The notes beneath the pieces were generated by a model. It saw only the letters and a list, made by a program, of their open reading frames with translations. It made no database searches and was not told where the DNA came from. Of a stretch of DNA of 64,000 bases, positions 1 through 64,000 are shown one piece after another. Made by a program: the position numbers and the translations under genes. The stretch lies in the NCBI RefSeq assembly GCF_035918235.1, contig NZ_CP109485.1, positions 9,393,001 through 9,457,000 on the forward strand. Reading direction: 5' to 3'. This stretch comes from Streptomyces sp. NBC_01445 (GTDB taxonomy: Bacteria; Actinomycetota; Actinomycetes; Streptomycetales; Streptomycetaceae). The number at the start of each line of letters is the position of its first letter. Position 1 is the first letter of the stretch.

Positions 1-570
1 GGCCCAGCCGACGGCGCGCAGGAAGCCTGCGACCAGGTGCGGGGTGTCCACGCGCGGGTGCGCGGGGTGACCACGGAGGGCGAGGCGTACCACGCAGGGG
101 ATCCGGACCTGCTGGGCTGGGTCCACATCGCGGAGGTCGACAGCTTCCTGCGGGCTCATCAGCGGTACGGCGCCCAGCCGCTGACGGGCGACGAGTACGA
201 CGGCTATGTCGCCGACGCGGCGCGGGTCGCGGCCGCGCTCGGCGTACTGGACCCGCCGACGAACCGCGCGGAGCTCGCCGAACGGTTCACGGCGTACCGG
301 GGTGAGTTGCGTGCGACCCCCGAGGCGCGCGGCGCCGCCCGCTTCCTTCTCCTGAACCCACCGGTGCCGCTGGTCGCCCGCCTTCCCTACGGCGTTCTGG
401 CCGCGAACGCCGTTTCCCTGCTGCCCAGTTGGGCGGCGGCGGAACTGCGGCTGCCGCGGCTGCCGTTGGTCGACACCGTGGCCGTACGGCCGCTCGGCCG
501 CGGCGTCACTTCGCTGGTGCGCTGGGCCATGGCCCCCAACCGTCCCCTGCCGGCCCCACCGGCGGGCTGA
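1..570 (+). CDS. Oxygenase MpaB-family (DUF2236) protein, C-terminal part
   Basis: The reading frame is open from base 1, so the gene begins before the window and only about 189 C-terminal residues are present. The stretch GDPDLLGWVHIAEVDSFL is typical of the latex-oxygenase-like DUF2236/MpaB family, whose members bind haem and are mostly uncharacterised. The protein ends in a proline-rich tail. It converges on the GH87 gene, and a strong hairpin lies at its stop codon. Family assignment is fairly secure; the substrate cannot be told from sequence. Confidence 0.8.
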   Translation, partial: GPADGAQEACDQVRGVHARVRGVTTEGEAYHAGDPDLLGWVHIAEVDSFLRAHQRYGAQPLTGDEYDGYVADAARVAAALGVLDPPTNRAELAERFTAYRGELRATPEARGAARFLLLNPPVPLVARLPYGVLAANAVSLLPSWAAAELRLPRLPLVDTVAVRPLGRGVTSLVRWAMAPNRPLPAPPAG

Positions 571-590
571 CTTGGTGTCGGTGGGGCCGG
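550..590. terminator. Bidirectional hairpin between convergent genes
   Basis: A perfect 12-bp inverted repeat (CCGGCCCCACCG and its complement, at 550-561 and 579-590) with a 17-nt loop overlaps the stop codon of the DUF2236 gene. It faces the end of the GH87 gene. There is no T-run, which is usual for Streptomyces terminators. Confidence 0.6.
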
Positions 591-606
591 TCCTGGGCGT
601 CCCGCA

Positions 607-2952
607 CTATTGGTCCGTGTACGCCTCCAGTTCGGAGAGCTGGGCGGCGGGCCACCCGGTGTTGTCGGTGAAGGTGAGCCGTAGGTAGCGGGTCGGCGTT
701 CCGGTCAGGGCGACCTCCGTCGTGTTGCCGCTGTTCGGGTTGAAGGTGTAGCCGGCGGACGCCCTGAGCGTCGTGAACGTGGAGTTGTCCGTGCTGCCGG
801 ACACGCTCAGCGTCTGTGTGCGGGTCGCCCACGCCGCCGCGGGCGGCAGCTTCAGGACGAGGCGCTTGACCGCCTTGGCGGATCCCAGATCGACGGTGAT
901 CGTCTGCGGGAACGCGTTGTTCGTGCTCTCCCAGTACGAGCCCGCGTCACCGTCCACCGCGTTCGTGGCCTTGTAGACGTCGGCGTGCCCGGATTCCGCG
1001 ACCGGGCGGCCCTTGGCGAGGTTGCCCGGGTCGGACGGCGGATCGGTGGGCGGATCGGTCGGGTCGCCGCCGCCCTGCGGCACGCCACCGTTGGTCCACA
1101 CCGGGTCGGGCCACGTGCCGGTGCAGGCGGGCGGGTCCGCGTACCAGCCGGAGTTGGTGCCGGTGCGGGTGATCTGGAAGCCGCTGCCCACGCAGTTGTG
1201 GATGGGGTTGCTCTGGGCGATGTGGGTGGCTGTCACGTTCTCGAAGGTGGCGGTGCCCGGCGCCTGGATCTGCAGGGCGTACGTGCCCGCCCCGTCGATG
1301 CGGATGTTCTTGAAGTGCAGGCCGTTGGTAGCGCCCTCGATGAGGTGGATCGCCGCGTAGGAGCTGTCGAGGACTTCGCTGTCGGTGATGTTCAGCGTCG
1401 CGTCGACGGGTTCGTTGAGGCCGCTGAACCAGATCGCGCCGACGCCGAAGCGCCAGTTGAAGTCGTTGTTGCCCGCGCGGATCAGCGTGTTGCGCGCCGC
1501 GGTGATCGTGCCCGAAACCGCCGTACCCTGACCGGAGTTGACACCCGGATAGCGGTTGGCGATGTGCAGGCCGCCGCCATTGGTGACGGTGTCGGACATG
1601 ACGTTGTCCGACAGGACGATGTCCTTGCCGCCGTACGTGACGATGTTGTTCGCCAGGATCGGCAGGATCACGGTGTTGAACGTGAACTTGTCGGCGACGT
1701 TGGGCTTCGCCTCCGCCCACATCGCCAGGCCGTCGTCGCCCGTGTTGCGGACGAAGGTGTTGGTGACGGTCGAGTTCGTGACCCCTTGGTGGAAGTTCAC
1801 ACCGTCGGCCGTCTGGTCGAGGATGCGGCTGTTCTTGATGGTGAGGTGGTCCATCGGGCCGTCCATCCAGGCCCCGCACTTGGTGTGCTGCATCCAGACG
1901 TTGTCGACGGTGGAGTCGGACAGTGCGCCGCCGATGGCGTTGACCTGGTCGTTGTCGACGCGCTCGCGGATGTCGCCGATGATGGCGAAGTCCTTGAGGG
2001 TGACGCCGCTGCTGCCGCCCTGCGCCGCGTACTTGCCGTAGACACCGACCGCCTTGCTGCGGTCCGAGGGGTCACGTCCGGTGAGGACGCTGTACCAGGG
2101 GCCCGCGCCCCGCAGGGTCACCTTGTCCACCACGATGTGGTCGCGGACCTGGAAGGTGCCTTCGGGGATGTAGACCTCCTTGTTCTGCGCCTTTCCCGCG
2201 TCGACGGCCGCCTGGATCTTGGCGGTCGAGTCCGCGGCGCCGGTGGGGTCGGCGCCGAAGTCGCCGACGACGTCCAGCGCTCCGGCCGGTTTGCCGGTCG
2301 GAGCCGCGACCTGCTCGAAGTCCGCGAGGTCGACGGTGAACGAGGGCGAGTCCGAGACCGAGGCGACCTGGAGCCTGATCTTCGTGCCGGCGGGCAGCGT
2401 CGAGCCGAGCAGGGTCCGGGTCTCGTCGTAGAAGTGGTGCGGGTTGGTGTCGCCCGGGTTGTTGTTGAACGGGTAGCCCCCGTAGTACCAGCCGTACTTG
2501 GAGGTGACGGGGACGCTCTTGAGCTGGTTGCCGTCGACCTTGAGGTCGATCGTCGCGTCCCGGCCGGTGCCCGCCGCGTTGTCCGGGAGCGAGTAGCGGA
2601 ACGACATCGCGTTCGCCGGGGCGGTGAGGGTGAACTCGACGTACTCGCCGACGGCGTCCAGCGTGACCGCCTGACGGCCGGACGCCTCCGAGGGCAGCTT
2701 GCCGTAGATACGGTCCGGGCCGGTCAACGAGCCGTTGGTGGCGGCGTATTCGGCCTCCTGCTCCTTGAAGGGGACGGCCGCGCCGCGGTCCTTGACGTCG
2801 AGCGGGGAGGGGGCCTGGACCGCTGCGGCCCTGGCCGCGGGGGCGGAGGTGGAGAGCGCGACGGCGGTGGCCGTTCCTGACACCGTCAGCGCCATGACTA
2901 ATGTCGTGAACATGCCATGTCTGAACAGGTGACTTCTCGGGGGGTGCACCAC
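607..2952 (-). CDS. Secreted GH87-type alpha-1,3-glucanase/mycodextranase with discoidin domain
   Basis: This 781-residue exported enzyme probably cleaves alpha-1,3-glucan such as fungal cell-wall pseudonigeran. A signal peptide (residues about 1-42, ending APAARA) is followed by a beta-sandwich carbohydrate-binding-like region with a QEAEYAATNGSLTGPD start. Next is a right-handed parallel beta-helix beginning DFGADPTGAADS, carrying the aspartate cluster TADGVNF...NTGDDGLAMW found in GH87. A Pro/Asp-rich linker (GGGDPTDPPTDPPSDPG) leads to a C-terminal F5/8-type discoidin module. I chose the GTG at 2952 because AAGGA lies 8 nt upstream; a GTG at 2982 is the longest alternative and an ATG at 2913 the shortest. 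Codon 18 is TTA (2899-2901), the only leucine codon read by bldA tRNA, so translation may depend on development. Family assignment is from recalled motifs; the precise substrate is inferred. Confidence 0.82.
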   Translation of the reverse strand: MVHPPRSHLFRHGMFTTLVMALTVSGTATAVALSTSAPAARAAAVQAPSPLDVKDRGAAVPFKEQEAEYAATNGSLTGPDRIYGKLPSEASGRQAVTLDAVGEYVEFTLTAPANAMSFRYSLPDNAAGTGRDATIDLKVDGNQLKSVPVTSKYGWYYGGYPFNNNPGDTNPHHFYDETRTLLGSTLPAGTKIRLQVASVSDSPSFTVDLADFEQVAAPTGKPAGALDVVGDFGADPTGAADSTAKIQAAVDAGKAQNKEVYIPEGTFQVRDHIVVDKVTLRGAGPWYSVLTGRDPSDRSKAVGVYGKYAAQGGSSGVTLKDFAIIGDIRERVDNDQVNAIGGALSDSTVDNVWMQHTKCGAWMDGPMDHLTIKNSRILDQTADGVNFHQGVTNSTVTNTFVRNTGDDGLAMWAEAKPNVADKFTFNTVILPILANNIVTYGGKDIVLSDNVMSDTVTNGGGLHIANRYPGVNSGQGTAVSGTITAARNTLIRAGNNDFNWRFGVGAIWFSGLNEPVDATLNITDSEVLDSSYAAIHLIEGATNGLHFKNIRIDGAGTYALQIQAPGTATFENVTATHIAQSNPIHNCVGSGFQITRTGTNSGWYADPPACTGTWPDPVWTNGGVPQGGGDPTDPPTDPPSDPGNLAKGRPVAESGHADVYKATNAVDGDAGSYWESTNNAFPQTITVDLGSAKAVKRLVLKLPPAAAWATRTQTLSVSGSTDNSTFTTLRASAGYTFNPNSGNTTEVALTGTPTRYLRLTFTDNTGWPAAQLSELEAYTDQ

Positions 2953-3157
2953 GGAAGGGGTCCTTGTCGCTCGTGGGAACACTGCGAACGCTCAGAGGCT
3001 AGGGCGCCCGATGGGCTGATCGCCATAAGTGTGCGCAAGATTTTGATATGGACGTGAAAATCCACGACATCACCTGGCAAGAAGGCGCGAGAGGATTCTA
3101 TGAGGGGGCGTGACCTCGGGGCGCGCGCGAGGGGGCGGTCCGCCTACCCTGGTGATC

Positions 3158-3562
3158 ATGAGTGGTGAGAGGGATCTGCGGACCCTGTTGAGCGGCATGC
3201 GGCCGGAGCTGAACCCCGGGCGCTACGTCTTCACCACCGTCGACGGCGCGATTCCGCCCGGCGTCACCCCGGTGGTGACCGTCGCCGAGCGGGAGGCCCT
3301 GACGCTGGTGGTCCCGCTGGAGGAGGCCGACGCGGCAGGTCTCGCCCACGACTACGTGGCGGGGTGGATCACCCTGCGCGTCCACTCGGCGCTGGAGGCC
3401 GTGGGCCTGACCGCGGCCGTCGCCCAGGAGCTCGCCATCGCGGGCCTGAGCTGCAACGTCGTGGCGGGGTTCCACCATGACCACCTCTTCGTCCCGCACG
3501 AGCGGGCGGAAGAGGCGGTGGCGCTGCTGCAAGACCTCGCGCACCGGTCGGCCACTACGTGA
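3158..3562 (+). CDS. ACT domain-containing protein
   Basis: A 134-residue soluble protein. The pattern RDLRTLLSGMRPELNPGRYV followed by a second half with VGLTAAVAQELAIAGLSCNV matches small stand-alone proteins made of tandem ACT domains, which usually bind amino acids. The start ATG at 3158 (MSGERDL) is preceded by only a weak ribosome site; an in-frame start at 3110 would add 16 unconvincing residues. It ends 20 bp before the convergent ROK gene. Ligand and role are unknown. Confidence 0.75.
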   Translation: MSGERDLRTLLSGMRPELNPGRYVFTTVDGAIPPGVTPVVTVAEREALTLVVPLEEADAAGLAHDYVAGWITLRVHSALEAVGLTAAVAQELAIAGLSCNVVAGFHHDHLFVPHERAEEAVALLQDLAHRSATT

Positions 3563-3581
3563 CGAGGGGGCCGGGCACGGG

Positions 3582-4865
3582 TCACCCGAGAACGCGGCCC
3601 TCAAGTGCCGTGCGCCAGGCGGGCGGTGCCGGCTCCTGGGCCGGGGCGTCGCGGCGGCCGCCGCGGGCGAAGAAGTCCTCCAGGGGAAGGGTCGCCGCGC
3701 CGACCGTGACCGCGTCGGGGCCCAGCTTGCCCAGTTCGATGGTGGCCCTTCCGGCCGGGTAGGACAGGGCGTACTTCGTACTGTGCTTCCGGACGTCGTC
3801 GAGGAAGCGGGAGCCGAACTGCAGCCCGGCCCAGCCGCCGATCAGGATGCGCTCCGGCTGGAAGAGGTTGATCAGGTCGGACAGCCCGGCGCCCAGGTAC
3901 TCGGCCGTCTTCGCCATCACCTCGTACGCCACCGGGTCGGGATCGGTCCCGTCCGTCGGGCACGCGGCGGCGAGCAGCGCCGTCAACTGGGTCTCCTCGT
4001 CGACTCCTCGGGGCGGCTGCCCACCGGCCTCGCGCCACCGTTCCAGTACGGACTCGGCCCCCGCATACGCCTCCAGGCAGCCCGGCGCGCCGCACCGGCA
4101 CGTCCGCCCGCCGGCCTGCACCGTCAGATGGCCCCACTCCAGCGCCCGCCCCCTCCCATCGGCGAAAAGGCAGGCGCCGACCCCGGTGCCGAAGAGGACG
4201 ATCGCGGCGCTGCGCGCACCGCGCCCGGCGCCGAACCACATCTCCGCCTGCCCTAGCGTCTTGGCGCCGTTGTCGATGAAGTACGGGACTGTGGACGGGA
4301 GTTGGGAGGAAGCCCGTAGCAGCGCCTCCAACGGGACCGCGTCCCAGCCGATCGTCTGGCAGTGGACGACGGCCCCGGACTCGGGGATCCGCTCGACGAC
4401 ACCGGGAACGCCGATCCCGATCCCGAGAAGGCCGTCCGCCGGTACGCCGGCCTCGGCGAGTACCTGCTCGATGCCGCTGCGGATGTGTTCCACGACGACG
4501 GCGACGTCGTACCCGTCGCCCGTCAAGGGGATGTCGGCGCGGGCGAGTTCGGTGAGGGTCACGTCGAAGACCTCCACGCGGACGCGGGTCTCGCCGACGT
4601 CGATGCCGATCAGGTTGCCGCTGTGCGGGCTGACGCGGAGCAGGATGCGCGGCCGGCCGCCGTCGGAGTCCAGGCTGCCGGCCTCCTCCACGAGCCCGTC
4701 GGCGGCGAGTTCGGCCACCACGTTGCTGACGGATCCTGAACTCAGTCCCGTGAGCGGGCCGAGCGCCTGGCGGCTCGTCGGGCCGTCGAAATACAACTGT
4801 TGCAGTATCGCTGCTCGGTTGGCTCTGCGCAGGTCACTCACCGTGCGTCTGCTCCGCCGATCCAT
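3582..4865 (-). CDS. ROK-family transcriptional regulator
   Basis: 427 residues. An N-terminal winged helix (about 10-65, SRQALGPLTGLSSGSVSNVV) is joined to a ROK sugar-kinase-like domain. The ROK zinc motif CRCGAPGCLEAY is intact, as is the EWGHLTV histidine segment before it. The phosphate-binding segment LIGIDVGETRVRVEVFD is present, but regulators of this class usually act as sugar sensors, not kinases. The start ATG at 4865 has AGGAG about 8 nt upstream. It is transcribed away from the sugar importer and GH1 beta-glucosidase, so it probably represses that operon, with release by an incoming sugar or its phosphate. Confidence 0.9.
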   Translation of the reverse strand: MDRRSRRTVSDLRRANRAAILQQLYFDGPTSRQALGPLTGLSSGSVSNVVAELAADGLVEEAGSLDSDGGRPRILLRVSPHSGNLIGIDVGETRVRVEVFDVTLTELARADIPLTGDGYDVAVVVEHIRSGIEQVLAEAGVPADGLLGIGIGVPGVVERIPESGAVVHCQTIGWDAVPLEALLRASSQLPSTVPYFIDNGAKTLGQAEMWFGAGRGARSAAIVLFGTGVGACLFADGRGRALEWGHLTVQAGGRTCRCGAPGCLEAYAGAESVLERWREAGGQPPRGVDEETQLTALLAAACPTDGTDPDPVAYEVMAKTAEYLGAGLSDLINLFQPERILIGGWAGLQFGSRFLDDVRKHSTKYALSYPAGRATIELGKLGPDAVTVGAATLPLEDFFARGGRRDAPAQEPAPPAWRTALEGRVLG

Positions 4866-4916
4866 CTGGGCTCCTTCCTGACCTGCGACAGACGCAAGGT
4901 ACCCCTGCCCAAACCC

Positions 4917-4960
4917 TTGACGCGACCTTTCCGCGCGGTTTAACTCACAGCCTAAATTAA
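4917..4960 (+). promoter_or_regulatory. Candidate promoter and operator region of the sugar-import operon
   Basis: Within the 189-bp gap between the ROK gene and the binding-protein gene, TTGACG (4917-4922) is followed 17-18 bp later by a TTAACT/TAACTC-like -10. The A/T-rich stretch TTTAACTCACAGCCTAAATT just downstream stands out in GC-rich DNA and is the most likely ROK binding site. This is inference from position and composition only. Confidence 0.35.
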
Positions 4961-5054
4961 GTCGTGGGTGACTTCAGGAACTGAACGCCGAGCGCTTCGG
5001 CCTGCAGACCCGCGCCCCGGCTTGGACGCTCCTGAGGAAGGGACACCTGGAGCC

Positions 5055-6368
5055 ATGCAAAGAATTCGAGCACTCGCCAGTAGCGCGGTCGTCGTCTCCC
5101 TGCTGGCCGCTGCGACCGCCTGCGGCGGGGGTTCATCCGACGAGGGATCGAACGAGTCGCCCAAGACCCTGACCTACTGGGCGTCCAACCAGGGGCCGAA
5201 CGTCGAGGCGGACAAGAAGATCCTCCAGCCCGAACTCGACAAGTTCGAGAAGCAGACCGGCATCAAGGTCAAGCTGGAGGTCGTCCCCTGGTCCGACCTG
5301 CTCACCCGCATCCTCACGGCGACCACCTCGGGTGAGGGCCCCGACGTCCTCAACATCGGCAACACCTGGTCGTCCTCGCTCCAGGCGACCGGCGCCCTCG
5401 TCCCGTGGGACCAGAAGAACTTCGACAAGATCGGCGGCAAGGACCGCTTCGTGGAGTCGGCGCTCGGCTCGACCGGCGCGCAGGGCAAGGACCCGGCCGC
5501 CGTACCGCTCTACTCGATGGCGTACGCCCTGTACTACAACAAGGCGATGTTCAAGGAAGCCGGCATCACCGAGCCGCCGAAGACCTGGGACGAACTCACC
5601 GCGGACGGCGCGAAGATATCCAAGGGCGGCAAGTGGGGACTCGGCGCCGAGGGCTCCAACCTCTCCAACAACATCCACCAGGTGTTCGTCCTCGCCAAGC
5701 AGCACGGCGGCGACTTCTTCACCGCGGACGGCAAGGCCGACTTCACCAACGACGCGGCGGTCGCGGCCGTCAAGCAGTACGTCGACATGATGGCCACGAA
5801 CAAGATCATCGCGCCCGGCAACGCCGAGTACGCGAAGAACCAGTCCCTCAGCGACTTCTCCAAGGGCAAGACCGCCATGGTCCTGTGGCAGGCCGCGGCC
5901 ACCACGTTCAAGTCGCAGGGCATGCAGGACGACGAGTGGGGCGTCGCCCCGGTGCCGGTCCAGTCGGGTGCGCCCGGCGCGGGCAAGGCCACCAACTCGA
6001 TGGTGGCGGGCATCAACCTCGCCGTCTTCAAGAACACGAAGAGCATCGACGGCTCCATGAAGTTCGTGAAGTTCATGACCAGCGACGCCGAGCAGAAGCT
6101 GCTCTGCAAGACCTACGGCTCCATCCCGCCGGTCAAGGCCGCCCAGAGCGACCCGGCGTTCGACCGGCCCGAGCTCAAGGTGCTGCGCGAGACCCTCGCG
6201 ACCAGCGCCACCGCGCTGCCCCAGGTGTCGGACGAGTCCCAGTTCGAGACCTCGGTCGGCACCGCTGTCAAGAACCTCTTCGCCCAGGCGGCGAACGGCA
6301 AGAAGCTCTCCACGGCTGACGTCAAGGCCGAGCTGACCAAGGCTCAGCAGCAGATGGCCAGTCAGTGA
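5055..6368 (+). CDS. Sugar ABC transporter substrate-binding lipoprotein
   Basis: 437 residues. The signal peptide ends LLAAATAC followed by GGGSSDEGS, so it should be processed as a lipoprotein anchored outside the membrane. The body is an extracellular solute-binding protein of the family-1 (maltose/oligosaccharide) type: TLTYWASNQGPN at the mature start, then EVVPWSDLLTRILTATTSGEGPDVLNIG. The ATG at 5055 is chosen because it directly starts the signal peptide and has GGAG just upstream. The gene is first of four overlapping genes (binding protein, two permeases, GH1 enzyme). As in many Streptomyces sugar operons there is no ATPase here; a shared MsiK-type ATPase elsewhere probably serves. 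The presence of the beta-glucosidase suggests a beta-glucoside or beta-glucan oligosaccharide as cargo. Confidence 0.92.
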   Translation: MQRIRALASSAVVVSLLAAATACGGGSSDEGSNESPKTLTYWASNQGPNVEADKKILQPELDKFEKQTGIKVKLEVVPWSDLLTRILTATTSGEGPDVLNIGNTWSSSLQATGALVPWDQKNFDKIGGKDRFVESALGSTGAQGKDPAAVPLYSMAYALYYNKAMFKEAGITEPPKTWDELTADGAKISKGGKWGLGAEGSNLSNNIHQVFVLAKQHGGDFFTADGKADFTNDAAVAAVKQYVDMMATNKIIAPGNAEYAKNQSLSDFSKGKTAMVLWQAAATTFKSQGMQDDEWGVAPVPVQSGAPGAGKATNSMVAGINLAVFKNTKSIDGSMKFVKFMTSDAEQKLLCKTYGSIPPVKAAQSDPAFDRPELKVLRETLATSATALPQVSDESQFETSVGTAVKNLFAQAANGKKLSTADVKAELTKAQQQMASQ

Positions 6369-7375
6369 GCGATGTGCCCATGACCACCATCGTGAACTCC
6401 CCGAAGGGGGATCCGGCGGTGCGTGAGGACACACCCGGGGCGACGCGCAAGCCGCGCCGCCCCGGGCGCATCCGCCGCCTGGGACTTCCGTACCTGCTGC
6501 TGCTCCCCGCGCTGCTGCTCGAGATCCTCGTCCACCTGCTGCCGATCGCCATCGGCTTCTTCATGGCGTTCAAGGAACTGACCCAGTTCTATCTGCGGGA
6601 CTGGGGCGCGGCTCCCTGGGCCGGCCTCGGCAACTTCGACGTGGCCGTCGACTTCAACGCACCCGTCGGCAAGGCCCTGCTCCACTCGTTCTGGATCACC
6701 TGCGTCTTCACGCTCATGTCGGTCGGCCTGTGCTGGCTCCTCGGCACGGCGGCGGCCGTCTTCATGCAGGAGACGTTCACCGGCCGCGGCTTCCTGCGCA
6801 CCCTGTTCCTGGTGCCGTACGCACTGCCCGTCTACGCGGCCGTGATCACCTGGGCGTTCATGTTCCAAAGGGACAACGGCCTGGTCAACCACGTGCTCCA
6901 CGACCAGCTCGGCCTCACCGGCGGGCATCCCTTCTGGCTCATCGGCGACAACAGCTTCTTCGCGCTGCTGACCGTCTCGGTCTGGAAGGGCTGGCCGTTC
7001 GCCTTCCTGATCGTGATGGCCGGGCTCCAGAACATCCCCAAGGAGCTCTACGAGGCCGCAGCCATGGACGGCGCGGGCATCTGGCAGCAGATCCGGCGCA
7101 TCACGATTCCCTCGCTGCGCCCGGTCAACCAGGTGCTCGTACTCGTCCTGTTCCTGTGGACGTTCAACGACTTCAACACACCCTTCGTGCTGTTCGGCAG
7201 GGCGGCGCCCGAGGCGGCCGACCTCATCTCCGTGCACATCTACCAGTCGTCCTTCGCCACCTGGAACTTCGGCACCGGCGCGGCCATGTCCGTACTCCTG
7301 CTGCTGTTCCTGCTCCTGGTGACGGGGATCTACCTGGTGCTCACCTCACGAGGGAGGAAGGTCTCCCGTGGCTAG
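6365..7375 (+). CDS. Sugar ABC transporter permease (MalF-like)
   Basis: 336 residues with six predicted membrane segments (first at LPYLLLLPALLLEILVHLL). The cytoplasmic EAA loop EAAAMDGAGIWQQIRRITIP contacts the ATPase. It has a charged cytoplasmic N-terminus (about 40 residues). The start is a GTG that overlaps the stop of the binding-protein gene (GTGA), indicating translational coupling. It pairs with the next gene to form the channel. Confidence 0.93.
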   Translation: MSDVPMTTIVNSPKGDPAVREDTPGATRKPRRPGRIRRLGLPYLLLLPALLLEILVHLLPIAIGFFMAFKELTQFYLRDWGAAPWAGLGNFDVAVDFNAPVGKALLHSFWITCVFTLMSVGLCWLLGTAAAVFMQETFTGRGFLRTLFLVPYALPVYAAVITWAFMFQRDNGLVNHVLHDQLGLTGGHPFWLIGDNSFFALLTVSVWKGWPFAFLIVMAGLQNIPKELYEAAAMDGAGIWQQIRRITIPSLRPVNQVLVLVLFLWTFNDFNTPFVLFGRAAPEAADLISVHIYQSSFATWNFGTGAAMSVLLLLFLLLVTGIYLVLTSRGRKVSRG

Positions 7376-8249
7376 CCCCACCGTCTCCCGCGGCGCTCCG
7401 CGCTCGCCGATGGCGTCCCCGCGCTCCTTCATCTGGTCCCGCAGGATCTTCCTGACCCTGCTCACGGGCTTCGTCCTGCTGCCCGTCTACGTCATGATCT
7501 CCAGCTCGCTCAAACCGCTGGAGGACGTATCGGGCAAGTTCCGCTGGATGCCCAGCGGGCTCACCATCCGGCCCTACTTCGACATCTGGAAGACCGTCCC
7601 GCTGGCGAAGTACTTCCTGAACTCGCTGATCGTGGCCGGTGCGGCCACGGTCTGCTCGGTCGTGATCGCCGTCTTCGCCGCCTACGCGGTCAGCCGCTAC
7701 CAGTTCCGCGGCAAGCGCGTCTTCACGGTGACGGTCCTGTCGACGCAGATGTTCCCCGGCATCCTCTTCCTGCTGCCGCTGTTCCTCATCTACGTCAACA
7801 TCGGCCAGTCCACCGGGATCGCCCTGTTCGGCTCACGCGGCGGACTGATCCTCACCTATCTCACCTTCTCCCTGCCCTTCTCGATCTGGATGCTCATCGG
7901 GTACTTCGAATCGGTCCCCAGGGACCTGGACGAGGCCGCGATGGTGGACGGCTGCGGACCGCTCAAGGCGCTGTTCCGCGTCGTCGTCCCGGCGGCGATC
8001 CCCGGCATCGTCGCGGTCGCCGTGTACGCGTTCATGACCGCCTGGGGAGAAGTGCTCTTCGCCTCCGTCCTGACGACGGACACCACCCGCACCCTCGCGG
8101 TCGGCCTCCAGAACTACTCCACCCAGAACGACGTGTACTGGAACCAGATCATGGCCGCCTCACTCGTCGTGAGCATCCCCGTGGTCGCCGGATTCCTGCT
8201 GCTCCAGCGCTACCTCGTCGCCGGTCTGACCGCCGGGGCCGTGAAGTGA
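7368..8249 (+). CDS. Sugar ABC transporter permease (MalG-like)
   Basis: 293 residues, six membrane segments, with the EAA loop [20 protein letters not shown]. The GTG start lies inside the last codons of the preceding permease (8-bp overlap). The N-terminal end carries a Ser/Pro/Arg-rich cytoplasmic leader before the first membrane helix ([19 protein letters not shown]). It is the second half of the importer channel and its stop overlaps a possible GTG of the beta-glucosidase gene. Confidence 0.93.
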
Positions 8250-8296
8250 GCAGTGCACCGGACCGTGCCGCCGACCCCTCGCCCGAAAGGACGTCA

Positions 8297-9670
<1,374 letters not shown>

Positions 9671-9766
9671 CGCGTTGCCGCGGCATTTGCGCCCGTACGC
9701 TCACGCATGTCCGCTTGAATGCGTGCGGTATCGCCTACAGCATGGTCGGGCTGACGAAGCTCGAGG

Positions 9767-11407
9767 GTGCGGCGCACAGGCCGCGAGGAAGGTTTCCCCA
9801 TTTCTGGAGCGGGCGAGAACCGGAATTTCTGGGGGCGGCGCGCTGCACGGCGGCGCGCACTCCTCGGCGCGCTGAGCGGACTGCTGGCCTGTTACGCGGC
9901 CCTGGCCGCCGCCGAACTGGCGGCGGCCGTCACCCGTCCCCAGGCGAGCCCTGTGGTGGCGGTGGGAGGCGCGGCGATCGACCGCACGCCGACCCCTGTC
10001 AAGGACTGGGCGATCCGGAATTTCGGCACGAGTGACAAGCTCGTTCTGCAGCTCGGCATCGTCGCCGTGCTGGCCCTCCTCGCGGTGGTCCTGGGCCTCG
10101 TCGCCACCCGCCACCGCCGCGCCGGATCGGCCGGCGTCCTGATCTTCGGCGTGATCGGCGCACTCGCGGCCACCACTCGCCCCGACTCCACGAGCATGGC
10201 CGACGCCGTGCCGTCCGTCGTCGGCGCACTGGTGGGTGCCTGGCTCCTGTACGCGCTCACCGGCCGGGCGCGGACCACGCTGACCGAGGAGCCACCCGAG
10301 GGCAGCACCGAACCCGGATGGGACCGGCGAGGGTTCATCACACTCGCGACGACCGCCGCCGTCGTCTCCACCGCCGCCGGACTGCTGTCCCGGGCCTCGC
10401 GCGGCACGCAGGACGAGAACGCCGTGGGCTCACGCAACGGCGTCAAGCTGCCCGTTCCGGCGTCACCGGGCAAACCCACGCCGGCGGGCGCCCAGTTGGC
10501 GATCCCCGGCATCGGCGCGTTCACCACACCGAACAAGGACTTCTACCGGGTCGACACCGCGCTGGTGGTCCCCATGGTGGACGCCATGAAATGGCGGCTG
10601 CGGATCCACGGCAAGGGTGTCACCCGTCCCGTCACCCTGACCTTCGACGACCTGCTGCGAAGGCCGCTCATCGAGCGCGCCATCACCCTCACCTGCGTAT
10701 CGAACGAGGTCGGCGGCGCCCTGATCGGCAACGCCCGCTGGATCGGCGCACGCCTCGCCGACGTGCTCGCCGAGAACGGAGTCAGGCCCCCGTCGAAGGG
10801 CGGCCCCGCGGACCAGCTGGTCGCCCGCTCCGTCGACGGCATGACGATCGGCAGTCCGGTCGAGGACATCATGGACGGGCGCGACGCGATGCTGGCTCTG
10901 GGGATGAACGGTCAGCCCCTGCCGTTCGCCCACGGCTTCCCCGTGCGCATGCTCGTCCCGGGTCTGTACGGCTACGTGTCGGCCTGCAAGTGGATCGAGG
11001 ACATCGAGCTCACCACCTTCGCCGACTACGACGCGTACTGGGTGAAGCGGAGCTGGGCCCAGCAGGCGCCCATCAAGACGGAGTCCCGCATCGACACCCC
11101 CAAGCCCTTCGTGAACCGCAAGGCCGGCACGGTCATGGTCGCCGGGGTGGCCTGGGCGCAGCGTCGCGGGATCGAAAAGGTCGAGGTCCGCGTCGACGAC
11201 GGGCCGTGGGAGCGGGCCACGCTCGCGGCGGAGGACACCCGCGACACCTGGCGCCAGTGGTCCTATCCCTGGCAGGCGACCTCGGGAGGGCATCGCCTGA
11301 CGGTCCGCGCGACCGATGGCACGGGCCGGACACAGACGGCGCAGCGCGCCGACCCCGTACCGGACGGGGCAAGCGGATACCACTCGATTCAGGTGGAGAT
11401 CGGCTGA
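9767..11407 (+). CDS. Membrane-anchored sulfite oxidase-like molybdopterin enzyme
   Basis: 546 residues. The N-terminal third has about four membrane helices (LLGALSGLLACYAALAAAEL onward). A Tat-like stretch DRRGFITLATTAAVV follows. The rest is an oxidoreductase molybdopterin domain with the conserved molybdenum-ligating cysteine in TLTCVSNEVGG (C310), then a Mo-co dimerisation domain. Such proteins place the Mo cofactor domain outside the membrane; the electron partner and substrate are not known for the Streptomyces versions. The start is uncertain: GTG at 9767 is the longest reasonable one and its ribosome site is poor. It stands alone between the glucosidase and GH55 genes and shows no clear functional link to them. 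Confidence 0.85.
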   Translation: MRRTGREEGFPISGAGENRNFWGRRAARRRALLGALSGLLACYAALAAAELAAAVTRPQASPVVAVGGAAIDRTPTPVKDWAIRNFGTSDKLVLQLGIVAVLALLAVVLGLVATRHRRAGSAGVLIFGVIGALAATTRPDSTSMADAVPSVVGALVGAWLLYALTGRARTTLTEEPPEGSTEPGWDRRGFITLATTAAVVSTAAGLLSRASRGTQDENAVGSRNGVKLPVPASPGKPTPAGAQLAIPGIGAFTTPNKDFYRVDTALVVPMVDAMKWRLRIHGKGVTRPVTLTFDDLLRRPLIERAITLTCVSNEVGGALIGNARWIGARLADVLAENGVRPPSKGGPADQLVARSVDGMTIGSPVEDIMDGRDAMLALGMNGQPLPFAHGFPVRMLVPGLYGYVSACKWIEDIELTTFADYDAYWVKRSWAQQAPIKTESRIDTPKPFVNRKAGTVMVAGVAWAQRRGIEKVEVRVDDGPWERATLAAEDTRDTWRQWSYPWQATSGGHRLTVRATDGTGRTQTAQRADPVPDGASGYHSIQVEIG

Positions 11408-11411
11408 CGGC

Positions 11412-11449
11412 GGTGAAGGGCGACGGGCCGTGGTCCGTCGCCCTTCGCC
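11412..11449. terminator. Bidirectional terminator
   Basis: A 15-bp stem with one G-T wobble (left arm GGTGAAGGGCGACGG at 11412-11426, right arm at 11435-11449) and an 8-nt loop sits between the convergent sulfite-oxidase-like and GH55 genes, directly after the first stop codon. Confidence 0.75.
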
Positions 11450-11462
11450 GGTGGGGTCAGAG

Positions 11463-13277
11463 TCAGGGGTACGAGACCACGGTCGAGGGCACCGTGGACG
11501 TGCCGGACGTGGCGGCGCCGATGTCGTTGATGACGTGCTCGTACTGGCCCTGGCCACCCAGGGACACGACGAGCAGGTCGTGGAACTTCACCCCCGACGT
11601 GTTGGGCGCCGCGAAGCCGTGGTCCTGGCGGATGGTGTTGTCCGACGTGTAGTTGCAGTAGCTCCCCAGGCCCCAACCCTCGTGCGTGGTCACGGAGTCG
11701 GCGACCTTGTACGCGGCGAAGCCCTTGACGTTGCCGTCCTGGACGGCGGCCTGGTTCGGGGCGTCGTACGCCTTCTCGTTCTGGAAGAAGATCGTGCGGC
11801 CGCGCTGGCCGGCCCAGTACACGTCGTACTTGTTGAAGTGCTCGACGAACAGGCCGGTGGCCAGCACGTCGTCGCCGTTGACGCGCACGCCGTAGTCGGC
11901 GCGGTTGGTCTCCCAGCCGACGCCGTCACCGTGGTCGGCGCGCCAGACCCACGTGTGGTCGATGATCGTGTGCCGGCTGTTGACCACGATGCTGGTGGTG
12001 GCCTTGCCGGGACCCGCGCCGCCGATCCGTACGAAGACGTCCTGGACGGTGATGGGGTTGGCGGAGTGGTCGGTGGACGCTCCGGAAGGCCCGACTTCCA
12101 GCAGAGTCTGCGAGTTGACCGCGCCCGCGTCGATCAGGAATCCGGCCAGGCGCACACCGTCGACGTCGGCGGCCTTCACCGCGGTGACACCGTTGTCCGG
12201 GATGAGGGTGGCGTACCCGAGTCCGAGCACGACGGCGTTCGCGCGGTTCACCTCTATGGCCGCGTCGAGGTGGTAGATGCCTGGTGTGAGAAGGAGGTTG
12301 AGGCCCTGGTCGAGCGCCGCGTTGAGGGTGGCGGCGGTGACGCCCGGCTTCGCCACGTAGAACTGGGTGAGTGCGAGAGAGGTGCCGCGGGGCGTGCCGC
12401 TGCCCCAGGTGGTGCCGCGCGCGTCGGTGCGCTTCTCGGGCAGGAAGACCTTGTAGTCGGCGCCGTCGAGGTACAGGAAGGGCTTCTCGCGGGAGACCGG
12501 GGTCGTGTTGAGCGTGGTGTAGGGCGGGTCCGGGAAGCTCTGCGCGGGGGCGCCCTCGACGCCGGAGAACACCATGTTCCAGACGGCGTTGGTCCAGCCG
12601 CCGACGGAACTGTCGCGGGTGTACCACTGCTGCTGCGAGTACGGCCCGACGGTGCCGTCGATGCGGCTGTCGGCGATGTAGCCGCCGCTGGCCCAGCCGT
12701 AGCCGTCGGGGGCGAGATTGAGGCCGCCCCTCACGTGCATGCGGCGGAACGGCGCGGCCTGTGCGACGGCCCAGCGATTGGTGCCGTTGATGGGGGTGAG
12801 GGCGAGGTTCTCGGCGGAGCGCCAGAAATTCTGGGTGGCGTTGCCGTTGAACCAGCCGGCGTCGACCGTCACATCGCCGTTGATCGAGGTGTCGTCGGGG
12901 GACAGGCCGAGTCCGGCGATCGAGGTGTAGAAGCCGAGCTGGGCGTTGAGGCCGTTGTACGTACCGGGCTTGAACAGGAACGCGTAGCGGCCGGAGCCGA
13001 ACTGTGCGGACTCCTGCTGTTTGAAGATCTCGTCCAGCTTGGCCTGGATGCCGGGCGTGGAAGGGTCGAACACGATCACGTTGGGGCCCAGGTCGCCGCC
13101 GCCGGGCAGGGGGTCGGCGGCAGGCTTCGCGGAGGCGGGCGACCCGACTGCGAGGAGGCCGGGAATGGTGGCCGCGGTCGCCGCCATGACGCCGAGAACG
13201 GTCCGGCGCGAGGGGGAGACGGAACCGGCGGCGGGCGAAGTGGACGTCGTTGAGGGGTCCGTGGGGGGCGTGAGCAT
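11463..13277 (-). CDS. Secreted GH55 exo-beta-1,3-glucanase (laminarinase)
   Basis: 604 residues. The N-terminus has a twin-arginine signal (SRRTVLGVMAATAATIPGLL, cleaved near SPASA), so it is exported folded. The mature protein starts with a variable linker, then NVIVFDPSTPGIQAKLDEIF and two pectate-lyase-like beta-helix halves. From memory it closely resembles SacteLam55A, a structurally characterised GH55 exo-beta-1,3-glucanase of a Streptomyces from a wood-feeding insect, including GSGRYAFLFKPGTYN and HTWVWRADHGDGVGWETNRA. Genes like this are often mislabelled adenylyl cyclase or coagulation-factor domain protein. A promoter and an operator-like palindrome lie just upstream. Expected role: release of glucose from beta-1,3-glucan such as laminarin or fungal wall glucan. 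Confidence 0.9.
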   Translation of the reverse strand: MLTPPTDPSTTSTSPAAGSVSPSRRTVLGVMAATAATIPGLLAVGSPASAKPAADPLPGGGDLGPNVIVFDPSTPGIQAKLDEIFKQQESAQFGSGRYAFLFKPGTYNGLNAQLGFYTSIAGLGLSPDDTSINGDVTVDAGWFNGNATQNFWRSAENLALTPINGTNRWAVAQAAPFRRMHVRGGLNLAPDGYGWASGGYIADSRIDGTVGPYSQQQWYTRDSSVGGWTNAVWNMVFSGVEGAPAQSFPDPPYTTLNTTPVSREKPFLYLDGADYKVFLPEKRTDARGTTWGSGTPRGTSLALTQFYVAKPGVTAATLNAALDQGLNLLLTPGIYHLDAAIEVNRANAVVLGLGYATLIPDNGVTAVKAADVDGVRLAGFLIDAGAVNSQTLLEVGPSGASTDHSANPITVQDVFVRIGGAGPGKATTSIVVNSRHTIIDHTWVWRADHGDGVGWETNRADYGVRVNGDDVLATGLFVEHFNKYDVYWAGQRGRTIFFQNEKAYDAPNQAAVQDGNVKGFAAYKVADSVTTHEGWGLGSYCNYTSDNTIRQDHGFAAPNTSGVKFHDLLVVSLGGQGQYEHVINDIGAATSGTSTVPSTVVSYP

Positions 13278-13321
13278 AGGGGCGACTCTCCTGGTTCAGA
13301 AATTGAACGAATGAGGGGGGT

Positions 13322-13333
13322 GGGAGCGCTCTC
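13322..13333 (-). promoter_or_regulatory. LacI-type operator upstream of GH55
   Basis: TGGGAGCGCTCTCT (13321-13334) has the AGCGCT core and matches the GAGAGCGCTCTC motif of the two neighbouring sites with one mismatch. Its left half equals the CebR-box half-site TGGGAGCGCT. It lies about 45 bp before the GH55 start and just downstream of the candidate -10, a position suited to repression. Confidence 0.7.
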
Positions 13334-13343
13334 TTGCGGTCGA

Positions 13344-13372
13344 ATGCTTCATCTGTGTGAACGTTGCGTCAA
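13344..13372 (-). promoter_or_regulatory. Candidate promoter of the GH55 gene
   Basis: On the minus strand, TTGACG (13367-13372) is followed after 17 bp by AAGCAT (13344-13349). The expected start of transcription falls just before the operator-like palindrome at 13322-13333. Confidence 0.45.
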
Positions 13373-13481
13373 GACTTAAATCCAGAATCGTTGAAATTAG
13401 TGGCGGGCCTGCGTCAGTTGGGGCTGGAGCCGCGACGCCTCGGCGCCCTTGGTGGCCCAACACCCCCTGAAAGAAGAGACG

Positions 13482-13523
13482 TTGACGGTCTCTTGACAGT
13501 CTCGCGCCACTGCCGCAACACTC
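13482..13523 (+). promoter_or_regulatory. Candidate promoter(s) of the DUF1996 gene
   Basis: Two -35-like elements, TTGACG (13482-13487) and TTGACA (13493-13498), occur in tandem upstream of the perfect palindrome at 13531. No good -10 is seen; AACACT (13518-13523) is the best at 19 bp from TTGACA. The palindrome lies immediately downstream. Confidence 0.35.
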
Positions 13524-13530
13524 CGACTCG

Positions 13531-13544
13531 GAGAGCGCTCTCCC
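13531..13544 (+). promoter_or_regulatory. LacI-type operator upstream of DUF1996
   Basis: GGAGAGCGCTCTCC is a perfect 14-bp palindrome in the 376-bp divergent region between the GH55 and DUF1996 genes. It shares the GAGAGCGCTCTC core with the sites before GH55 and before the lacI gene at 16673. Confidence 0.75.
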
Positions 13545-13653
13545 AGCGCCCCGCTCCATGAGGGCGCTCCGCTCTGCGGGTGGCCGTGTGACGCAGCACC
13601 TGCGCCGGCCGCCCACCCCCCACCCATCCATGCCGATGTGGCAGGAGGTCTCC

Positions 13654-14745
13654 ATGGCACGGAGATCGAAGATCGTTTCAGGGTTACTGATGACCGGCGC
13701 GCTGATGGTGACGTCGCTGGGTGTGGGCGGCATGGCGATGAACGCCAACGCCGCCCAGGAGACGCCGAGTTCAGCGTCATCGTCCACGGCGCACGCGGGC
13801 CATGTGATGGCGGCGTCCACCGTCGCCTCGGCGGAGGACCCGGACGGCGACGGATACATCCCCGCCGATCCACCGGTGACGGGCGTGGAACCCTCCACGA
13901 AGGAGCCGCCGCACCGCTACTTCCACGAGTTCCAGGCCCACTGCACGGTGACCCACACCCGGCCGGACGACCCCATCGTCTATCCGGGGCAGCCCGGCAA
14001 GTCCCACGACCACACCTTCATGGGCAACACGACGACCGACGCCAACAGCACCACGGCCTCCCTCGACGCGGGGTCCACCACGTGTCTGGCCCCCGGCGAC
14101 AAGTCCGGGTACTGGATGCCCACGATGTTCGACGGGGACAAGTCCGTGCTCCCGGTCGGCGAGCAGACCATCTACTACAAGGCCGGAGTCACCGACTACA
14201 CGAGCGTCCGACCCTTCCCGAAGGGACTGCGGTTCGTGGTCGGCGGCCCCATGCAGACCGCCCAGGAGTTCCGCGACCACCGCGGCTTCGTCGAGGGATG
14301 GGAGTGCGGCACCAGCTACTTCAACGTGGACTTCCCCAAGGACTGCCCCACCACCGCGGACACCCAGCTCAACATCCGCTTCCAGGCGCCGAGTTGCTGG
14401 GACGGCAAGTATCTCGACACACCGGACCACAAGAGCCACATGGCCTACCCGGTCGTCGTCCCCGGCACCAACAACAACGCCTGCCCGGCCGACCACCCCG
14501 TCGCCCTGCCGATGATCGAGTTCAAGATGGCCTTCCCGGTCAACGGTGACCTCTCGCAGCTCAGACTCGCCAGCGGCCCGAGCTACTCCTTCCACTACGA
14601 CTTCTTCAACGTGTGGGACGCCCCGACGCTGAAGGCGCTGGTGGACCACTGCGTCGTCGGCGGACTCCAGTGCGATCCCCGCGGCTACGACCAGAGCCAC
14701 CCCGAGGCCGGGGCCGCCCTCGACGAGAACTACGAACTGCCCTGA
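13654..14745 (+). CDS. Secreted DUF1996 protein
   Basis: 363 residues with a signal peptide (MARRSKIVSGLLMTGALMV..., cleaved near ANAAQE) and a Ser/Ala-rich linker. The domain is DUF1996: FHEFQAHCTVTHTRPDDPIV, PGKSHDHTFMGNT, PTMFDG and SHMAYPVV are its usual conserved blocks. DUF1996 proteins are common in fungi and some actinomycetes; the conserved His/Asp residues suggest an enzyme or metal site, but I know of no proven activity. The ATG at 13654 has AGGAGG 5 nt upstream. Codon 11 is TTA (13684-13686), so translation may need the bldA tRNA. A LacI-type palindrome lies upstream and a hairpin downstream. Its place between two glucan hydrolases suggests a role in polysaccharide attack. Confidence 0.85.
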   Translation: MARRSKIVSGLLMTGALMVTSLGVGGMAMNANAAQETPSSASSSTAHAGHVMAASTVASAEDPDGDGYIPADPPVTGVEPSTKEPPHRYFHEFQAHCTVTHTRPDDPIVYPGQPGKSHDHTFMGNTTTDANSTTASLDAGSTTCLAPGDKSGYWMPTMFDGDKSVLPVGEQTIYYKAGVTDYTSVRPFPKGLRFVVGGPMQTAQEFRDHRGFVEGWECGTSYFNVDFPKDCPTTADTQLNIRFQAPSCWDGKYLDTPDHKSHMAYPVVVPGTNNNACPADHPVALPMIEFKMAFPVNGDLSQLRLASGPSYSFHYDFFNVWDAPTLKALVDHCVVGGLQCDPRGYDQSHPEAGAALDENYELP

Positions 14746-14755
14746 CCCAGGCGCT

Positions 14756-14797
14756 CCCCGGGCCGGGCCGACCGCTGCCGGCCGCCCCGGCCCGGGG
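14756..14797 (+). terminator. Hairpin downstream of DUF1996
   Basis: A 12-bp perfect inverted repeat (CCCCGGGCCGGG at 14756-14767, complement at 14786-14797) with an 18-nt GC-rich loop follows the DUF1996 stop. It may end most DUF1996 transcripts or allow partial read-through into the GH-A gene, which has no operator-like palindrome of its own. Confidence 0.55.
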
Positions 14798-14852
14798 AAC
14801 CGTACACACGCGTCGCACCCCCTTCACCCCCACATCCAGGGAGAGAACGACC

Positions 14853-16601
14853 ATGCAGAGATCCCGTACATCCCGCCGTCGTCTTACCGCTCCCCTCACC
14901 GCGGGGCTGCTCGCCGCCGGTGCGCTGTCGCTCCCGGCCCAGCAGGCGCAGGCCGCCGGCAGCGTCGTGAAGGTCACCGGCTCGCAGGGCGACTGGCAGC
15001 TGACCGTCGACGGCTCTCCGTACCAGATCAAGGGGCTGACCTGGGGGCCGTCCGTGGCCGACGCCGACACATACATGCCGGATCTGCGGTCCATGGGCGT
15101 CAACACCATCCGCACCTGGGGGACGGACGCCTCCAGCAAGCCACTGTTCGACTCGGCGGCGGCGCACGGCATCAAGGTGATCGCGGGCTTCTGGCTCCAG
15201 CCCGGCGGTGGCCCGGGCAGCGGCGGCTGCGTCAACTACCTCACGGACACCGACTACAAGAACAAGATGCTCGACGAGTTCCCCAAGTGGGTCGACACCT
15301 ACAAGGACAACCCGGGCGTCCTCATGTGGAACGTCGGCAACGAGTCCGTGCTCGGCCTGCAGAACTGCTACAGCGGCGACGAACTGGAGAAGCAGCGCGA
15401 CGCCTACACCACCCTCGTCAACGACATCACCAAGAAGATCCACGCGGTCGACCCCGACCACCCCGTCACCTCGACCGACGCCTGGGTCGGCGCCTGGCCC
15501 TACTACAAGAAGAACGCCCCCGACCTCGATCTCTACGCGGTCAACTCCTACAACGCCGTGTGCGACGTCAAGTCGGCTTGGGAGCAAGGCGGTTACACCA
15601 AGCCGTACATCGTGACCGAGACCGGCCCCGCGGGTGAGTGGGAGGTCCCCGACGATGCCAACGGCGTCCCCGCCGAGCCGGCCGACCAGGCCAAGGCCGA
15701 CGGCTACACCAAGGCGTGGGGCTGCGTCACCGGCCACAAGGGCGTCGCCCTGGGCGCCACCATGTTCCACTACGGCACGGAGTACGACTTCGGAGGCATC
15801 TGGTTCAACCTGCTGCCCGCAGGCCAGAAGAGGCTCTCCTACTACGCCGTGAAGAAGGCCTACGGCGCCGACACGTCGCACGACAACACCCCGCCCGTCA
15901 TCTCCGGGATGAACGTCGAGGGCGACGCCGCCAAGGTGCCCGCGGGCGGGAATCTGACGCTGGCGACCGGGGCCACGGACCCCGACGGCGACCAGATCTC
16001 GTACGAGGTTCTGACCAACAGCAACTACATCGACGCGAGCAAGCAGCTCACGCCGGTGCCGTTCACCGACCTGGGCGGCGGCAGGTTCAAGGTCACCGCG
16101 CCGGACAGGCCGGGGGTCTGGAAGATCTATGTGAAGGCGACCGACGGCAAGGGCAACGTGGGCGTCGAGACCCGCTCGGTCCGCGTCGTGCCGCCGCCCG
16201 TCAACGGCACCGACATCGCCCTCGGCAAGCCCGCCACCGCGTCTTCGTACCAGCCCGGGAGCGGCGACTGCCCCTGCACCGCGGCGAACGCGTTCGACGG
16301 CAAGAACGACACGCGCTGGGCGAGCGACTGGAGCGACCCGCAGTGGCTCCAGGTCGACCTCGGCTCCCGCCAGTCCTTCAGGCACGTGCAGCTCAACTGG
16401 GAGACCTCGTACGCGAAGGCGTACACCATCCAGACCTCCGACGACGGCCAGAGCTGGCGGACCGTCCACGAGGAGACGGCGGGCAACGGCGGGATCGACG
16501 ACTTCGACGTCGACGGAACCGGCCGCTACGTCCGTGTCAACGGCACGGCGCGTGGCACCGGATACGGGTACTCGCTCTACGAGTTCGGCGTCTACAACTG
16601 A
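14853..16601 (+). CDS. Secreted clan GH-A glycoside hydrolase with discoidin (CBM32-like) domain
   Basis: 582 residues. The signal peptide ends near AQQAQAA. The catalytic part (about 40-350) is a TIM barrel of clan GH-A: YQIKGLTWGPS at the start, MGVNTIRTWG, the acid/base glutamate in MWNVGNES (E164) and the nucleophile in VTETGPAG (E256). An Ig-like segment (about 355-455, PPVISGMNV...) is followed by an F5/8-type discoidin module (NGTDIALGKPATASS to the end). The barrel looks most like the bacterial GH2/GH5-like group and distantly like GH72 beta-1,3-glucanosyltransferases, but I cannot fix the family. Start ATG 14853 has AGGGAG upstream. The neighbourhood of GH55 and a LacI gene suggests beta-1,3-glucan as target. 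Confidence 0.82.
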   Translation: MQRSRTSRRRLTAPLTAGLLAAGALSLPAQQAQAAGSVVKVTGSQGDWQLTVDGSPYQIKGLTWGPSVADADTYMPDLRSMGVNTIRTWGTDASSKPLFDSAAAHGIKVIAGFWLQPGGGPGSGGCVNYLTDTDYKNKMLDEFPKWVDTYKDNPGVLMWNVGNESVLGLQNCYSGDELEKQRDAYTTLVNDITKKIHAVDPDHPVTSTDAWVGAWPYYKKNAPDLDLYAVNSYNAVCDVKSAWEQGGYTKPYIVTETGPAGEWEVPDDANGVPAEPADQAKADGYTKAWGCVTGHKGVALGATMFHYGTEYDFGGIWFNLLPAGQKRLSYYAVKKAYGADTSHDNTPPVISGMNVEGDAAKVPAGGNLTLATGATDPDGDQISYEVLTNSNYIDASKQLTPVPFTDLGGGRFKVTAPDRPGVWKIYVKATDGKGNVGVETRSVRVVPPPVNGTDIALGKPATASSYQPGSGDCPCTAANAFDGKNDTRWASDWSDPQWLQVDLGSRQSFRHVQLNWETSYAKAYTIQTSDDGQSWRTVHEETAGNGGIDDFDVDGTGRYVRVNGTARGTGYGYSLYEFGVYN

Positions 16602-16627
16602 GCCGGCCGCACGGGACCCATGGGAGG

Positions 16628-16639
16628 GAGAGCGCTCTA
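16628..16639 (+). promoter_or_regulatory. LacI-type operator upstream of lacI gene
   Basis: GAGAGCGCTCTA matches the motif of the sites at 13322 and 13531 at 11 of 12 positions. It sits 34 bp before the regulator's start, which suggests autoregulation. Confidence 0.7.
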
Positions 16640-16672
16640 TCCCGTCCCCCGGCGGGAAGTTAGGGTGCCGAC

Positions 16673-17713
16673 ATGAACAGACAGGCGCCGACTCTTGAGG
16701 ACGTCGCACGTGAGGCGGGCGTCTCGCGCGCGACGGTCTCCCGCGTCATCAACGGCGTACGCAACGTCGACCCGGGCATCCAGGACCAGGTGCGGCAGGC
16801 GATCGACCAGACGGGATACGCGCCCAACCGGGCCGCTCGCTCCCTCGTGACCCGGCGGGCCGAGACGATCGCGCTGGTGGTCTCCGGCGCGGGGGACGAG
16901 GCCGACAGCGAGCAGAACGCCTTCGCGGCAAGGGTGTTCGCGGATCCGTTCTTCGGACGTATCGTCAGCGGAGTCGTCGGCTTCCTACGGCCGCGCTCGA
17001 TGCACCCGGTCCTGATGTTCGCCGAGTCGGACACCGCCAGGAAGCAGGTCACCGCCTATCTGCGGCAGGGCAGCGCGGACGGTGCGCTCGTGGTGTCCAC
17101 CCACGCCGAGGACCCGTTGCCGGAGCTCCTCGCTGCCGAGCGGCTGCCCGCTGTGTTCTTCGCCCGCCCGGCCCTCACGGCCCCGGTCAGCTATGTCGAT
17201 CTCGCCCATCGGGACGGCGGCCGGCTCGCTGCCGAACACCTGCTGGGGCGGGGGCGCCGCCGGGTGGCGACCGTGTCGGGGCCGCTGGACGTACCGGCGG
17301 GCCAGGAGCGGCTGGCGGGGTTTCGCGACGGGATGGAGCGCGGCGGCGTCCCCTGTGTGCCGGTCGCCGAAGGCGGCTTCACTCTCGACAGCGGGGCGGT
17401 CGCGATGGAGCGGCTTCTCGGTCAACACCCGGATGTCGATGGGGTGTTCGCGGCGAACGACCTGATGGCCCAAGGCGTCTGCCAGGTCCTGCGGGAACAG
17501 GGGAGGCGTGTGCCCGAGGACGTCGCCGTCGTCGGGTTCGACGACTCGAGCGTGGCCGTCACCTGCAAGCCGCAACTGACCACTGTTCGCCAGCCGGTGG
17601 AGGAAATGGCGAGTGCGATGGCCCGCCTCCTCCAGGAGCACATCGAGGGCACACGGACCGAACCCACGTCACTGATCTTCGAGCCCGAACTGGTGCTCAG
17701 GCAGTCGGCGTAG
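16673..17713 (+). CDS. LacI-family transcriptional repressor
   Basis: 346 residues. The N-terminal helix-turn-helix and hinge read TLEDVAREAGVSRATVSRVI with a canonical LacI hinge after it; a periplasmic-binding-protein-like sensor domain fills the rest (VVGFDDSSVAVTCKPQLTTV near the end is typical). It follows the GH-A gene in the same direction. Palindromes with the GAGAGCGCTCTC core occur before this gene, DUF1996 and GH55, so it is the obvious candidate repressor of the secreted glucan-degrading genes. The inducer is presumably an oligosaccharide released by them. The ATG at 16673 is the only start that keeps the HTH complete. Confidence 0.93.
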   Translation: MNRQAPTLEDVAREAGVSRATVSRVINGVRNVDPGIQDQVRQAIDQTGYAPNRAARSLVTRRAETIALVVSGAGDEADSEQNAFAARVFADPFFGRIVSGVVGFLRPRSMHPVLMFAESDTARKQVTAYLRQGSADGALVVSTHAEDPLPELLAAERLPAVFFARPALTAPVSYVDLAHRDGGRLAAEHLLGRGRRRVATVSGPLDVPAGQERLAGFRDGMERGGVPCVPVAEGGFTLDSGAVAMERLLGQHPDVDGVFAANDLMAQGVCQVLREQGRRVPEDVAVVGFDDSSVAVTCKPQLTTVRQPVEEMASAMARLLQEHIEGTRTEPTSLIFEPELVLRQSA

Positions 17714-17720
17714 ACCTATC

Positions 17721-17748
17721 GGGGGAGAGGGGAAGCGCCCTCTCCCCC
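17721..17748. terminator. Bidirectional terminator after lacI
   Basis: Perfect 11-bp stem (GGGGGAGAGGG at 17721-17731 with its complement at 17738-17748) and a 6-nt loop, between the lacI gene and the convergent small secreted-protein gene. Confidence 0.8.
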
Positions 17749-17759
17749 CGTACCACCGG

Positions 17760-18119
17760 TCAGTCGCGTGCCGGGGTGAGGAACACCGAGCGCAGCTTGA
17801 GGTAGTCGGTGGCCGGCCGGCCGTGCGGACGCAGCGTCCAGGAGTCCCCTTCGCAGTCGGGCCCGGTGAAGACCAGGGCCCACTCGTCCGTGTCGTTGTG
17901 CGGGGCGAACGCGGGCTCGGAGGAGCTGGGGTCCGCGACCTCGGGGAGGGTGACGCACTGGCGGCTCGGCAGGTCGTGGAGGGTGACCGACTGCGTCTGG
18001 CCGTCGAGCCCGACGATCTTGTAGGAGAAGTCGCCGGTGGCGGCCTGGGCGGAGGCCGGAAGGGCCAGCGCGAGGGCGAAGGCGGCGAGGGAAGCGGCAA
18101 CGGTGGAGCGACGGCGCAT
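17760..18119 (-). CDS. Small secreted protein of unknown function
   Basis: 119 residues with a clear signal peptide (RRRSTVAASLAAFALALALP, cleaved near SAQAA), leaving about 78 mature residues. The mature part contains two cysteines (RQCVTLPEV and GPDCEGDSW) that could form a disulfide. The spacing of aromatic and acidic residues recalls small crystallin-like/inhibitor folds, but I do not recognise a family. The ATG at 18119 was chosen because GAGG lies 6 nt upstream; longer in-frame starts at 18131/18134 lack a ribosome site. Confidence 0.7.
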   Translation of the reverse strand: MRRRSTVAASLAAFALALALPASAQAATGDFSYKIVGLDGQTQSVTLHDLPSRQCVTLPEVADPSSSEPAFAPHNDTDEWALVFTGPDCEGDSWTLRPHGRPATDYLKLRSVFLTPARD

Positions 18120-18264
18120 GGACAGCCTCATCATTCGGTGCTCGGGGACGGTCCATGGCAGCTTCACCCATGGGCCCGCCCGTCACGCCGTCGACAGAAG
18201 CCGAAAGGATTCACTGTCGCCCGTTCGGCGGAACGTGCGCTTCCGGGCGTGCGGTTCAGCACGC

Positions 18265-18957
18265 TTACGGCGTACGGCCGTTGACGGCGAGACGGTCGGC
18301 GACGTCGGTGGGGAGCGGCGCGAACCCCAGCAGACCGCTCACGATCCGGCCGGTCTGCCGGTGCCAGGAACCGGCCCGCCGCAGCATCGCGTGATCGCCG
18401 CCCGGCATCAGCAGCGTGCAGGCCTCCGCGCCCGCGGCCGAGGCCCGGTCGGCGTAGTCGACGGAGGCCGCGGGGTCCGTCGTGCGGTCCCGGTCGCCAT
18501 GGAGCAGCACCACGCGCCTGCCGCGGAGCTGCGTCACCGGCTCACCCTCGGGACACCACGGAGCGAGTCCCACCACGTCTTGGACGAGCCGATGCCCGGC
18601 AGCGCGCAACGCGGCACGTCCGCCCATGGAATGACCGACCAGCACGGTCGGCACGTCCCCGGCGCGTACGGCCAGTTCGTCCAGCGCCCGCAGCGCGTCC
18701 CGGAGCGGGTCCTCGCGGTCACCGTTCCAGCCCCGGCAGCGGTAGCGGACGCTCCCCACCAAGAGCCCCTGGCCCTCGCATGCGCGCTCGACGGCACGGG
18801 CGAACGGGCGCATGCGCGCACCCGCGAGACTCAACCTCGACACCGCTTCCGTGCCCTCCGAGCGGCCACCGTGCAAGAGGAGCACCGCGGCCTGCGGCGG
18901 TTCGACGGCGCGAGGCGCCACGAGTGCCGATCGCGGATCGTCGTCCCATACGAGCAC
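18265..18957 (-). CDS. Alpha/beta-fold hydrolase (dienelactone-hydrolase-like)
   Basis: 230 residues, no signal peptide. The nucleophile elbow is GHSMGG; the aspartate lies in LLHGDRDRTTDP and the histidine in PGGDHAML, so the Ser-Asp-His triad is complete. The start is the GTG at 18957, which has AGGAG 5 nt upstream; the open frame extends to 19158 but that part is Pro/Arg-rich and unlikely to be translated. Substrate unknown. It is flanked by unrelated genes and probably transcribed alone. Confidence 0.82.
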   Translation of the reverse strand: MLVWDDDPRSALVAPRAVEPPQAAVLLLHGGRSEGTEAVSRLSLAGARMRPFARAVERACEGQGLLVGSVRYRCRGWNGDREDPLRDALRALDELAVRAGDVPTVLVGHSMGGRAALRAAGHRLVQDVVGLAPWCPEGEPVTQLRGRRVVLLHGDRDRTTDPAASVDYADRASAAGAEACTLLMPGGDHAMLRRAGSWHRQTGRIVSGLLGFAPLPTDVADRLAVNGRTP

Positions 18958-19061
18958 GTCGTCTCCTCTTTCTCGTGCTCCGGCCACGCGGCTCGGCGCT
19001 GCGAGGCCATCATGACGAATCCGTAGCCGCGGCCGAACGGATGGGTGCCAGGGGGCGCTTG

Positions 19062-19421
19062 TCAGCGGCGGGCGAGCCGGTGTTCCCCGTTCGCCCCGGG
19101 CTTGTACGGCAGGCCGTAGAGCCGGAACAGGGGTCCTCGTCCTCGGCGGGCAGCACATCGTCCGCGCCGATCGACGGGGACCACCCCTTCACCAGCGCCT
19201 TCGCGTAGTCGACCTCGACGTAGGCCGGCCCGACGACCGCGCCGTCCAGCGGAACGTTTAGACGAGCCTGTGCCGCGTGGGAGGCCGAGCAGGACCGTGG
19301 CCATGGCCGGTTCGTCCGTCCTCGTGCTGACGTTGACGTCCTCGAGCGCGCCGACCTTGCGGCCGACCTGGTCGACGACTTCGTAGGAGCGCCACTCACG
19401 GACATCCGCGGCCCGAATCAT
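19062..19421 (-). pseudogene. Frameshifted PRC-barrel domain gene
   Basis: The N-terminus MIRAADVREWRSYEVVDQVG up to TVLLGLP is a normal Streptomyces PRC-barrel protein, and the C-terminus LFRLYGLPYKPGANGEHRL is in the same frame. The middle, VPLDGAVVGPAYVEVDYAK to GADDVLPAEDEDP, is encoded in another frame. Comparison with the expected protein suggests three indels: -1 at a GGG run (19279-19281), +2 in GTTTA (19256-19260) and -1 at a GGGG run (19130-19133), net zero. The start has GAGGGG about 8 nt upstream. It is either a recently broken gene or a stretch of sequencing errors in homopolymers. It lies 17 bp downstream of the sigma factor gene, as a possible co-transcribed stress gene. Confidence 0.75.
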
Positions 19422-19438
19422 GGTGGAGCCCCTCTGCG

Positions 19439-20332
19439 TCAGGCGAACATGCCTGTTCTGAGCTTGGTGAGGGTGCGGGTCAGGAGCCGGGAGACGTGCA
19501 TCTGGGACACGCCGATCTCGACGCCGATCTCCGACTGGGTCATCTCCTGGCCGAACCGCATCTCGAGGATGCGGCGTTCTCGGCCGTCGAGCTGTTCCAG
19601 GAGCGGCGCCAGCGTGTGGAGGTCCTCCACCGTCTCGATGGCAGGATCGGGCTCGCCGAGTACGTCGGCGAACGTCCTCGAGGCGTCGGTCTGGCGCTCG
19701 CCGGGATCGCTCGGCATGTCGATGGACCCCGCGGTGTAACCGTTCGAGGCGACCATGCCCTCGATGACCTCGTCCTCGCTGAGCTCCAGGTGCTCGGCGA
19801 GCTCCTTGGGCGACGGCTCGTGGTCCAGGACCGTGGACAGCTCGTCCTTGCCCTTGGCCAGGTCGACGCGCAACTCCTGGAGGCGGCGCGGCACATGGAC
19901 GGCCCAGCTGGTGTCACGGAAGAAGCGCTTGATCTCGCCGACGATGTAGGGGACGGCGAAGGAGGTGAACTGGACCTCGCGCGACAGGTCGAACCGGTCG
20001 ATCGCCTTGATCAGGCCGATGGTCCCGACCTGCACGATGTCCTCCATCTCGCCACTGCCACGGTGGCGGAAGCGGGACGCCGCGAACTGGACCAGGGACA
20101 GGTTCATCTCGATGAGCGTGTTCCGGGCGTACTGGTAGTCCGCCGTCCCCTCTTCGAGTACCTGGAGCTGTTCGAAGAACACCATGGAGAGTTCACGCGC
20201 GTCCTTGGGCGCGACCTTGCCGGCGTCTTCGACCCACGGAAGCTCACCCGTGCCGATGGTCGCGTCGGCGATGTGCGCCGTCGTGGCCTGCGCCCGCGCC
20301 TCTTCATGAGTGTGCACCGAAGTTGCCGTCAT
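19439..20332 (-). CDS. RNA polymerase sigma factor, SigB/SigF/SigG family
   Basis: 297 residues. Region 2 is clear (MNLSLVQFAASRFRHRGSGE, then DIVQVGTIGLIKAIDRFD for -10 recognition), region 3 follows, and region 4 ends with QSEIGVEIGVSQMHVSRLL, the -35-binding helix-turn-helix. The FDLSREVQFTSFAVPYIVGEIKRFFRD signature is that of the Streptomyces SigB/F/G/H-type stress and sporulation sigmas. Such factors are normally held by anti-sigma kinases; none is adjacent here. The start at 20332 has AGGCAGGGAC upstream. The broken PRC-barrel gene follows in the same direction. Confidence 0.93.
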   Translation of the reverse strand: MTATSVHTHEEARAQATTAHIADATIGTGELPWVEDAGKVAPKDARELSMVFFEQLQVLEEGTADYQYARNTLIEMNLSLVQFAASRFRHRGSGEMEDIVQVGTIGLIKAIDRFDLSREVQFTSFAVPYIVGEIKRFFRDTSWAVHVPRRLQELRVDLAKGKDELSTVLDHEPSPKELAEHLELSEDEVIEGMVASNGYTAGSIDMPSDPGERQTDASRTFADVLGEPDPAIETVEDLHTLAPLLEQLDGRERRILEMRFGQEMTQSEIGVEIGVSQMHVSRLLTRTLTKLRTGMFA

Positions 20333-20433
20333 GTCCCTGCCTTTCGTGTCGGCCCCGTCCAGAGCATGTGCCCCCGTCCGCTCCGGTCATGCCTCCCGCC
20401 GCGGGAAGCGGCAGGGACCTGCCGGGACTTGGC

Positions 20434-20994
20434 CTATCCCTGCCCCAGACAGGCGTGGGTCATCTGCTCGGTGAAGTAGTCGCCGTCCTTGGGTCGCCCA
20501 GGGGCCCTTCGATTCGGCTGGTGCGCGGGTTCCAGGTGGGGAATGTGCTTGGAGCAGTGGACGTAGGCCTCCTGGACGGTGATGTATATCCACATCTCGG
20601 CCTGCCGCCCCGGGGCCGAATCCCTCGGCAGTGTGGGGCAGATGGCCCGTAGCTCACGATCGCCCATCAGTTGGGCCGATCCGTTCACATGCAGCCCTAT
20701 GTGGTCATGGGTGAAGTCGATGAAGAGCAGGCCCATATGGGGGTTTTCGGTGATGTTGCCCGCGCTGGCCATGACCCCGTTGCCCCGGTACTCCGGGTAG
20801 GCCAGGTGGAGGTCGTCCAGAACGGCGACGAACCCTGGTGGACCCGCCCGGAAGCTGGCATCGCAGTGGCCACGTGCGTCCGCCGTGGACAGGAACACCA
20901 TGGTCTGCCGGGCGATGAACTCATTCATGGCCGGTGTCAGACGCGGCCGGACCTGACGGTCGTAGAAGTCATCGGCGCGCTCACTCGTACCCAT
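20434..20994 (-). CDS. Pyridoxamine 5'-phosphate oxidase-like (flavin split-barrel) protein
   Basis: 186 residues. The pattern FIARQTMVFLSTADARGHCDASF, with GNGVMASAGNITENPHMGLLFIDF after it, is that of the PNPOx-like split-barrel family, which binds FMN, F420 or haem. Its members are often stress related, and the SigF-type sigma gene next to it may not be coincidence. The ATG at 20994 (MGTSERADDFY) is the best start by homology, though its ribosome site is weak; the open frame upstream is not coding-like. Confidence 0.8.
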   Translation of the reverse strand: MGTSERADDFYDRQVRPRLTPAMNEFIARQTMVFLSTADARGHCDASFRAGPPGFVAVLDDLHLAYPEYRGNGVMASAGNITENPHMGLLFIDFTHDHIGLHVNGSAQLMGDRELRAICPTLPRDSAPGRQAEMWIYITVQEAYVHCSKHIPHLEPAHQPNRRAPGRPKDGDYFTEQMTHACLGQG

Positions 20995-21191
20995 GTGGGC
21001 TTGCAAGGCGCGTTCACCCTGGGAAGGCGCGGGGTGGGGGGTGCTGGGGCGGAGGTGCATGGAGTGATCACGTCGCAATCGCCGGGGGTGGGCAACGAGC
21101 GAGCGTGGCGCCCACTCGAACTGTGGGGCCACGCTAGGCCATTGACGATTCCCGGACGCGACGGTTCCGCCAGGAACAGGCGACGGCCGGG

Positions 21192-21962
21192 CTATGCGGC
21201 GATCACGGCGGCGCCGACCCGGCCTCCATCGACGTCCACGACCGTGCCGTGGACGAACGCCGACTCGTCCGAGGCCAGCCAGACCGCGGCGTGCGCGATG
21301 GCATCGGGCGTTCCGACCGCGCCGAACGGTGTGCCCTTCATCATGATTTCGCCCGGATGCGGCTCGCCGCCCTCGGTCGCTCGGGGGACGATCACGCCGG
21401 GCGAGATCGCGTTCACCCGCACCCCCTGCGGACCGAACTCCGCCGCCCACGCGCGCGTGAGCGTCTCCACGGCTCCCTTTGTGGAGCTGTACAGCGACCC
21501 CACAGGAATACCCAGGCGCGCGATCCACGAGCCGAGATTGATGATGGCTCCGCCACCGTCGCGCGCCATGTCGGGGGCGACCGTCGCGGTCAGGAAGAAC
21601 GGCGCCTTCACGTTCACCGCGTAGACCTGGTCGAAGGTCTTCTCGTCCGTCGTGGTGGTGGTCCCGGGCGGGTAGATGCCCGCGTTGTTGACCAGGATGT
21701 CGAGGCGCCCGCCCAGCACCGCACGGGCCTGTTCGGCGAGGCGGCGGGAGGCATCCGCGCTGCCGTCGAGGTCGGCCTCGACGAAGTCGGCCCGTCCGCC
21801 GGCTGCACGAATGTCCTCGACCACGTGCCGGCCGCGCTCCCGATTGCGCCCCGATACGACGACGTGGGCCCCCTCGGCGGCGAACGCCTCGGCGATCGCC
21901 TTTCCGATGTTGCTGGTTGACCCAGTGACGAGTGCGGTCTTGTCCTGCAGTCGTCCACTCAT
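21192..21962 (-). CDS. Short-chain dehydrogenase/reductase
   Basis: 256 residues of the classical SDR type. It has the nucleotide-binding TGSTSNIGKAIAEAF, the NNAG motif (LVNNAGIYPPG), the catalytic YSSTKGA (Tyr-x-x-x-Lys), a Ser 13 residues earlier (LGSWIARLG region) and the C-terminal DGGRVG. The substrate is unknown. It is transcribed in the same direction as the MFS exporter gene, 150 bp downstream of it. Confidence 0.9.
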   Translation of the reverse strand: MSGRLQDKTALVTGSTSNIGKAIAEAFAAEGAHVVVSGRNRERGRHVVEDIRAAGGRADFVEADLDGSADASRRLAEQARAVLGGRLDILVNNAGIYPPGTTTTTDEKTFDQVYAVNVKAPFFLTATVAPDMARDGGGAIINLGSWIARLGIPVGSLYSSTKGAVETLTRAWAAEFGPQGVRVNAISPGVIVPRATEGGEPHPGEIMMKGTPFGAVGTPDAIAHAAVWLASDESAFVHGTVVDVDGGRVGAAVIAA

Positions 21963-22079
21963 GGCCGGCTCTCCTCAGTCTCGGTACTCCCGCTCACCGA
22001 GCCGGTCGGGAACACCGCCGCGACCCGGCCCGGCGGTCCGTTGATCCGGACCGCAAGACCGACTGTGCGCCGATGAAAT

Positions 22080-22095
22080 TGGACCTGCAAGTCCA
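22080..22095. promoter_or_regulatory. Near-palindrome upstream of the SDR gene
   Basis: TGGACCTGCAAGTCCA differs from a perfect 16-bp palindrome by one pair and contains a TTGCAA-like centre often bound by MarR/TetR/HxlR proteins. It lies between the end of the MFS gene and the SDR gene, 118 bp before the SDR start. Confidence 0.35.
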
Positions 22096-22114
22096 GTTTT
22101 CGCAGGGGCCCGGC

Positions 22115-23563
22115 CTACGCCTTGACCTCCGCGGGGGCGGCAGCCGGTTCCGTGCCCGCATCGACGGGCGTGGCGCGTACGGCCGGGATGACCGCCGCGA
22201 TCAGCGCGGCCACGAGGGCGACGCCTCCACCGACCATCAGCGCCGTACGGAAACCGGCCTCGGAGCTGAAGCTGTAGCCGCCCATGGTGGTCGTCATCTG
22301 GGAAAGGATCACGCCGATCACCGCGGCGCCGACCGAGGTGCCTAGGGAGCGCATGAGCGTGTTGAAACCGTTGGCGGCAGCCGTCTCCGCGAGCGGCACC
22401 GAGCTCATGATGAGCGCGGGCATGGAACCGTAGGCGAGACCGACGCCGCTGTTGATGACCATGCACACCACCATGAGCCCCAGGCCGGACCCCATCAGTG
22501 CGAGCGACAGACCGTATCCGGCAGCGATCACCAGGACACCGCAGATGAGCGTGAACTTCGGGCCGCGGGCATCGGTGAGCTTCCCGCCGAGCGGGGAGAC
22601 GATCATCATCATGATGCCGCCGGGCGCCATCCACAGGCCCGCCGCGAGCATCGACTGCCCCAGGCCGTAGCCGGTGGCCTCGGGGAACTGCAGCAGCTGC
22701 GGGATCACGAGCATGCTCGCGTACATACCGAAGCCGACGAAGACCGAGGCGACGTTCGTGAACAGCACGCGAGGCCGGGCGGTGGTGCGCAGGTCGATCA
22801 GCGGGTCCCGGGTGCGCGTCTCCCACCAGCCCCAGCCCAGCAGTACGAGGACGGCCGTGGCGAAGAGTACGAGCGTCGTCGCCGAGCCCCAGCCCCACTC
22901 CGCGCCCTTGGACACCGCGAGGAGGAGGCAGACCAGGCCGACGCCGAGGCCGAGCGCGCCGAGTGCGTCGAAGCGCTGACCCTTGGCGCTCGCCGGGACG
23001 TCGGGGATGAGGAACCAGATCAGCGCGGCGATCAGTACGGCAAGCACGGCCGAACCCCAGAACAGGACACGCCAGTTGGCGTACTGGGCCACCGCGGCGG
23101 CGATGGGCAGGCCGAGGCCGCCGCCGATGCCCATGGACGCGCTGACCAGGGCGATCGAGGAGCTGAGCTTCTCCTTCGCCACCACGTCCCGCAGGAGGGC
23201 GATACCCAGCGGCACCATCCCCATCCCCATGCCCTGCAGGCCGCGGCCGACGATCATCGGCACCACGGACGACGACAGCGCACAGACCACAGACCCCGCC
23301 ATGAGCGGGACCGAGCATGCGAGCAGCATGCGGCGCTTGCCGACCAGGTCGCCGAGACGGCCGGTGACCGGCACGCATACGGCTCCCACCAGCAGCGTCA
23401 CGGTGATGACCCAGGCGGCGTTCGACGAGGTGGTGTGAAGGATCTTGGGCAGCTCCGCGATGAGCGGCGTGACCAGGGTCTGCATGATCGCGGCGGTGGT
23501 GCCGGCGAAAGCCAGAGTGGCGACCACGCCGCCGGCGCGGGCCGTCGGCTGGGGGGCGTCCAT
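22115..23563 (-). CDS. MFS drug exporter (DHA2-type)
   Basis: 482 residues with about 14 predicted membrane helices. Motif A of the major facilitator family is visible (GRLGDLVGKRRMLL) and motif C-like glycine/proline helices follow (MGIGGGLGLPIAA), indicating a proton-driven exporter. The ATG at 23563 has AAGGAG 7 nt upstream; the open frame continues upstream without coding character. It is divergent from a MarR regulator with repeat-rich DNA between them, the classic layout of a ligand-inducible efflux pair. Confidence 0.9.
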   Translation of the reverse strand: MDAPQPTARAGGVVATLAFAGTTAAIMQTLVTPLIAELPKILHTTSSNAAWVITVTLLVGAVCVPVTGRLGDLVGKRRMLLACSVPLMAGSVVCALSSSVVPMIVGRGLQGMGMGMVPLGIALLRDVVAKEKLSSSIALVSASMGIGGGLGLPIAAAVAQYANWRVLFWGSAVLAVLIAALIWFLIPDVPASAKGQRFDALGALGLGVGLVCLLLAVSKGAEWGWGSATTLVLFATAVLVLLGWGWWETRTRDPLIDLRTTARPRVLFTNVASVFVGFGMYASMLVIPQLLQFPEATGYGLGQSMLAAGLWMAPGGIMMMIVSPLGGKLTDARGPKFTLICGVLVIAAGYGLSLALMGSGLGLMVVCMVINSGVGLAYGSMPALIMSSVPLAETAAANGFNTLMRSLGTSVGAAVIGVILSQMTTTMGGYSFSSEAGFRTALMVGGGVALVAALIAAVIPAVRATPVDAGTEPAAAPAEVKA

Positions 23564-23633
23564 CAGGGGACTCCTTGTGTGTCTGCGGGGTTCGGGAATC
23601 TGCGGGGCTTCGGCCGGGATACGGAGGGGATCG

Positions 23634-23668
23634 ATGTGCATCGTACACATCGAATGTATGACGCACAT
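23634..23668. promoter_or_regulatory. MarR operator region (two ATGT...ACAT sites)
   Basis: ATGTGCATCGTACACAT (23634-23650) and ATGTATGACGCACAT (23654-23668) are two imperfect dyads; together they also form a longer imperfect inverted repeat (TGTGC...GCACA outer arms). They lie in the 205-bp divergent region between the exporter and marR genes, where a MarR dimer would be expected to bind. Confidence 0.6.
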
Positions 23669-23768
23669 TGTGTGGTGGCTACATCTGGCTGTGCGACGAT
23701 TGGCGCGGGGGTGTGCACGGACGCGCGGTGCGACGCCGCGGGGAACGACAGCAGGAGGCGGCAGACGC

Positions 23769-24224
23769 ATGGCCAGGCCCACGTACGAGCTCGAGTACGA
23801 GCAGATGCTCCTCAGTCGGCACGGACTCGTGCACCACAAAGGCGGGCGCCCCGAGAACGGCACTCTTGAGCGCAGCGCCTACATTCTGCTGAGCCGCATT
23901 CGCGTGCAGGGGCCCATGTCCATCGGTGAGCTCAGCGACGCCTTCGGGCTCGACGCCTCCACCCTGAACCGGCAGACCGCCGCCGCGATGCGCTCCGGGC
24001 TGGTGGAGCGCATCCCTGATCCCGACGGCGGCATGGCCCGCAAGTTCCGCATCACGGACAAGGGTGCGGCCGTCCTCGACGAGGAGCGCGATCACATCGT
24101 GGGCAGCCTGGACCGCGTCATGACCGACTGGGCGGACGAGGACATCGCGGCCTTCACCACCTACCTGAGGCGCTTCAACATGGACATCGAGCGACTGGGT
24201 GGCCGACCGTGGCCTCGGCCGTGA
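23769..24224 (+). CDS. MarR-family transcriptional regulator
   Basis: 151 residues with a winged helix: SIGELSDAFGLDASTLNRQT for the HTH, then VERIPDPDGGMARKFRITDKG for the beta wing (with the usual D-x-R/K-like contacts). The ATG at 23769 has AGGAGG about 10 nt upstream; the open frame reaches back to 23445 but that part crosses the operator and the exporter gene. It probably represses the divergent MFS gene and itself until a small toxic ligand binds. Confidence 0.9.
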   Translation: MARPTYELEYEQMLLSRHGLVHHKGGRPENGTLERSAYILLSRIRVQGPMSIGELSDAFGLDASTLNRQTAAAMRSGLVERIPDPDGGMARKFRITDKGAAVLDEERDHIVGSLDRVMTDWADEDIAAFTTYLRRFNMDIERLGGRPWPRP

Positions 24225-24364
24225 GATGTGCGCCGGCGATCCGGAGAAGCTGAGCCGGCGCGCGTGAGGCCGGGCGGGTGAGCTCGAGCCGCCGAGTTCG
24301 GCCGCTGAGTTCGGGCTCCCTGGGAAAGTGGGGCGTCGGGGGCGTCCCGGGAGACGTCTGCCGT

Positions 24365-24370
24365 TAGAAT
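24365..24370 (+). promoter_or_regulatory. Candidate -10 element of a leaderless gvpU-like transcript
   Basis: TAGAAT ends 8 nt before the ATG at 24379, so transcription would begin at or next to the start codon. No good -35 is seen. There is no ribosome site before the ATG, consistent with a leaderless mRNA. Confidence 0.4.
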
Positions 24371-24378
24371 CCGCTCTC

Positions 24379-24768
24379 ATGTCGAACCCTGACGAACTGC
24401 TCGTCGACATCGCCGTCATGGTGGAGTCCGGGCAGAGCAATCAGATGTCCCTGACTGTGGTCACCAGCGGCGCTGTGATCACCGGACGCCTCGCCCCCGA
24501 GGCCGTGTGGAGGCAACGCGTCTCGGAGGTCCTGACGGACTCGGACCACCTCGGCTCCTTCTCGGAGATCTTCACCTCCGACGGGAAGCCCGATGTGCGT
24601 AAGCGGGGCGAGACCGATGACGGCCCCGCACCCACTCATCTGCACTTCCATGTGGCCCGGATCCTCCAGGGCAGCGTCGGCATCCCCGAGACGGGCGGCA
24701 TGTACCGCGTCGCGATCCAGGACGTGAGTGCCTGGACGGTGGGCGACTTCAGCTACTCCGACCACTGA
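24379..24768 (+). CDS. GvpU-like gas vesicle accessory family protein
   Basis: 129 residues. The layout DELLVDIAVMVESGQSNQMS, TLVVTSGAVITGRLAPEAVW and a C-terminal THLHFHVARIL followed by RVAIQDVSAWTVGDFSYS resembles GvpU-family proteins found in and outside gas-vesicle clusters. No other gvp gene is in this window, so it is an orphan copy and its role may differ from buoyancy. Start ATG 24379 lacks a ribosome site and a -10-like TAGAAT lies just upstream. It converges on a hydrolase gene. Confidence 0.6.
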   Translation: MSNPDELLVDIAVMVESGQSNQMSLTVVTSGAVITGRLAPEAVWRQRVSEVLTDSDHLGSFSEIFTSDGKPDVRKRGETDDGPAPTHLHFHVARILQGSVGIPETGGMYRVAIQDVSAWTVGDFSYSDH

Positions 24769-24816
24769 CGTTCAGCTGCCCGCAGCGCCGAGAACGCCCC
24801 GCACGCACCGTTCCAC

Positions 24817-25677
24817 CTACCCCAAGAAGCCCGCTGTGGCCGTGACGAACCGGTACGCGTCGTCGAGCCACGGGTAGTGCCCGGCTCCGGGCTGGACGAC
24901 GAGCTCGGCGTCCGGGAACAGGCGGGCGAACTCGGCCATGGTGCGCGGAGGCGCCCCGAGGTCGACCTCGCCGGCAAGCAGGAACACCGCAGACGTGAAC
25001 CGCGCCAGCGCGGCGCGCGTCACATCCGGGTCGAATGCGCCGGGCGCGCCGTAGGCGGCCACGACCTCCACGTTCATCCGCTCGTCCCCGGCGGCCTGAT
25101 GCGTCTGCGCCGTCTCGTCCCAACGGCCGTACGAGAAGGGGGCGATGGCCTTCCAGTGCTCGTCGGTCGCGTTGCCGGTGGCGACCCTCTCCAAGGCCTG
25201 GAACGCCGACAAGAACCACGGTTCGCCCCGGCGCAGTTGCGCGGTCTCGGTCCGCAGGTCGCCCGTGATCGTGAGGCCCACCGCCCGGACGCTCGGCGTG
25301 ATCAGCGCGAGCTTGCCGACCCGTTCCGGATGGCGCCCCGCGTACAGGACGGCAAGATTCGCGCCACCGCAGTGCGCGAGCAGGTCCATCCGCTCCAGGC
25401 CGAGATGCTCGCGCAGGGCCTCGACGTCGTCGACGAGGCGGTCGCAGCGGTACGACGTCGGGTCCTCCGGTACGGCCGACAGGCCTGTGCCCCGAAGGTC
25501 GAGCCTGATCAACTGCCGGTGCGCGCTCAGGCCCCCGAGGTCGCCGAGGTATTCGGAGTCCGTCGGCCCACCTGGCAGGCAGATCAAGGGAGTTCCGTCA
25601 CCGAGAGCACGGTACGCGAGCCGGGTGCCGTCGTGCGCGGTGAAGGTGGTGACGTCGTCGAGGTGGGGGAGTCGCAT
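24817..25677 (-). CDS. Alpha/beta hydrolase with cysteine at the nucleophile position
   Basis: 286 residues, no signal peptide. The fold markers are strong: a GGPTDSEYLGD oxyanion loop, RLDLRGTGLSAVP and a C-terminal AGEVDLGAPP (Asp) with GAGHYPWLDD (His), as in proline-iminopeptidase-like enzymes. The nucleophile elbow reads LLAHCGGANLA, with Cys103 where serine is usual. The codon is TGC, so it is not a misread frame. A cysteine nucleophile occurs in a few dienelactone-type hydrolases. The ATG at 25677 is chosen with AAAGG about 10 nt upstream. Substrate unknown. Confidence 0.82.
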   Translation of the reverse strand: MRLPHLDDVTTFTAHDGTRLAYRALGDGTPLICLPGGPTDSEYLGDLGGLSAHRQLIRLDLRGTGLSAVPEDPTSYRCDRLVDDVEALREHLGLERMDLLAHCGGANLAVLYAGRHPERVGKLALITPSVRAVGLTITGDLRTETAQLRRGEPWFLSAFQALERVATGNATDEHWKAIAPFSYGRWDETAQTHQAAGDERMNVEVVAAYGAPGAFDPDVTRAALARFTSAVFLLAGEVDLGAPPRTMAEFARLFPDAELVVQPGAGHYPWLDDAYRFVTATAGFLG

Positions 25678-25869
25678 GGGTTCATAGCCTTTCGGGATGC
25701 CTGCGGGCACTCCCGGAGCCACCTGTGTCAGGTGAACCGCATCACCGCGCGGGAGGAGAGCACCCAGTCTGAAACAGCGTTGACGGGACTCACCTCCTCG
25801 ATCGAAAACGTGCGTGCGACGCTATCAGTGGGCAGCTGCCTGCGGCGACCCATAAGGGCGACCCACAGA

Positions 25870-25894
25870 GACCCATAAGGCAGCCTTATGGGTC
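25870..25894. repeat. 11-bp-arm inverted repeat upstream of fprA
   Basis: GACCCATAAGG and its exact complement flank a 3-nt CAG centre. A further direct copy of GACCCATAAGG occurs at 25847-25857. The group lies within the 301-bp gap between the hydrolase and fprA genes, 22 bp before the iron-box-like palindrome. It could be a transcription terminator for leftward/rightward transcripts, or a protein binding site. Confidence 0.6.
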
Positions 25895-25915
25895 CATAGG
25901 TCCAACCCGACTACT

Positions 25916-25935
25916 AACTAAGGTTTGCCTTAGTT
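25916..25935 (+). promoter_or_regulatory. Iron-box-like (DmdR/IdeR) operator upstream of fprA
   Basis: AACTAAGGTTTGCCTTAGTT has two perfect 8-bp arms around TTTG. The AAGGTTTGCCTTA core closely resembles DtxR/IdeR/DmdR boxes of actinobacteria. It sits 43 bp before the fprA start, so iron would be expected to repress the gene. Confidence 0.6.
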
Positions 25936-25978
25936 TAGGCTTCCCGTCGAGTGCCCATGCCACGAAGGGAACCTGATC

Positions 25979-27343
25979 ATGCCTCGCCCTCTGCGGGTAG
26001 CCGTTGTGGGAGCCGGTCCTGCCGGTATCTACGCCGCTGACGCGCTGCTGAAATCCGCGGTGGCCGAAGACCCCGGTGTGTCCATCGACCTCTTCGAGCG
26101 GATGCCTGCGCCGTTCGGTCTGATCCGGTACGGCGTCGCACCGGACCACCCGCGGATCAAGGGCATCATCACGGCCCTGCACCAGGTCCTCGACAAGCCG
26201 CAGATCCGCCTGTTCGGCAACGTCGACTACCCGGGCGACATCAGCCTCGACGACCTGCGCTCGTTCTACGACGCGGTGATCTTCTCCACGGGCGCGACGG
26301 CCGACCGCGCGCTCGACATACCGGGCATCGACCTCGACGGCTCGTACGGCGCTGCCGACTTCGTCTCCTGGTACGACGGTCACCCGGACGTCCCGCGGAC
26401 CTGGCCGCTCGAGGCGGAGAAGGTCGCGGTCCTGGGTGTCGGCAACGTCGCGCTCGACGTGGCCCGCATCCTGGCCAAGACGGCGGACGAGCTGCTGCCG
26501 ACCGAGATCCCGCCGAACGTCTACGACGGCCTGAAGGCGAACAAGGCGCTGGAGGTCCACGTCTTCGGCCGCCGTGGTCCGGCGCAGGCGAAGTTCAGCC
26601 CGATGGAGCTGCGGGAGCTCGACCACTCCCCGAACATCGAGGTCATCGTCGACCCCGAGGACATCGACTACGACGACGGCTCGATCGCGACCCGGCGCGG
26701 CAACAAGCAGGCCGACATGGTGGCCAAGACGCTCGAGAACTGGGCCATCCGCGACGTCGGCACCCGGCCGCACAAGCTGTTCCTGCACTTCTTCGAGTCC
26801 CCGACCGAGATCCTCGGCGAGAACGGCGAGGTCACCGGCCTGCGCACCGAGCGGACCGCGCTCGACGGCACCGGCAACGTCAAGGGAACCGGCGAGTTCA
26901 AGGACTGGGACGTCAGGTCCGTGTACCGTGCTGTGGGCTACCTGTCCGACGAACTCCCCAAGCTGCCTTGGGACTTGGCTTCGGGCACCGTACCGGACAA
27001 GGGCGGCCGGGTGATCGAGGAGTCCGGCGAGCACCTTCAGTCGACGTACGTCACGGGCTGGATCCGGCGTGGTCCCGTGGGCCTGATCGGCCACACCAAG
27101 GGCGACGCCAACGAGACGGTCGCCAGCCTCCTGGACGACCGCGAGAACGGCCGTCTGAGCACGCCCTCCTCGCCCGACCCGGAGGCCGTGGACGCGTTCC
27201 TCGACGAGCGGAACGTGCGCTACACGACGTGGGACGGGTGGTACCGCCTTGACGCCGCGGAGAAGGCGCTGGGCGAGCCGGAAGGCCGTGAGCGCGTGAA
27301 GATCGTCGAGCGTGAGGACATGCTCAAGGCGAGCGGCGCGTAG
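25979..27343 (+). CDS. fprA: Ferredoxin--NADP+ reductase (FprA/adrenodoxin-reductase type)
   Basis: 454 residues, the usual length. It transfers electrons between NADPH and ferredoxin, and so can feed cytochromes P450. The FAD site is VAVVGAGPAGIYAADALL, followed by the substrate-face motif FGLIRYGVAPDH; the NADPH site is VAVLGVGNVALDVARIL with FGRRGPAQAKFSPMELREL. It ends with the typical DERNVRYTTWDGWYRLD. It is a single gene with an iron-box-like palindrome in its promoter. The P450 gene at 51 kb is a possible but unlinked partner. Confidence 0.95.
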   Translation: MPRPLRVAVVGAGPAGIYAADALLKSAVAEDPGVSIDLFERMPAPFGLIRYGVAPDHPRIKGIITALHQVLDKPQIRLFGNVDYPGDISLDDLRSFYDAVIFSTGATADRALDIPGIDLDGSYGAADFVSWYDGHPDVPRTWPLEAEKVAVLGVGNVALDVARILAKTADELLPTEIPPNVYDGLKANKALEVHVFGRRGPAQAKFSPMELRELDHSPNIEVIVDPEDIDYDDGSIATRRGNKQADMVAKTLENWAIRDVGTRPHKLFLHFFESPTEILGENGEVTGLRTERTALDGTGNVKGTGEFKDWDVRSVYRAVGYLSDELPKLPWDLASGTVPDKGGRVIEESGEHLQSTYVTGWIRRGPVGLIGHTKGDANETVASLLDDRENGRLSTPSSPDPEAVDAFLDERNVRYTTWDGWYRLDAAEKALGEPEGRERVKIVEREDMLKASGA

Positions 27344-27361
27344 CCCCTGGCGGCAGCGGTG

Positions 27362-27378
27362 CCTGCCGTCCTGGCAGG
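27362..27378 (+). terminator. Short hairpin after fprA
   Basis: CCTGCC (27362-27367) pairs with GGCAGG (27373-27378) around a 5-nt loop, 19 bp after the fprA stop codon. Confidence 0.4.
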
Positions 27379-27408
27379 TGGTGGTCAGGAGTAGCTGCTC
27401 CAATGGCG

Positions 27409-27414
27409 TAGGGT
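27409..27414 (+). promoter_or_regulatory. Candidate -10 of the tRNA gene
   Basis: TAGGGT lies 12 bp before the tRNA 5' end, a fitting distance for a short leader. No convincing -35 is seen. Confidence 0.35.
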
Positions 27415-27426
27415 GGTGTCTACCGA

Positions 27427-27500
27427 CGCGGGGTGGAGCAGCTCGGTAGCTCGCTGGGCTCATAACCCAGAGGTCGCAGGTTCAAATCCTGTCCCCGCTA
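27427..27500 (+). tRNA. Initiator tRNA-fMet (CAT)
   Basis: A complete cloverleaf of 74 nt without encoded CCA. The acceptor stem is CGCGGGG with CCCCGCT, leaving the unpaired C1-T72 typical of actinobacterial initiator tRNA. The anticodon arm CTGGGCTCATAACCCAG has the three G-C pairs of initiators. The T arm GCAGGTTCAAATCCTGT is standard. Confidence 0.96.
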
Positions 27501-27506
27501 CTGCCG

Positions 27507-27541
27507 ACCAGGGCCCGGATCCAATGGATCCGGGCCCTGGT
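27507..27541 (+). terminator. Terminator of the initiator tRNA gene
   Basis: A perfect 16-bp stem (ACCAGGGCCCGGATCC and its complement) with a 3-nt AAT loop starts 7 bp after the tRNA. Confidence 0.9.
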
Positions 27542-27584
27542 TCGTATCTGCGGCTCCTTGCGGCGCCGCCGCGGCGAGCGGGGG

Positions 27585-28061
27585 TCAGGGGTTCGAGGGC
27601 GCCGCCGCCGGGACGGGCTCCCCGATGATGCGGCTCGCCAGTTCGGCGGCCAGTTCGGGGACGCTGAGGCGCAGTTCGGCCTCCGCCGCGGCCCGTTCGG
27701 CCTCGATCACGGCCTGGCCGTCGGCGAGGAGCGCCTCGCGTTCGCGCAGTCCGTCCTCGCGGGCGGCGGCTATCAGCGCCGCACCCTCCTCGCGCGCCGC
27801 CTGCGTGACCCTGGCGGCGTCGCGACGGGCCTCGGCGAGCAGGGCCTGGGCGCCGACGTGCTCGGCGGAGGCTTCCGCATGGATCGCCTCGGCGCGCTCG
27901 AGGGCGCCTTCCGTACGGTCGGCGCGCTCGGCCAGCACCTGGTTGATGCGGGGAAGGAAGCGCTTGAACCAGAGGAAGACGACGGCGAAGAGGACGAGGG
28001 CCACTGCTAGGACTTCGATTTTTGCGTTGAGTGGTCCAAATTTCATCGGCAGAAGGTACAT
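27585..28061 (-). CDS. Orphan ATP-synthase subunit b-like protein
   Basis: 158 residues. One N-terminal membrane helix (IEVLAVALVLFAVVFLWF) is followed by a long Ala/Glu/Arg-rich coiled coil (about 40-140), the architecture of the F0 b subunit that forms the stator stalk. No other atp gene is near, so this is a second copy outside the main operon. It may be a paralogue with altered function or a b' subunit. The start is placed at 28061; an internal ATG at 28046 is possible. It lies downstream of the tRNA terminator on the opposite strand. Confidence 0.7.
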   Translation of the reverse strand: MYLLPMKFGPLNAKIEVLAVALVLFAVVFLWFKRFLPRINQVLAERADRTEGALERAEAIHAEASAEHVGAQALLAEARRDAARVTQAAREEGAALIAAAREDGLREREALLADGQAVIEAERAAAEAELRLSVPELAAELASRIIGEPVPAAAPSNP

Positions 28062-28174
28062 GTCCCCTGCCTACCTGCTCATGCGTGCCGGCCCAACGCT
28101 CATTTGCGTCAGATTTGGCGGGATGCCGTCTCTGGGACTCCGTGCGACACCGAATCGATGGCGTACCCGGTTCG

Positions 28175-30220
28175 TCAGCCGTGCCCGGTGCCGCGCGAAC
28201 GGTCCGCTCCGGCCCGCGGACGCTGTGGTTCGCCCCGGCGCACGGAGCCGGGCGCCCGACGGGCCGGATGGTTGGCGTGCGCGGACGAGGTGAGCTGCCA
28301 GGGCACGCTCGTCACCATCACCCCGGGCGTGAACAGAAGGCGGCTTTTGAGCCAGAGCGCGGACTGATTGTGGAGCAGGTTCTCCCACCAGTGGCCGACC
28401 ACGTACTCGGGGATGAAGACGGCGACGATGTCGCGAGGGCTGTCCCGGCGGATGGCGCGCACGTACTCGACGACGGGCCGCGTCACCTCGCGGTACGGGG
28501 AGTCGATGACCTTCAGCGGTACGTCGATGTCGTACTCGTCCCAGCTCTCGCGCAGGGCGGCGACTTCGTCGCGGTCGACCGACACGGTCAACGCCTCCAA
28601 CTGGTCGGGGTGGGAGGCTCGCGCGTAGGCCAGGGCGCGCATCGTGGGTTTGTGCAGCCTGGAGACCAGGACGATCGCCAACACCCTTGAGGGGGAGGCG
28701 AGTTCTGCGTGCGGGTCCTCGACGGCCAGCTCGGCCGACGTCGCGTCGTAGTGACGGCGGATGCCGCGCATCATCAGCCACAGCACCGTAGCGGCGAGTA
28801 CGGCCAGCCAGGCGCCCTCGGTGAACTTCGTGACGAGCACGATCACCAGGACGAGGCCGGTGACGCACGCGCCGACGGCGTTGATGGCCCGGGTCGAATG
28901 GTGGCGGCGGCGCACCACGGGGTCGTGCTCGGTGGCCAGCTCCTGGTTCCAGTGCCGGACCATGCCCAGCTGGGAAAGGGTGAACGAGGTGAACACACCC
29001 AGGATGTAGAGGTGGATGAGGCTGGTGACGCTGGCCTTGAAGCCCCAGAGCAGCGCTGCGGCGACGACGGCCAGCGCGAGGATGCCGTTGGAGAAGGCCA
29101 GCCGATCGCCCCGGTTGTGCAACTGGTGCGGCAGGTAACGGTCCTTGGCGAGGATCGAGGCCAGCATCGGGAAGCCGTTGAACGCGGTGTTCGCGGCCAG
29201 GATCAGGACCAGAGCGGTGGCGGCCTGGATGAAGAAGAAGCCGACGCTGTGCTCACCGCCGAACACGGCTGCCGCCACCTGCGCGATGACCGTGCGCTGC
29301 GTGTAGCTCCCGCAGTCCCCGTCGAGTCCCGTCAGCCGGCATGCGTCGTCCGTGACGTGCACCTTGGAGATCAGCGCGAGCGTCGTGACACCGACGAACA
29401 TGGCGATGGCGATGCCCCCCATGGCCACCAACGTGGCGGCGGCGTTCTTCGACTTGGGTTTGCGGAAGGCCGGTACGCCGTTGGAGATCGCCTCCACACC
29501 GGTCAGTGCCGTACACCCCGAGGAGAAGGCGCGCAGGACGAGCATCACCAGGGCCAGGCCCGCGAGATGTGCGTCGGACTTCTGGGGAGCGATGCCGTAC
29601 GCGGCGGTCTCGGCGACCGGCGCGTCCCCCAGGGCGTACCGGATCAGCCCGGTGATCACCATGATCAGTACGCCGCCGATGAAGAGGTACGTGGGTGCGG
29701 CGAAGGCGTGGCCGGACTCGCGGACGCCGCGCAGATTCATCGCGGTGAGAAGGGCGACGAAGCCGACGGCCAGCAGGACGCGGTAGTCGTTCAGCGCCGG
29801 GAGCGCCGAGATGATGTTGTCCACGCCGGAGGCGACGGACACCGCCACCGTCATCACGTAGTCGACGAGCAGCGAGGCGGCGACCACAAGGCCGGCCGAC
29901 GGCCCGAGGTTGGTGGACGCGACCTCGTAGGAGCCGCCGCCGCTCGGATACGCGTACACGACCTGGCGGTACGAGAGCACGACCACCGTCATCAGCGCCA
30001 CCACCGCCCCGGCGATCCAAGGCGTGAAATGCAGATAGGCGAGTCCGCCCAGGGTGAGGACGAGCAGGATCTCCTGGGTCGCGTACGCCACCGACGAGAG
30101 CGGGTCGGAGGCGAAGATCGGCAGGGCGAGGCGCTTGGGGAGCAGAGTCCCGCCCAGCTCCTCGCTGCGCATGGCGCGGCCGATCACCAGGCGTTTGACC
30201 AGAGCGGGCACGTTGAACAC
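28175..30220 (-). CDS. APC-superfamily permease, KimA-like
   Basis: 681 residues with about 12 membrane helices and a roughly 150-residue cytoplasmic C-terminal domain (VSRLHKPTMRALAYARASHP onward). SDPLSSVAYATQEILLVLTL and SYRQVVYAYPSGGGSYEVAS match the KimA/YdaO group, whose best-studied member is a high-affinity potassium importer controlled by c-di-AMP. Amino-acid transport is the alternative. I chose the GTG at 30220 (VFNVPALVKRLV); no ribosome site is visible and TACGCT lies 6 nt upstream, so the mRNA may be leaderless. I looked for, and did not recognise, a c-di-AMP riboswitch upstream; that space is taken by a broken regulator. Confidence 0.8.
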   Translation of the reverse strand: MFNVPALVKRLVIGRAMRSEELGGTLLPKRLALPIFASDPLSSVAYATQEILLVLTLGGLAYLHFTPWIAGAVVALMTVVVLSYRQVVYAYPSGGGSYEVASTNLGPSAGLVVAASLLVDYVMTVAVSVASGVDNIISALPALNDYRVLLAVGFVALLTAMNLRGVRESGHAFAAPTYLFIGGVLIMVITGLIRYALGDAPVAETAAYGIAPQKSDAHLAGLALVMLVLRAFSSGCTALTGVEAISNGVPAFRKPKSKNAAATLVAMGGIAIAMFVGVTTLALISKVHVTDDACRLTGLDGDCGSYTQRTVIAQVAAAVFGGEHSVGFFFIQAATALVLILAANTAFNGFPMLASILAKDRYLPHQLHNRGDRLAFSNGILALAVVAAALLWGFKASVTSLIHLYILGVFTSFTLSQLGMVRHWNQELATEHDPVVRRRHHSTRAINAVGACVTGLVLVIVLVTKFTEGAWLAVLAATVLWLMMRGIRRHYDATSAELAVEDPHAELASPSRVLAIVLVSRLHKPTMRALAYARASHPDQLEALTVSVDRDEVAALRESWDEYDIDVPLKVIDSPYREVTRPVVEYVRAIRRDSPRDIVAVFIPEYVVGHWWENLLHNQSALWLKSRLLFTPGVMVTSVPWQLTSSAHANHPARRAPGSVRRGEPQRPRAGADRSRGTGHG

Positions 30221-30309
30221 TGCGTGAGCGTATGGCGGACCGTGCCGCCGTTCGAGCCTGCGGACGTGTCGGCGGGCCGGGGTACACAAATGGTCCTACG
30301 GTCCGGGGG

Positions 30310-30485
30310 AGACCAGCCGGTCTCTTGGGCGTGGGTCTTCACCGTCGCCTCGCTGAGCGTCAGCACTTCGCGCTCGCGCGGTCTGAGGACGGCAAGGTCG
30401 CGGTGGACGGCGGGGGTTGAGGGGGAGGAATCCTCCGGCGGCGAGCGCCGCGTAGCCGTAGGGGCCGAGGTCGACGGTCCTCCTG
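30310..30485 (-). pseudogene. Remnant of a NarL/FixJ-type response regulator
   Basis: Reading the minus strand, TVDLGPYGYAALAAGGFL (about 30429-30482) is the end of a receiver domain, compared with the usual TFDLDEYVYAALRAGASGFL. In a different frame, LRPREREVLTL (about 30355-30390) is joined directly to SEATVKTH (about 30331-30354), losing the middle of the LuxR-type HTH. The pieces are too short and out of frame to work. The remnant occupies the 350-bp space between the KimA-like and ATPase genes; the rest of that space shows nothing else. Confidence 0.65.
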
Positions 30486-30570
30486 CACATCCGCGAGCGG
30501 CGCCGCGGCGCGCCTGACCATCGCCAAGGTGCCGCACGACGAGTGGTTCGCCACGGGCGGCAAGGCGCTG

Positions 30571-32616
30571 TCAGGGGCTGGCGTGCCCCTGGAGCGCGTG
30601 TGCGAGGCCGTGCTCGGCGTCGTCGGTCAGGGCGCGGTGGTACGCGGTGTCGTACGCGCTGTCGCCGGCCGCCTTGCGGGCCTGCTGCTCCCACTGGTCG
30701 CGGATCTCGGACAGCTCCGGGGTGCCGCGATTCGGGTGGCCGAGCATGCGCCAGTAGGCGTGGCCTGTGCCGGAGGTGCGGGCGGCTTCGACTCCGTTGC
30801 CCTGGGCCGCGTTCGCGCCGGTGAGCAGGTCGAGGCCGAGGGCGATCCCGAGGTTGTCGTTGAGGTTGTGCTTGCTGGTGAGCATGGCTCGGGCGTGGAT
30901 CTCGGCCTCGTGCGGGCGGCCCTGGAGGAGGTTGATGAAGGCGAGTTGGTGGTCCGCGTAGGACCGCGCCCAGTGTTCGCCGTACTCGTGGCTGAGCCGG
31001 CGCAGGCTGGTGGCCTTCTCGTGCGCCTCGTCGAGCCGGCCGAGCGCGGAGAGGGCGAAGGCCCTGATCACCAGGCAGCAGAGCTGCGGGGCGCCGGTCG
31101 GCGGGGTGCTGGCGTGGGTGTTCAGGGCGTGCTCACTCACGTCGTACGCGTCCTGCGGGTGCCCCGTCATGAGATGCGTGAGGCCGAGGGTGTGGGCGGC
31201 GAAGAGTACGGACTCAGGCGTGTCGTCCTCCTGCGCGGCGAGGGCGCACCGCTCGCCGACCCGCAGGGCGGTCTGGTGGTCGCCCTGCAGGGTGAGGGTG
31301 ATGCCGAGCGCCCACAGGGCGCGGGTGCGGGACGGACCCCGGGGCGTGTCCAGCCTCAGGGCGCGTTCCAGATAGTCACGCGACTCGTGCAGGTGTCCGC
31401 AGCAGGGCCAGAACAGGCCCGTGCGCCCCGCCATTTCGACGGCCGTGTCGGCGTTCGTGGTGAACAGGTGGTCGAGCGCGGCGCGTACGTCGGCGTGACT
31501 GTCGGAGATCCGGGTGTACCAGGCGACCTGCCGGTCACTGAGCCAGCCGGCCTCGGCCTGCTCGACGATCCCGGCGAAATGCGCGGCGTGGCGCCCGGCC
31601 AGGGTGCGCTGCTCGCCGAGTTCGTCGAGCCACAGGGCGCCGTACTCGCGCACCGTGTCGAGCATCCGGAACCGGGTGCCGTCCCGTTGCAGGACCGACT
31701 GGTCGGCGAGCCGTTCAAGGATCTTGGGGATCTCGTCCGTGCCGAGGGGCCCGCCGGCGCAGACGGACCGGGCGTCCGCCTCGTCGACGGGGCCGTGGAA
31801 GACGGAGAGCCTGGCCCACACGAGGCGTTCGAGAGGGGCGCACAGCTCGTGGCTCCAGCCGATCGCGGTGCGCAGGGCGCGGTGGCGCTTGGGCCAGATC
31901 GTGTCGTCGACGAGGGTGTCCAGGCGTGAGGTCAGCCGCCCGGCGATCTCGTCGAGACTGTTCTCGCGCAGCCGCGCGCAGGCCAGCTCGACGGCCAGGG
32001 GGATGCCTTCGAGGCGGCGGCAGATACGGGCGATCGTCTCGGCGGCGCCGGGGGAGTCGAGCGGGACGTCGGGCGCGGCCGTGGCGCACCGATCGCGGAA
32101 CAGGAGCTCCGCCTCGTCGCAGCCGCCCTCGTCGTCGCCCGTGGAGAGGGGGGCCACCTCGATGCAGTGCTCTTCCCGGACGGCGAGAGGCTTCCTGCTC
32201 GTGGCGAGGACAGTCAGGTTCGGGGCGGCGGTGAGGAGTTCGGTCACCAGCTCCCAGCAGGCGTCGAGGACGCGCTCGCAGCAGTCGAGGACGAGGAGGA
32301 CGCGCCGCCCGGCCAGCCATTCGCTCAGCGCGTCGATGGGTGCGCGCGGATTGTGGTCCAGGAGACCGACGGCGTCGCAGACCGTGGCGGTGAACAGACG
32401 GTCGTCGTAGAGATGGGAGACGTCGGCCCACCAGGCCCCGTCCGCGTACGCGCCCCGTACCTCCTCGGCGGCGCGCAGCGCGAGGCGGCTCTTTCCGACA
32501 CCGCCGCTGCCGGTGAGGGTGACCAGCCGGTGTTCTTTCAATGCCCGTCCGACAGCGGCCAGTTCGCTGTCGCGGCCGACGAAACTGGTCGTCATGACGG
32601 GAAGGTTGCCTACCAC
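30571..32616 (-). CDS. AfsR/LuxR-type regulatory ATPase lacking a DNA-binding domain
   Basis: 681 residues. The N-terminal NTPase has a P-loop (LTGSGGVGKSRLAL), a Walker B-like strand VLLVLDCCERV and a sensor ATSRKPL, as in the ATPases of Streptomyces AfsR/MalT-like regulators; a winged-helix and TPR-like C-terminal half follow. Relatives usually end in a LuxR or start in a SARP helix-turn-helix; neither is present here, and the protein stops at LAHALQGHASP. The GTG at 32616 is preceded by GGGAGG 8 nt upstream. It may act on a partner protein, or be a regulator that has lost its DNA-binding end. Confidence 0.8.
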   Translation of the reverse strand: MVGNLPVMTTSFVGRDSELAAVGRALKEHRLVTLTGSGGVGKSRLALRAAEEVRGAYADGAWWADVSHLYDDRLFTATVCDAVGLLDHNPRAPIDALSEWLAGRRVLLVLDCCERVLDACWELVTELLTAAPNLTVLATSRKPLAVREEHCIEVAPLSTGDDEGGCDEAELLFRDRCATAAPDVPLDSPGAAETIARICRRLEGIPLAVELACARLRENSLDEIAGRLTSRLDTLVDDTIWPKRHRALRTAIGWSHELCAPLERLVWARLSVFHGPVDEADARSVCAGGPLGTDEIPKILERLADQSVLQRDGTRFRMLDTVREYGALWLDELGEQRTLAGRHAAHFAGIVEQAEAGWLSDRQVAWYTRISDSHADVRAALDHLFTTNADTAVEMAGRTGLFWPCCGHLHESRDYLERALRLDTPRGPSRTRALWALGITLTLQGDHQTALRVGERCALAAQEDDTPESVLFAAHTLGLTHLMTGHPQDAYDVSEHALNTHASTPPTGAPQLCCLVIRAFALSALGRLDEAHEKATSLRRLSHEYGEHWARSYADHQLAFINLLQGRPHEAEIHARAMLTSKHNLNDNLGIALGLDLLTGANAAQGNGVEAARTSGTGHAYWRMLGHPNRGTPELSEIRDQWEQQARKAAGDSAYDTAYHRALTDDAEHGLAHALQGHASP

Positions 32617-32741
32617 GCGCCCATCCTCCCGTGCGGCTGCTCCCGGCCGTACCCCCTCGCGAGAAACGGTCAAGAACGATCAGTTTCAGTCGCTGACCGG
32701 TCGGCCGGAGCCCGGGCCGGGCCCCGGGCCTGTGGGGCCGC

Positions 32742-32757
32742 GCCTGGCGCTCCAGGC
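32742..32757. terminator. Small hairpin after the phospholipase gene
   Basis: GCCTGG and CCAGGC pair around CGCT, 30 bp after the phospholipase stop. A second GC-rich dyad (GCCCGGG...CCCGGGC) lies at 32710-32729. Confidence 0.4.
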
Positions 32758-32786
32758 CGACCGGTCGCCGCGGGCGCGGCCGGGGA

Positions 32787-34799
32787 TCAGCCGCTGACGG
32801 ACGCCGAGCCGGTCTCGATGTGGCCTGTGTAGCGGCGGGACCACGTCGTGTCCGTGCTGGACGTGATCGTGAAGTCGTACCAGCCCTTCTGGTTCGCCAC
32901 GGCGTTGAAGAAGTCCTCCGTCGAGCCACCGGCGGGGACCGTGTAGTTCCACGGGCCGTCCGAGCGGTAGTTGTTCGACGTGATGGTGAACTGTGCCGAC
33001 GCGGAGCCCGAGTTGGTCATCTTGAACCAGATGGCCGTCTTGCCGGTGCCGGACTCGACGGCGTACCGGGCGGCGACCTCGATCGCCTTGCCCGCCTTCG
33101 TGGCGTCGCCCTTGAAGCGGCGCAGGAAGCGGTTCGGCCCGGCCATCGTGATGTCGTACGCGCCCGACCCGGAGCCCGCGCCGATGTTGAAGAAGTCCGT
33201 GGCCGTGCCGCCCGCGTCGACCGTGTACTGCCACGGCGTCGTGTCGCGGTAGGCGTTCGGGTGGATGGAGAGGTGGGCGGCGCTGCGTGCCGGGGAGCCC
33301 TGGTTCGCCATGGAGAACCAGGCGAGGATCTTGCCGCCGGCGCCGAACTCGAAGTGGTTGAGGTTTCCGTTCGGCTGGTAGGGCAGGGCGCGCGCGGGGC
33401 GGGTGCCGGCCTCCTGCGTGGGCAGGGCGTTCGTCTGCGGCGCGGGGTTGGGCAGCGGGCCACAGGTGTTGTACCCGATGACCTTGGTGGCGGGCAGGCC
33501 GGACGGCATGCCGTACACGGGACTGGCGAAGTCGAACACACCGGTCAGGTCACCGGTGACCTTGCGGCGCCACGCGCTGATGTTGGGGCAGGTCGCCGGG
33601 GTGCCGAGGGCGGTCGTCCAGGTCTCCATGAACCGCAGCACGGAGGTGTGGTCGAAAACCTCCGACGAGACCCAACCACCCCTGGTCCAGGGAGACATGA
33701 CCACCATCGGCACGCGGAAGCCGAGACCGAAGGGGGTTCCGTCGAGGAACTCGCCGGCCGTACCGGCGGGCGGCGACGGCGGCGGTACGTGGTCGAAGAA
33801 GCCGTCGTTCTCGTCGTAGTTGAGGAAGAGGACGGTCGAGTCGAAGACCTCGGGGGAGGCCGCCAGGGCGCGGTAGACCAGGTCCACGAAGTGGGCTCCG
33901 TCGCCGGGCGGGGCATACGGGTGCTCGGAGAACGCCTGGTTGGCGACGACCCAGGAGACCTGGGGAAGCTTGCCGGCCAGCGCGTCCGCCTTGATCGCGG
34001 CGGCGATGTCGTCGGGCGTGGAACCGGTCACGGCCGGGACGGAGCCCATGCCGCGGTCGTGCAGTGGGTCGCCAGGCTTGGCGGCGGCGAACTTCGAGAA
34101 GTACGCGAGACCGTTGTCGCCGTAGTTGTCATTGGCATTCTGGTAGACTTTCCAGCTCACGCCGGCCCGCTGGAGGGCCTCGGCGTACGTCTCCCAGCTC
34201 AGCCCCGACTCGTCGCCGCCGTCGTGGCTGGAGTCGTCGACCTTGCCGCTCCACAGGTAGGTGCGGTTGGGCCCGGTGGCGCTGAGAGTGGAGCTGAAGT
34301 AGGCGTCACAGACGGTGTAGTTGTCGGCCAGCGCGTAGTGGAACGGTATGTCGTCGCGGTCCAGGTAGCCGAGGCTGCGGACGTTGCCGACACCGGCGAC
34401 CCAATGGTCGAGCCGGCCCTTGTTCCACGCGGAGTGCTGCGAGGACCAGCTGTGCGGCAGGTCGCCGTTGCACTGGGCGAGCGTCTCGCCGTCCACGCCG
34501 CCCGCGGCCGGGGTGGAGCTGAGTTTCCACGGGTACTGGCGGCCCAGCCCGCTCGGCTGGTTGAACACGGGCTGCCCGCCGGAGAGCGTGATGCCGCTGC
34601 GGTCGCCGAACCCGCGGACGCCCTTGAGGCGGCCGAAGTAGTGGTCGAAGCTGCGGTTCTCCTGCATGAGGATCACCACGTGCTTGACGTCCTTGACGGT
34701 GCCCGTGGCGGCTGCGTCCGCTCTGGTGGCGGGCAGCGCGGCGCCGGCCGCGATCCCGGCGCCCAGTGCGACAAAGCCTCTGCGGCTGATCGGTGTCAT
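32787..34799 (-). CDS. Secreted phospholipase C (phosphocholine-specific type)
   Basis: 670 residues with a Tat signal (SRRGFVALGAGIAAGAALP, cleaved near ADAAA). The phosphoesterase core begins VVILMQENRSFDHYFGRLKG, with HNSW-like metal and substrate residues further on (LPHSWSSQHSAWNKG). Two C-terminal beta domains of the DUF756 type (about 475-570 and 580-665, each with GAYDITMAGPNRFLRR or GWYDFTITSSTDTTWSRR) complete the usual layout. It cleaves phospholipid headgroups outside the cell; in Streptomyces such genes commonly respond to phosphate starvation. The ATG at 34799 has AAGGG upstream. The TnpB element inserted about 100 bp upstream. Confidence 0.93.
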   Translation of the reverse strand: MTPISRRGFVALGAGIAAGAALPATRADAAATGTVKDVKHVVILMQENRSFDHYFGRLKGVRGFGDRSGITLSGGQPVFNQPSGLGRQYPWKLSSTPAAGGVDGETLAQCNGDLPHSWSSQHSAWNKGRLDHWVAGVGNVRSLGYLDRDDIPFHYALADNYTVCDAYFSSTLSATGPNRTYLWSGKVDDSSHDGGDESGLSWETYAEALQRAGVSWKVYQNANDNYGDNGLAYFSKFAAAKPGDPLHDRGMGSVPAVTGSTPDDIAAAIKADALAGKLPQVSWVVANQAFSEHPYAPPGDGAHFVDLVYRALAASPEVFDSTVLFLNYDENDGFFDHVPPPSPPAGTAGEFLDGTPFGLGFRVPMVVMSPWTRGGWVSSEVFDHTSVLRFMETWTTALGTPATCPNISAWRRKVTGDLTGVFDFASPVYGMPSGLPATKVIGYNTCGPLPNPAPQTNALPTQEAGTRPARALPYQPNGNLNHFEFGAGGKILAWFSMANQGSPARSAAHLSIHPNAYRDTTPWQYTVDAGGTATDFFNIGAGSGSGAYDITMAGPNRFLRRFKGDATKAGKAIEVAARYAVESGTGKTAIWFKMTNSGSASAQFTITSNNYRSDGPWNYTVPAGGSTEDFFNAVANQKGWYDFTITSSTDTTWSRRYTGHIETGSASVSG

Positions 34800-34895
34800 C
34801 GGTTCACCCTTGTCTCACGCGTACGTCCGAACACAACGGGCGCAAGAGTGCCGACATTTAATGGTCTGGGGCTAGACCTCTACATGGTCGAGTTT

Positions 34896-35000
34896 TTGAA
34901 ACCTCCCCCAGCTAAGGGGGATTCCTAGCTCACGTCGCCTGATCCCCGGCGGGGATACAGGTCTTACACGATCAGCACTAGCCGGGACAGAGACCAGCCC
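34896..35000 (-). ncRNA. Candidate omega (reRNA) guide scaffold at the tnpB 3' end
   Basis: The DNA after the tnpB stop codon can form two hairpins: ATCCCC-GCC-GGGGAT (34942-34956) and CCCCC-(6 nt)-GGGGG (34905-34920), ending at TTTCAA. TnpB proteins use an RNA from this end, whose 3' tail beyond the element border is the guide. Here the guide would be read from the sequence below 34896, next to the phospholipase promoter. Inference from family knowledge. Confidence 0.5.
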
Positions 35001-36072
35001 GGACGAGCATCACACGAGCTGAGTTTTTATCCCGAGGTCGGGACACCCCGCACGTGGTGCACGTATACGTTCGTTCCCAGAGAGGCAGCGCGTGCTTGGT
35101 TCTCGCTCCGCAGTCTGCGCAGTCCATCGTGGTGTGCGCCGGGTGCACCAGGTGCACACACCGGCCGTGCTTACGGCCCATCTCGACCAGGGCTGTCTTC
35201 GTCGCGCCGATCGCCGCGTCAGCGGCCTTCTTGGCCATGGTGGACTTCGCGAGGAACTTCGGCCGGAAGTCCTCCACGGCCAGGGCGTCATGGTCGCGGA
35301 CGACCTTTTTGGCCCACTTGCGGGCGGTGTCCTGACGCTGCCGGGCCACCTTCTTGTGCAGCTTCGCCGTCTGCCGCTTCGCCTCGCGGTAGCCCTTCGA
35401 TCCGGCGTGTCCACGCTTCGGCTTACGCCGGGACATCATCCGCTGATAGTGCGCCAAGCGCTGGGCGGCGTTCTTCCCGTGCTGCGGGTGGGCAAGGTCG
35501 TGGTCATCGCTGGTGGTGGTCGCGGTCTCCTTCACACCCCAGTCGATCCCGATCACCCGGCCGGTTCCCGGCAGCGTCTCGGTCATGCTCGCCACGACGA
35601 ACGACGCGTACCAAGCTCCGGTGCTGTCGCGGTAGACGCGGACGCTGGAGGGTGGCTTAGGGAGGGCACGCGACCACACGACCGTCACGGCGATGCCGCC
35701 TGCCAAGTGCAGGCGGCCGTCCTTGAGCCGAAAACCCCGCTGGGTGTAGTTCAACGACAAGTCGTCCTGGTGCTTCTTCTTGTACTTGGGCATCCCGGCC
35801 CGCTGCCGCATCGGCACAGCGGCCTTGATGTCCTTCAGCGCCTTCGCCCGCGACTTCGCGAAATCGCGTATCACCTGCTGCTGAACAACGCTGGAGCCTT
35901 CGCGCAGCCAGCCCATACAGGCACGCGCCTGGGTCAGCATCTTGTCCAGCCGGGCCGGACCGCACTTCTCGTTCTCGGCGTGCGCCCTCTTCGAGCGAGC
36001 GCAGCACTCATTCCACACCCACCGGCACCGCGCCCATTCCGCTTCGAGGGCGCCCGTCGCGGTGGACGACAC
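34978..36072 (-). CDS. tnpB: TnpB, RNA-guided DNA nuclease of an IS605-group element
   Basis: 364 residues. The RuvC-like site looks complete: Asp177 in GIDWGVKET, Glu267 in AVEDFRPK and Asp348 in PRDKNSARVM. The zinc finger has both pairs (CADCG and CTTCG). The N-terminus is doubtful: the frame starts at a GTG (36072), but the usual upstream residues HARYTLRLR continue in this frame without a start. The normal leader MTTAAQETAGVG lies one frame away from ATG 36134. A small frameshift near 36107 has probably cut off the true start. The enzyme may still be made from GTG 36072. Confidence 0.85.
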   Translation of the reverse strand: MSSTATGALEAEWARCRWVWNECCARSKRAHAENEKCGPARLDKMLTQARACMGWLREGSSVVQQQVIRDFAKSRAKALKDIKAAVPMRQRAGMPKYKKKHQDDLSLNYTQRGFRLKDGRLHLAGGIAVTVVWSRALPKPPSSVRVYRDSTGAWYASFVVASMTETLPGTGRVIGIDWGVKETATTTSDDHDLAHPQHGKNAAQRLAHYQRMMSRRKPKRGHAGSKGYREAKRQTAKLHKKVARQRQDTARKWAKKVVRDHDALAVEDFRPKFLAKSTMAKKAADAAIGATKTALVEMGRKHGRCVHLVHPAHTTMDCADCGARTKHALPLWERTYTCTTCGVSRPRDKNSARVMLVRAGLCPG

Positions 36073-36351
36073 ACGAAGGCGGAGGGTGTATCGGGCATGC
36101 CCACACCTGCCGTCTCCTGCGCCGCGGTCGTCATGAACAGCAACCTATCCGGGAGGACTGACAATTGAGAGCTCAGATCCAATATGGGCTGCCCCACCAC
36201 CACGGCGGGTGCACGCCGATCCGCCCTGCCGGCGAATCGGCTTCTCCTGCCCCGCTCCACAGGAGTCCGACTCCTCCCCGACCTGAGGCCCGGGGCGTCC
36301 TCGGAGGAATCCGGTGAACACCGGGTTCCGGTGGTCGCCGGCCGGACGCGG

Positions 36352-38406
36352 TCAGGGAGTGGAAGGGCTGTCGGACGCCGGTACCGCTATGACGAGGGCG
36401 TCGACCGCGAGGGCTCCTTCCGGTGAGACGCGGACCGGGTTGAGCTCGATCTCGCCGAGGTCGCCACGGTCGACGATCAGCTGGGAGACGGCTACGACGA
36501 CTGCCGCCAGGGCGTCGACATCGACAGGACGGCTGCCGCGCCAGCCGGCCAGCAGCGGCCATGACCGGAGCCGGCGGATCATCTCGCGGGCGGTGTCGTG
36601 GGAGCACGGAGCCAGCTCGAGAGCGAGATCCTGGGTGAGCTCGGCCTGCACTCCGCCGGCGCCGACCACGACGACCGGGCCGAACGACGGGTCCCGCCGG
36701 GCGGCGACGATCACCTCGACCACATCCGTGCGCCGGTCCATCTCCTCGACCACATAGCCGTGAGACCCCAGCCGCGCCACCATGTCGTCGTAGGCGGCGC
36801 CGAGCGCGGCGGCATCGTGGAGTTCGGTCGCGACGCCGCCGTGCTCCGTCTTGTGCTCCAGCCAGTCGGCTTTGAGGACGACCGGAGCCGAGAGGGACCG
36901 CATCGCCGCACGGGGATCGGGCGTGCCCGGCGCGATGCCGACCGCGGCGGGGAACGGGACGCCCGCATCGGCCAACAGCTCTCGGGCGGCCGAATATCCG
37001 GCACCCGGCGCGACTCGATGCTTCGCGGCGGACGCATGCGGTACGCGCGGACGGGATGCCTGAGTGAAGCGGTGCGCGGTCTCCACCGCCCGCAGGGCCG
37101 CCTCGATGTCGGTGAAGGTCGGCACTCCGGCCGAGCGCAACTCGCTTACGGTATTGGTGTGTTCGGCCATCGAGTGGACGACGATGGGTAGCGCGCGCTC
37201 GGCGGCCAGTGAGCCGATGGCCCGCGCGACCTCCGACTCGGCCGCCTGATGTCCGGGGATGTCGCGGCCGTAGCTGCCGAAGTAGCCGGTCAGGACCACG
37301 GCGTCGGTGACCGAGGTATCGGCGAGTACCGCCGGAGTCGACGCGTACGTGGAGACGTCCTCCTCACCCGCACCGGCGAGGTCGACAGGGTTCGCGACCG
37401 CGGCGTGCGGCGGCAGCTGGGCCGCCAGGCGCTCCTGGACCTCCGGGGAGAACTCGACGACGGTCAGGCCGAGCCGGGACGCGGTGTCCGCGGCGACGGC
37501 CCCTTGTCCGCCACTGTCGGCCACGATCGCGACCCTGCGCCCTCGCACAGGCGCGGACCGGAGCAACAGCGTCGCTGTGTCGACGAGTTGGACCGGAGAC
37601 TCGACGCGTACCGCACCGACCGTCCGGCAGGCGGCATCCACGACGTCGATGCCCGATGTCATGGAGCCGGTGTGCGAACGGGCCGCCTGCCGAGCGGCCT
37701 TGCTGGCGCCGACCGTCAGCAGGAGCACCGGCTTGCCCGCATCGCGCAGGCGGTCAAGGGCGTCCAGGAGCCGCTCGCCGTCGCCGAAACTCTCCAGATA
37801 GACCGCGACGACGCGGGTGGCTTCATGGTGGGCCAGGTCGGCGAGCAGTTCGGCGGCGCCCACGTCGAGCTGGCTGCCGACGGAGACGAACCTGGAGACG
37901 CCGATGCCGGCGCTCGCAGCCATCCCTGCGATCTCCAGGCCCAGCTGTCCGCTCTGCGACACGATCGCGAGGCTGCCGGGCGCGAACCGGCCCCAGGCCA
38001 GCTCCAGTTCGCCCGACGCGTCGTAGAGACCGAGGCAGTTCGGACCGAGCAGCCGGGTCGCGCTCGCCGCTATCACGTCAACGATCGCGGCCTCGTCCTC
38101 GACGCCCGCTGTGATCGCGAGCAGACCGGGCACGCCGAGAGCGACGGCATCTCGGACTCCGGAGGCGAGGGCGGAGGCGGGGACGGCGAAGGCGACCAGA
38201 TCGGGGACCTCGGGCAGCGCGTCGAGGCTCGGGTGGCTGCGGCGGTCGAGGACCTCGCCGCCGCGCATGTTGACCAGGTGCACGCGGCGCCGGTGCGCGC
38301 CCGCGATGGCGCCGCGGGCGAGCCAGTGGCCCCACTTGGCCGGGTTGTCGGTGGCGCCGACGACGGCGACCGACTCCGGGGCGCGGAAGACGTCGAGAGT
38401 GGTCAT
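36352..38406 (-). CDS. ADP-forming acyl-CoA (acetate-CoA) ligase family protein
   Basis: 684 residues in one chain. A CoA-binding domain comes first (FRAPESVAVVGATDNPAKWG). A succinyl-CoA-ligase-like region follows with the catalytic histidine in ARSHTGSM. The C-terminal half is an ATP-grasp domain (about 470-680) with PVVLKADWLEHKTEHGGV and LGEIELNPVRV. The family makes acyl-CoA from a carboxylic acid with ATP giving ADP. The start overlaps the stop of the acyl-CoA dehydrogenase gene (ATGA), so the two are translationally coupled. It is last in the three-gene operon with the APC permease. Likely role: activation of an acid made from an amine or amino acid. Confidence 0.88.
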   Translation of the reverse strand: MTTLDVFRAPESVAVVGATDNPAKWGHWLARGAIAGAHRRRVHLVNMRGGEVLDRRSHPSLDALPEVPDLVAFAVPASALASGVRDAVALGVPGLLAITAGVEDEAAIVDVIAASATRLLGPNCLGLYDASGELELAWGRFAPGSLAIVSQSGQLGLEIAGMAASAGIGVSRFVSVGSQLDVGAAELLADLAHHEATRVVAVYLESFGDGERLLDALDRLRDAGKPVLLLTVGASKAARQAARSHTGSMTSGIDVVDAACRTVGAVRVESPVQLVDTATLLLRSAPVRGRRVAIVADSGGQGAVAADTASRLGLTVVEFSPEVQERLAAQLPPHAAVANPVDLAGAGEEDVSTYASTPAVLADTSVTDAVVLTGYFGSYGRDIPGHQAAESEVARAIGSLAAERALPIVVHSMAEHTNTVSELRSAGVPTFTDIEAALRAVETAHRFTQASRPRVPHASAAKHRVAPGAGYSAARELLADAGVPFPAAVGIAPGTPDPRAAMRSLSAPVVLKADWLEHKTEHGGVATELHDAAALGAAYDDMVARLGSHGYVVEEMDRRTDVVEVIVAARRDPSFGPVVVVGAGGVQAELTQDLALELAPCSHDTAREMIRRLRSWPLLAGWRGSRPVDVDALAAVVVAVSQLIVDRGDLGEIELNPVRVSPEGALAVDALVIAVPASDSPSTP

Positions 38407-39569
38407 GACTTCGCGAGCGCCCTGGAGATGACCAGCCGCTGGATGTCGGAGGTGCCTTCCTCGATCTCCTCGAGTTTCGCGTCGCGCATCCACTTCTCGG
38501 CCAGGAACTCCTGCGAGTAGCCCCAGCCGCCCAGCGTCTGCACGGCGGCCCACGTGTTGAACATGGCGTTCTCCGAGCCGGTCAGCTTCGCCATCGCCGA
38601 CTCCGCGGTGACCTTCTCGCCCTGGTCGAAGAGGCGTGCCGCGCGCATCGTCACCAGGTGGGCGGTGTCGGCGCGGGTCGCCATGTCGGCGAGCCGGAAC
38701 GCGACCGCCTGGTGCTCGATGATGGGCACGCCGAACTGCACGCGCTCCTGGGCGTACTCCACGGCCAGATCCAGCGCGGCCCGGCACAGGCCCGCGCAGG
38801 ACGCACCGATCAGGATGCGTGAGGCGTCGAAGGTGCGCATCAGGCCCAGGAAGCCCTGTCCCTCGGCGCCGAGCCGGTCGGCCGCGGGGACCCGTACGTT
38901 GTCGAGGAACACCTCGGCGTTGACGATGGCGCGCTGCCCCATCTTGCGCATCGGCCTGCCCACGGTCAGTCCGGGCGTGTCCCGGTCGATGACGAACGCG
39001 GTCACGCCGCGCGCCCGGAGCGACGGGTCGACCGTGGCGAACACGACGAACCACTGTGCGTAGGGGGCGTTGGAGATCCAGGCCTTCTGGCCGCTGAGCA
39101 CATAGTGATCGCCGTCGCGCACCGCGCGCGTGCGGATGCCGGCGGCGTCCGAACCGTGGTCGGGTTCGGTGACGGCGAGGGCGGTCAACGGGGGAGTGTC
39201 GGTGGTGAGCGGCCGCAGCCACCGCTCCTTCTGTGCCTGCGTGCCGAGTTCGAGAATGGGATCGGCGAAGAAGCCGCTGGAGGTGAGCAGATTGCCGATG
39301 GCGATGTCGCCGTGGCACAGCTCCTGCTGTACGAGCACCTGCGTGACCATGTCGGTCACTCCGCCGCCGCCGAACTCCGCCGGGATCATGAAAGCGGCCA
39401 GGCCTGTCCTTGCGGCCTTGTCCCACAGGTCCAGCGGTGACTCGGTCCGGGCGTCGTCGACGGCGCGGGCGCGGGGGCGGATCTCGGCGGCGGCGAAGTC
39501 GCGGGCGAGCCGGATGAAGTCGTGCTGCTCGGCGGAGAGGCCGAGCGCGTCGCGTACGGGGTAGGGCAT
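38403..39569 (-). CDS. Acyl-CoA dehydrogenase
   Basis: 388 residues, a normal length for this flavoprotein family. Recognisable blocks: ALAVTEPDHGSDAAGIRT (FAD/acyl binding), GQKAWISNAPYAQWFVVFAT, and the C-terminal GGWGYSQEFLAEKWMRDAKL with EEIEEGTSDIQRLVISRAL, which holds the usual region of the catalytic glutamate. It introduces a double bond next to the thioester of a CoA-bound acid and passes electrons to ETF. It lies 42 bp after the permease gene and overlaps the CoA ligase gene by 4 bp. Confidence 0.93.
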   Translation of the reverse strand: MPYPVRDALGLSAEQHDFIRLARDFAAAEIRPRARAVDDARTESPLDLWDKAARTGLAAFMIPAEFGGGGVTDMVTQVLVQQELCHGDIAIGNLLTSSGFFADPILELGTQAQKERWLRPLTTDTPPLTALAVTEPDHGSDAAGIRTRAVRDGDHYVLSGQKAWISNAPYAQWFVVFATVDPSLRARGVTAFVIDRDTPGLTVGRPMRKMGQRAIVNAEVFLDNVRVPAADRLGAEGQGFLGLMRTFDASRILIGASCAGLCRAALDLAVEYAQERVQFGVPIIEHQAVAFRLADMATRADTAHLVTMRAARLFDQGEKVTAESAMAKLTGSENAMFNTWAAVQTLGGWGYSQEFLAEKWMRDAKLEEIEEGTSDIQRLVISRALAKS

Positions 39570-39611
39570 GGCGAACTCCGTGGTGGGAGGGCTACTGAGG
39601 GGCTGTGACGT

Positions 39612-41195
39612 TCAGCGGGAGATGCGCTCGTGCGGGGGCCGGTGCTCGGCGACGGCGGCGGTCTCCTTCGGCGCCCCGGTGAAGAACCGCGGTGCGATGC
39701 GCCCGTAGGCCAGCATCAGCAGGTAGCCGAGGAGGAGCGTCCCGACGCCGATGATGAAGACTCCGCCGACGCGCCAGTGGGGTGCGAAGGGGAGGGTCCA
39801 GGACGTGTAGCTGTTCACCGGGTCCCAGTCGTTCTTCAGGCTCCACAGCCCGGCCGCGACGAGGGTCAGGCCGCCGATCGCGGGCAGGGTGAGGCGCAGC
39901 CAGAAGTCGGCGGCGCTGCGCCGCCATTGGGTGCGGTGGGCCCAGGCCGAGGTGAGGCCCGTGAGGCCGTAGTAGAACGCGATCATGAGCCCGCAGGAGG
40001 ACACGGCGTCGCCGATGACCTGGCCGTGGCTCAGGAAGTTCATGACGACGTAGCAGACCGCTCCCGCGACTCCGGTGGCGATGGTGCTGAACTGCGGGAT
40101 GGAGTAACGCGGGTGGACTTTGGCGAAGACGCGCGGCGCGGCTCCGCGGCCGCCCATCGCCAGGAGCGTGCGCCCCAGGGAGAGCACGGTCGTCTCGGTG
40201 GACGCGGCTGCGGAGGACAGCACCATCAGGACGAGCAGATGCCACAGGAAGGACCCGAAGCCGCTGTCGCCGAAGACGGCCTTGCCGATGGCGGAGAAGA
40301 CGTCACCGAAGTTGTCGGGGTTGCCGAGCCCCGTGCCGGTCGTGCCGGTGCCGGCGAAGGCCAGGGTCGCCACGGTCGAGACGAGGTGGAGCACGAGCAG
40401 CATGACCGTGGAGGAGACGGCGGCGACGCCGGGTGTCCGGTGCCGGTCGGTGGTCTCTTCGTTGACGGTGAGCGCGGTCTCCCAGCCCCAGTAGATGAAG
40501 AGCATCAGGACGAGGCCGCTGACGAATGCGCTGGGTGAGGAGATTTCGAACGGGTTGAGCCAGGACCAGTGCGGATGCCGTGCGCCGGCACCGGCGTTCC
40601 CCGTGTAGACGCGTACGAGGGCGACCACCGAGAAGACCGCGAGCATCGCGAACTCGAGGAAGAGCAGGGCGCGTTGGACGGCGGCGGCCACTTCGATGCC
40701 GCGGTAGCAGACGGCCGTCATCAGGGCGATCCAGCCGAGTCCCGCCAGGAGGACCCAGGGGCTGGACGGGTCGGAGCCGATGCCTTTCGCGCCGAAGAGG
40801 ATGAAGACGTACTGGCCGGCGACCTGGGCCAGGCTCGCCATCACCAGGGTGAACGAGGTGATGATGGCCCAGCCGCCCATGAAGCCGACGCGTGGGCCGA
40901 GGACACGGGTGGCCCAGGTGAAGATGGTTCCGCAGTCCGGCTCCTGGCGGTTGAGAGCGGCGTAGCCGAAGGAGACGAAGAGGATCGGGACGAACGCGAG
41001 CACGACGATCGACGGCGCCTGGAAGCCGACGAAGGCGACGATGAACGCGAGGGTCGCGGCGAGGCTGTAGGCGGGGGCGGCGGACGCCACCGAGAGGATC
41101 AGGCTCGTGGTCATGCCGAGCGCACCGGTGCGCAGGCCCTTTTCCCGCGAGCTGTCGGGTGCGGCATCCGAAGTGGTGTCAGGTGACGTTGCCAT
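39612..41195 (-). CDS. APC-family amino-acid/amine permease
   Basis: 527 residues with about 12 membrane helices. SLILSVASAAPAYSLAATLA and the polar EPDCGTIFTWATRVLGPRVG match the APC family of amino-acid and polyamine importers. The ATG at 41195 has GGGGG 7 nt upstream. It is first of a three-gene operon and divergent from the amine oxidase gene, so an amine is the most likely cargo. The promoter region holds two inverted copies of a 25-bp element that should bind the nearby TetR-type regulator. Confidence 0.88.
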   Translation of the reverse strand: MATSPDTTSDAAPDSSREKGLRTGALGMTTSLILSVASAAPAYSLAATLAFIVAFVGFQAPSIVVLAFVPILFVSFGYAALNRQEPDCGTIFTWATRVLGPRVGFMGGWAIITSFTLVMASLAQVAGQYVFILFGAKGIGSDPSSPWVLLAGLGWIALMTAVCYRGIEVAAAVQRALLFLEFAMLAVFSVVALVRVYTGNAGAGARHPHWSWLNPFEISSPSAFVSGLVLMLFIYWGWETALTVNEETTDRHRTPGVAAVSSTVMLLVLHLVSTVATLAFAGTGTTGTGLGNPDNFGDVFSAIGKAVFGDSGFGSFLWHLLVLMVLSSAAASTETTVLSLGRTLLAMGGRGAAPRVFAKVHPRYSIPQFSTIATGVAGAVCYVVMNFLSHGQVIGDAVSSCGLMIAFYYGLTGLTSAWAHRTQWRRSAADFWLRLTLPAIGGLTLVAAGLWSLKNDWDPVNSYTSWTLPFAPHWRVGGVFIIGVGTLLLGYLLMLAYGRIAPRFFTGAPKETAAVAEHRPPHERISR

Positions 41196-41227
41196 GGGCG
41201 GACCCCCTGTCCGGGGTGGGTGGCGAA

Positions 41228-41252
41228 TCGCAAGATTGATGCGTGGGTCAAT
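41228..41252 (-). promoter_or_regulatory. Operator copy 1 for the XRE-TetR regulator
   Basis: Read on the minus strand this is ATTGAC(6 nt)ATCAATCTTGCGA; on the plus strand it contains the dyad ATTGA...TCAAT. It is an inverted copy of the element at 41305-41329 (one mismatch outside the 6-nt spacer) and sits 33 bp before the permease start. Confidence 0.7.
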
Positions 41253-41304
41253 GATGCTGGCGGTGCAGGGCGTGTCAAGGCTTCCGGACGGATTCATCGC
41301 AACG

Positions 41305-41329
41305 ATTGACTGATGGATCAGTCTTGCGA
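41305..41329 (+). promoter_or_regulatory. Operator copy 2 for the XRE-TetR regulator
   Basis: ATTGAC(6 nt)ATCAGTCTTGCGA; it includes the dyad GACTGATGGATCAGTC with perfect 7-bp arms. It ends 14 bp before the amine oxidase start. Confidence 0.7.
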
Positions 41330-41343
41330 CATGCTCTGCGGCC

Positions 41344-42738
41344 ATGTGGGAACAGACCGAAATGGACCTGGTCGAATCCGAGGTGGTCGTCGTGGGCGGC
41401 GGCTACGCGGGACTGGCCGCAGCTCTTCAACTCCATGACCAGGGCGTCGACTTCACCCTCGTCGAGGCCGCCGACCGCGTGGGCGGCCGCGTGCTCACCG
41501 AGACCCGGCCCGCCGGCGTGACGCTCGATCACGGCGGCCAGTGGGTCGGCCCGACCCAGACACACCTGCTCGCCCTCGCGGACCGCTTCGGCTGCGCCAC
41601 CTTCCCGACCTGGGAGACCGGCAAGCACGTCGAGGTGTGGCACGACGGCGGCACCGTCCCCTACATCGGCGCGGCACCGGCCGACGGCCCCGGCATCGCG
41701 GAGTACACCCGCGTCAGCGAAGTCCTCGACGAACTCGCCGGGACCGTGGACACCCGACAGCCCTGGCGCACACCCCGGTTCGCCGAGTGGGACGCCCAGA
41801 CGGCCGAGTCGTTCTTCCGCGCGCAGACCGACGACGCGGACGCCCGGCGCCGCCTGGCACTCGCCGTGCAGGGTCTGTGGTGCGCGGAGCCGTACGAGAT
41901 CTCCCTGTTCCATGTGCTGTTCTACATGGCCGCCGCCGGCGGGTACGAGCAGCTCATGGAGACGCGGGGCTGCGCCCAGGACAGCCGCTTCGTCACCGGA
42001 GCCGCCGGCCCGGCCCGCGCCGTCGCCGACCTCCTCGGCCGGCGCGTCCGGCCAGGTGAGCAGGTCCAGTCGATCGAGTACGACGAGGAAGGCGTCCGCG
42101 TCCGGACCGCGTCCACCGTGTTCGAGGCCCGCAGGGTCATCGTCGCGCTGCCCCCACAGGCGGTCCGCACCATCCGCTTCACCCCGGGGCTCCCCGTCAG
42201 CAGGGACGGCTGGCTGTCCCACAGCCCGATGGGGCGCGTCGCCAAGGTCCACGCGGTGTACGACTCCCCGTTCTGGCGGGCCGCCGGACTCTCGGGCGTC
42301 GCCACGCTCTACGACGACGGACCGGTGGGCGTCGTCTTCGACAACTCCCCCCACGACGCCTCCCGGGGCGTCCTCGTCGGATTCGTGTACGGCGACCGGG
42401 TCACCGACTGGAGCGACCTCGACGATGCCGGCCGCCGTGAGGCCGTACTGGCGAGCTTCACCACCGTCGTCGGGGAGGAGGCGGCACGTCCGCTCGACTA
42501 CACGGAGAAGATCTGGTCGCGGGACACCTTCGCGAAGGGCGGCTACGAGGCGTACGTGACTCCCGGCGGCTGGACGGGATACGGGCGGCGCGGCTGGCGG
42601 AAACCCACCGGGACCGTGCACTGGGCCGGAACCGAGACGGCTAGTCTGTGGAACGGCTACATCGACGGTGCCATTTCGTCGGGCCTGCGAGCGGCCGACG
42701 AGGTCGTGTCGGCACTCTCATCGCAAGCGGAAGGCTGA
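41344..42738 (+). CDS. Flavin monoamine oxidase family protein
   Basis: 464 residues. The FAD-binding start is VVVVGGGYAGLAAALQL with VEAADRVGGRVLTE, then DHGGQWVGPTQTHLLALA, a signature of bacterial putrescine/tyramine-type amine oxidases. The C-terminus has HWAGTETASLWNGYIDGAI, the second FAD contact. It would turn a primary amine into an aldehyde, with hydrogen peroxide and ammonia. It is divergent from the permease operon and directly followed by the regulator. No aldehyde dehydrogenase is adjacent. Confidence 0.92.
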   Translation: MWEQTEMDLVESEVVVVGGGYAGLAAALQLHDQGVDFTLVEAADRVGGRVLTETRPAGVTLDHGGQWVGPTQTHLLALADRFGCATFPTWETGKHVEVWHDGGTVPYIGAAPADGPGIAEYTRVSEVLDELAGTVDTRQPWRTPRFAEWDAQTAESFFRAQTDDADARRRLALAVQGLWCAEPYEISLFHVLFYMAAAGGYEQLMETRGCAQDSRFVTGAAGPARAVADLLGRRVRPGEQVQSIEYDEEGVRVRTASTVFEARRVIVALPPQAVRTIRFTPGLPVSRDGWLSHSPMGRVAKVHAVYDSPFWRAAGLSGVATLYDDGPVGVVFDNSPHDASRGVLVGFVYGDRVTDWSDLDDAGRREAVLASFTTVVGEEAARPLDYTEKIWSRDTFAKGGYEAYVTPGGWTGYGRRGWRKPTGTVHWAGTETASLWNGYIDGAISSGLRAADEVVSALSSQAEG

Positions 42739-42752
42739 ACGGGCCCAGCGCA

Positions 42753-43637
42753 ATGACGTCGATCCAAGGCGGGGCGGGGGACATCGCGGACGGCACCGCG
42801 ACCCTGGCGGACCGGGCGCGGCTCGTGGTGCTCTCGGCGCCCATCAGCCAGCGGGAGTTCGCCGACCGAGTGGGCATGGATCCCACCGCCCTGTCCAAGG
42901 CCCTGCGCGGCAACCGCCGCCTCCAGGACCACGAGGTCGCCGCGATCGCGCAGGTCGGCAAGGTGTCGCAGCGGTATCTGCGCACCGGTGCGGGAAGGCC
43001 GCCCGCCACGGGTGGCGGGCAGGCCGTGCGCCGCCGCGCCGACGCCGTGGACGCCGACCTGCGCCGCGCCCAGATCCTGGAAGCCACCGCCCGCCTCATC
43101 GCCCGCCGCGGGTTCCACAAGGTACGGGTCGCCGACATCGCCCGCGCGTGCGGCACCAGCACCGGCACGGTCCACTACCACTTCCCGACGAAGGATCACG
43201 CCCTGCGGGCCGCGCTCGTCTTCTACGCCGACCGCTTCCACGCGCGCCTCGAAGAGGAGTTCAGGACGGCCGACACCACCGTGGAGAAGCTGCGCCGGCT
43301 GATCGAGGTGCAGCTGACGACCACCGAAGAGGACGCCGACGAATGGTCGGTGTGGGTGCAGTCGTGGAACGAGGCCATCCTCGACCCGACGCTCAGGGAA
43401 GGGCAGAAGGGCGTCCACGTCCGCTGGCGCGAGATCGTGCTCGACCTGCTGCGGACCTGCCAGCGGGAGGGGATGGCGCAGGGTGCGGACGCGGAGGCCA
43501 TGGCCAGCCGCTTCACCAGCATGGTCGACGGCATGGCCATCCAGGTCCTCGCGGGGACGGGCGACATGGACGCGGCGCGGATGCGCGAGCTGTTGCTCGA
43601 TGCCTTCGAGCCGTACATCACCCTGCGCCGGCGGTAG
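42753..43637 (+). CDS. XRE-type HTH fused to a TetR-family regulator
   Basis: 294 residues, longer than a normal TetR (about 200). The first 80 residues hold a Cro/XRE-like helix-turn-helix (ISQREFADRVGMDPTALSKA then LRGNRRLQDHEVAAIAQVG). After a Pro/Gly/Arg linker comes a complete TetR HTH (ILEATARLIARRGFHKVRVA, SSTGT-like GTSTGTVHYHFPTKDHALRA) and a ligand domain related to the BetI C-terminal type. The ATG at 42753 is 14 bp after the oxidase stop. It likely represses both the oxidase and the divergent permease operon through the paired 25-bp elements, with an amine or derived metabolite as inducer. Confidence 0.88.
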   Translation: MTSIQGGAGDIADGTATLADRARLVVLSAPISQREFADRVGMDPTALSKALRGNRRLQDHEVAAIAQVGKVSQRYLRTGAGRPPATGGGQAVRRRADAVDADLRRAQILEATARLIARRGFHKVRVADIARACGTSTGTVHYHFPTKDHALRAALVFYADRFHARLEEEFRTADTTVEKLRRLIEVQLTTTEEDADEWSVWVQSWNEAILDPTLREGQKGVHVRWREIVLDLLRTCQREGMAQGADAEAMASRFTSMVDGMAIQVLAGTGDMDAARMRELLLDAFEPYITLRRR

Positions 43638-43671
43638 TTGACGCACCGCCCGCACCTCGGGCCTCATGCCC

Positions 43672-43800
43672 TCAACTGCCGTCGGCGGCCCGCTCGATCG
43701 CTGCGACGACCGCCTCCACCGCGGTGTCGTAGACAGCCTTCTGGCTGACAGATCTGAGCTGGTCGATATGGGCCCGCGTGGCAGCCTCGTAAGGTCCCTG
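43672..43800 (-). pseudogene. Possible 5'-truncated gene fragment
   Basis: The minus strand encodes GPYEAATRAHIDQLRSVSQK then AVYDTAVEAVVAAIERAADG and a stop. The piece is protein-like, with amphipathic helical spacing, but there is no in-frame start before it runs into the phosphatase gene. It may be the tail of a lost gene. It fills most of the 164-bp gap; nothing else is seen there. Confidence 0.3.
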
Positions 43801-43801
43801 T

Positions 43802-45883
43802 CTAGACCAGATCGAGGGACAGCTCGCACCACACCGTCTTGCCGTTGCCGCGGGGTTCGACGCCCCAGGCGGTGGCGAGTTCCTCGATGAGCATGATGCC
43901 GCGGCCGGAGGTGGCACGTTCGGGCGCGGCCCGGCGGCGGGGCGACGCGGTCGACGTGTCGCTGACGGCCAGACGCAGGCCCCGGCCACTGTGCAGTACC
44001 GGTCTGGCCGTCAGCGTGGCACTGCCGTCGGTGTGCACCAGGGCGTTGGTGGCGAGTTCGCAGGCGAGGAGTTCCGCCGTGTCACTGAGAGCCTCCAGCG
44101 ACCAGCTCTGCAGCGCCTCGCGCAACGCGATCCGCGCGTTGCGCAGAGCGTCGGGATCGGTGGGGGAGATGACCGCCTCCATACGCGGTGCCGGGGTCGC
44201 CTTCCCCCGGGACCGGTGCAGCACCAGGAGGGCCACGTCGTCCTCCTCGCCCGTGAAGGGGGCCATGGCGTCCAGCAGATGGTCGGCGAGTGCGTCGGGC
44301 GGCCCCGGCCCCGCCTCCAGCGCGGCGAGGAGCCGCCCACGCCCCTGGTCGATGTCCTCGGCGCGCGACTCGATGAGCCCGTCCGTGCACAGCACCAGAG
44401 TCGAGCCGGGTTCGACGACCGTCTCGAAGACCGGGTACGCGGGCTGGCCACCGGGCGTGTTGAGACCGAGGGGCAGGCCGCCGGGGATGTCGAGCCAGGC
44501 ACAGCTTCCGTCGGGGGCACGCAGAACGGGCTCCGGATGGCCCGCGCGCACCACCGAGGTCATCCCGGTGAGCGGATCGACGAGGGCCATGAGACAGGTG
44601 GCGAACCGGTCGGTGTCGAGTTCGGCGAGGAAGGCGGAGGCGCGCGCCATGGCCGTGGACGGCGGATGCCCCTCTGCGGCGTACGCGCGCAGAGCGATGC
44701 GCAACTGCCCCATCACGGCGGCGGCCGTCACATCGTGGCCCTGCACATCGCCGACGACGACGGCGATCCGCCCGTCGGGCAGCGTCAGCGCGTCGTACCA
44801 GTCGCCACCGATGCCGCCCCGGGCGCGCGTGGGCCGGTAACGGGTCGCGAGGTCCACGCCGGGCACGTGCGGCAGGATCCCGGGGAGCATCGCCGTCTGC
44901 AGCCCCGCGGCGAGCTCGTGCTCCTGGTCGTAGAGCAGCGCCCGCTGGAGCGACTGCGCGATGACCTTGCCGAGCGCCGTCAGCACGGTCCGCTCCTCCG
45001 GCGGGAAACTCGCCCGCCCTTCGTATGTCAGCCCGACGGCACCTATCGGGGTGTCCTGCGCGATCAGCGGCAGATACACCGCTGCCGCGGCGTCCGGGAA
45101 CTGCGACAGGTACGGCGTCAGCGCCGGAAAGCGGGCGATGAAGTCCAGCCTGTTCGTCACGAACACCGCCTCGCGTTTGCGCGCCGCCTCCGTCAGCGGC
45201 AGCGGCTCACTGAGACGGGCCAGGTGGAAGTCCTGGATGAGGCCCTCGTGGACTCCGTTGGAGCCCACCAGCTCCATGCGGCCGTTGTCGATCAGGCCGA
45301 GGATGATGCTGGAGGCGCCTATCTGCTCCATCAGGCGCGAGTCGGTGAGGGCCTCCGCGACGTCTTCCACGGTGACGGTCGGCACGAGCGCGTCACTGAC
45401 GTGGACGACGACGTCGGACGGCCGTCGCTGGTCCTCCCGGGCCTGCCGCAGCAGCTCGGTCTGGTCCACCGCCCGCAGCTCCTGGCTCGCGTCGCGGATG
45501 ATCCCGATGACCCGCACCGGACGGTTGTGCTCGTCCCGGACGATGTGGCCCTGCGTGTGTGTCCACTGCAGCCGCCCGTCGGGGTGCCGCACCCGGAAGT
45601 AGAGGCTGAATCCGGAGCGCTCCCGCAGAGCCCTGTCCACCAGCTCCTGGATGGCAGGCAGCTCACTGGGCACGATCCGCTCACCCAGCGTGGCCAGCCG
45701 GCCGTCGAACTCGCCGGGCCGGAACCCGATGACGGCCAGGCCCCCGTCGTCGTACTGCATCAGTCCGGAGGCCACGTCCCACGAGAACGTGCCCATGCCG
45801 TTGACCGCCAGGGCGAGGTGGGCGTCGGCCTCGGGATCACTCTGCGTGTCGGGCACGCCCCTCGGTTCGAAGGAGTGATCCAT
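43802..45883 (-). CDS. PAS-GAF-PP2C phosphatase with HATPase domain
   Basis: 693 residues. A PAS domain (about 25-125, GMGTFSWDVASGLMQYDDGG) is followed by a GAF domain (about 160-320), then a SpoIIE-type PP2C phosphatase (GIGGDWYDALTLPDGRIAVV, with VGDVQGHDVTAAAVMGQLR), then an anti-sigma-like HATPase_c (VLHRSRG..., ELLACELATNALVHTDG, GRGIMLIEELATAWGVEPRG). Such proteins usually control anti-sigma-factor antagonists by dephosphorylation. The ATG at 45883 has AGGAGG 4 nt upstream. The HATPase may phosphorylate or bind the partner; the partner sigma system is not adjacent. Confidence 0.93.
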   Translation of the reverse strand: MDHSFEPRGVPDTQSDPEADAHLALAVNGMGTFSWDVASGLMQYDDGGLAVIGFRPGEFDGRLATLGERIVPSELPAIQELVDRALRERSGFSLYFRVRHPDGRLQWTHTQGHIVRDEHNRPVRVIGIIRDASQELRAVDQTELLRQAREDQRRPSDVVVHVSDALVPTVTVEDVAEALTDSRLMEQIGASSIILGLIDNGRMELVGSNGVHEGLIQDFHLARLSEPLPLTEAARKREAVFVTNRLDFIARFPALTPYLSQFPDAAAAVYLPLIAQDTPIGAVGLTYEGRASFPPEERTVLTALGKVIAQSLQRALLYDQEHELAAGLQTAMLPGILPHVPGVDLATRYRPTRARGGIGGDWYDALTLPDGRIAVVVGDVQGHDVTAAAVMGQLRIALRAYAAEGHPPSTAMARASAFLAELDTDRFATCLMALVDPLTGMTSVVRAGHPEPVLRAPDGSCAWLDIPGGLPLGLNTPGGQPAYPVFETVVEPGSTLVLCTDGLIESRAEDIDQGRGRLLAALEAGPGPPDALADHLLDAMAPFTGEEDDVALLVLHRSRGKATPAPRMEAVISPTDPDALRNARIALREALQSWSLEALSDTAELLACELATNALVHTDGSATLTARPVLHSGRGLRLAVSDTSTASPRRRAAPERATSGRGIMLIEELATAWGVEPRGNGKTVWCELSLDLV

Positions 45884-46021
45884 GAAACCTCCTGGCCCGT
45901 ACACCCTCGGTAACCGTGGGCGCGCCGATTCACGGCTGCGCTGGGCGTGGCCACGTTCTCATTCTGCGCGGAATCGCGGAGGGGCGCCTGTCCGGCGCCG
46001 GGCCCCGGTGCGCGCGGGCCG

Positions 46022-47179
46022 TCACCTGGTGGGGCGCCTGCGCCTGCGCCGGACAGCCTTGAGGATGAAGGGCACGCAGGCAAGACCGAGGAGGGCGACG
46101 GCCGCTCCCAGGTGACGGGTGAGGCCGGACGACGCGTCCTTGGACGTGGTGGAAGTCTGCGCGGCGACGGCACCGTGATGGGCCGGCTCGGAGCGATGTG
46201 AAGGGGCGTGCGAGGCCGGCCCTCGCTCCAGACTCGCCCTCACGGCGCCTGGAGCGGCCTCGAAACCCCAGTCCAGGAGTTCGCGGCTCTCTTCATAGAC
46301 GGCGTTGGAAGACGTGTCCTGCGGGTTCATGACGGTGACCAGGATCGTGCGGTTGTCTTGGGTCGCGGCGGCGACAAGCGTGTTGCCGGCCTCGGACGTG
46401 TATCCGTTCTTCACGCCGATCAGCCCCGGATAGGGCTCCACGCCGTGGGATCCGACCAGGAGACGGTTGGTGTTCTGGATGCCGAAGGAGTCGGGGCCGC
46501 CCACGGCCGGGAACTGGGCCGACTTCGTGGAGCAGTAGCGACGGAAGTCCGGGTTCTGCAACCCCGCCTTCGCGAACAGCGACAGGTCGTACGCGGATGA
46601 GTACTGCCCCGGGGTGTCGAAGCCGTCGGGCGTGCGCACCGAGGTGTCGTGCGCGCCGAGCCGGTTCGCGGTGGCCTGCATCTGAGCGAGTGTGAGATCC
46701 AGTCCGCCGTTCAGTCTGGCGAGCGTCTGCACCGCGTCGTTGCCGGAGCTGAGGAACACACCGCGCCAGAGGTCGCCGACGGTGTAGCTGGTTCCTTCGT
46801 GCACGCCGACGAGACTGCTGCCGGGAGCCACGTCGGCGATGTCGGCGGTGACGGCCGTGTGCTCGGTGGCAGCGGGCAACTTCGGCAACAGAGCCAACGC
46901 GAACAGCGTCTTGAGGGTGCTGGCCGGCGGCAGGCGAAGGTGCGGCGCCTTGGCGGCCAGCAGCTTGCCGGTACCGATGTCGGTCACCGTCCAGGACAGG
47001 GCCGACAGCTCCGGCGCGTCCGACGTCCCCGGCGCGGTCTGGATCTGACCGCTCACGCCATCGGAGCGCGGCACCGCGGCCGCGACGCCGCCGACCGGGC
47101 CGACCACGATCGCCGCACCGGCGACGGAGGCGACAACTGACTTGGTAATACAGGGGTAAAAGCCTACGAATCGTGCCAT
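46022..47179 (-). CDS. D-alanyl-D-alanine carboxypeptidase (S11, DacC-like)
   Basis: 385 residues. A signal peptide (SVVASVAGAAIVVGPVGGVA) leads to a serine DD-peptidase with the SxxK motif PPASTLKTLF and the SxN motif SSGNDAV. The third motif, normally KTG, reads GVKNGYTS (KNG). A Ser/Thr/Ala-rich linker and a C-terminal membrane helix (GAAVALLGLACVPFILKAV) with an arginine tail anchor it outside the membrane. It trims the terminal D-Ala of peptidoglycan stem peptides. Confidence 0.9.
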   Translation of the reverse strand: MARFVGFYPCITKSVVASVAGAAIVVGPVGGVAAAVPRSDGVSGQIQTAPGTSDAPELSALSWTVTDIGTGKLLAAKAPHLRLPPASTLKTLFALALLPKLPAATEHTAVTADIADVAPGSSLVGVHEGTSYTVGDLWRGVFLSSGNDAVQTLARLNGGLDLTLAQMQATANRLGAHDTSVRTPDGFDTPGQYSSAYDLSLFAKAGLQNPDFRRYCSTKSAQFPAVGGPDSFGIQNTNRLLVGSHGVEPYPGLIGVKNGYTSEAGNTLVAAATQDNRTILVTVMNPQDTSSNAVYEESRELLDWGFEAAPGAVRASLERGPASHAPSHRSEPAHHGAVAAQTSTTSKDASSGLTRHLGAAVALLGLACVPFILKAVRRRRRRPTR

Positions 47180-47370
47180 GGCGGCAACTTAGGATCGTTG
47201 CTCTCCTGCTGCCATCGCACTTACGCCATCCGGCGGGGGCCGGAAGGCTCCATGTGACATCGAGTGGTTATCGCCTCGGTCTCCCAGCGCGGAGACCGTC
47301 GGCGTGTCATGAGAGCGCTGTCCCGAGGGTGTTGTGCAACATGCCTCGGCGACCTGCGAGACTTTCCCAC

Positions 47371-47598
47371 GTGAGTCATTCCCGCCGCCCACTGGGCACC
47401 GGACCGAGCCGCGACCAGGTCTCCGAGCCTGCGCGCGCCGCACGAGGCCGCACGGCTGCGGAGCGAGCAGGCGCTGCCCCGCAACCACTCGACCCCTTCC
47501 CCGACCCGGACCTCGCCGACGACGCGGACCTCACGGACTCCGGCCGGCGCCGTCTCGGCGCCGGCCCGTGGTCGCGGCAGGACCACCCGGACGCGTAG
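47371..47598 (+). CDS. Small Pro/Asp-rich hypothetical protein
   Basis: 75 residues from a GTG (MSHSRRPLGTGPSRDQVSEP...) with coding-like third-position GC and an acidic patch DPFPDPDLADDADLTD. No known domain and no clear ribosome site. It stands alone between two minus-strand genes, so it may be a real small gene or chance. The rest of the 447-bp gap (47180-47626) shows nothing else. Confidence 0.35.
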   Translation: MSHSRRPLGTGPSRDQVSEPARAARGRTAAERAGAAPQPLDPFPDPDLADDADLTDSGRRRLGAGPWSRQDHPDA

Positions 47599-47626
47599 AC
47601 CGATCCGCCTCGGCTCCCGGACGTGC

Positions 47627-48442
47627 TTACGGCTTGCGGGCGAGGCCGCCGTGTTCGGCGACGAGTTCAGGGGCCGGAGAGGCCGACTCGGGGCGCCAGA
47701 ACGGCACCGATACCACGCCGGGTTCCAGGAGTTCGAGGCCGTCGAAGAACGCCGTGATCTCGTCGACCGGGCGCAGGAAGTAGGGGACGGCGCCGGAGCT
47801 GTTGTAACCGTCCTGGGCCTGCTCGAAGCCGGCGTCGAAGCCGCGCGACCCGTCGTTGATGGAGAGGTAGCTGCCCGACGGCAGTCCGTCCATCAGCCGC
47901 TTGACGATGGTCCGCGCCTGCTCGTAGTCGCCCATGTGGCCGAGGATGTTGCTGAGGATCAGGGCCGTCGGGCGGGTGAAGTCCAGCGTTTCGGCGGCCG
48001 CCGCGAGGATGCGGTCGGGGTCGGACAGGTTCGCGTCGACGTAGGCGGTCGCACCTTCGGGGGTCGAGGTGAGGAGCGCGCGGGCGTGCGCGAGGACCAT
48101 CGGGTCGTGGTCGACGTACACGATCTTGGTCTCGGGGGCGAGCCGCTGGGCGACTTCGTGGGTGTTGTCCCCGGTCGGCAGGCCGGTCCCGACGTCCAGG
48201 AACTGACGGATGCCGGCCTCGGTGACCAGGTACGAGATGTTGCGGCGGAGGAAGGCGCGGCTGCTTCGGGCGATGGTGGAGATCCCGGGGAACACGGCGC
48301 TGTACGCGTCGCCCGCCTCCTCGTCGACCGGGTAGTTGTCCTTTCCGCCCAGCCAGTAGTTCCAGATCCGGGCCGAATGCGGAACGGACGTGTCGATCTT
48401 CTGGTGAGCCGCAGCTCCGGGCGTCGTCGCGTCGTCCGTCAT
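47627..48442 (-). CDS. SAM-dependent methyltransferase (DUF574 type)
   Basis: 271 residues. The order KIDTSVPHSARIWNYWLGGK, FLDVGTGLPTGDNTHEVAQR (SAM site), VYVDHDPMVLAHARALL and LILSNILGHM matches the Streptomyces DUF574 family, which is greatly expanded in this genus and often lies by regulatory genes. The product is unknown. The ATG at 48442 is taken because MTDD begins the conserved region's usual leader; the ribosome site is weak. Confidence 0.9.
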   Translation of the reverse strand: MTDDATTPGAAAHQKIDTSVPHSARIWNYWLGGKDNYPVDEEAGDAYSAVFPGISTIARSSRAFLRRNISYLVTEAGIRQFLDVGTGLPTGDNTHEVAQRLAPETKIVYVDHDPMVLAHARALLTSTPEGATAYVDANLSDPDRILAAAAETLDFTRPTALILSNILGHMGDYEQARTIVKRLMDGLPSGSYLSINDGSRGFDAGFEQAQDGYNSSGAVPYFLRPVDEITAFFDGLELLEPGVVSVPFWRPESASPAPELVAEHGGLARKP

Positions 48443-48556
48443 GGGTACCGTCCGTCTTCCAACCGAGGCGTGAACTGCTTCCACGGCATAACTTACGTCC
48501 CAACAATCGTGGCACGCACACCAGTTCACGCGATCGGTCACGAGAGTTGATGACAC

Positions 48557-49336
48557 TCACAGTCGCCGGACGCGCAGCACGCCGGTCAGCATCGGGAGGG
48601 TGAACTCGCCGTGGGCGGTCTCCGGTCTGCTCGTAAGGAATGCGCGGATCGGATCGAGCGTGGTCTCCCGTTCCTGTTCCGGCATGACGAGCACTCCCGC
48701 CTTGGTCGCGAACGTCGCGACGAGGGAGTCGGCGGTCCGGCGCTGCCCGTGCGGGAACTCGGTCTGCTCAGGGGAGCCGAACCGGGCGACCAGGCCGGCC
48801 CTTGGAAGGTGTGCGCCGGCCGTCTCGGCGCGCCAACTGCTGCGTGTGTCCCGCGGCCCGATGGCCGCGCTCCCACTGACGCGCTCAAGTTGGGCAACCC
48901 AGTCGACCTGGTTGTCGAATACGTTCCACAAGCCCGCCAGCACGCCACCGGGTGCGAGGACTCTGGCAATCTCGGGTCCCGCGACGTCCATGTCGAACCA
49001 GTGCATGGCGTTGCCGGCCACGACGGCATCGACGGACGCGTCAGGCAGCGGTACGGCCTCAGCGCTACCCGGCAAGGCGCGGACAGTCGGCAGCGCGCGG
49101 CCCAACTCGGTCAGCATCGCCGGGTCGGGTTCGACCGCGATGACCTCGGCGCCCAGCGCGACCAGCGCGGCAGTCAGCTTGCCCGTTCCGGCGCCGAGGT
49201 CGAGCACTCGGAGGCCCGGCGCGGGCTCGAGCGCCCAACGCACCGCGGCCTGCGCGTAGTCCGGGCGGTGCTCGGCGTATGCGGGTGCCGCCGCACCGAA
49301 CGACGAGCTGTGCAGTAGCCGTTCGTTCTGTTCCAC
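48557..49336 (-). CDS. Class I SAM-dependent methyltransferase
   Basis: 259 residues. The SAM site is VLDLGAGTGKLTAALVALG, followed by VIAVEPDPAMLTELGRALP and the post-I motif DAVVAGNAMHWFDMD, typical of the UbiE/SAM-type 11 family. The GTG at 49336 (VEQNERLLHSSSFG) is the only start that keeps the domain complete without extra sequence. Substrate unknown. It is 114 bp upstream of the DUF574 gene on the same strand; co-transcription is possible. Confidence 0.88.
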   Translation of the reverse strand: MEQNERLLHSSSFGAAAPAYAEHRPDYAQAAVRWALEPAPGLRVLDLGAGTGKLTAALVALGAEVIAVEPDPAMLTELGRALPTVRALPGSAEAVPLPDASVDAVVAGNAMHWFDMDVAGPEIARVLAPGGVLAGLWNVFDNQVDWVAQLERVSGSAAIGPRDTRSSWRAETAGAHLPRAGLVARFGSPEQTEFPHGQRRTADSLVATFATKAGVLVMPEQERETTLDPIRAFLTSRPETAHGEFTLPMLTGVLRVRRL

Positions 49337-49443
49337 ATGGTGACCGTAGCTGTGCCGCGCTGTCCGTGTTCCCCCTTTTGGACTTGCGACGGCGGCGGAC
49401 GCGCAGCGCCTTCGCGGACAACCTCGGCGGACGGCTTCAGCTG

Positions 49444-50169
49444 TCAGCGGTTGAAGTGGTGCAACGTGTCGTCGAGTTGCGCGGGAGTGAGCGCGGGGGA
49501 GGGGAGTGGAGGCGACGGCGGTGCGGCGCGGAGGCTGTCGCAGAGGAGCGCGAGGGGGCGGTGCCAGGCGTCGGCGGTGGTCGCTGTGGTGAGCGCGGGG
49601 ACCGCGCGGCCGAGCGCGGCGAGGGCGAACAGGACGTCCTCGGTGGTGACATCGGGGCGGACGGTGCCCTGGTCGCGACCGCGTTCGAGGAGGAGTTCCA
49701 CGGTGCGGTGGTTGTGGGCGTGTACGGCCTCCAGCGACTCGACGCCCTCCAGGTGGGTCGTCATGAGGTCGTTCGTACCGCGGTCGGTGGCCAGGACGGT
49801 GAAGACGGCCTGGAGGTAGCCGGTCAGCCCCGTCCAGGCGTCGTCGGTGGACCGGGCGCGTTCGCCGGCGTCCATCGTGCCGGCCAACTGGTCGCGGAAG
49901 ACCGCGTCGACGAGTGCGGCGCGGTGGGGAAAGTGCCGGTAGAGGGTGGCGTTTCCCACGCCCGCGCGACGGGCGATCACGTCCAGCGGCGCGCTCAGGC
50001 CCTGTTCGGTGAACACCTCGTGGGCGGCGTCGATCAGAAGGTCCCTGTTGCGCCGGGCGTCTCGGCGGCGGACGGGTGCGCCTGCGCCCGCACCGCCCTT
50101 GCCGCTGCCGGTGCCGCTGCCGGTGTCCGCGGTCCCGTTCGGGTGGTCCGTTCTGTCTGTCATCCTCAT
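49444..50169 (-). CDS. TetR-family transcriptional regulator
   Basis: 241 residues. A Gly/Ser/Ala-rich leader of about 30 residues precedes the HTH (NRDLLIDAAHEVFTEQGLSA, VGNATLYRHFPHRAALVDAV). The rest is an all-helical ligand domain. It is divergent from the patatin-P450 pair. The 100-bp space between them holds two palindromes with the same 14-bp core, so autoregulation and control of the pair are both likely. Confidence 0.9.
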   Translation of the reverse strand: MRMTDRTDHPNGTADTGSGTGSGKGGAGAGAPVRRRDARRNRDLLIDAAHEVFTEQGLSAPLDVIARRAGVGNATLYRHFPHRAALVDAVFRDQLAGTMDAGERARSTDDAWTGLTGYLQAVFTVLATDRGTNDLMTTHLEGVESLEAVHAHNHRTVELLLERGRDQGTVRPDVTTEDVLFALAALGRAVPALTTATTADAWHRPLALLCDSLRAAPPSPPLPSPALTPAQLDDTLHHFNR

Positions 50170-50180
50170 CGCCCTTCACG

Positions 50181-50204
50181 GTACCGGGGAGTACTCCCCG
50201 GTAC
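50181..50204. promoter_or_regulatory. TetR operator site 1
   Basis: A perfect 24-bp palindrome: GTACC, then the core GGGGAGTACTCCCC, then GGTAC. It lies 11 bp from the TetR start codon. Confidence 0.8.
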
Positions 50205-50229
50205 TGATGCTATCGTCGAAGCGAGAAAC

Positions 50230-50243
50230 GGGGAGTACTCCCC
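50230..50243. promoter_or_regulatory. TetR operator site 2
   Basis: GGGGAGTACTCCCC, the same perfect 14-bp palindrome as the core of site 1, 44 bp away centre to centre and 27 bp before the patatin start. Confidence 0.8.
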
Positions 50244-50269
50244 ATTTATGGCATCGAGGGGGTTGCGGC

Positions 50270-51130
50270 ATGAGCGACAGAGGCGACAGGGGCGGCACGG
50301 CGCTGGTCCTCGGCGGTGGCGGACCCGTGGGCGGCGCCTGGATGACGGGCGTGCTGGCAGGGCTCGCCGACGCGGGGATCGACCTCCTGCGTGCCGACCT
50401 GGTCATCGGCACGTCGGCGGGCGCGATCTTCGGTGCCCGTATGGCCTGTGGCGAATCCGCTCGGGAGTTGTACGAGCGGCAGCTGGCCCGAGCCGATCAG
50501 ATCGACCTGCCGGTCACCACCACCCAGACCCTGCGATTTCTCCGGGCTGCACTCGGCTCCCGTGACTCGCAGCGGTCCGTACAGCGGCTTGGGCGAGCCG
50601 CGCTCGCCGTTCGGACAGCACCCGAATCAGACGTCCGCCGCACCATCGCGGCCCTGCTGCGGGATGCCACCGGCTGGCCCGCGAACACCGACCTGCGGAT
50701 CACGGCAATCGACGCGCACACCGGGTCACTCGGGACGTTCGATGCCGCCGGACAGGTCACGCTCGCGGAAGCGGTCGCGGCGAGTTGCGCTGTCCCCGTT
50801 GTCTGGCCACCGGCGTCGGCGGCCGGGCGCCGCTGGATCGACGGTGGCAGCCGCGCCACGGCCAACATCCATCTGGCCAGTGGCTACCGGCGGGTCCTGG
50901 CCGTCGCTCCGTTGGCCACCGCGCCGGGCCCGCACCCGAGCGCCCAGCAGCAGGCGGCCGAACTCGGGGCCGCGGGAGCCGACATCGTGTTGGTGTCCCC
51001 GGACCGTGCCGCCCGTCGCGCCATGGGACGCAACATGACCGCCGACACGCGCAGGCCCGCCGCCGCCCGCGCCGGCCATGCCCAGGCCACGGCGCTCGCG
51101 GAAACGGTGACCCGTCTGTGGAAGGGATGA
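50270..51130 (+). CDS. Patatin-like phospholipase
   Basis: 286 residues, no signal peptide. All patatin marks are present: the oxyanion loop LVLGGGGPVGGAW, the nucleophile serine in VIGTSAGAIF and the DGG aspartate in RRWIDGGSRA. These enzymes hydrolyse acyl esters of lipids. The start ATG at 50270 has GAGGGGG about 7 nt upstream. Its stop overlaps the P450 start (ATGA). Confidence 0.92.
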   Translation: MSDRGDRGGTALVLGGGGPVGGAWMTGVLAGLADAGIDLLRADLVIGTSAGAIFGARMACGESARELYERQLARADQIDLPVTTTQTLRFLRAALGSRDSQRSVQRLGRAALAVRTAPESDVRRTIAALLRDATGWPANTDLRITAIDAHTGSLGTFDAAGQVTLAEAVAASCAVPVVWPPASAAGRRWIDGGSRATANIHLASGYRRVLAVAPLATAPGPHPSAQQQAAELGAAGADIVLVSPDRAARRAMGRNMTADTRRPAAARAGHAQATALAETVTRLWKG

Positions 51131-52332
51131 CGAGGATGCAGCAGCCACCCACCCTCGCCGACCATGCCCCGAAAGGCCACGACACGGCCGCAGACCCCTT
51201 CCCCGTATACGCGGCCCTACGGGCCAAGGGTCCCGTGCACCGTGTCCTCGTCCCGGGGAGCGGCGAGGCGTGGCTGGTCGTCACGCGTGACGCGGCGCGC
51301 GCCGCGTTGACCGATCCGCGCCTGCGCAACGACATCCGGCACTCGGCCTCCTGGCGCGACGACGGGGGACACGCCATCGGGCGCAACATGCTCCAGACCG
51401 ATCCACCCCAGCACACCCGCCTCCGCCGCCTGGTCGCGGGCCACTTCACTCCGGGTCGCATCACCGCCCTGCGCCCGCGGATCGAAGCCATGGCCGCCGA
51501 CCTGCTGGCCGAACTCCCGCGCCACGGGACCGCCGACCTGGTCAGCGCCTACGCACTGCCGCTGCCGGTCACCGTGATCTGCGACCTCCTCGGCATCCCG
51601 GCGTCCGACCACGCCGTGTTCCACGCCTGGTCCAACGCGCTGGTCATGCCGGCGAACCCCGAGCAGGCGGTCGCAGCAGCCACCGAACTGACCGTGTATC
51701 TGGCCGAGTTGATCGACCACAAGCGCCGTACACCGGACTCCGGCCTGCTCAGCGTCCTCGCCGCCACCGACACCGCGGCCGTTGACGCCCCGCCGGCCAC
51801 CGAAGAACTGCTCGGCATGGCCTTCCTGCTCCTTGTCGCGGGCCACGAGACCACCGTCAATCTCATCTCCGGCACGCTCCACGCCCTGCTCACCCACCCG
51901 GACCAGCTCGACCTCCTCAGAGCCGAACCTGAGCTGACGGGTGCGGCCATCGAGGAATCGCTCCGCTACAACTCACCCGTACACGCAAGCGCGTTCCGCT
52001 TCGCCGCCGAACCACTCGACATCGCCGGAGCGCGCATCCCCGCGGGCGACGCCGTACTCGTCTCCCTCGCCGCCGCTTCCCGGGACCCACTGCACTTCCC
52101 CGACCCGGGCCGGTTCGACATCCGCCGGGCGCCCAACAGCCACCTCGGCTTCGGCCACGGCCTCCACCACTGCCTGGGCGCGCCCCTGGCCCGCACCGAA
52201 GCCACCATCGCCCTCAGCCTGCTCCTCCAGGACCGCCCCGCCCTCGCGTTCGCGACGGACCCGGCCACCCTCACGTGGCGCACCAGCACCCTGCTCAGAG
52301 GCCTGACCGAACTGCCCCTGCGCGTCGGCTGA
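51127..52332 (+). CDS. Cytochrome P450
   Basis: 401 residues, the normal size of a bacterial soluble P450 (CYP). The I-helix reads LLLVAGHETTVNLI, the K-helix ESLRYN, and the haem loop GFGHGLHHCLGAPLAR with Cys349 as the iron ligand. The ATG at 51127 overlaps the patatin stop; an ATG at 51136 has AAGGG 9 nt upstream and is equally possible. It needs a ferredoxin and a reductase; none is adjacent, though fprA lies at 26 kb. It probably oxidises a lipid-type or natural-product molecule, perhaps released by the patatin. Confidence 0.93.
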   Translation: MTRMQQPPTLADHAPKGHDTAADPFPVYAALRAKGPVHRVLVPGSGEAWLVVTRDAARAALTDPRLRNDIRHSASWRDDGGHAIGRNMLQTDPPQHTRLRRLVAGHFTPGRITALRPRIEAMAADLLAELPRHGTADLVSAYALPLPVTVICDLLGIPASDHAVFHAWSNALVMPANPEQAVAAATELTVYLAELIDHKRRTPDSGLLSVLAATDTAAVDAPPATEELLGMAFLLLVAGHETTVNLISGTLHALLTHPDQLDLLRAEPELTGAAIEESLRYNSPVHASAFRFAAEPLDIAGARIPAGDAVLVSLAAASRDPLHFPDPGRFDIRRAPNSHLGFGHGLHHCLGAPLARTEATIALSLLLQDRPALAFATDPATLTWRTSTLLRGLTELPLRVG

Positions 52333-52452
52333 GAACGGGGACGGCCGGTCACGACCCCACCGCCCCGCGACGTCCGCCGATCCTTCCCATGTCACAGACG
52401 GCCGCCCCGTCTCGTCTCAGGTGTGAGGGGTCGAATCGGAAGCGAGAGGGTG

Positions 52453-53379
52453 ATGGTTGTGCGGGTATTCGTGGCAGGCGGGACCGGGGTCCTGGGGCGG
52501 CGGCTGGTGCCGCAGCTCGTGGCCCGGGGGCACCAGGTGACGGCTACGACGACGGGCGTGGCCAAACGGGGCCTGCTCGAGGAGCTGGGCGCCGAGGCTG
52601 TCGTGATGGACGGGCTGGACGCGGCGTCGGTCGGTGAGGCCGTGGCGAAGGCCCGGCCGGACGTGATCGTGCACCAGATGACCGCGATCGCCGGCAAGCC
52701 CGACATCAAGCACATGGACCGCTGGTTCGCGACCACCAACCGGTTGCGCACCGAGGGGACGGAGCACCTGCTGGCCGCCGCCGAAGCGACCGGCGTGGCC
52801 CACTTCGTAGCGCAGAGCTACGCCGCCTGGAACGGCGTCCGCGAGGGCGGCTGGGTGAAGACCGAGGAGGACGCGCTCGACCTGATGACGGGGACGGCGG
52901 CCGGCCCGGGCATGGAGGCGATCCGCCACGTCGAGGATGCCGTCCTCCGAGTCGGCGGCGCGGCCCTGCGCTACGGCGGGCTGTACGGACCTGGCGCGAC
53001 CGACGACCAGGTCGAGCTGGTGCTCAAGCGGCAGTTCCCGCTCGTCGGTGGCGGCACCGGCTACAGCTCGTGGGTGCATCTCGACGACGCGGCGAGCGCC
53101 ACCGTCCTGGCCGTGGAGCAGAAGGTGAGGGGTGTGTTCAACATCGTCGACGACGAACCCGCCCCAGCCGGCGAGTGGCTGCCGTACCTGGCCCAGTGCG
53201 CGGGCGCGAAGCCTCCCCTGCGGGTTCCCAAGTGGCTGGCCCGTCTCGTGGCCGGAGAGGTCGCGGTGCGGATGATGACCGAGGGGCGCGGCTTCTCCAA
53301 CGCCAAGGCCAAGCGGGAACTCGGCTGGGAACTGCGCCATCCGTCCTGGCGGCAGGGCTTCCGGGAGAGCCTCGCGTGA
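52453..53379 (+). CDS. NAD-dependent epimerase/dehydratase family protein
   Basis: 308 residues of the extended-SDR type. The nucleotide site is VFVAGGTGVLGRRLVPQLVA. Later, FVAQSYAAWNG carries the tyrosine in a region where the usual YxxxK is changed, so the chemistry may not be that of a standard sugar epimerase. Its best likeness is to NAD(P)-binding proteins of the NmrA/epimerase group. ATG 52453 is used; the GTG at 52459 has GAGGG 8 nt upstream and may be the true start. It follows the P450 gene by 120 bp. Confidence 0.82.
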   Translation: MVVRVFVAGGTGVLGRRLVPQLVARGHQVTATTTGVAKRGLLEELGAEAVVMDGLDAASVGEAVAKARPDVIVHQMTAIAGKPDIKHMDRWFATTNRLRTEGTEHLLAAAEATGVAHFVAQSYAAWNGVREGGWVKTEEDALDLMTGTAAGPGMEAIRHVEDAVLRVGGAALRYGGLYGPGATDDQVELVLKRQFPLVGGGTGYSSWVHLDDAASATVLAVEQKVRGVFNIVDDEPAPAGEWLPYLAQCAGAKPPLRVPKWLARLVAGEVAVRMMTEGRGFSNAKAKRELGWELRHPSWRQGFRESLA

Positions 53380-53416
53380 TCCGGACGGAGGAGGGTCCCC
53401 CGACGTGTCAGCGGCC

Positions 53417-53803
53417 CTAGGGTGAGGCCACCAGCATTTCGAAACCAGCCCGGTCGCAGTAGGCGGTCACCCTGACTGCGCTGTAGTGAATGTGGTGGAC
53501 CACGGCCTCCTCGGTGTCACGCAGGATGTGACTGCCCTTCGTGTCCAGGTGCTCCCGGTCCAGTACCTTCGCCGCGTCGACAACCATCTGAGCCGATACG
53601 GAGTCGACGTCATGCGTGGCGTCGTCCTGCTGCCACTGGCCGAACTGGGCGCAGAACCGCTGTTGTTGGGCCGCCGCCTTTTTGGGATCCGTGCTGTCGC
53701 CGAACGAGCATCCGCCGGTCAGGCCCAAGCAGAGCGCCACCACCGCTGCCGCTGTCACAGCCGCCACCCGTCCGGAATGAGATCCACCCAGCCGTCCCCG
53801 CAC
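53417..53803 (-). CDS. Hypothetical lipoprotein
   Basis: 128 residues. A signal peptide with a lipobox (VVALCLGLTGGC) should attach it to the outer face of the membrane. The mature part has the pattern CAQFGQWQQDDATHD and a C-terminal VTAYCDRAGF, so a disulfide is possible. No family is recognised. The GTG at 53803 has GGGGGG 6 nt upstream; the frame is open farther back to 53896. Confidence 0.65.
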   Translation of the reverse strand: MRGRLGGSHSGRVAAVTAAAVVALCLGLTGGCSFGDSTDPKKAAAQQQRFCAQFGQWQQDDATHDVDSVSAQMVVDAAKVLDREHLDTKGSHILRDTEEAVVHHIHYSAVRVTAYCDRAGFEMLVASP

Positions 53804-53916
53804 CGTAAGCCCCCCAAGCCGTCCCACCGGCGTGGCTCGCCCTGGATGTGGGCTCCACGGACGGGATACTGATCTCTTCGACAGACCGGGCAGCATAATC
53901 GCACAGCGATCGCCCC

Positions 53917-53972
53917 GACCTACCTCGGACTCAGACCTGACCTGAGGGCTCAGACCTCAGACCTACCTCGGA
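53917..53972. repeat. Short direct repeats before the YciI gene
   Basis: GACCTACCTCGGAC occurs at 53917-53930 and again at 53959-53972, with several CAGACCT copies between. It looks like a local duplication in non-coding DNA. Confidence 0.55.
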
Positions 53973-54020
53973 CCCGGACTGACCCCGGCTCACCCCAGAC
54001 TCACAGGAGAGAACGCCCCG

Positions 54021-54317
54021 ATGCCCATCTACGCTGTGACCTACACCTACACCGACGACTCCGCGGCCCGCGGCGAGCTCCACCCCGCCCACCGGGAGTT
54101 CCTCGGCACGCTCGTCGAGCAGGGGATCAACCTCGCCTCGGGCCCCATCGTCGCCGGGGACGTCCCCGGCGCGCTGCTCCTGTTCCGCGCCTCCGACAAG
54201 CAGGCAGCGCTGGCAGCCACGGACAAGGACCCGTTCCGCGTGCAGGGACTCGTCAGCGATGTCTCGGTCCAGGAGTGGAAGCCGGTACTCGGACCGCTCG
54301 CCGACCAGCTGGCCTGA
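54021..54317 (+). CDS. YciI-like protein
   Basis: 98 residues, one domain. The conserved HREFLGTLVEQG and GPIVAGDVPGALLLFRA, with TDKDPFRVQGLV after it, are those of the YciI family, small ferredoxin-like dimers with a His-Asp pair that may be catalytic. ATG 54021 has GGAGAG upstream. Function unknown. It is a single gene with a convergent neighbour. Confidence 0.88.
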   Translation: MPIYAVTYTYTDDSAARGELHPAHREFLGTLVEQGINLASGPIVAGDVPGALLLFRASDKQAALAATDKDPFRVQGLVSDVSVQEWKPVLGPLADQLA

Positions 54318-54328
54318 CGTCGTGCGTG

Positions 54329-54352
54329 GCCGCCACCGACTGGGGTGGCGGC
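54329..54352. terminator. Bidirectional terminator
   Basis: GCCGCCACC (54329-54337) pairs with GGTGGCGGC (54344-54352) around a 6-nt loop, between the convergent YciI and endonuclease-like genes. Confidence 0.7.
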
Positions 54353-54362
54353 TGGGCCACAC

Positions 54363-55364
54363 TCACTGGCCCAGTGTGATCCGGGCGGCCACGGGCAGAT
54401 GGTCGCTGCCGGTTTCGGGCAGCGTACGGATCTGGGTGACCGTCGCCGAGCGGGCCATCACCTGGTCGATCCGTGCCACCGGGAAGGCGGCAGGGAAGCT
54501 GAACGCGAATCCGCGCTCCGCCGTGTTCATGCTTGAGGTCAGCGGGGCCAACCCGCGGTCGTCGACCGTGCTGTTGAGGTCGCCCAGCAGGATCACCGGC
54601 TTCACCTTCTCGGCAGCGACGGCCTGTCCCAGCACGCAGGCGCTCTCGTCGCGCCACGTGGAGCCGAGGCCGCTCGCCCCGACGCGGACCGAGGGCAGAT
54701 GCGCAACGTACACGGCGATCTCGCCGCGCGGCGCGTGGACCACGGCGCGCAGCCCACGCTCCCAACTCTCCCTAATCCCACGGGGTTTGATGTCCACCAG
54801 CCGGGCGTCGGTCAGTGGATGCTTCGACCAGAGTCCGACCGTACCCCGGACCGCGTGGTACGGATACCGCGGGGCCAGCGTCCTGTCGTAGACGGGCCGC
54901 GCCGCCGGGAGCAGCTCCTCCAACGCGATGAGGTCGGGCCCGGCGTCGGCCAGGGCGCGGGCTGTGCCCGCCGGGTCGGTGTTCACGTCACTGACGTTGT
55001 GCTGCACCACGACCAGGTCGTGTGCGCCAGGTGTCTTCCCCGGCAACAGCAGCCCGCCGCAGAGGTACGTCCATGCCGCCACGGGCAGGAGCAGGGCCAC
55101 CAGCGCTGCGGCCGAACGGCGCACCAGCGCCAGGAGGAACAGCACCACGACCACCAGGCCGAGCCAGGGCAGGAACTGCTCCAGCAGACTGCCCAGGTGC
55201 CCCACGGAGTTGGGCACGGCCCGGTGGAACGCCAACAGTCCGGCCGTCACCACGGCGAGCGCAGCGAGCACACGCCCGCGTGCCCAGGCCGAACGATCCC
55301 ACTTCACCCTGGGCGTCCCATCTGCTTCCCCGCACCGCTCACCCTGTTCCCCCGCACCACTCAC
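54363..55364 (-). CDS. Membrane-anchored endonuclease/exonuclease/phosphatase family protein
   Basis: 333 residues. Two to three N-terminal membrane helices (VLAALAVVTAGLLAFHRAV, LVVVVLFLLALV, AALVALLLPVAAWTYL) precede an EEP domain with the metal and catalytic residues: LVVVQHNVS (Asn), ALEELLP (Glu), VILLGDLNST (Asp-x-Asn) and TGSDHLPVAA (Asp-His). The catalytic domain faces outside. The GTG at 55364 overlaps the stop of the gene before it (GTGA), so both are made together. Substrate could be a nucleic acid, phospholipid or phosphoinositide. Confidence 0.88.
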   Translation of the reverse strand: MSGAGEQGERCGEADGTPRVKWDRSAWARGRVLAALAVVTAGLLAFHRAVPNSVGHLGSLLEQFLPWLGLVVVVLFLLALVRRSAAALVALLLPVAAWTYLCGGLLLPGKTPGAHDLVVVQHNVSDVNTDPAGTARALADAGPDLIALEELLPAARPVYDRTLAPRYPYHAVRGTVGLWSKHPLTDARLVDIKPRGIRESWERGLRAVVHAPRGEIAVYVAHLPSVRVGASGLGSTWRDESACVLGQAVAAEKVKPVILLGDLNSTVDDRGLAPLTSSMNTAERGFAFSFPAAFPVARIDQVMARSATVTQIRTLPETGSDHLPVAARITLGQ

Positions 55365-56455
55365 GACCGTGTCGCGGTCCCGCACTCCGCATCGTCGGCG
55401 CCCTGCATGCGCGCCTCCATCGACGTGCTCCGGTCGTACGGGTCGACCTCGGGGCCGGATCCCGGGCCGGACGCCGCGCGCGCGGAGGGGAACTCCGGGA
55501 CGTAGAAACCGGTGTCGTTGTCGCAGCCGCCGTTGGCGGTGTCCGACTTGTAGGAGACGAGGGAGAACGTCCCCGGCTCGGTGATCACCTTCGCCGGGTC
55601 GTCCCAGCTCATCACCACCTCGCGGCGCACGATCGTGCGCGCGACCTCGTCCCTTCCCTCCGCGGCGTGCGCGACCGGATAGACGTACGTGACGTCGGTG
55701 GTCACCTCGACAGCACCGCGCTTGCCCTCCCGGTACGTGATCCGCCCGCGCGTCTTGACCACGTCCCCGACGAGACGCACCTTCTCCGTCGCGAAACGGC
55801 TGAACAGCAGCAGAGGATCGTCGTCCTGGCTCGGCGCGCGGAACGCGGTCGCCAGGTAGTCCTGGACGTCCTTCTGATCCGGATTGATCAACGCGATCGC
55901 CTTCGCGGGCGGCCGTCCGAGAAGCACACCGGAATCCAGATTGGACGCGGCAAGAAAGTCCCGGGACTTGTCGAGCGCCTGCGAGACTTGCGCCTTGCTC
56001 ATCCAGCCGGTCGCCCGGGCCTCGGGGACGGTGATCCCCGCCGTTCCGTCACCCCACTGCGCCGCGGGCGATCCCCTGAACGGCTCTTGGAGTGTGGGCT
56101 GTTGGGCCGCCGACTCGGTCGCGGGCGGCTGGTCGGGGCGTTCCGACTCCGCGGCGAGCGGGGTGTCGCCGCCTCCACGGCCGAACCAATCGGTCACGCG
56201 CCCGGGATCCAGCGCCACGAACAGCATGCCCGCGGCGACGAGCAGTCCGACCACGTACCAGCCCTTGCCCCGCCGCTGCCGGGCCGGTTCGTGCGTCCGC
56301 CACCCCTCGGGCCGGTCGGTCTCCTCCCGCAGTCGTCGCGTCACCATCCGGGCCCGGGCCGACGGTTCCTCGGGCGCGCCCTGGGTCCCGGCCTCGGCCT
56401 CCCTCTGGAAACGCTCCCACTCCTCGTCCGATATGGACGCCCCACCCTTGCTCAC
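55361..56455 (-). CDS. Membrane protein of unknown function
   Basis: 364 residues. A charged cytoplasmic leader (ISDEEWERFQREAEAGTQGA and a following Arg-rich stretch) is followed by one membrane helix (GWYVVGLLVAAGMLFVALDP) and a large outer domain (about 130-340) with TREGK/EVTTDVTYVYPVA-like beta strands. The family is that of uncharacterised Streptomyces proteins with an SCO2583-like layout; I cannot name the domain. The GTG at 56455 has GGGGAG 6 nt upstream. It is coupled to the membrane EEP gene by a 4-bp overlap. Confidence 0.72.
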   Translation of the reverse strand: MSKGGASISDEEWERFQREAEAGTQGAPEEPSARARMVTRRLREETDRPEGWRTHEPARQRRGKGWYVVGLLVAAGMLFVALDPGRVTDWFGRGGGDTPLAAESERPDQPPATESAAQQPTLQEPFRGSPAAQWGDGTAGITVPEARATGWMSKAQVSQALDKSRDFLAASNLDSGVLLGRPPAKAIALINPDQKDVQDYLATAFRAPSQDDDPLLLFSRFATEKVRLVGDVVKTRGRITYREGKRGAVEVTTDVTYVYPVAHAAEGRDEVARTIVRREVVMSWDDPAKVITEPGTFSLVSYKSDTANGGCDNDTGFYVPEFPSARAASGPGSGPEVDPYDRSTSMEARMQGADDAECGTATRS

Positions 56456-56592
56456 GATGTGCTCCCCGCCCCTTCCGCGGTACCTGACGCGGTGCTCCAC
56501 CTTCACCGCGTCGAGTCGGCCGATGGCATGGTTGCCGCCTCGGCGTCGCTGATCTTAATCCGTGAGCAGGCGGGGTCGGGTGCCTCAAGGGC

Positions 56593-56619
56593 CCGGTGCC
56601 GGGGGTAGCCCGGCACCGG
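56593..56619 (-). terminator. Terminator of the deiminase-transport operon
   Basis: A perfect 11-bp stem (CCGGTGCCGGG at 56593-56603 and complement at 56609-56619) with a 5-nt loop follows the stop of the secreted deiminase gene on the minus strand. Confidence 0.75.
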
Positions 56620-56629
56620 AACCAGGTCG

Positions 56630-57787
56630 CTACGGGCGTGGCTGCTGCTGCGTGACGCAGTGGATGCCGCCGCCGCCCGCGCCGAGGCTGTCGATGTTGA
56701 GCTGTTCGACGGTACGGCCCGGGAACAGCCGCTGGAGGAGCGCCTTGGCCCCTGCGTCCGCACGGGTGTCACCGAACTGGGCCGAGATCACCGCACCGTT
56801 GCACACGTAGTAATTGGCGTACGCCGCAACGAAGTTGGCATCACCCGACCGGATGCGGGAGTAGTCCGGGCCCTGCAGCTTGGTGACCGCGATCGGCGTG
56901 CCGTCGGCGTCGGTGGACGTGGAGAGGAGCTGGTACTGCTGACGGGCGTCCTTCGACCACGGGTCGGTGTCGGTGGCCAGGGGCATCTGGACGAGGCCGT
57001 CACCCGCGGCGAGGAAGCGGGAGGTGGCGTCCACGTGGTCGTCGGTGATGTCCCGCCCGGTCACTCCGTTGAACCAGATCACCTTCGACGCCCCGAAGGC
57101 GTCGCACATCGCGGCCTCGATCTGCGCGGTTGTCATGCCCGGGTTGCGGTTCTTGTTGACGAGGCTGCTCTTGGTGGCCATGAGCGTGCCGTTGCCGTCC
57201 GTCTCCACCGCGCCGCCCTCGCCGACGAAGTCGGCGCTGGTGAGCTGCACCCCGACCTCGGCCGCGATGCGCCCGGCGACCAGCGAGTCCTTCGCGTGGG
57301 TCTGCTTGTTGCCCCAGCCGTTGAAGTTCAGGTCCACGGCGTCGAGGCCACCGGCCCCGTCGGTGCGGAAGACCGGCCCGCTGTCACGTATCCAGCAGTC
57401 GTCGACCGGGATGGAACCGATCACGGTGACGGCCGATCCGCAGGCGCTCCGGGCCTGCGAGACGCCGGCGGAGTTGGCGCACATGGTGACCGGTTCGTAC
57501 TTGGCGATCGTCTTCGCGATGAGGGCGATGTTCGCCTGGACGCCGGCCAGCTTGCGGCCCCAGATGGCGGTGCTGTCGGGCCACGCCATCCACGTCCGGG
57601 TGTGCGGGACGGTGTCGAGCGGCACGGCGAAGCCCGTGCCGGAGGCCGGAACCGGGGTGGCGAGTGCCTTGCCGCCGCCGGTCGCGGCCCAGGCGGCGCC
57701 GGCCGCCGCCAGCCCTGTCGCGGCGAGGAAGTTCCTCCTGCCGAGCAGGCGGTGGGACGGGCTCTGAGGTGCGCGGTGGTCGTTCAC
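56630..57787 (-). CDS. Tat-exported agmatine deiminase/peptidyl-arginine deiminase family protein
   Basis: 385 residues. The Tat signal GRRNFLAATGLAAAGAAWAA is unusual for this family. The PAD_porph domain has the D-x-W-x-R-D motif VDDCWIRDSGPVF, FNGWGNKQ, EGGAVETDGNGTLM, TDDHVDATSRF and the catalytic cysteine in GGGGIHCVTQQQPRP. It would convert agmatine or exposed arginine groups to carbamoylputrescine or citrulline outside the membrane. The GTG at 57787 has GGAG 7 nt upstream. It is the last gene after the peptide ABC importer; it shares about half of its motifs with the cytoplasmic copy at the window end. Confidence 0.9.
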   Translation of the reverse strand: MNDHRAPQSPSHRLLGRRNFLAATGLAAAGAAWAATGGGKALATPVPASGTGFAVPLDTVPHTRTWMAWPDSTAIWGRKLAGVQANIALIAKTIAKYEPVTMCANSAGVSQARSACGSAVTVIGSIPVDDCWIRDSGPVFRTDGAGGLDAVDLNFNGWGNKQTHAKDSLVAGRIAAEVGVQLTSADFVGEGGAVETDGNGTLMATKSSLVNKNRNPGMTTAQIEAAMCDAFGASKVIWFNGVTGRDITDDHVDATSRFLAAGDGLVQMPLATDTDPWSKDARQQYQLLSTSTDADGTPIAVTKLQGPDYSRIRSGDANFVAAYANYYVCNGAVISAQFGDTRADAGAKALLQRLFPGRTVEQLNIDSLGAGGGGIHCVTQQQPRP

Positions 57788-57843
57788 CTGTGGTCTCCGA
57801 TCTGGTGTGTACGGATCTCTGGACGGTGGTCTCGGGGCCCGGG

Positions 57844-58641
57844 CTACAGAGCGCGGCGGGCCAGGGCGATGGCCTGCGGGTTCCATCCGGGGCGGGGAAT
57901 CGACTCCAACAGCAGCCGCGTGTATGCGTGTTGGGGAGCGTCGAGGACTTGGGGGGTGGGTCCCGACTCGACGATCCGGCCCTGGCGCATGACGATCACG
58001 TCGTCGGTCACGCAGCGCACCACGCCGAGGTCGTGCGTGATGAAGAGGTAGGCGATGCCGGTCTGTTCGCGGATGTCGGCGAGCAGGTTGAGGATCTGCG
58101 CCTGAACCGACACGTCCAGGGCTGCTACGGCCTCGTCGAGTACGAGTACGGCCGGTTCGACCGCGAGGGCCCGCGCGATGGCCACCCTCTGGCGCTGTCC
58201 ACCGGAGAGCTGCCGGGGCAGGGCGCCGGCCGCCCGGCTGCCGAGCCCTACCTGGTCGAGGAGTTCGCCGAGACGGTGCGAGTGGTCCCCGTCGGGAAAG
58301 TGGAGCCGCAGCGTTTCGCGCAGCGCCGCGTCGACGGTGATTCTCGGATCGAGGGAGAGGAACGGGTCCTGGAACACCATCTGGACCTCGCGGGCCCGGG
58401 CAAGCCGGGCCGCCCGGCCCCGCGCCCGAACCGTTCGAGAAACGCCGCGCACCAGGACCTCGCCCGCGTCGGCGCGCTCCAGGCCCACGACGATGCGGGC
58501 GGTCGTCGTCTTGCCCGAGCCGGACTCGCCGACGATGCCGAGCGATCCGCCCACGCCGAGCGTGAACGAGACGTCGTCCGCCGCCCGGACGCTGCGGTAT
58601 GAGCGGGTCACTCCGGTGACCTGGAGGACGGTTTCACTCAT
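57844..58641 (-). CDS. Oligopeptide ABC transporter ATP-binding protein (OppF-like)
   Basis: 265 residues. Walker A is GESGSGKTT, the signature LSGGQRQRVAIARAL and Walker B VLVLDEAVAALD, where the usual LDEPVSALD proline is an alanine. The usual C-terminal oligo_HPY domain is missing, which is common for the F-type partner. Its ATG overlaps the preceding ATPase gene by 8 bp. It powers the two permeases with the D-type partner. Confidence 0.92.
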   Translation of the reverse strand: MSETVLQVTGVTRSYRSVRAADDVSFTLGVGGSLGIVGESGSGKTTTARIVVGLERADAGEVLVRGVSRTVRARGRAARLARAREVQMVFQDPFLSLDPRITVDAALRETLRLHFPDGDHSHRLGELLDQVGLGSRAAGALPRQLSGGQRQRVAIARALAVEPAVLVLDEAVAALDVSVQAQILNLLADIREQTGIAYLFITHDLGVVRCVTDDVIVMRQGRIVESGPTPQVLDAPQHAYTRLLLESIPRPGWNPQAIALARRAL

Positions 58642-59632
58642 GGCCGGACTTCCCTTCGAGCCGTTCACTGTGGTGGCACGCGACGCGATGCGGCAGCAGC
58701 CCGTCCTCGTCGCCGGCCGGCCGGTCGACGGGAGCCTCGTCCCGGCAGATGCCGGTGGCGTACGCGCACCGGGGCGCGAACGGGCAGCCGGTCAACTCCT
58801 GTCGCAGATCGGGTGGTTGACCGTCGATCGCGGCCAGTCGTCCCTGCGGTGCGTCGAGGCGCGGTGTGGCCTCCAGGAGGGCGGCCGTGTACGGGTGCCT
58901 CGGCCGGTCGAAGAGGGCTTCGGCGGGGCCGGTCTCGGCGATGCGTCCCGCGTACATCACGTAGACCCGGTCGCTGATGGTCGCGGCGAGACCGAGGTCG
59001 TGGGTGACGAAGAGCAGGCCGGTGCCGAATCGTTCGCGCAGTTCGCCGAGGAGGCCGACGACCTCGGCCTGAGTGGTGACATCGAGTGCCGTGGTGGCCT
59101 CGTCGGCGAGGAGGAGCGCCGGGTCGCCCATCAACGCGGCCGCGATCATGACGCGTTGGAGCATGCCGCCGGAGAGCTGGCCCGGATAGCGCCGCAGGGC
59201 GTCGGAGGAGAGGCCGACCGCGGCGAGCATCTCCGCGGCGCGCCGGGCTGCGTCCTCGGCGCGGCTTCCGGCGTTGAGGCGCAGGCTCTCGGTGAGGAAG
59301 TCCCCGATCCGGCGCAGCGGGTTGATGGCGGCGCGGGGGTCCTGGAAGATCATGGCGGCCGTGCCGGTGCGCAGCTCGCGCAGCCGCGCGGGCGTCATCG
59401 TGAGGACGTCGTCGCCCGAGACCCGTACGGTCCCCTCGGTCGTGGCCCCTGGCGGCAGCAGGCCCAGGACGCTGCGGGAGGTGAGGGACTTCCCGGAGCC
59501 GGACTCGCCGACGAGGGCGCCCGTCTCCCCGGCGGCGACGGTGAGGTCGACGCCGTCGAGTACCGGCCGTGCGGTGTCCGGGAGCTGGAGCCGCAGGCCT
59601 TGGATGTCGAGCACGGGTGGGGTGTCGTTCAT
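58634..59632 (-). CDS. Oligopeptide ABC transporter ATP-binding protein (OppD-like)
   Basis: 332 residues with Walker A GESGSGKSLTSR, signature LSGGMLQRVMIAAAL, Walker B LLLADEATTALD and the oligo_HPY end GCPFAPRCAYATGIC, whose cysteines commonly bind an Fe-S cluster in the family. The ATG at 59632 has GGAGG 6 nt upstream and overlaps the stop of the permease gene. Confidence 0.93.
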   Translation of the reverse strand: MNDTPPVLDIQGLRLQLPDTARPVLDGVDLTVAAGETGALVGESGSGKSLTSRSVLGLLPPGATTEGTVRVSGDDVLTMTPARLRELRTGTAAMIFQDPRAAINPLRRIGDFLTESLRLNAGSRAEDAARRAAEMLAAVGLSSDALRRYPGQLSGGMLQRVMIAAALMGDPALLLADEATTALDVTTQAEVVGLLGELRERFGTGLLFVTHDLGLAATISDRVYVMYAGRIAETGPAEALFDRPRHPYTAALLEATPRLDAPQGRLAAIDGQPPDLRQELTGCPFAPRCAYATGICRDEAPVDRPAGDEDGLLPHRVACHHSERLEGKSGHE

Positions 59633-60483
59633 CGGTCCCTCCTGGCGACCTGGTCGGCCCAGCGCTCGCCGACCACGTTGAACGCGACGACGGTCAGCAC
59701 GATCGCGGCACACGGCAGGAACGCCGACAGGGGATAGCCCCGCTGGATGGCGGTCTGGCCGTCGAAGACCATCCGGCCCCAGTCGGGCGTCAGCGCGGGC
59801 ACCCCGAGTCCGAGGAAGGACAGACCCGCCAGATCGATCAGCGCGTAGCCGAAGTTGATGGCGGACTGGGCGAGGACGACGGGCGCGATGTTGGGCAGGA
59901 CGTGCCGCAGACAGACCTGGAGACCGGAGTGCCCCTGCACCGAACAGGCGCTGACGTACGGGCGTTCACGCTCGGCCAGCGCCAGGGAACGGGTGAGCCG
60001 GCTGACATACGGGAGGTAGGCGACGGCGAGCGCGACGACCGGGGCGAAGAGGCCCTCGCCGTACACGGAGACGATCAGGATCGCCAGGAGCATTCCGGGG
60101 AAGGCGAAGACCAGCTCGGTGCCGCGCGACAGCACGGAGTCGAGCCAGCCGCCCCGCCAGGCGGCGGCGATCCCGATGGCGACACCGGCGACGGTCGAGA
60201 AGGCGACCACGCCGAGCGGGCCGAGCAGTGAGGTCCGCGCGCCGACGACCAGGCGGGACAGCGTGTCGCGGCCGGAGGCGTCGACGCCGAAGGGGTGGGC
60301 GGTGGACGTGCCCGCCAGCGCGTTGCCGAGGTCGGCCGCGTTGGGGTCGGACGGGGCCAGCCAAGGGGCGAGCAGGGCCGTCAGGACAACCACGCAGACG
60401 AAACCGAGGCAGAGCACGTGGAGGAGCGGACGGTCGGTGCGGAGCCGGGCGAGGCCGGGGCGGCGCAGAACGGCGACTCTCAT
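59629..60483 (-). CDS. Peptide ABC transporter permease (DppC-like)
   Basis: 284 residues with about six membrane helices. The DppC-type N-terminal segment APWLAPSDPNAADLGN and the later HPFGVDASGRDTLSRLVVGA are diagnostic. An EAA-like loop YVSACSVQGHSGLQVCLRHV contacts the ATPases. It starts at an ATG overlapping the preceding permease stop (ATGA). Confidence 0.93.
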   Translation of the reverse strand: MRVAVLRRPGLARLRTDRPLLHVLCLGFVCVVVLTALLAPWLAPSDPNAADLGNALAGTSTAHPFGVDASGRDTLSRLVVGARTSLLGPLGVVAFSTVAGVAIGIAAAWRGGWLDSVLSRGTELVFAFPGMLLAILIVSVYGEGLFAPVVALAVAYLPYVSRLTRSLALAERERPYVSACSVQGHSGLQVCLRHVLPNIAPVVLAQSAINFGYALIDLAGLSFLGLGVPALTPDWGRMVFDGQTAIQRGYPLSAFLPCAAIVLTVVAFNVVGERWADQVARRDR

Positions 60484-61439
60484 GCGGCGGACCTCCCCGG
60501 GCCGAGGGAAATGCGCGGGTCGACCAGGGGGTGGACGAGGTCGACGACGAGGTTGACCGCCATGAACAGCACGACCATGGTCAGCGAGATGGCCTGCACG
60601 GTGGGGAAGTCCTTGGTGGTGATGGACAGTTCGAGGAGCTGGCCGATGCCTCCGACACCGAACGCGGACTCCACGAGGACGGTGCACACCAGCAGGGTGG
60701 AGACGATCAGACCGCCGGTGGTGAGCACGGTGCCGAGCGCGTTACGGAACACATGCCTGCTGATGACGTGACGCTTCGGGACACCACGGCTGAGGGCCAC
60801 AGTGACGTGCTCCTGGCCGAGGACATCGAGCATGGCGCTGCGCGTGACGCGGGCCAGCATGCCGATCAGATACAGCGAGAGGGCCACGGCCGGGAGGGTC
60901 AGATGCCAGAGCAACTGGCCGAACCCTTCGCCGGTGCCGCCGGCGGGAAACCAGTGCAGCCGCACCGCGAACACACCCTGGAGCACGACCGCGGCGACGA
61001 ACGACGGAGTGCCGACGGCGAGGGTGGTGGTGACCAGGATCGTGGCGTCGGTGGCGCCGCCGCGGACCGCGCCGATCCGGCCGAGAGCGAGGCCGACGAC
61101 CACGACGAGGACCAGAGCCATCGTGACCAGGAGCAGGGTGCTCGGCAGCCGGTCGGCCAGGAGCCGGGACACGTCGGTGCGGTAGGTGATCGAGCGGCCG
61201 AAGTCGCCGTGCAGCAGCTGGCCGAGCCAGCGGAAGTACCGTACGGCGAACGGGTCGTCGAGGTGGTACTGCTCATTGACCGCGCGCAGCGCGTCCGGCG
61301 AGGCGGACCGCCCGGACAGGAGGAAGCTCGCCGGGCTGCCGGGCGCCAGATACATCGCGCCGAAGATCACGAACGAGGCGCCGAGCAGGGTGGCGGCCAT
61401 CTCGGCCAGCCTCCGCACCGTGAATTTGAGGAAGTTCAT
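60480..61439 (-). CDS. Peptide ABC transporter permease (DppB-like)
   Basis: 319 residues with about six helices. The start MNFLKFTVRRLAEMAATLLG and the loop HLDDPFAVRYFRWLGQLLHG, with DFGRSITY after it, are typical of DppB/NikB permeases. The C-terminus ends VHPLVDPRISLG. The start overlaps the stop of the binding-protein gene. Confidence 0.93.
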   Translation of the reverse strand: MNFLKFTVRRLAEMAATLLGASFVIFGAMYLAPGSPASFLLSGRSASPDALRAVNEQYHLDDPFAVRYFRWLGQLLHGDFGRSITYRTDVSRLLADRLPSTLLLVTMALVLVVVVGLALGRIGAVRGGATDATILVTTTLAVGTPSFVAAVVLQGVFAVRLHWFPAGGTGEGFGQLLWHLTLPAVALSLYLIGMLARVTRSAMLDVLGQEHVTVALSRGVPKRHVISRHVFRNALGTVLTTGGLIVSTLLVCTVLVESAFGVGGIGQLLELSITTKDFPTVQAISLTMVVLFMAVNLVVDLVHPLVDPRISLGPGRSAA

Positions 61440-63091
61440 TGCGCGGCCCCGATGCCGGCGGCCCACGGGGAGTACAAGTAGGAGATGGTGGTGGGGGCGC
61501 CGGTGATCCGCTTGTTGAGGAACAGGGCGGTGGGCCACTCGGCGACCGGGATCCACAGCACCTGACCGGCCGCCTTCCGCTGGAGTTCGGCCTCTGTCGT
61601 CAGGCGCTCGACCGGGTCGTACGTGGCGCGGGCCCGGTCGACCAGGCGGTCGTACGAGCGGTCGCTGTAGCCGGCGAAGTTCTGGTACGCGCCCGTCCGG
61701 AAGTTGCTGAGCAGGTCCAGCGGATCGGTGATCGAGTCGTAGTACGTCTCGGGGAACATGTCGATGCCCTTGCGCGCCTGCGGGTCCGTGAACAGCGCGG
61801 TGAAGGCGTTGGGAGCGATGGTCTTGAGCTTGATGTCGAGCCCGATCTCGCTGCCCGCGGCCTGGACGGCGGTGGCGAGCAGCGACACGTCCTGACCGAT
61901 CGAACTGGTGGCGACGGTGAGCGTCTTGCCGGTGGCGCCGGCTGCCTTGATCAGTTTCTTCGCCTTGCTCAGGTTCGGCTCGGCGGACGGGAGTCCGTCG
62001 AAGGCGGCCTTGCGTACCGATTCCGGGGCGGCGGCCCAAGCAGCCTTCGTCGTGAGGGAGTTGGTGACGGTTCCCGCGCCGCTCAGGCCGGTCTTGAGGA
62101 AGCCCCGGCGGTCCAGAGCCAGCGACAGCGCGCGCCGGACCCGGACATCACCGAGCGGTCCGCGCATGTTGGTGACATTGACGTTGACCGTGCTGAGCCC
62201 CTCACCGAAGGAGAGGGTCCCGACACCTGAGGAGCGCAGTGCGCCGTAGCTCTCGGTGGGGATGAGGTATCCGCCGTCCACCTCGCCGCTGAGCATGGCC
62301 TTGGTGCGCGCGGAGGAGTCACTGAGGAAGCGGAACACCGCTTTGGCGGACTTGGCCTTCGTTCCCCGGTAGCGGTCGAAGCGCCGCAGCTCGATCGACT
62401 GGCCCTTGTCCCACTTGCCCAGCTCGTACGGTCCCGAGCAGGCGAGTCCACCGGAGGTGCCGTAGTCCCGGCCCGCGGCCCTGACCCCGGACCGGCTTGC
62501 CACCACTCCGGCGGCGGTCGCCATGTACTGGGGGAACTGCGAATCGGGCCGCTTCAGTTTGACGGTGACCTGGAGCGGGCCGGTCTTGTCGAGCGAGGCG
62601 ACGTTCTCGAAGACCTGCGCCCACGCCGCCCCGTTGTGCGGGTTCATCTGCCGCCCGAGGCTGAAGAGGACGTCGTCGGCGGTCAGGACGCGCCCGTCGT
62701 GGAAGCGCACGCCGTCGCGCAGGTCGTACACCCAGGTCAGCGGGTCGGGATTGGACGCCTTCCTGGCCAGACCCGGCGCCAGTCTCAGGTCGGGCGTCCA
62801 CCGCATCAGGCTCTCGCACACATTGGAGAGGATCATGTTCTGCGGGTAGTCGAACGCCGAGATGTAGTCGAGCGTCGGGGGCTCCGCGTACAGCGCCCAC
62901 GTGAACGAGTCGATCCGGCCCTTCGCCCGTGGCGTGTTCGCGGACAGCCGGAAGTCGGTACCCGCGCCCGAGGCGCCGGTGCCCGGCGGTCCCGCACACG
63001 CGGGGACCAGGAGAATGGCGGACAGGGCAGCGGCCAGCAGGGCGGGACGGCCGGCCCCGCGTCTTCCCGGCCGGGGTGGTGTGGTGTGCAT
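61436..63091 (-). CDS. Peptide ABC transporter substrate-binding lipoprotein
   Basis: 551 residues of the SBP_bac_5 type. The lipobox is ILLVPAC, followed by a Gly/Ala-rich spacer. TWALYAEPPTLDYISAFDYP, then VYDLRDGVRFHDGRVLTADD and SGPYELGKWDKGQSIELRRF match oligopeptide/nickel/opine binding proteins. It sits 47 bp downstream of the first agmatine deiminase gene and starts the five-gene importer. Arginine-containing peptides or guanidino compounds are likely ligands because deiminase genes flank it, but this is inference. Confidence 0.92.
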   Translation of the reverse strand: MHTTPPRPGRRGAGRPALLAAALSAILLVPACAGPPGTGASGAGTDFRLSANTPRAKGRIDSFTWALYAEPPTLDYISAFDYPQNMILSNVCESLMRWTPDLRLAPGLARKASNPDPLTWVYDLRDGVRFHDGRVLTADDVLFSLGRQMNPHNGAAWAQVFENVASLDKTGPLQVTVKLKRPDSQFPQYMATAAGVVASRSGVRAAGRDYGTSGGLACSGPYELGKWDKGQSIELRRFDRYRGTKAKSAKAVFRFLSDSSARTKAMLSGEVDGGYLIPTESYGALRSSGVGTLSFGEGLSTVNVNVTNMRGPLGDVRVRRALSLALDRRGFLKTGLSGAGTVTNSLTTKAAWAAAPESVRKAAFDGLPSAEPNLSKAKKLIKAAGATGKTLTVATSSIGQDVSLLATAVQAAGSEIGLDIKLKTIAPNAFTALFTDPQARKGIDMFPETYYDSITDPLDLLSNFRTGAYQNFAGYSDRSYDRLVDRARATYDPVERLTTEAELQRKAAGQVLWIPVAEWPTALFLNKRITGAPTTISYLYSPWAAGIGAAQ

Positions 63092-63138
63092 CGGCGCGGT
63101 TCCTCTCCGTACGTACGTCGCCGAGGGTGAGGAACTGC

Positions 63139-64000
63139 TCAGGCGCGCGAACGCGCGGCGGGGACCTGCTGGGTGATGCAGTGGACACCGCCACCGCCGT
63201 GGGCGATCACGCGGGCGGTCACGCCGACGACTTTGCGCCCGGGACAGGCCTGCGCGATGACCTCCAGGGCCTGCGCGTCCTGAGGCAGCCCGGCGACGGG
63301 TACGACCACGCCGCCGTTGGCCACATAGAAGTTGAGGTATCCGACCTCGACGGGCTCTCCCTCGACCTCGACGAACGCGCTCTGCGGCAGATCGACGATC
63401 TCCAGCGTCCGCCCCGTCGCGTCGGGCGTGGCCTCAAGGACCGCCCGGTTGGCGCGCATCCGCGCGTAGTCGGGGTGCTCGGGATCATCCGGCAGCTGTA
63501 CGACGACCTTGCCGGGGGCGACGAACGCGCAGACGCCGTCCACGTGACCGTCCGTCTCCGTGTCCAGAAGCCCGCCGTACGGCAGCCAGATCACCTTGGT
63601 GACACCGAGCCGGGCCTTCAGTTCCGCCTCGATCTCCGCCCTGGTCAGGCCCGGATTGCGGTTGGGGTGGAGCAGGCACTGCTCAGTGGTGATCAGCGTG
63701 CCCTCACCGTCCACGGTGATCGCCCCGCCCTCCAGGATCATCTCGGAGCGGTCGGCCGGGACACCGAGCCGTTCGAGCAGCAGAGCACTGATGCGGTCGT
63801 CGGCGTCGTACGGGTGGTGCTTGCCGCCCCAGGCGTTGAAACGGAAGTCCACGCCGGCCCGGCGGCCGTCGGGGCCGAGCACGAACAGCGGCGCGGAGTC
63901 GCGGAACCACGAGTCGTCCGTGGGCAGTTCGATCACCTCGACGTCTTCGCCGCACAGGTCACGGGCCTCGGCTGCGTGGCCGGGCGGCGCGACCATGGTC
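63139..64000 (-). CDS. Agmatine deiminase, C-terminal part (gene cut by window end)
   Basis: The frame is open through base 64000, so about 285 C-terminal residues are present and the N-terminus (about 50-60 residues) is missing. The PAD_porph motifs are complete: DDSWFRDSAPLFV, FNAWGGKHHPYD, EGGAITVDGEGTL, TDGHVDGVCAFV and the catalytic cysteine in GGGGVHCITQQVPA. Because the start is not visible, the presence of a signal peptide cannot be judged, but this type is normally cytoplasmic. It hydrolyses agmatine to N-carbamoylputrescine. It is first of the deiminase-transport group. Confidence 0.92.
   Translation of the reverse strand, partial: TMVAPPGHAAEARDLCGEDVEVIELPTDDSWFRDSAPLFVLGPDGRRAGVDFRFNAWGGKHHPYDADDRISALLLERLGVPADRSEMILEGGAITVDGEGTLITTEQCLLHPNRNPGLTRAEIEAELKARLGVTKVIWLPYGGLLDTETDGHVDGVCAFVAPGKVVVQLPDDPEHPDYARMRANRAVLEATPDATGRTLEIVDLPQSAFVEVEGEPVEVGYLNFYVANGGVVVPVAGLPQDAQALEVIAQACPGRKVVGVTARVIAHGGGGVHCITQQVPAARSRA

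What the first reader, a model, noticed from the sequence alone, without database searches (positions are those of the whole stretch)
56630..64000. Peptide ABC importer flanked by two agmatine-deiminase paralogues, one Tat-exported
Seven same-strand genes with mostly overlapping ends: deiminase, binding protein, two permeases, two ATPases, exported deiminase. An extracellular member of this family beside a full importer suggests outside deimination of arginine groups or agmatine followed by uptake, with an inside enzyme finishing the job. I know of no described system with this layout.
Basis: partly seen in the sequence, partly recalled or inferred. Interest (0 to 1): 0.7.

Follow-up and report, generated by a model that had tools for sequence, protein, structure and literature searches.

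The report
Guanidine-scavenging locus with exported deiminases
A conserved, jointly regulated gene cluster in Streptomyces and relatives pairs deiminases sent outside the cell with an importer, an inside deiminase and an unusual urease-like enzyme, probably to use agmatine or a similar guanidine compound as food, much like a known Pseudomonas operon but built from different parts.

Summary
In detail: a cytoplasmic agmatine-deiminase-family enzyme, a binding lipoprotein, two permeases, two ATPases and a Tat-exported deiminase lie on one strand. They belong to a larger locus running past the window: urease-like UreAB/UreC upstream, then TetR genes and two more deiminases. The palindrome TGACTGAA-nn-TTCAGTCA occurs four times with at most one mismatch in the genome, always in this locus. 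Of 79 loci fetched with the binding protein, 74 have the inside deiminase upstream, 77 the whole importer, 74 an exported-type deiminase. 'No described system' is wrong: Pseudomonas agu2ABCA' has the same logic, and its Tat-exported Agu2A' falls in the same clade. New are the importer family and the urease variant: metal-ligand motifs kept, urea pocket rebuilt in all 29 copies aligned. At six loci without the variant an AguB-like amidase lies in the operon; none of the 79 has both. I infer that the variant cleaves the deiminases' ureido product, perhaps N-carbamoylputrescine. Substrates are unproven.

The parts
63139..64000 (-). cytoplasmic agmatine-deiminase-family gene (cytPAD), first gene of the operon; 336 aa, its start lies 149 nt beyond the window edge
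   Evidence: Glu at the position of MtAIH Asp220, catalytic residues kept
61436..63091 (-). family-5 substrate-binding lipoprotein (551 aa, lipobox LVPAC)
   Evidence: conserved in 79 loci
60480..61457 (-). importer permease, OppB/NikB-like
59629..60480 (-). importer permease, OppC/NikC-like (start inferred; longest ORF to 60687)
58634..59632 (-). importer ATPase, OppD-like (start inferred; longest ORF to 59713)
57844..58641 (-). importer ATPase, OppF-like (start inferred; longest ORF to 58668)
56630..57787 (-). Tat-exported deiminase (TatPAD), 385 aa with GTG start at 57787 (longest ORF to 57886); Ile at the position of MtAIH Asp220; same clade as Pseudomonas Agu2A'

Best explanation
The seven genes are the core of a guanidine-scavenging locus under one operator, an actinobacterial counterpart of Pseudomonas agu2ABCA'. 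Step 1 (inferred): Tat-exported deiminases turn a guanidino compound outside the cell, most likely agmatine, into its ureido product (N-carbamoylputrescine) and ammonia. Step 2 (inferred): the Opp/Nik-type ABC importer brings in the ureido product and/or the intact guanidine. Step 3 (inferred; catalytic residues shown): the cytoplasmic deiminase converts guanidine that arrives intact. Step 4 (inferred from slot replacement and a rebuilt active site): the urease-like UreAB/UreC variant hydrolyses the ureido product to amine, CO2 and ammonia, the job of the amidase AguB in the Pseudomonas operon and in some actinobacterial versions. Step 5 (operator shown, binding inferred): a TetR repressor, probably one encoded in the locus, switches the units through TGACTGAA-nn-TTCAGTCA.
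For: Conserved unit: cytPAD upstream in 74, all four other importer genes in 77, an exported-type deiminase within 2.5 kb downstream of the importer in 67 and anywhere in the locus in 74 of 79 loci. Shared operator: three exact sites and one with one mismatch in the 11.47-Mb genome, all in this locus; 145 sites at up to one mismatch in the 79 loci against 1 for the reversed pattern and 0 for each of five shuffled palindromes. Parallel: a P. aeruginosa plasmid locus reads deiminase, AguB, binding protein, deiminase; the last protein begins with the Agu2A' signal printed in PMC6085387 and falls in the exported clade (201 of 202 members with Ile/Val220, support 0.948). UreC variant: metal-ligand motifs kept, pocket loop and flap changed in 29 of 29 aligned copies (one row fragmentary). 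Slot: AguB-like gene between cytPAD and binding protein in five of the 79 loci and in L044; ureC only 44, AguB only 5, neither 30, both 0. Genomes of L154 and L160, with ureAB-ureC right after the importer, show no AguB-like gene at E <= 1e-30; those of L152, L153, L158, L162 have AguB in the operon and no UreC variant.
Against: No activity is shown for any part. Exported deiminases lack the acidic residue that holds agmatine's amine in plant AguA, although Agu2A' lacks it too. Streptomyces and Kitasatospora genomes also hold AguB-like genes elsewhere, two in this genome, which score slightly higher on the AguB model (255-256 bits) than the in-operon ones (222-241); all are under the cut-off of 410. 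L161 and G054 have both AguB in the operon and the variant elsewhere. 30 of 79 loci have neither gene in view. Only 57 of 74 cytPAD genes have an operator within 400 bp upstream. Exported-type deiminases occur without the importer (L065-L072), and in 10 of 79 loci one follows an NCS1 permease instead.
Confidence: 0.5

Rival explanations
1. Same architecture, different substrate: the exported enzymes citrullinate arginine of peptides, or free arginine, outside, and the importer takes up citrulline or citrulline-containing peptides, as the first reader also proposed.
For: Importer family contains oligopeptide importers. Exported deiminases lack the acidic residue 220 of AguA and have a clade-specific Arg257 (197 of 197) and Glu195 (197 of 197) absent from the other groups. 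PPAD, a secreted relative, acts on C-terminal arginine (PMC4893104, passages seen).
Confidence: 0.2
2. The UreAB/UreC pair is an ordinary urease, so the deiminases make urea, for instance from free guanidine, or the urease is merely a neighbour.
For: Metal-ligand motifs are kept; the broad urease subfamily model PRK13207 is passed, 743 against 354. Loss of the flap Cys need not abolish urease activity (recalled).
Against: Equivalog TIGR01792 missed (638 against 680) while the genome's canonical copy passes even in a truncated translation (740). Pocket loop, flap and two further motifs differ in all 29 aligned copies. Deiminases of this family make ureido compounds, not urea, unless free guanidine is the substrate. 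Two UreC with canonical pocket exist elsewhere in the genome and the two ureG genes over the cut-off lie near those, not here.
Confidence: 0.17
3. The importer brings in nickel or a nickel chelate for the urease-like enzyme and has nothing to do with the deiminases.
For: Best-scoring models for the permeases and the binding protein include Nik models; urease-like genes are adjacent.
Against: All these scores are far below the curated cut-offs, for example Opp5A_nikA 109 against 600. The importer follows cytPAD in 74 of 79 loci but has ureC in view in only 44, and it stays in four genomes without the UreC variant. An exported deiminase closes the operon.
Confidence: 0.04
4. The exported deiminases protect the cell or attack neighbours by deiminating guanidino antibiotics or signals; the importer is for salvage only.
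For: Several exported deiminase paralogues per locus (cytPAD and exported together: mean 3.5, up to 7); soil antibiotic producers.
Against: No resistance or biosynthetic genes recur: only one unlabelled family, a TetR, was found in 35 loci, and the next in 13. A cytoplasmic deiminase, importer and ureido-cleaving candidate point to catabolism.
Confidence: 0.06

Closest known systems
Pseudomonas aeruginosa agu2ABCA' operon (Williams et al. 2010; paper not held, details recalled; Agu2A' entry and citation seen in PMC6085387)
   Same: Cytoplasmic deiminase, binding protein and Tat-exported deiminase in one operon; exported enzymes in one clade with Ile at position 220.
   Different: Binding protein is PotF/PotD-like by best model (below cut-off), no permease or ATPase in the operon shown, AguB in the operon, LysR gene beside it. 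Here: complete Opp/Nik-type importer, UreAB/UreC variant instead of AguB, TetR genes and palindrome, several exported paralogues.
Phyllobacterium sp. T1293 plasmid locus (L177)
   Same: Tat-type deiminase next to a complete ABC importer, AguB and a second deiminase.
   Different: PotD-like binding protein (below cut-off), aminotransferase, AguB and LysR; no urease-like gene annotated there.
Second UreAB/UreC-deiminase locus of this genome (L008; recalled as the S. coelicolor SCO5522-5529 region)
   Same: Same UreC variant beside a deiminase and a TetR gene. PMC3293853 lists SCO5525-5526 as ureABC and SCO5527 as a homologue of a step of the arginine decarboxylase pathway (passages seen).
   Different: Deiminase of another group (Gly/Pro at 220); no importer of this type, no exported deiminase and no operator site there.
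Agmatine deiminase AguA (plant AIH, Enterococcus, Chlorobium structures)
   Same: Fold and catalytic residues.
   Different: All PF04371 proteins scored here, including Agu2A and Agu2A', miss the TIGR03380 cut-off.

Membership tests
agu2ABCA'-type operon | two deiminases, one Tat-exported, with a binding protein between them | tested here: met
agu2ABCA'-type operon | exported deiminase of the Agu2A' clade | tested here: met
   201 of 202 clade members with Ile/Val220, support 0.948
agu2ABCA'-type operon | AguB amidase in the operon | tested here: not met
   absent in the window operon; present in L152, L153, L158, L161, L162, L044
agu2ABCA'-type operon | polyamine (Pot) type binding protein | tested here: not met
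   window protein is PF00496 family 5; Pseudomonas protein scores on PotF/PotD models
Agmatine deiminase AguA (TIGR03380) | catalytic Cys, His and Asp residues | tested here: met
Agmatine deiminase AguA (TIGR03380) | curated cut-off 381.8 bits | tested here: not met
   TatPAD 245.5, full cytPAD 347; Agu2A 302.8 and Agu2A' 245.6 miss it too, so the cut-off does not decide function
Agmatine deiminase AguA (TIGR03380) | acidic residue at MtAIH 220 that holds the amine | tested here: inconclusive
   cytPAD acidic in 77 of 78, exported type Ile/Val in 197 of 198; Agu2A' also Ile
Secreted peptidylarginine deiminase of the PPAD type | two Arg residues binding the terminal carboxylate | not tested
   no residue-level superposition made; PPAD rows rank below agmatine deiminases
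Oligopeptide/dipeptide ABC importer | family-5 binding protein, two permeases, two ATPases | tested here: met
Oligopeptide/dipeptide ABC importer | Asp that binds the peptide amino group (recalled) | tested here: inconclusive
   Ser aligned with it against 3zs6; alignment only, binding-protein model too poor
Nickel importer (Nik) | curated Nik model cut-offs | tested here: not met
Canonical urease | metal-ligand motifs of UreC | tested here: met
   (one of 29 rows fragmentary)
Canonical urease | flap Cys and urea-pocket loop | tested here: not met
   changed in 29 of 29 aligned copies
Canonical urease | TIGR01792 cut-off 680 | tested here: not met
   638.1; canonical copy of the same genome 739.8

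The most novel reading that the evidence does not exclude
The UreAB/UreC variant, present in many Streptomyces and labelled a second urease, is a urease-fold hydrolase of substituted ureas: it cleaves N-carbamoylputrescine (or the ureido product of another guanidine) and has replaced the nitrilase AguB. With the exported deiminases and the importer it completes a route that begins outside the cell.
Probability: 0.4. Interest if true: 0.8.

Novelty: new variant of a known kind. Interest (0 to 1): 0.6.

Why it matters
It turns vaguely annotated genes (agmatine deiminase family, peptide ABC transporter, urease) into one testable pathway with a defined operator, found in Streptomyces, Kitasatospora, Streptacidiphilus, Catenulispora, Nonomuraea and Microtetraspora. 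If the urease variant cuts ureido amines, that would be a new activity for the urease fold and would explain the second urease of Streptomyces. It would also show that outside-inside deimination exists in several builds, with the importer and the last enzyme exchanged.

Tried and rejected
Substrate from residue 220 alone: I first read Ile/Val220 of the exported deiminases as evidence against agmatine; dropped when Agu2A' proved to have the same residue and to lie in the same clade.

Nickel importer for the urease: rejected as the main reading (Nik models far below cut-off; importer goes with cytPAD more than with ureC).

Structure of the binding protein: AlphaFold2 gave pLDDT 64, so no fold search was made with it. 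The TatPAD model is good (pLDDT 94; searched); I had no coordinates for a residue-level comparison. Glu195 and Arg257 of the exported deiminases (197 of 197 each) may pair; not followed.

Sigma-70 promoter and terminator scan of 56200-64000 found none.

Papers: searches (open-licence PMC only, 12 of 122 listed) showed no title on this locus; I read passages of six papers only. Williams et al. 2010 is not held, so its results are recalled except for the Agu2A' entry and citation in PMC6085387.

NCS1 permease: in 10 of 79 loci an NCS1-family permease directly precedes an exported-type deiminase, all 10 with an operator upstream; no substrate could be derived. A hydantoin- or nucleobase-like substrate stays speculation.

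Rows dropped: one search left out 25 deiminase ORFs by its length or motif filter; one search used the 29 UreC copies with a match over 400 aa out of 44 loci with ureC; the six AguB-like and two ureC tests used eight to twenty genomes, not all. A 70%-identical 86-residue TatPAD match in G056 was not looked at.
Full report
WHAT IS THERE. The window is bases 9393001-9457000 of contig 1 of an 11.47-Mb genome. A locus with 99% identity over the binding protein is in Streptomyces sp. CB01635, so I treat the host as Streptomyces. On the minus strand lie, in order of transcription, a deiminase without signal (63139 to beyond the window edge, 336 aa), a family-5 binding lipoprotein (61436-63091), two permeases (60480-61457, 59629-60480), two ATPases (58634-59632, 57844-58641) and a deiminase with a twin-arginine signal (56630-57787). 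Both deiminases are Pfam PF04371.

THE LOCUS IS LARGER. Five genes of this deiminase family were found in the genome at E <= 1e-5; four lie within about 16 kb here and the fifth is at 3.81 Mb. Beyond the window edge, upstream on the same strand, come a urease alpha-like gene (9457276-9458985) and a fused gamma/beta gene (L006 12983-13696). A Ser/Thr kinase gene follows; on the other strand lie two TetR genes, a deiminase in which I see no clear signal, a deiminase with a Tat-like lipoprotein signal, then an NCS1 permease, a C45-type acyltransferase/hydrolase and an isochorismatase-family hydrolase. The fifth deiminase sits beside another UreC/UreAB pair, a TetR gene and an NCS1 permease; I recall this as the S. 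coelicolor SCO5522-5529 region.

ONE OPERATOR. TGACTGAA-nn-TTCAGTCA occurs three times exactly and once with one mismatch in the whole genome, at 9457202, 9459812, 9461593 and 9462972: in front of the cytPAD operon, of ureAB, of TetR, and of the divergent deiminase. The next best site has two mismatches (2627463); up to three mismatches 14 sites are found against 7 for the control pattern. In 79 loci of relatives 145 sites at up to one mismatch were found against 1 for the reversed pattern and none for each of five shuffled palindromes; at up to two mismatches 220 against 32 and none. Of the 220, the nearest labelled gene start is cytPAD for 55, a TetR of the locus for 54, PADlipo 39, PADb 19, ureAB 17, NCS1b 14, the kinase 2, none 20. 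That a TetR of the locus binds it is inferred.

CONSERVATION. A scan of genome contigs with the binding protein gave 90 stretches, 87 encoding a relative, the best 80 kept, 79 distinct loci, all analysed. They come from Streptomyces, Kitasatospora, Streptacidiphilus, Streptantibioticus, Catenulispora, Nonomuraea and Microtetraspora. cytPAD lies upstream of the binding protein in 74 of 79, all four other importer genes follow in 77, an exported-type deiminase lies within 2.5 kb downstream of the last ATPase in 67 and anywhere in the locus in 74, ureC in 44, TetR in 66; an operator at up to one mismatch is present in 72. Some loci end at contig edges. Labels are best BLAST hits. In reverse: of 61 genomes of the genus, the window's included, 43 have a match to the exported deiminase at E <= 1e-20; the seven with a full-length match at 67% identity or more, the window's included, all have it beside this importer. 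Other exported-type deiminases occur without the importer in view (L065-L072).

A KNOWN PARALLEL. A protein search of plasmids matched 68 records; 10 were listed and six opened, two of them without annotation. A P. aeruginosa locus reads deiminase, AguB, binding protein, deiminase, with a LysR gene beside it. Its last protein starts with the Agu2A' signal printed in PMC6085387, where Agu2A' is listed among the experimentally identified Tat substrates (passages), so I take it as agu2ABCA'. The original paper is not held; I recall that agmatine induces the operon and that the secreted enzyme affects biofilm when agmatine is added. A Phyllobacterium locus has a deiminase with Tat-type signal, a complete importer with PotD-like binding protein, AguB and a second deiminase. 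Agu2A' and three further plasmid-borne deiminases join the exported clade (201 of 202, support 0.948) and have Ile at 220.

THE UREASE VARIANT. In 29 UreC copies from the loci, and in both copies of this genome that stand beside deiminases, the HxH, Lys, His, His and Asp motifs remain (one row, L107, is fragmentary), but against the two canonical-pocket copies of this genome the loop GGGTGPAEGS.ATT.TPG has become GQE(I/F)GPxW(G/A)VGVNS with four residues lost, HTDT/HADS has become H(T/S)DG, the flap VCHHLN has become S(V/A)H(D/A/G)L(K/Q), and QAMGR has become QGMGR. A third, differently divergent UreC is also present. The variant misses TIGR01792 (638 against 680); a truncated translation of a canonical copy passes (740). 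Two ureG genes over the cut-off lie near the canonical copies, none here.

SLOT REPLACEMENT. An AguB-like nitrilase lies between cytPAD and the binding protein in three Catenulispora loci (L152, L153, L158), two Nonomuraea loci (L161, L162) and one genome of the window's genus (L044). Of the 79 loci 44 show ureC only, 5 AguB only, 30 neither, none both (by my arithmetic, no overlap has a chance of about 0.014, ignoring relatedness). Of eight genomes searched whole, those of L152, L153, L158 and L162 have only UreC at 45-48% identity, while those of L154 and L160 have the variant (82-84%) directly after the importer; those of L161 and L044 have AguB in the operon and the variant elsewhere. Of 20 genomes searched with AguB, those of L154 and L160 have no match at E <= 1e-30, and the five of L152, L153, L158, L161 and L162 have one each, at the operon. 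Against: the Streptomyces and Kitasatospora genomes of that set hold AguB-like genes elsewhere, this genome two; these score 255-256 on the AguB model against 222-241 for the in-operon ones (cut at their match start), all under the cut-off of 410, which the two proteobacterial AguB pass (446.7, 447.9).

MECHANISM AND VERDICT. Shown: gene content, order, conservation, operator, exported clade, pocket changes, slot pattern. Inferred: substrate (agmatine most likely), direction of flow, the variant's activity, TetR binding. I call it a new variant of a known kind (agu2-type outside-inside deimination) with one bold testable element, a urease homologue that cleaves substituted ureas.

Noticed in passing
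L006 13900-15504 (minus), beyond the window edge: Ser/Thr protein kinase gene (AfsK-like score 294 against a cut-off of 1300) divergent from TetR with the operator between them; kinase-like genes recur in many of the 79 loci.
   Followed up: partly
L054 3306-3959 and 4082; 35 of 79 loci: A further TetR-family gene recurs in 35 of 79 loci, in many of them between the last ATPase and TatPAD on the other strand; in L054 a different palindrome, TGACCGAGCGCTCGGTCA, precedes TatPAD.
   Followed up: no
L054 11147-13853 and 10 of the 79 loci: An NCS1-family permease gene directly precedes an exported-type deiminase, with the operator upstream in all 10 loci.
   Followed up: partly
L077 (own genome, 2627463): The next-best operator site (two mismatches) lies between an amino-acid-permease-like ORF and a TetR-like ORF read divergently (labels by eye).
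   Followed up: no
L087, L088, L089, L090, L091 (own genome): Five full UreC-type genes in one genome: two with canonical pocket, two of the variant, one differently divergent.
   Followed up: partly
window 54363-55385 (minus): Endonuclease/exonuclease/phosphatase-family protein resembling VanJ but far below that model's cut-off (275 against 700).
   Followed up: no
L007 3014-6390: NCS1 permease, C45-type acyltransferase/hydrolase and isochorismatase-family hydrolase in overlapping order after the lipoprotein deiminase.
   Followed up: no
L006 17072-18361: The third deiminase of this genome shows no clear signal, while its relative in L062 (12125-13291) has a twin-arginine signal.
   Followed up: no
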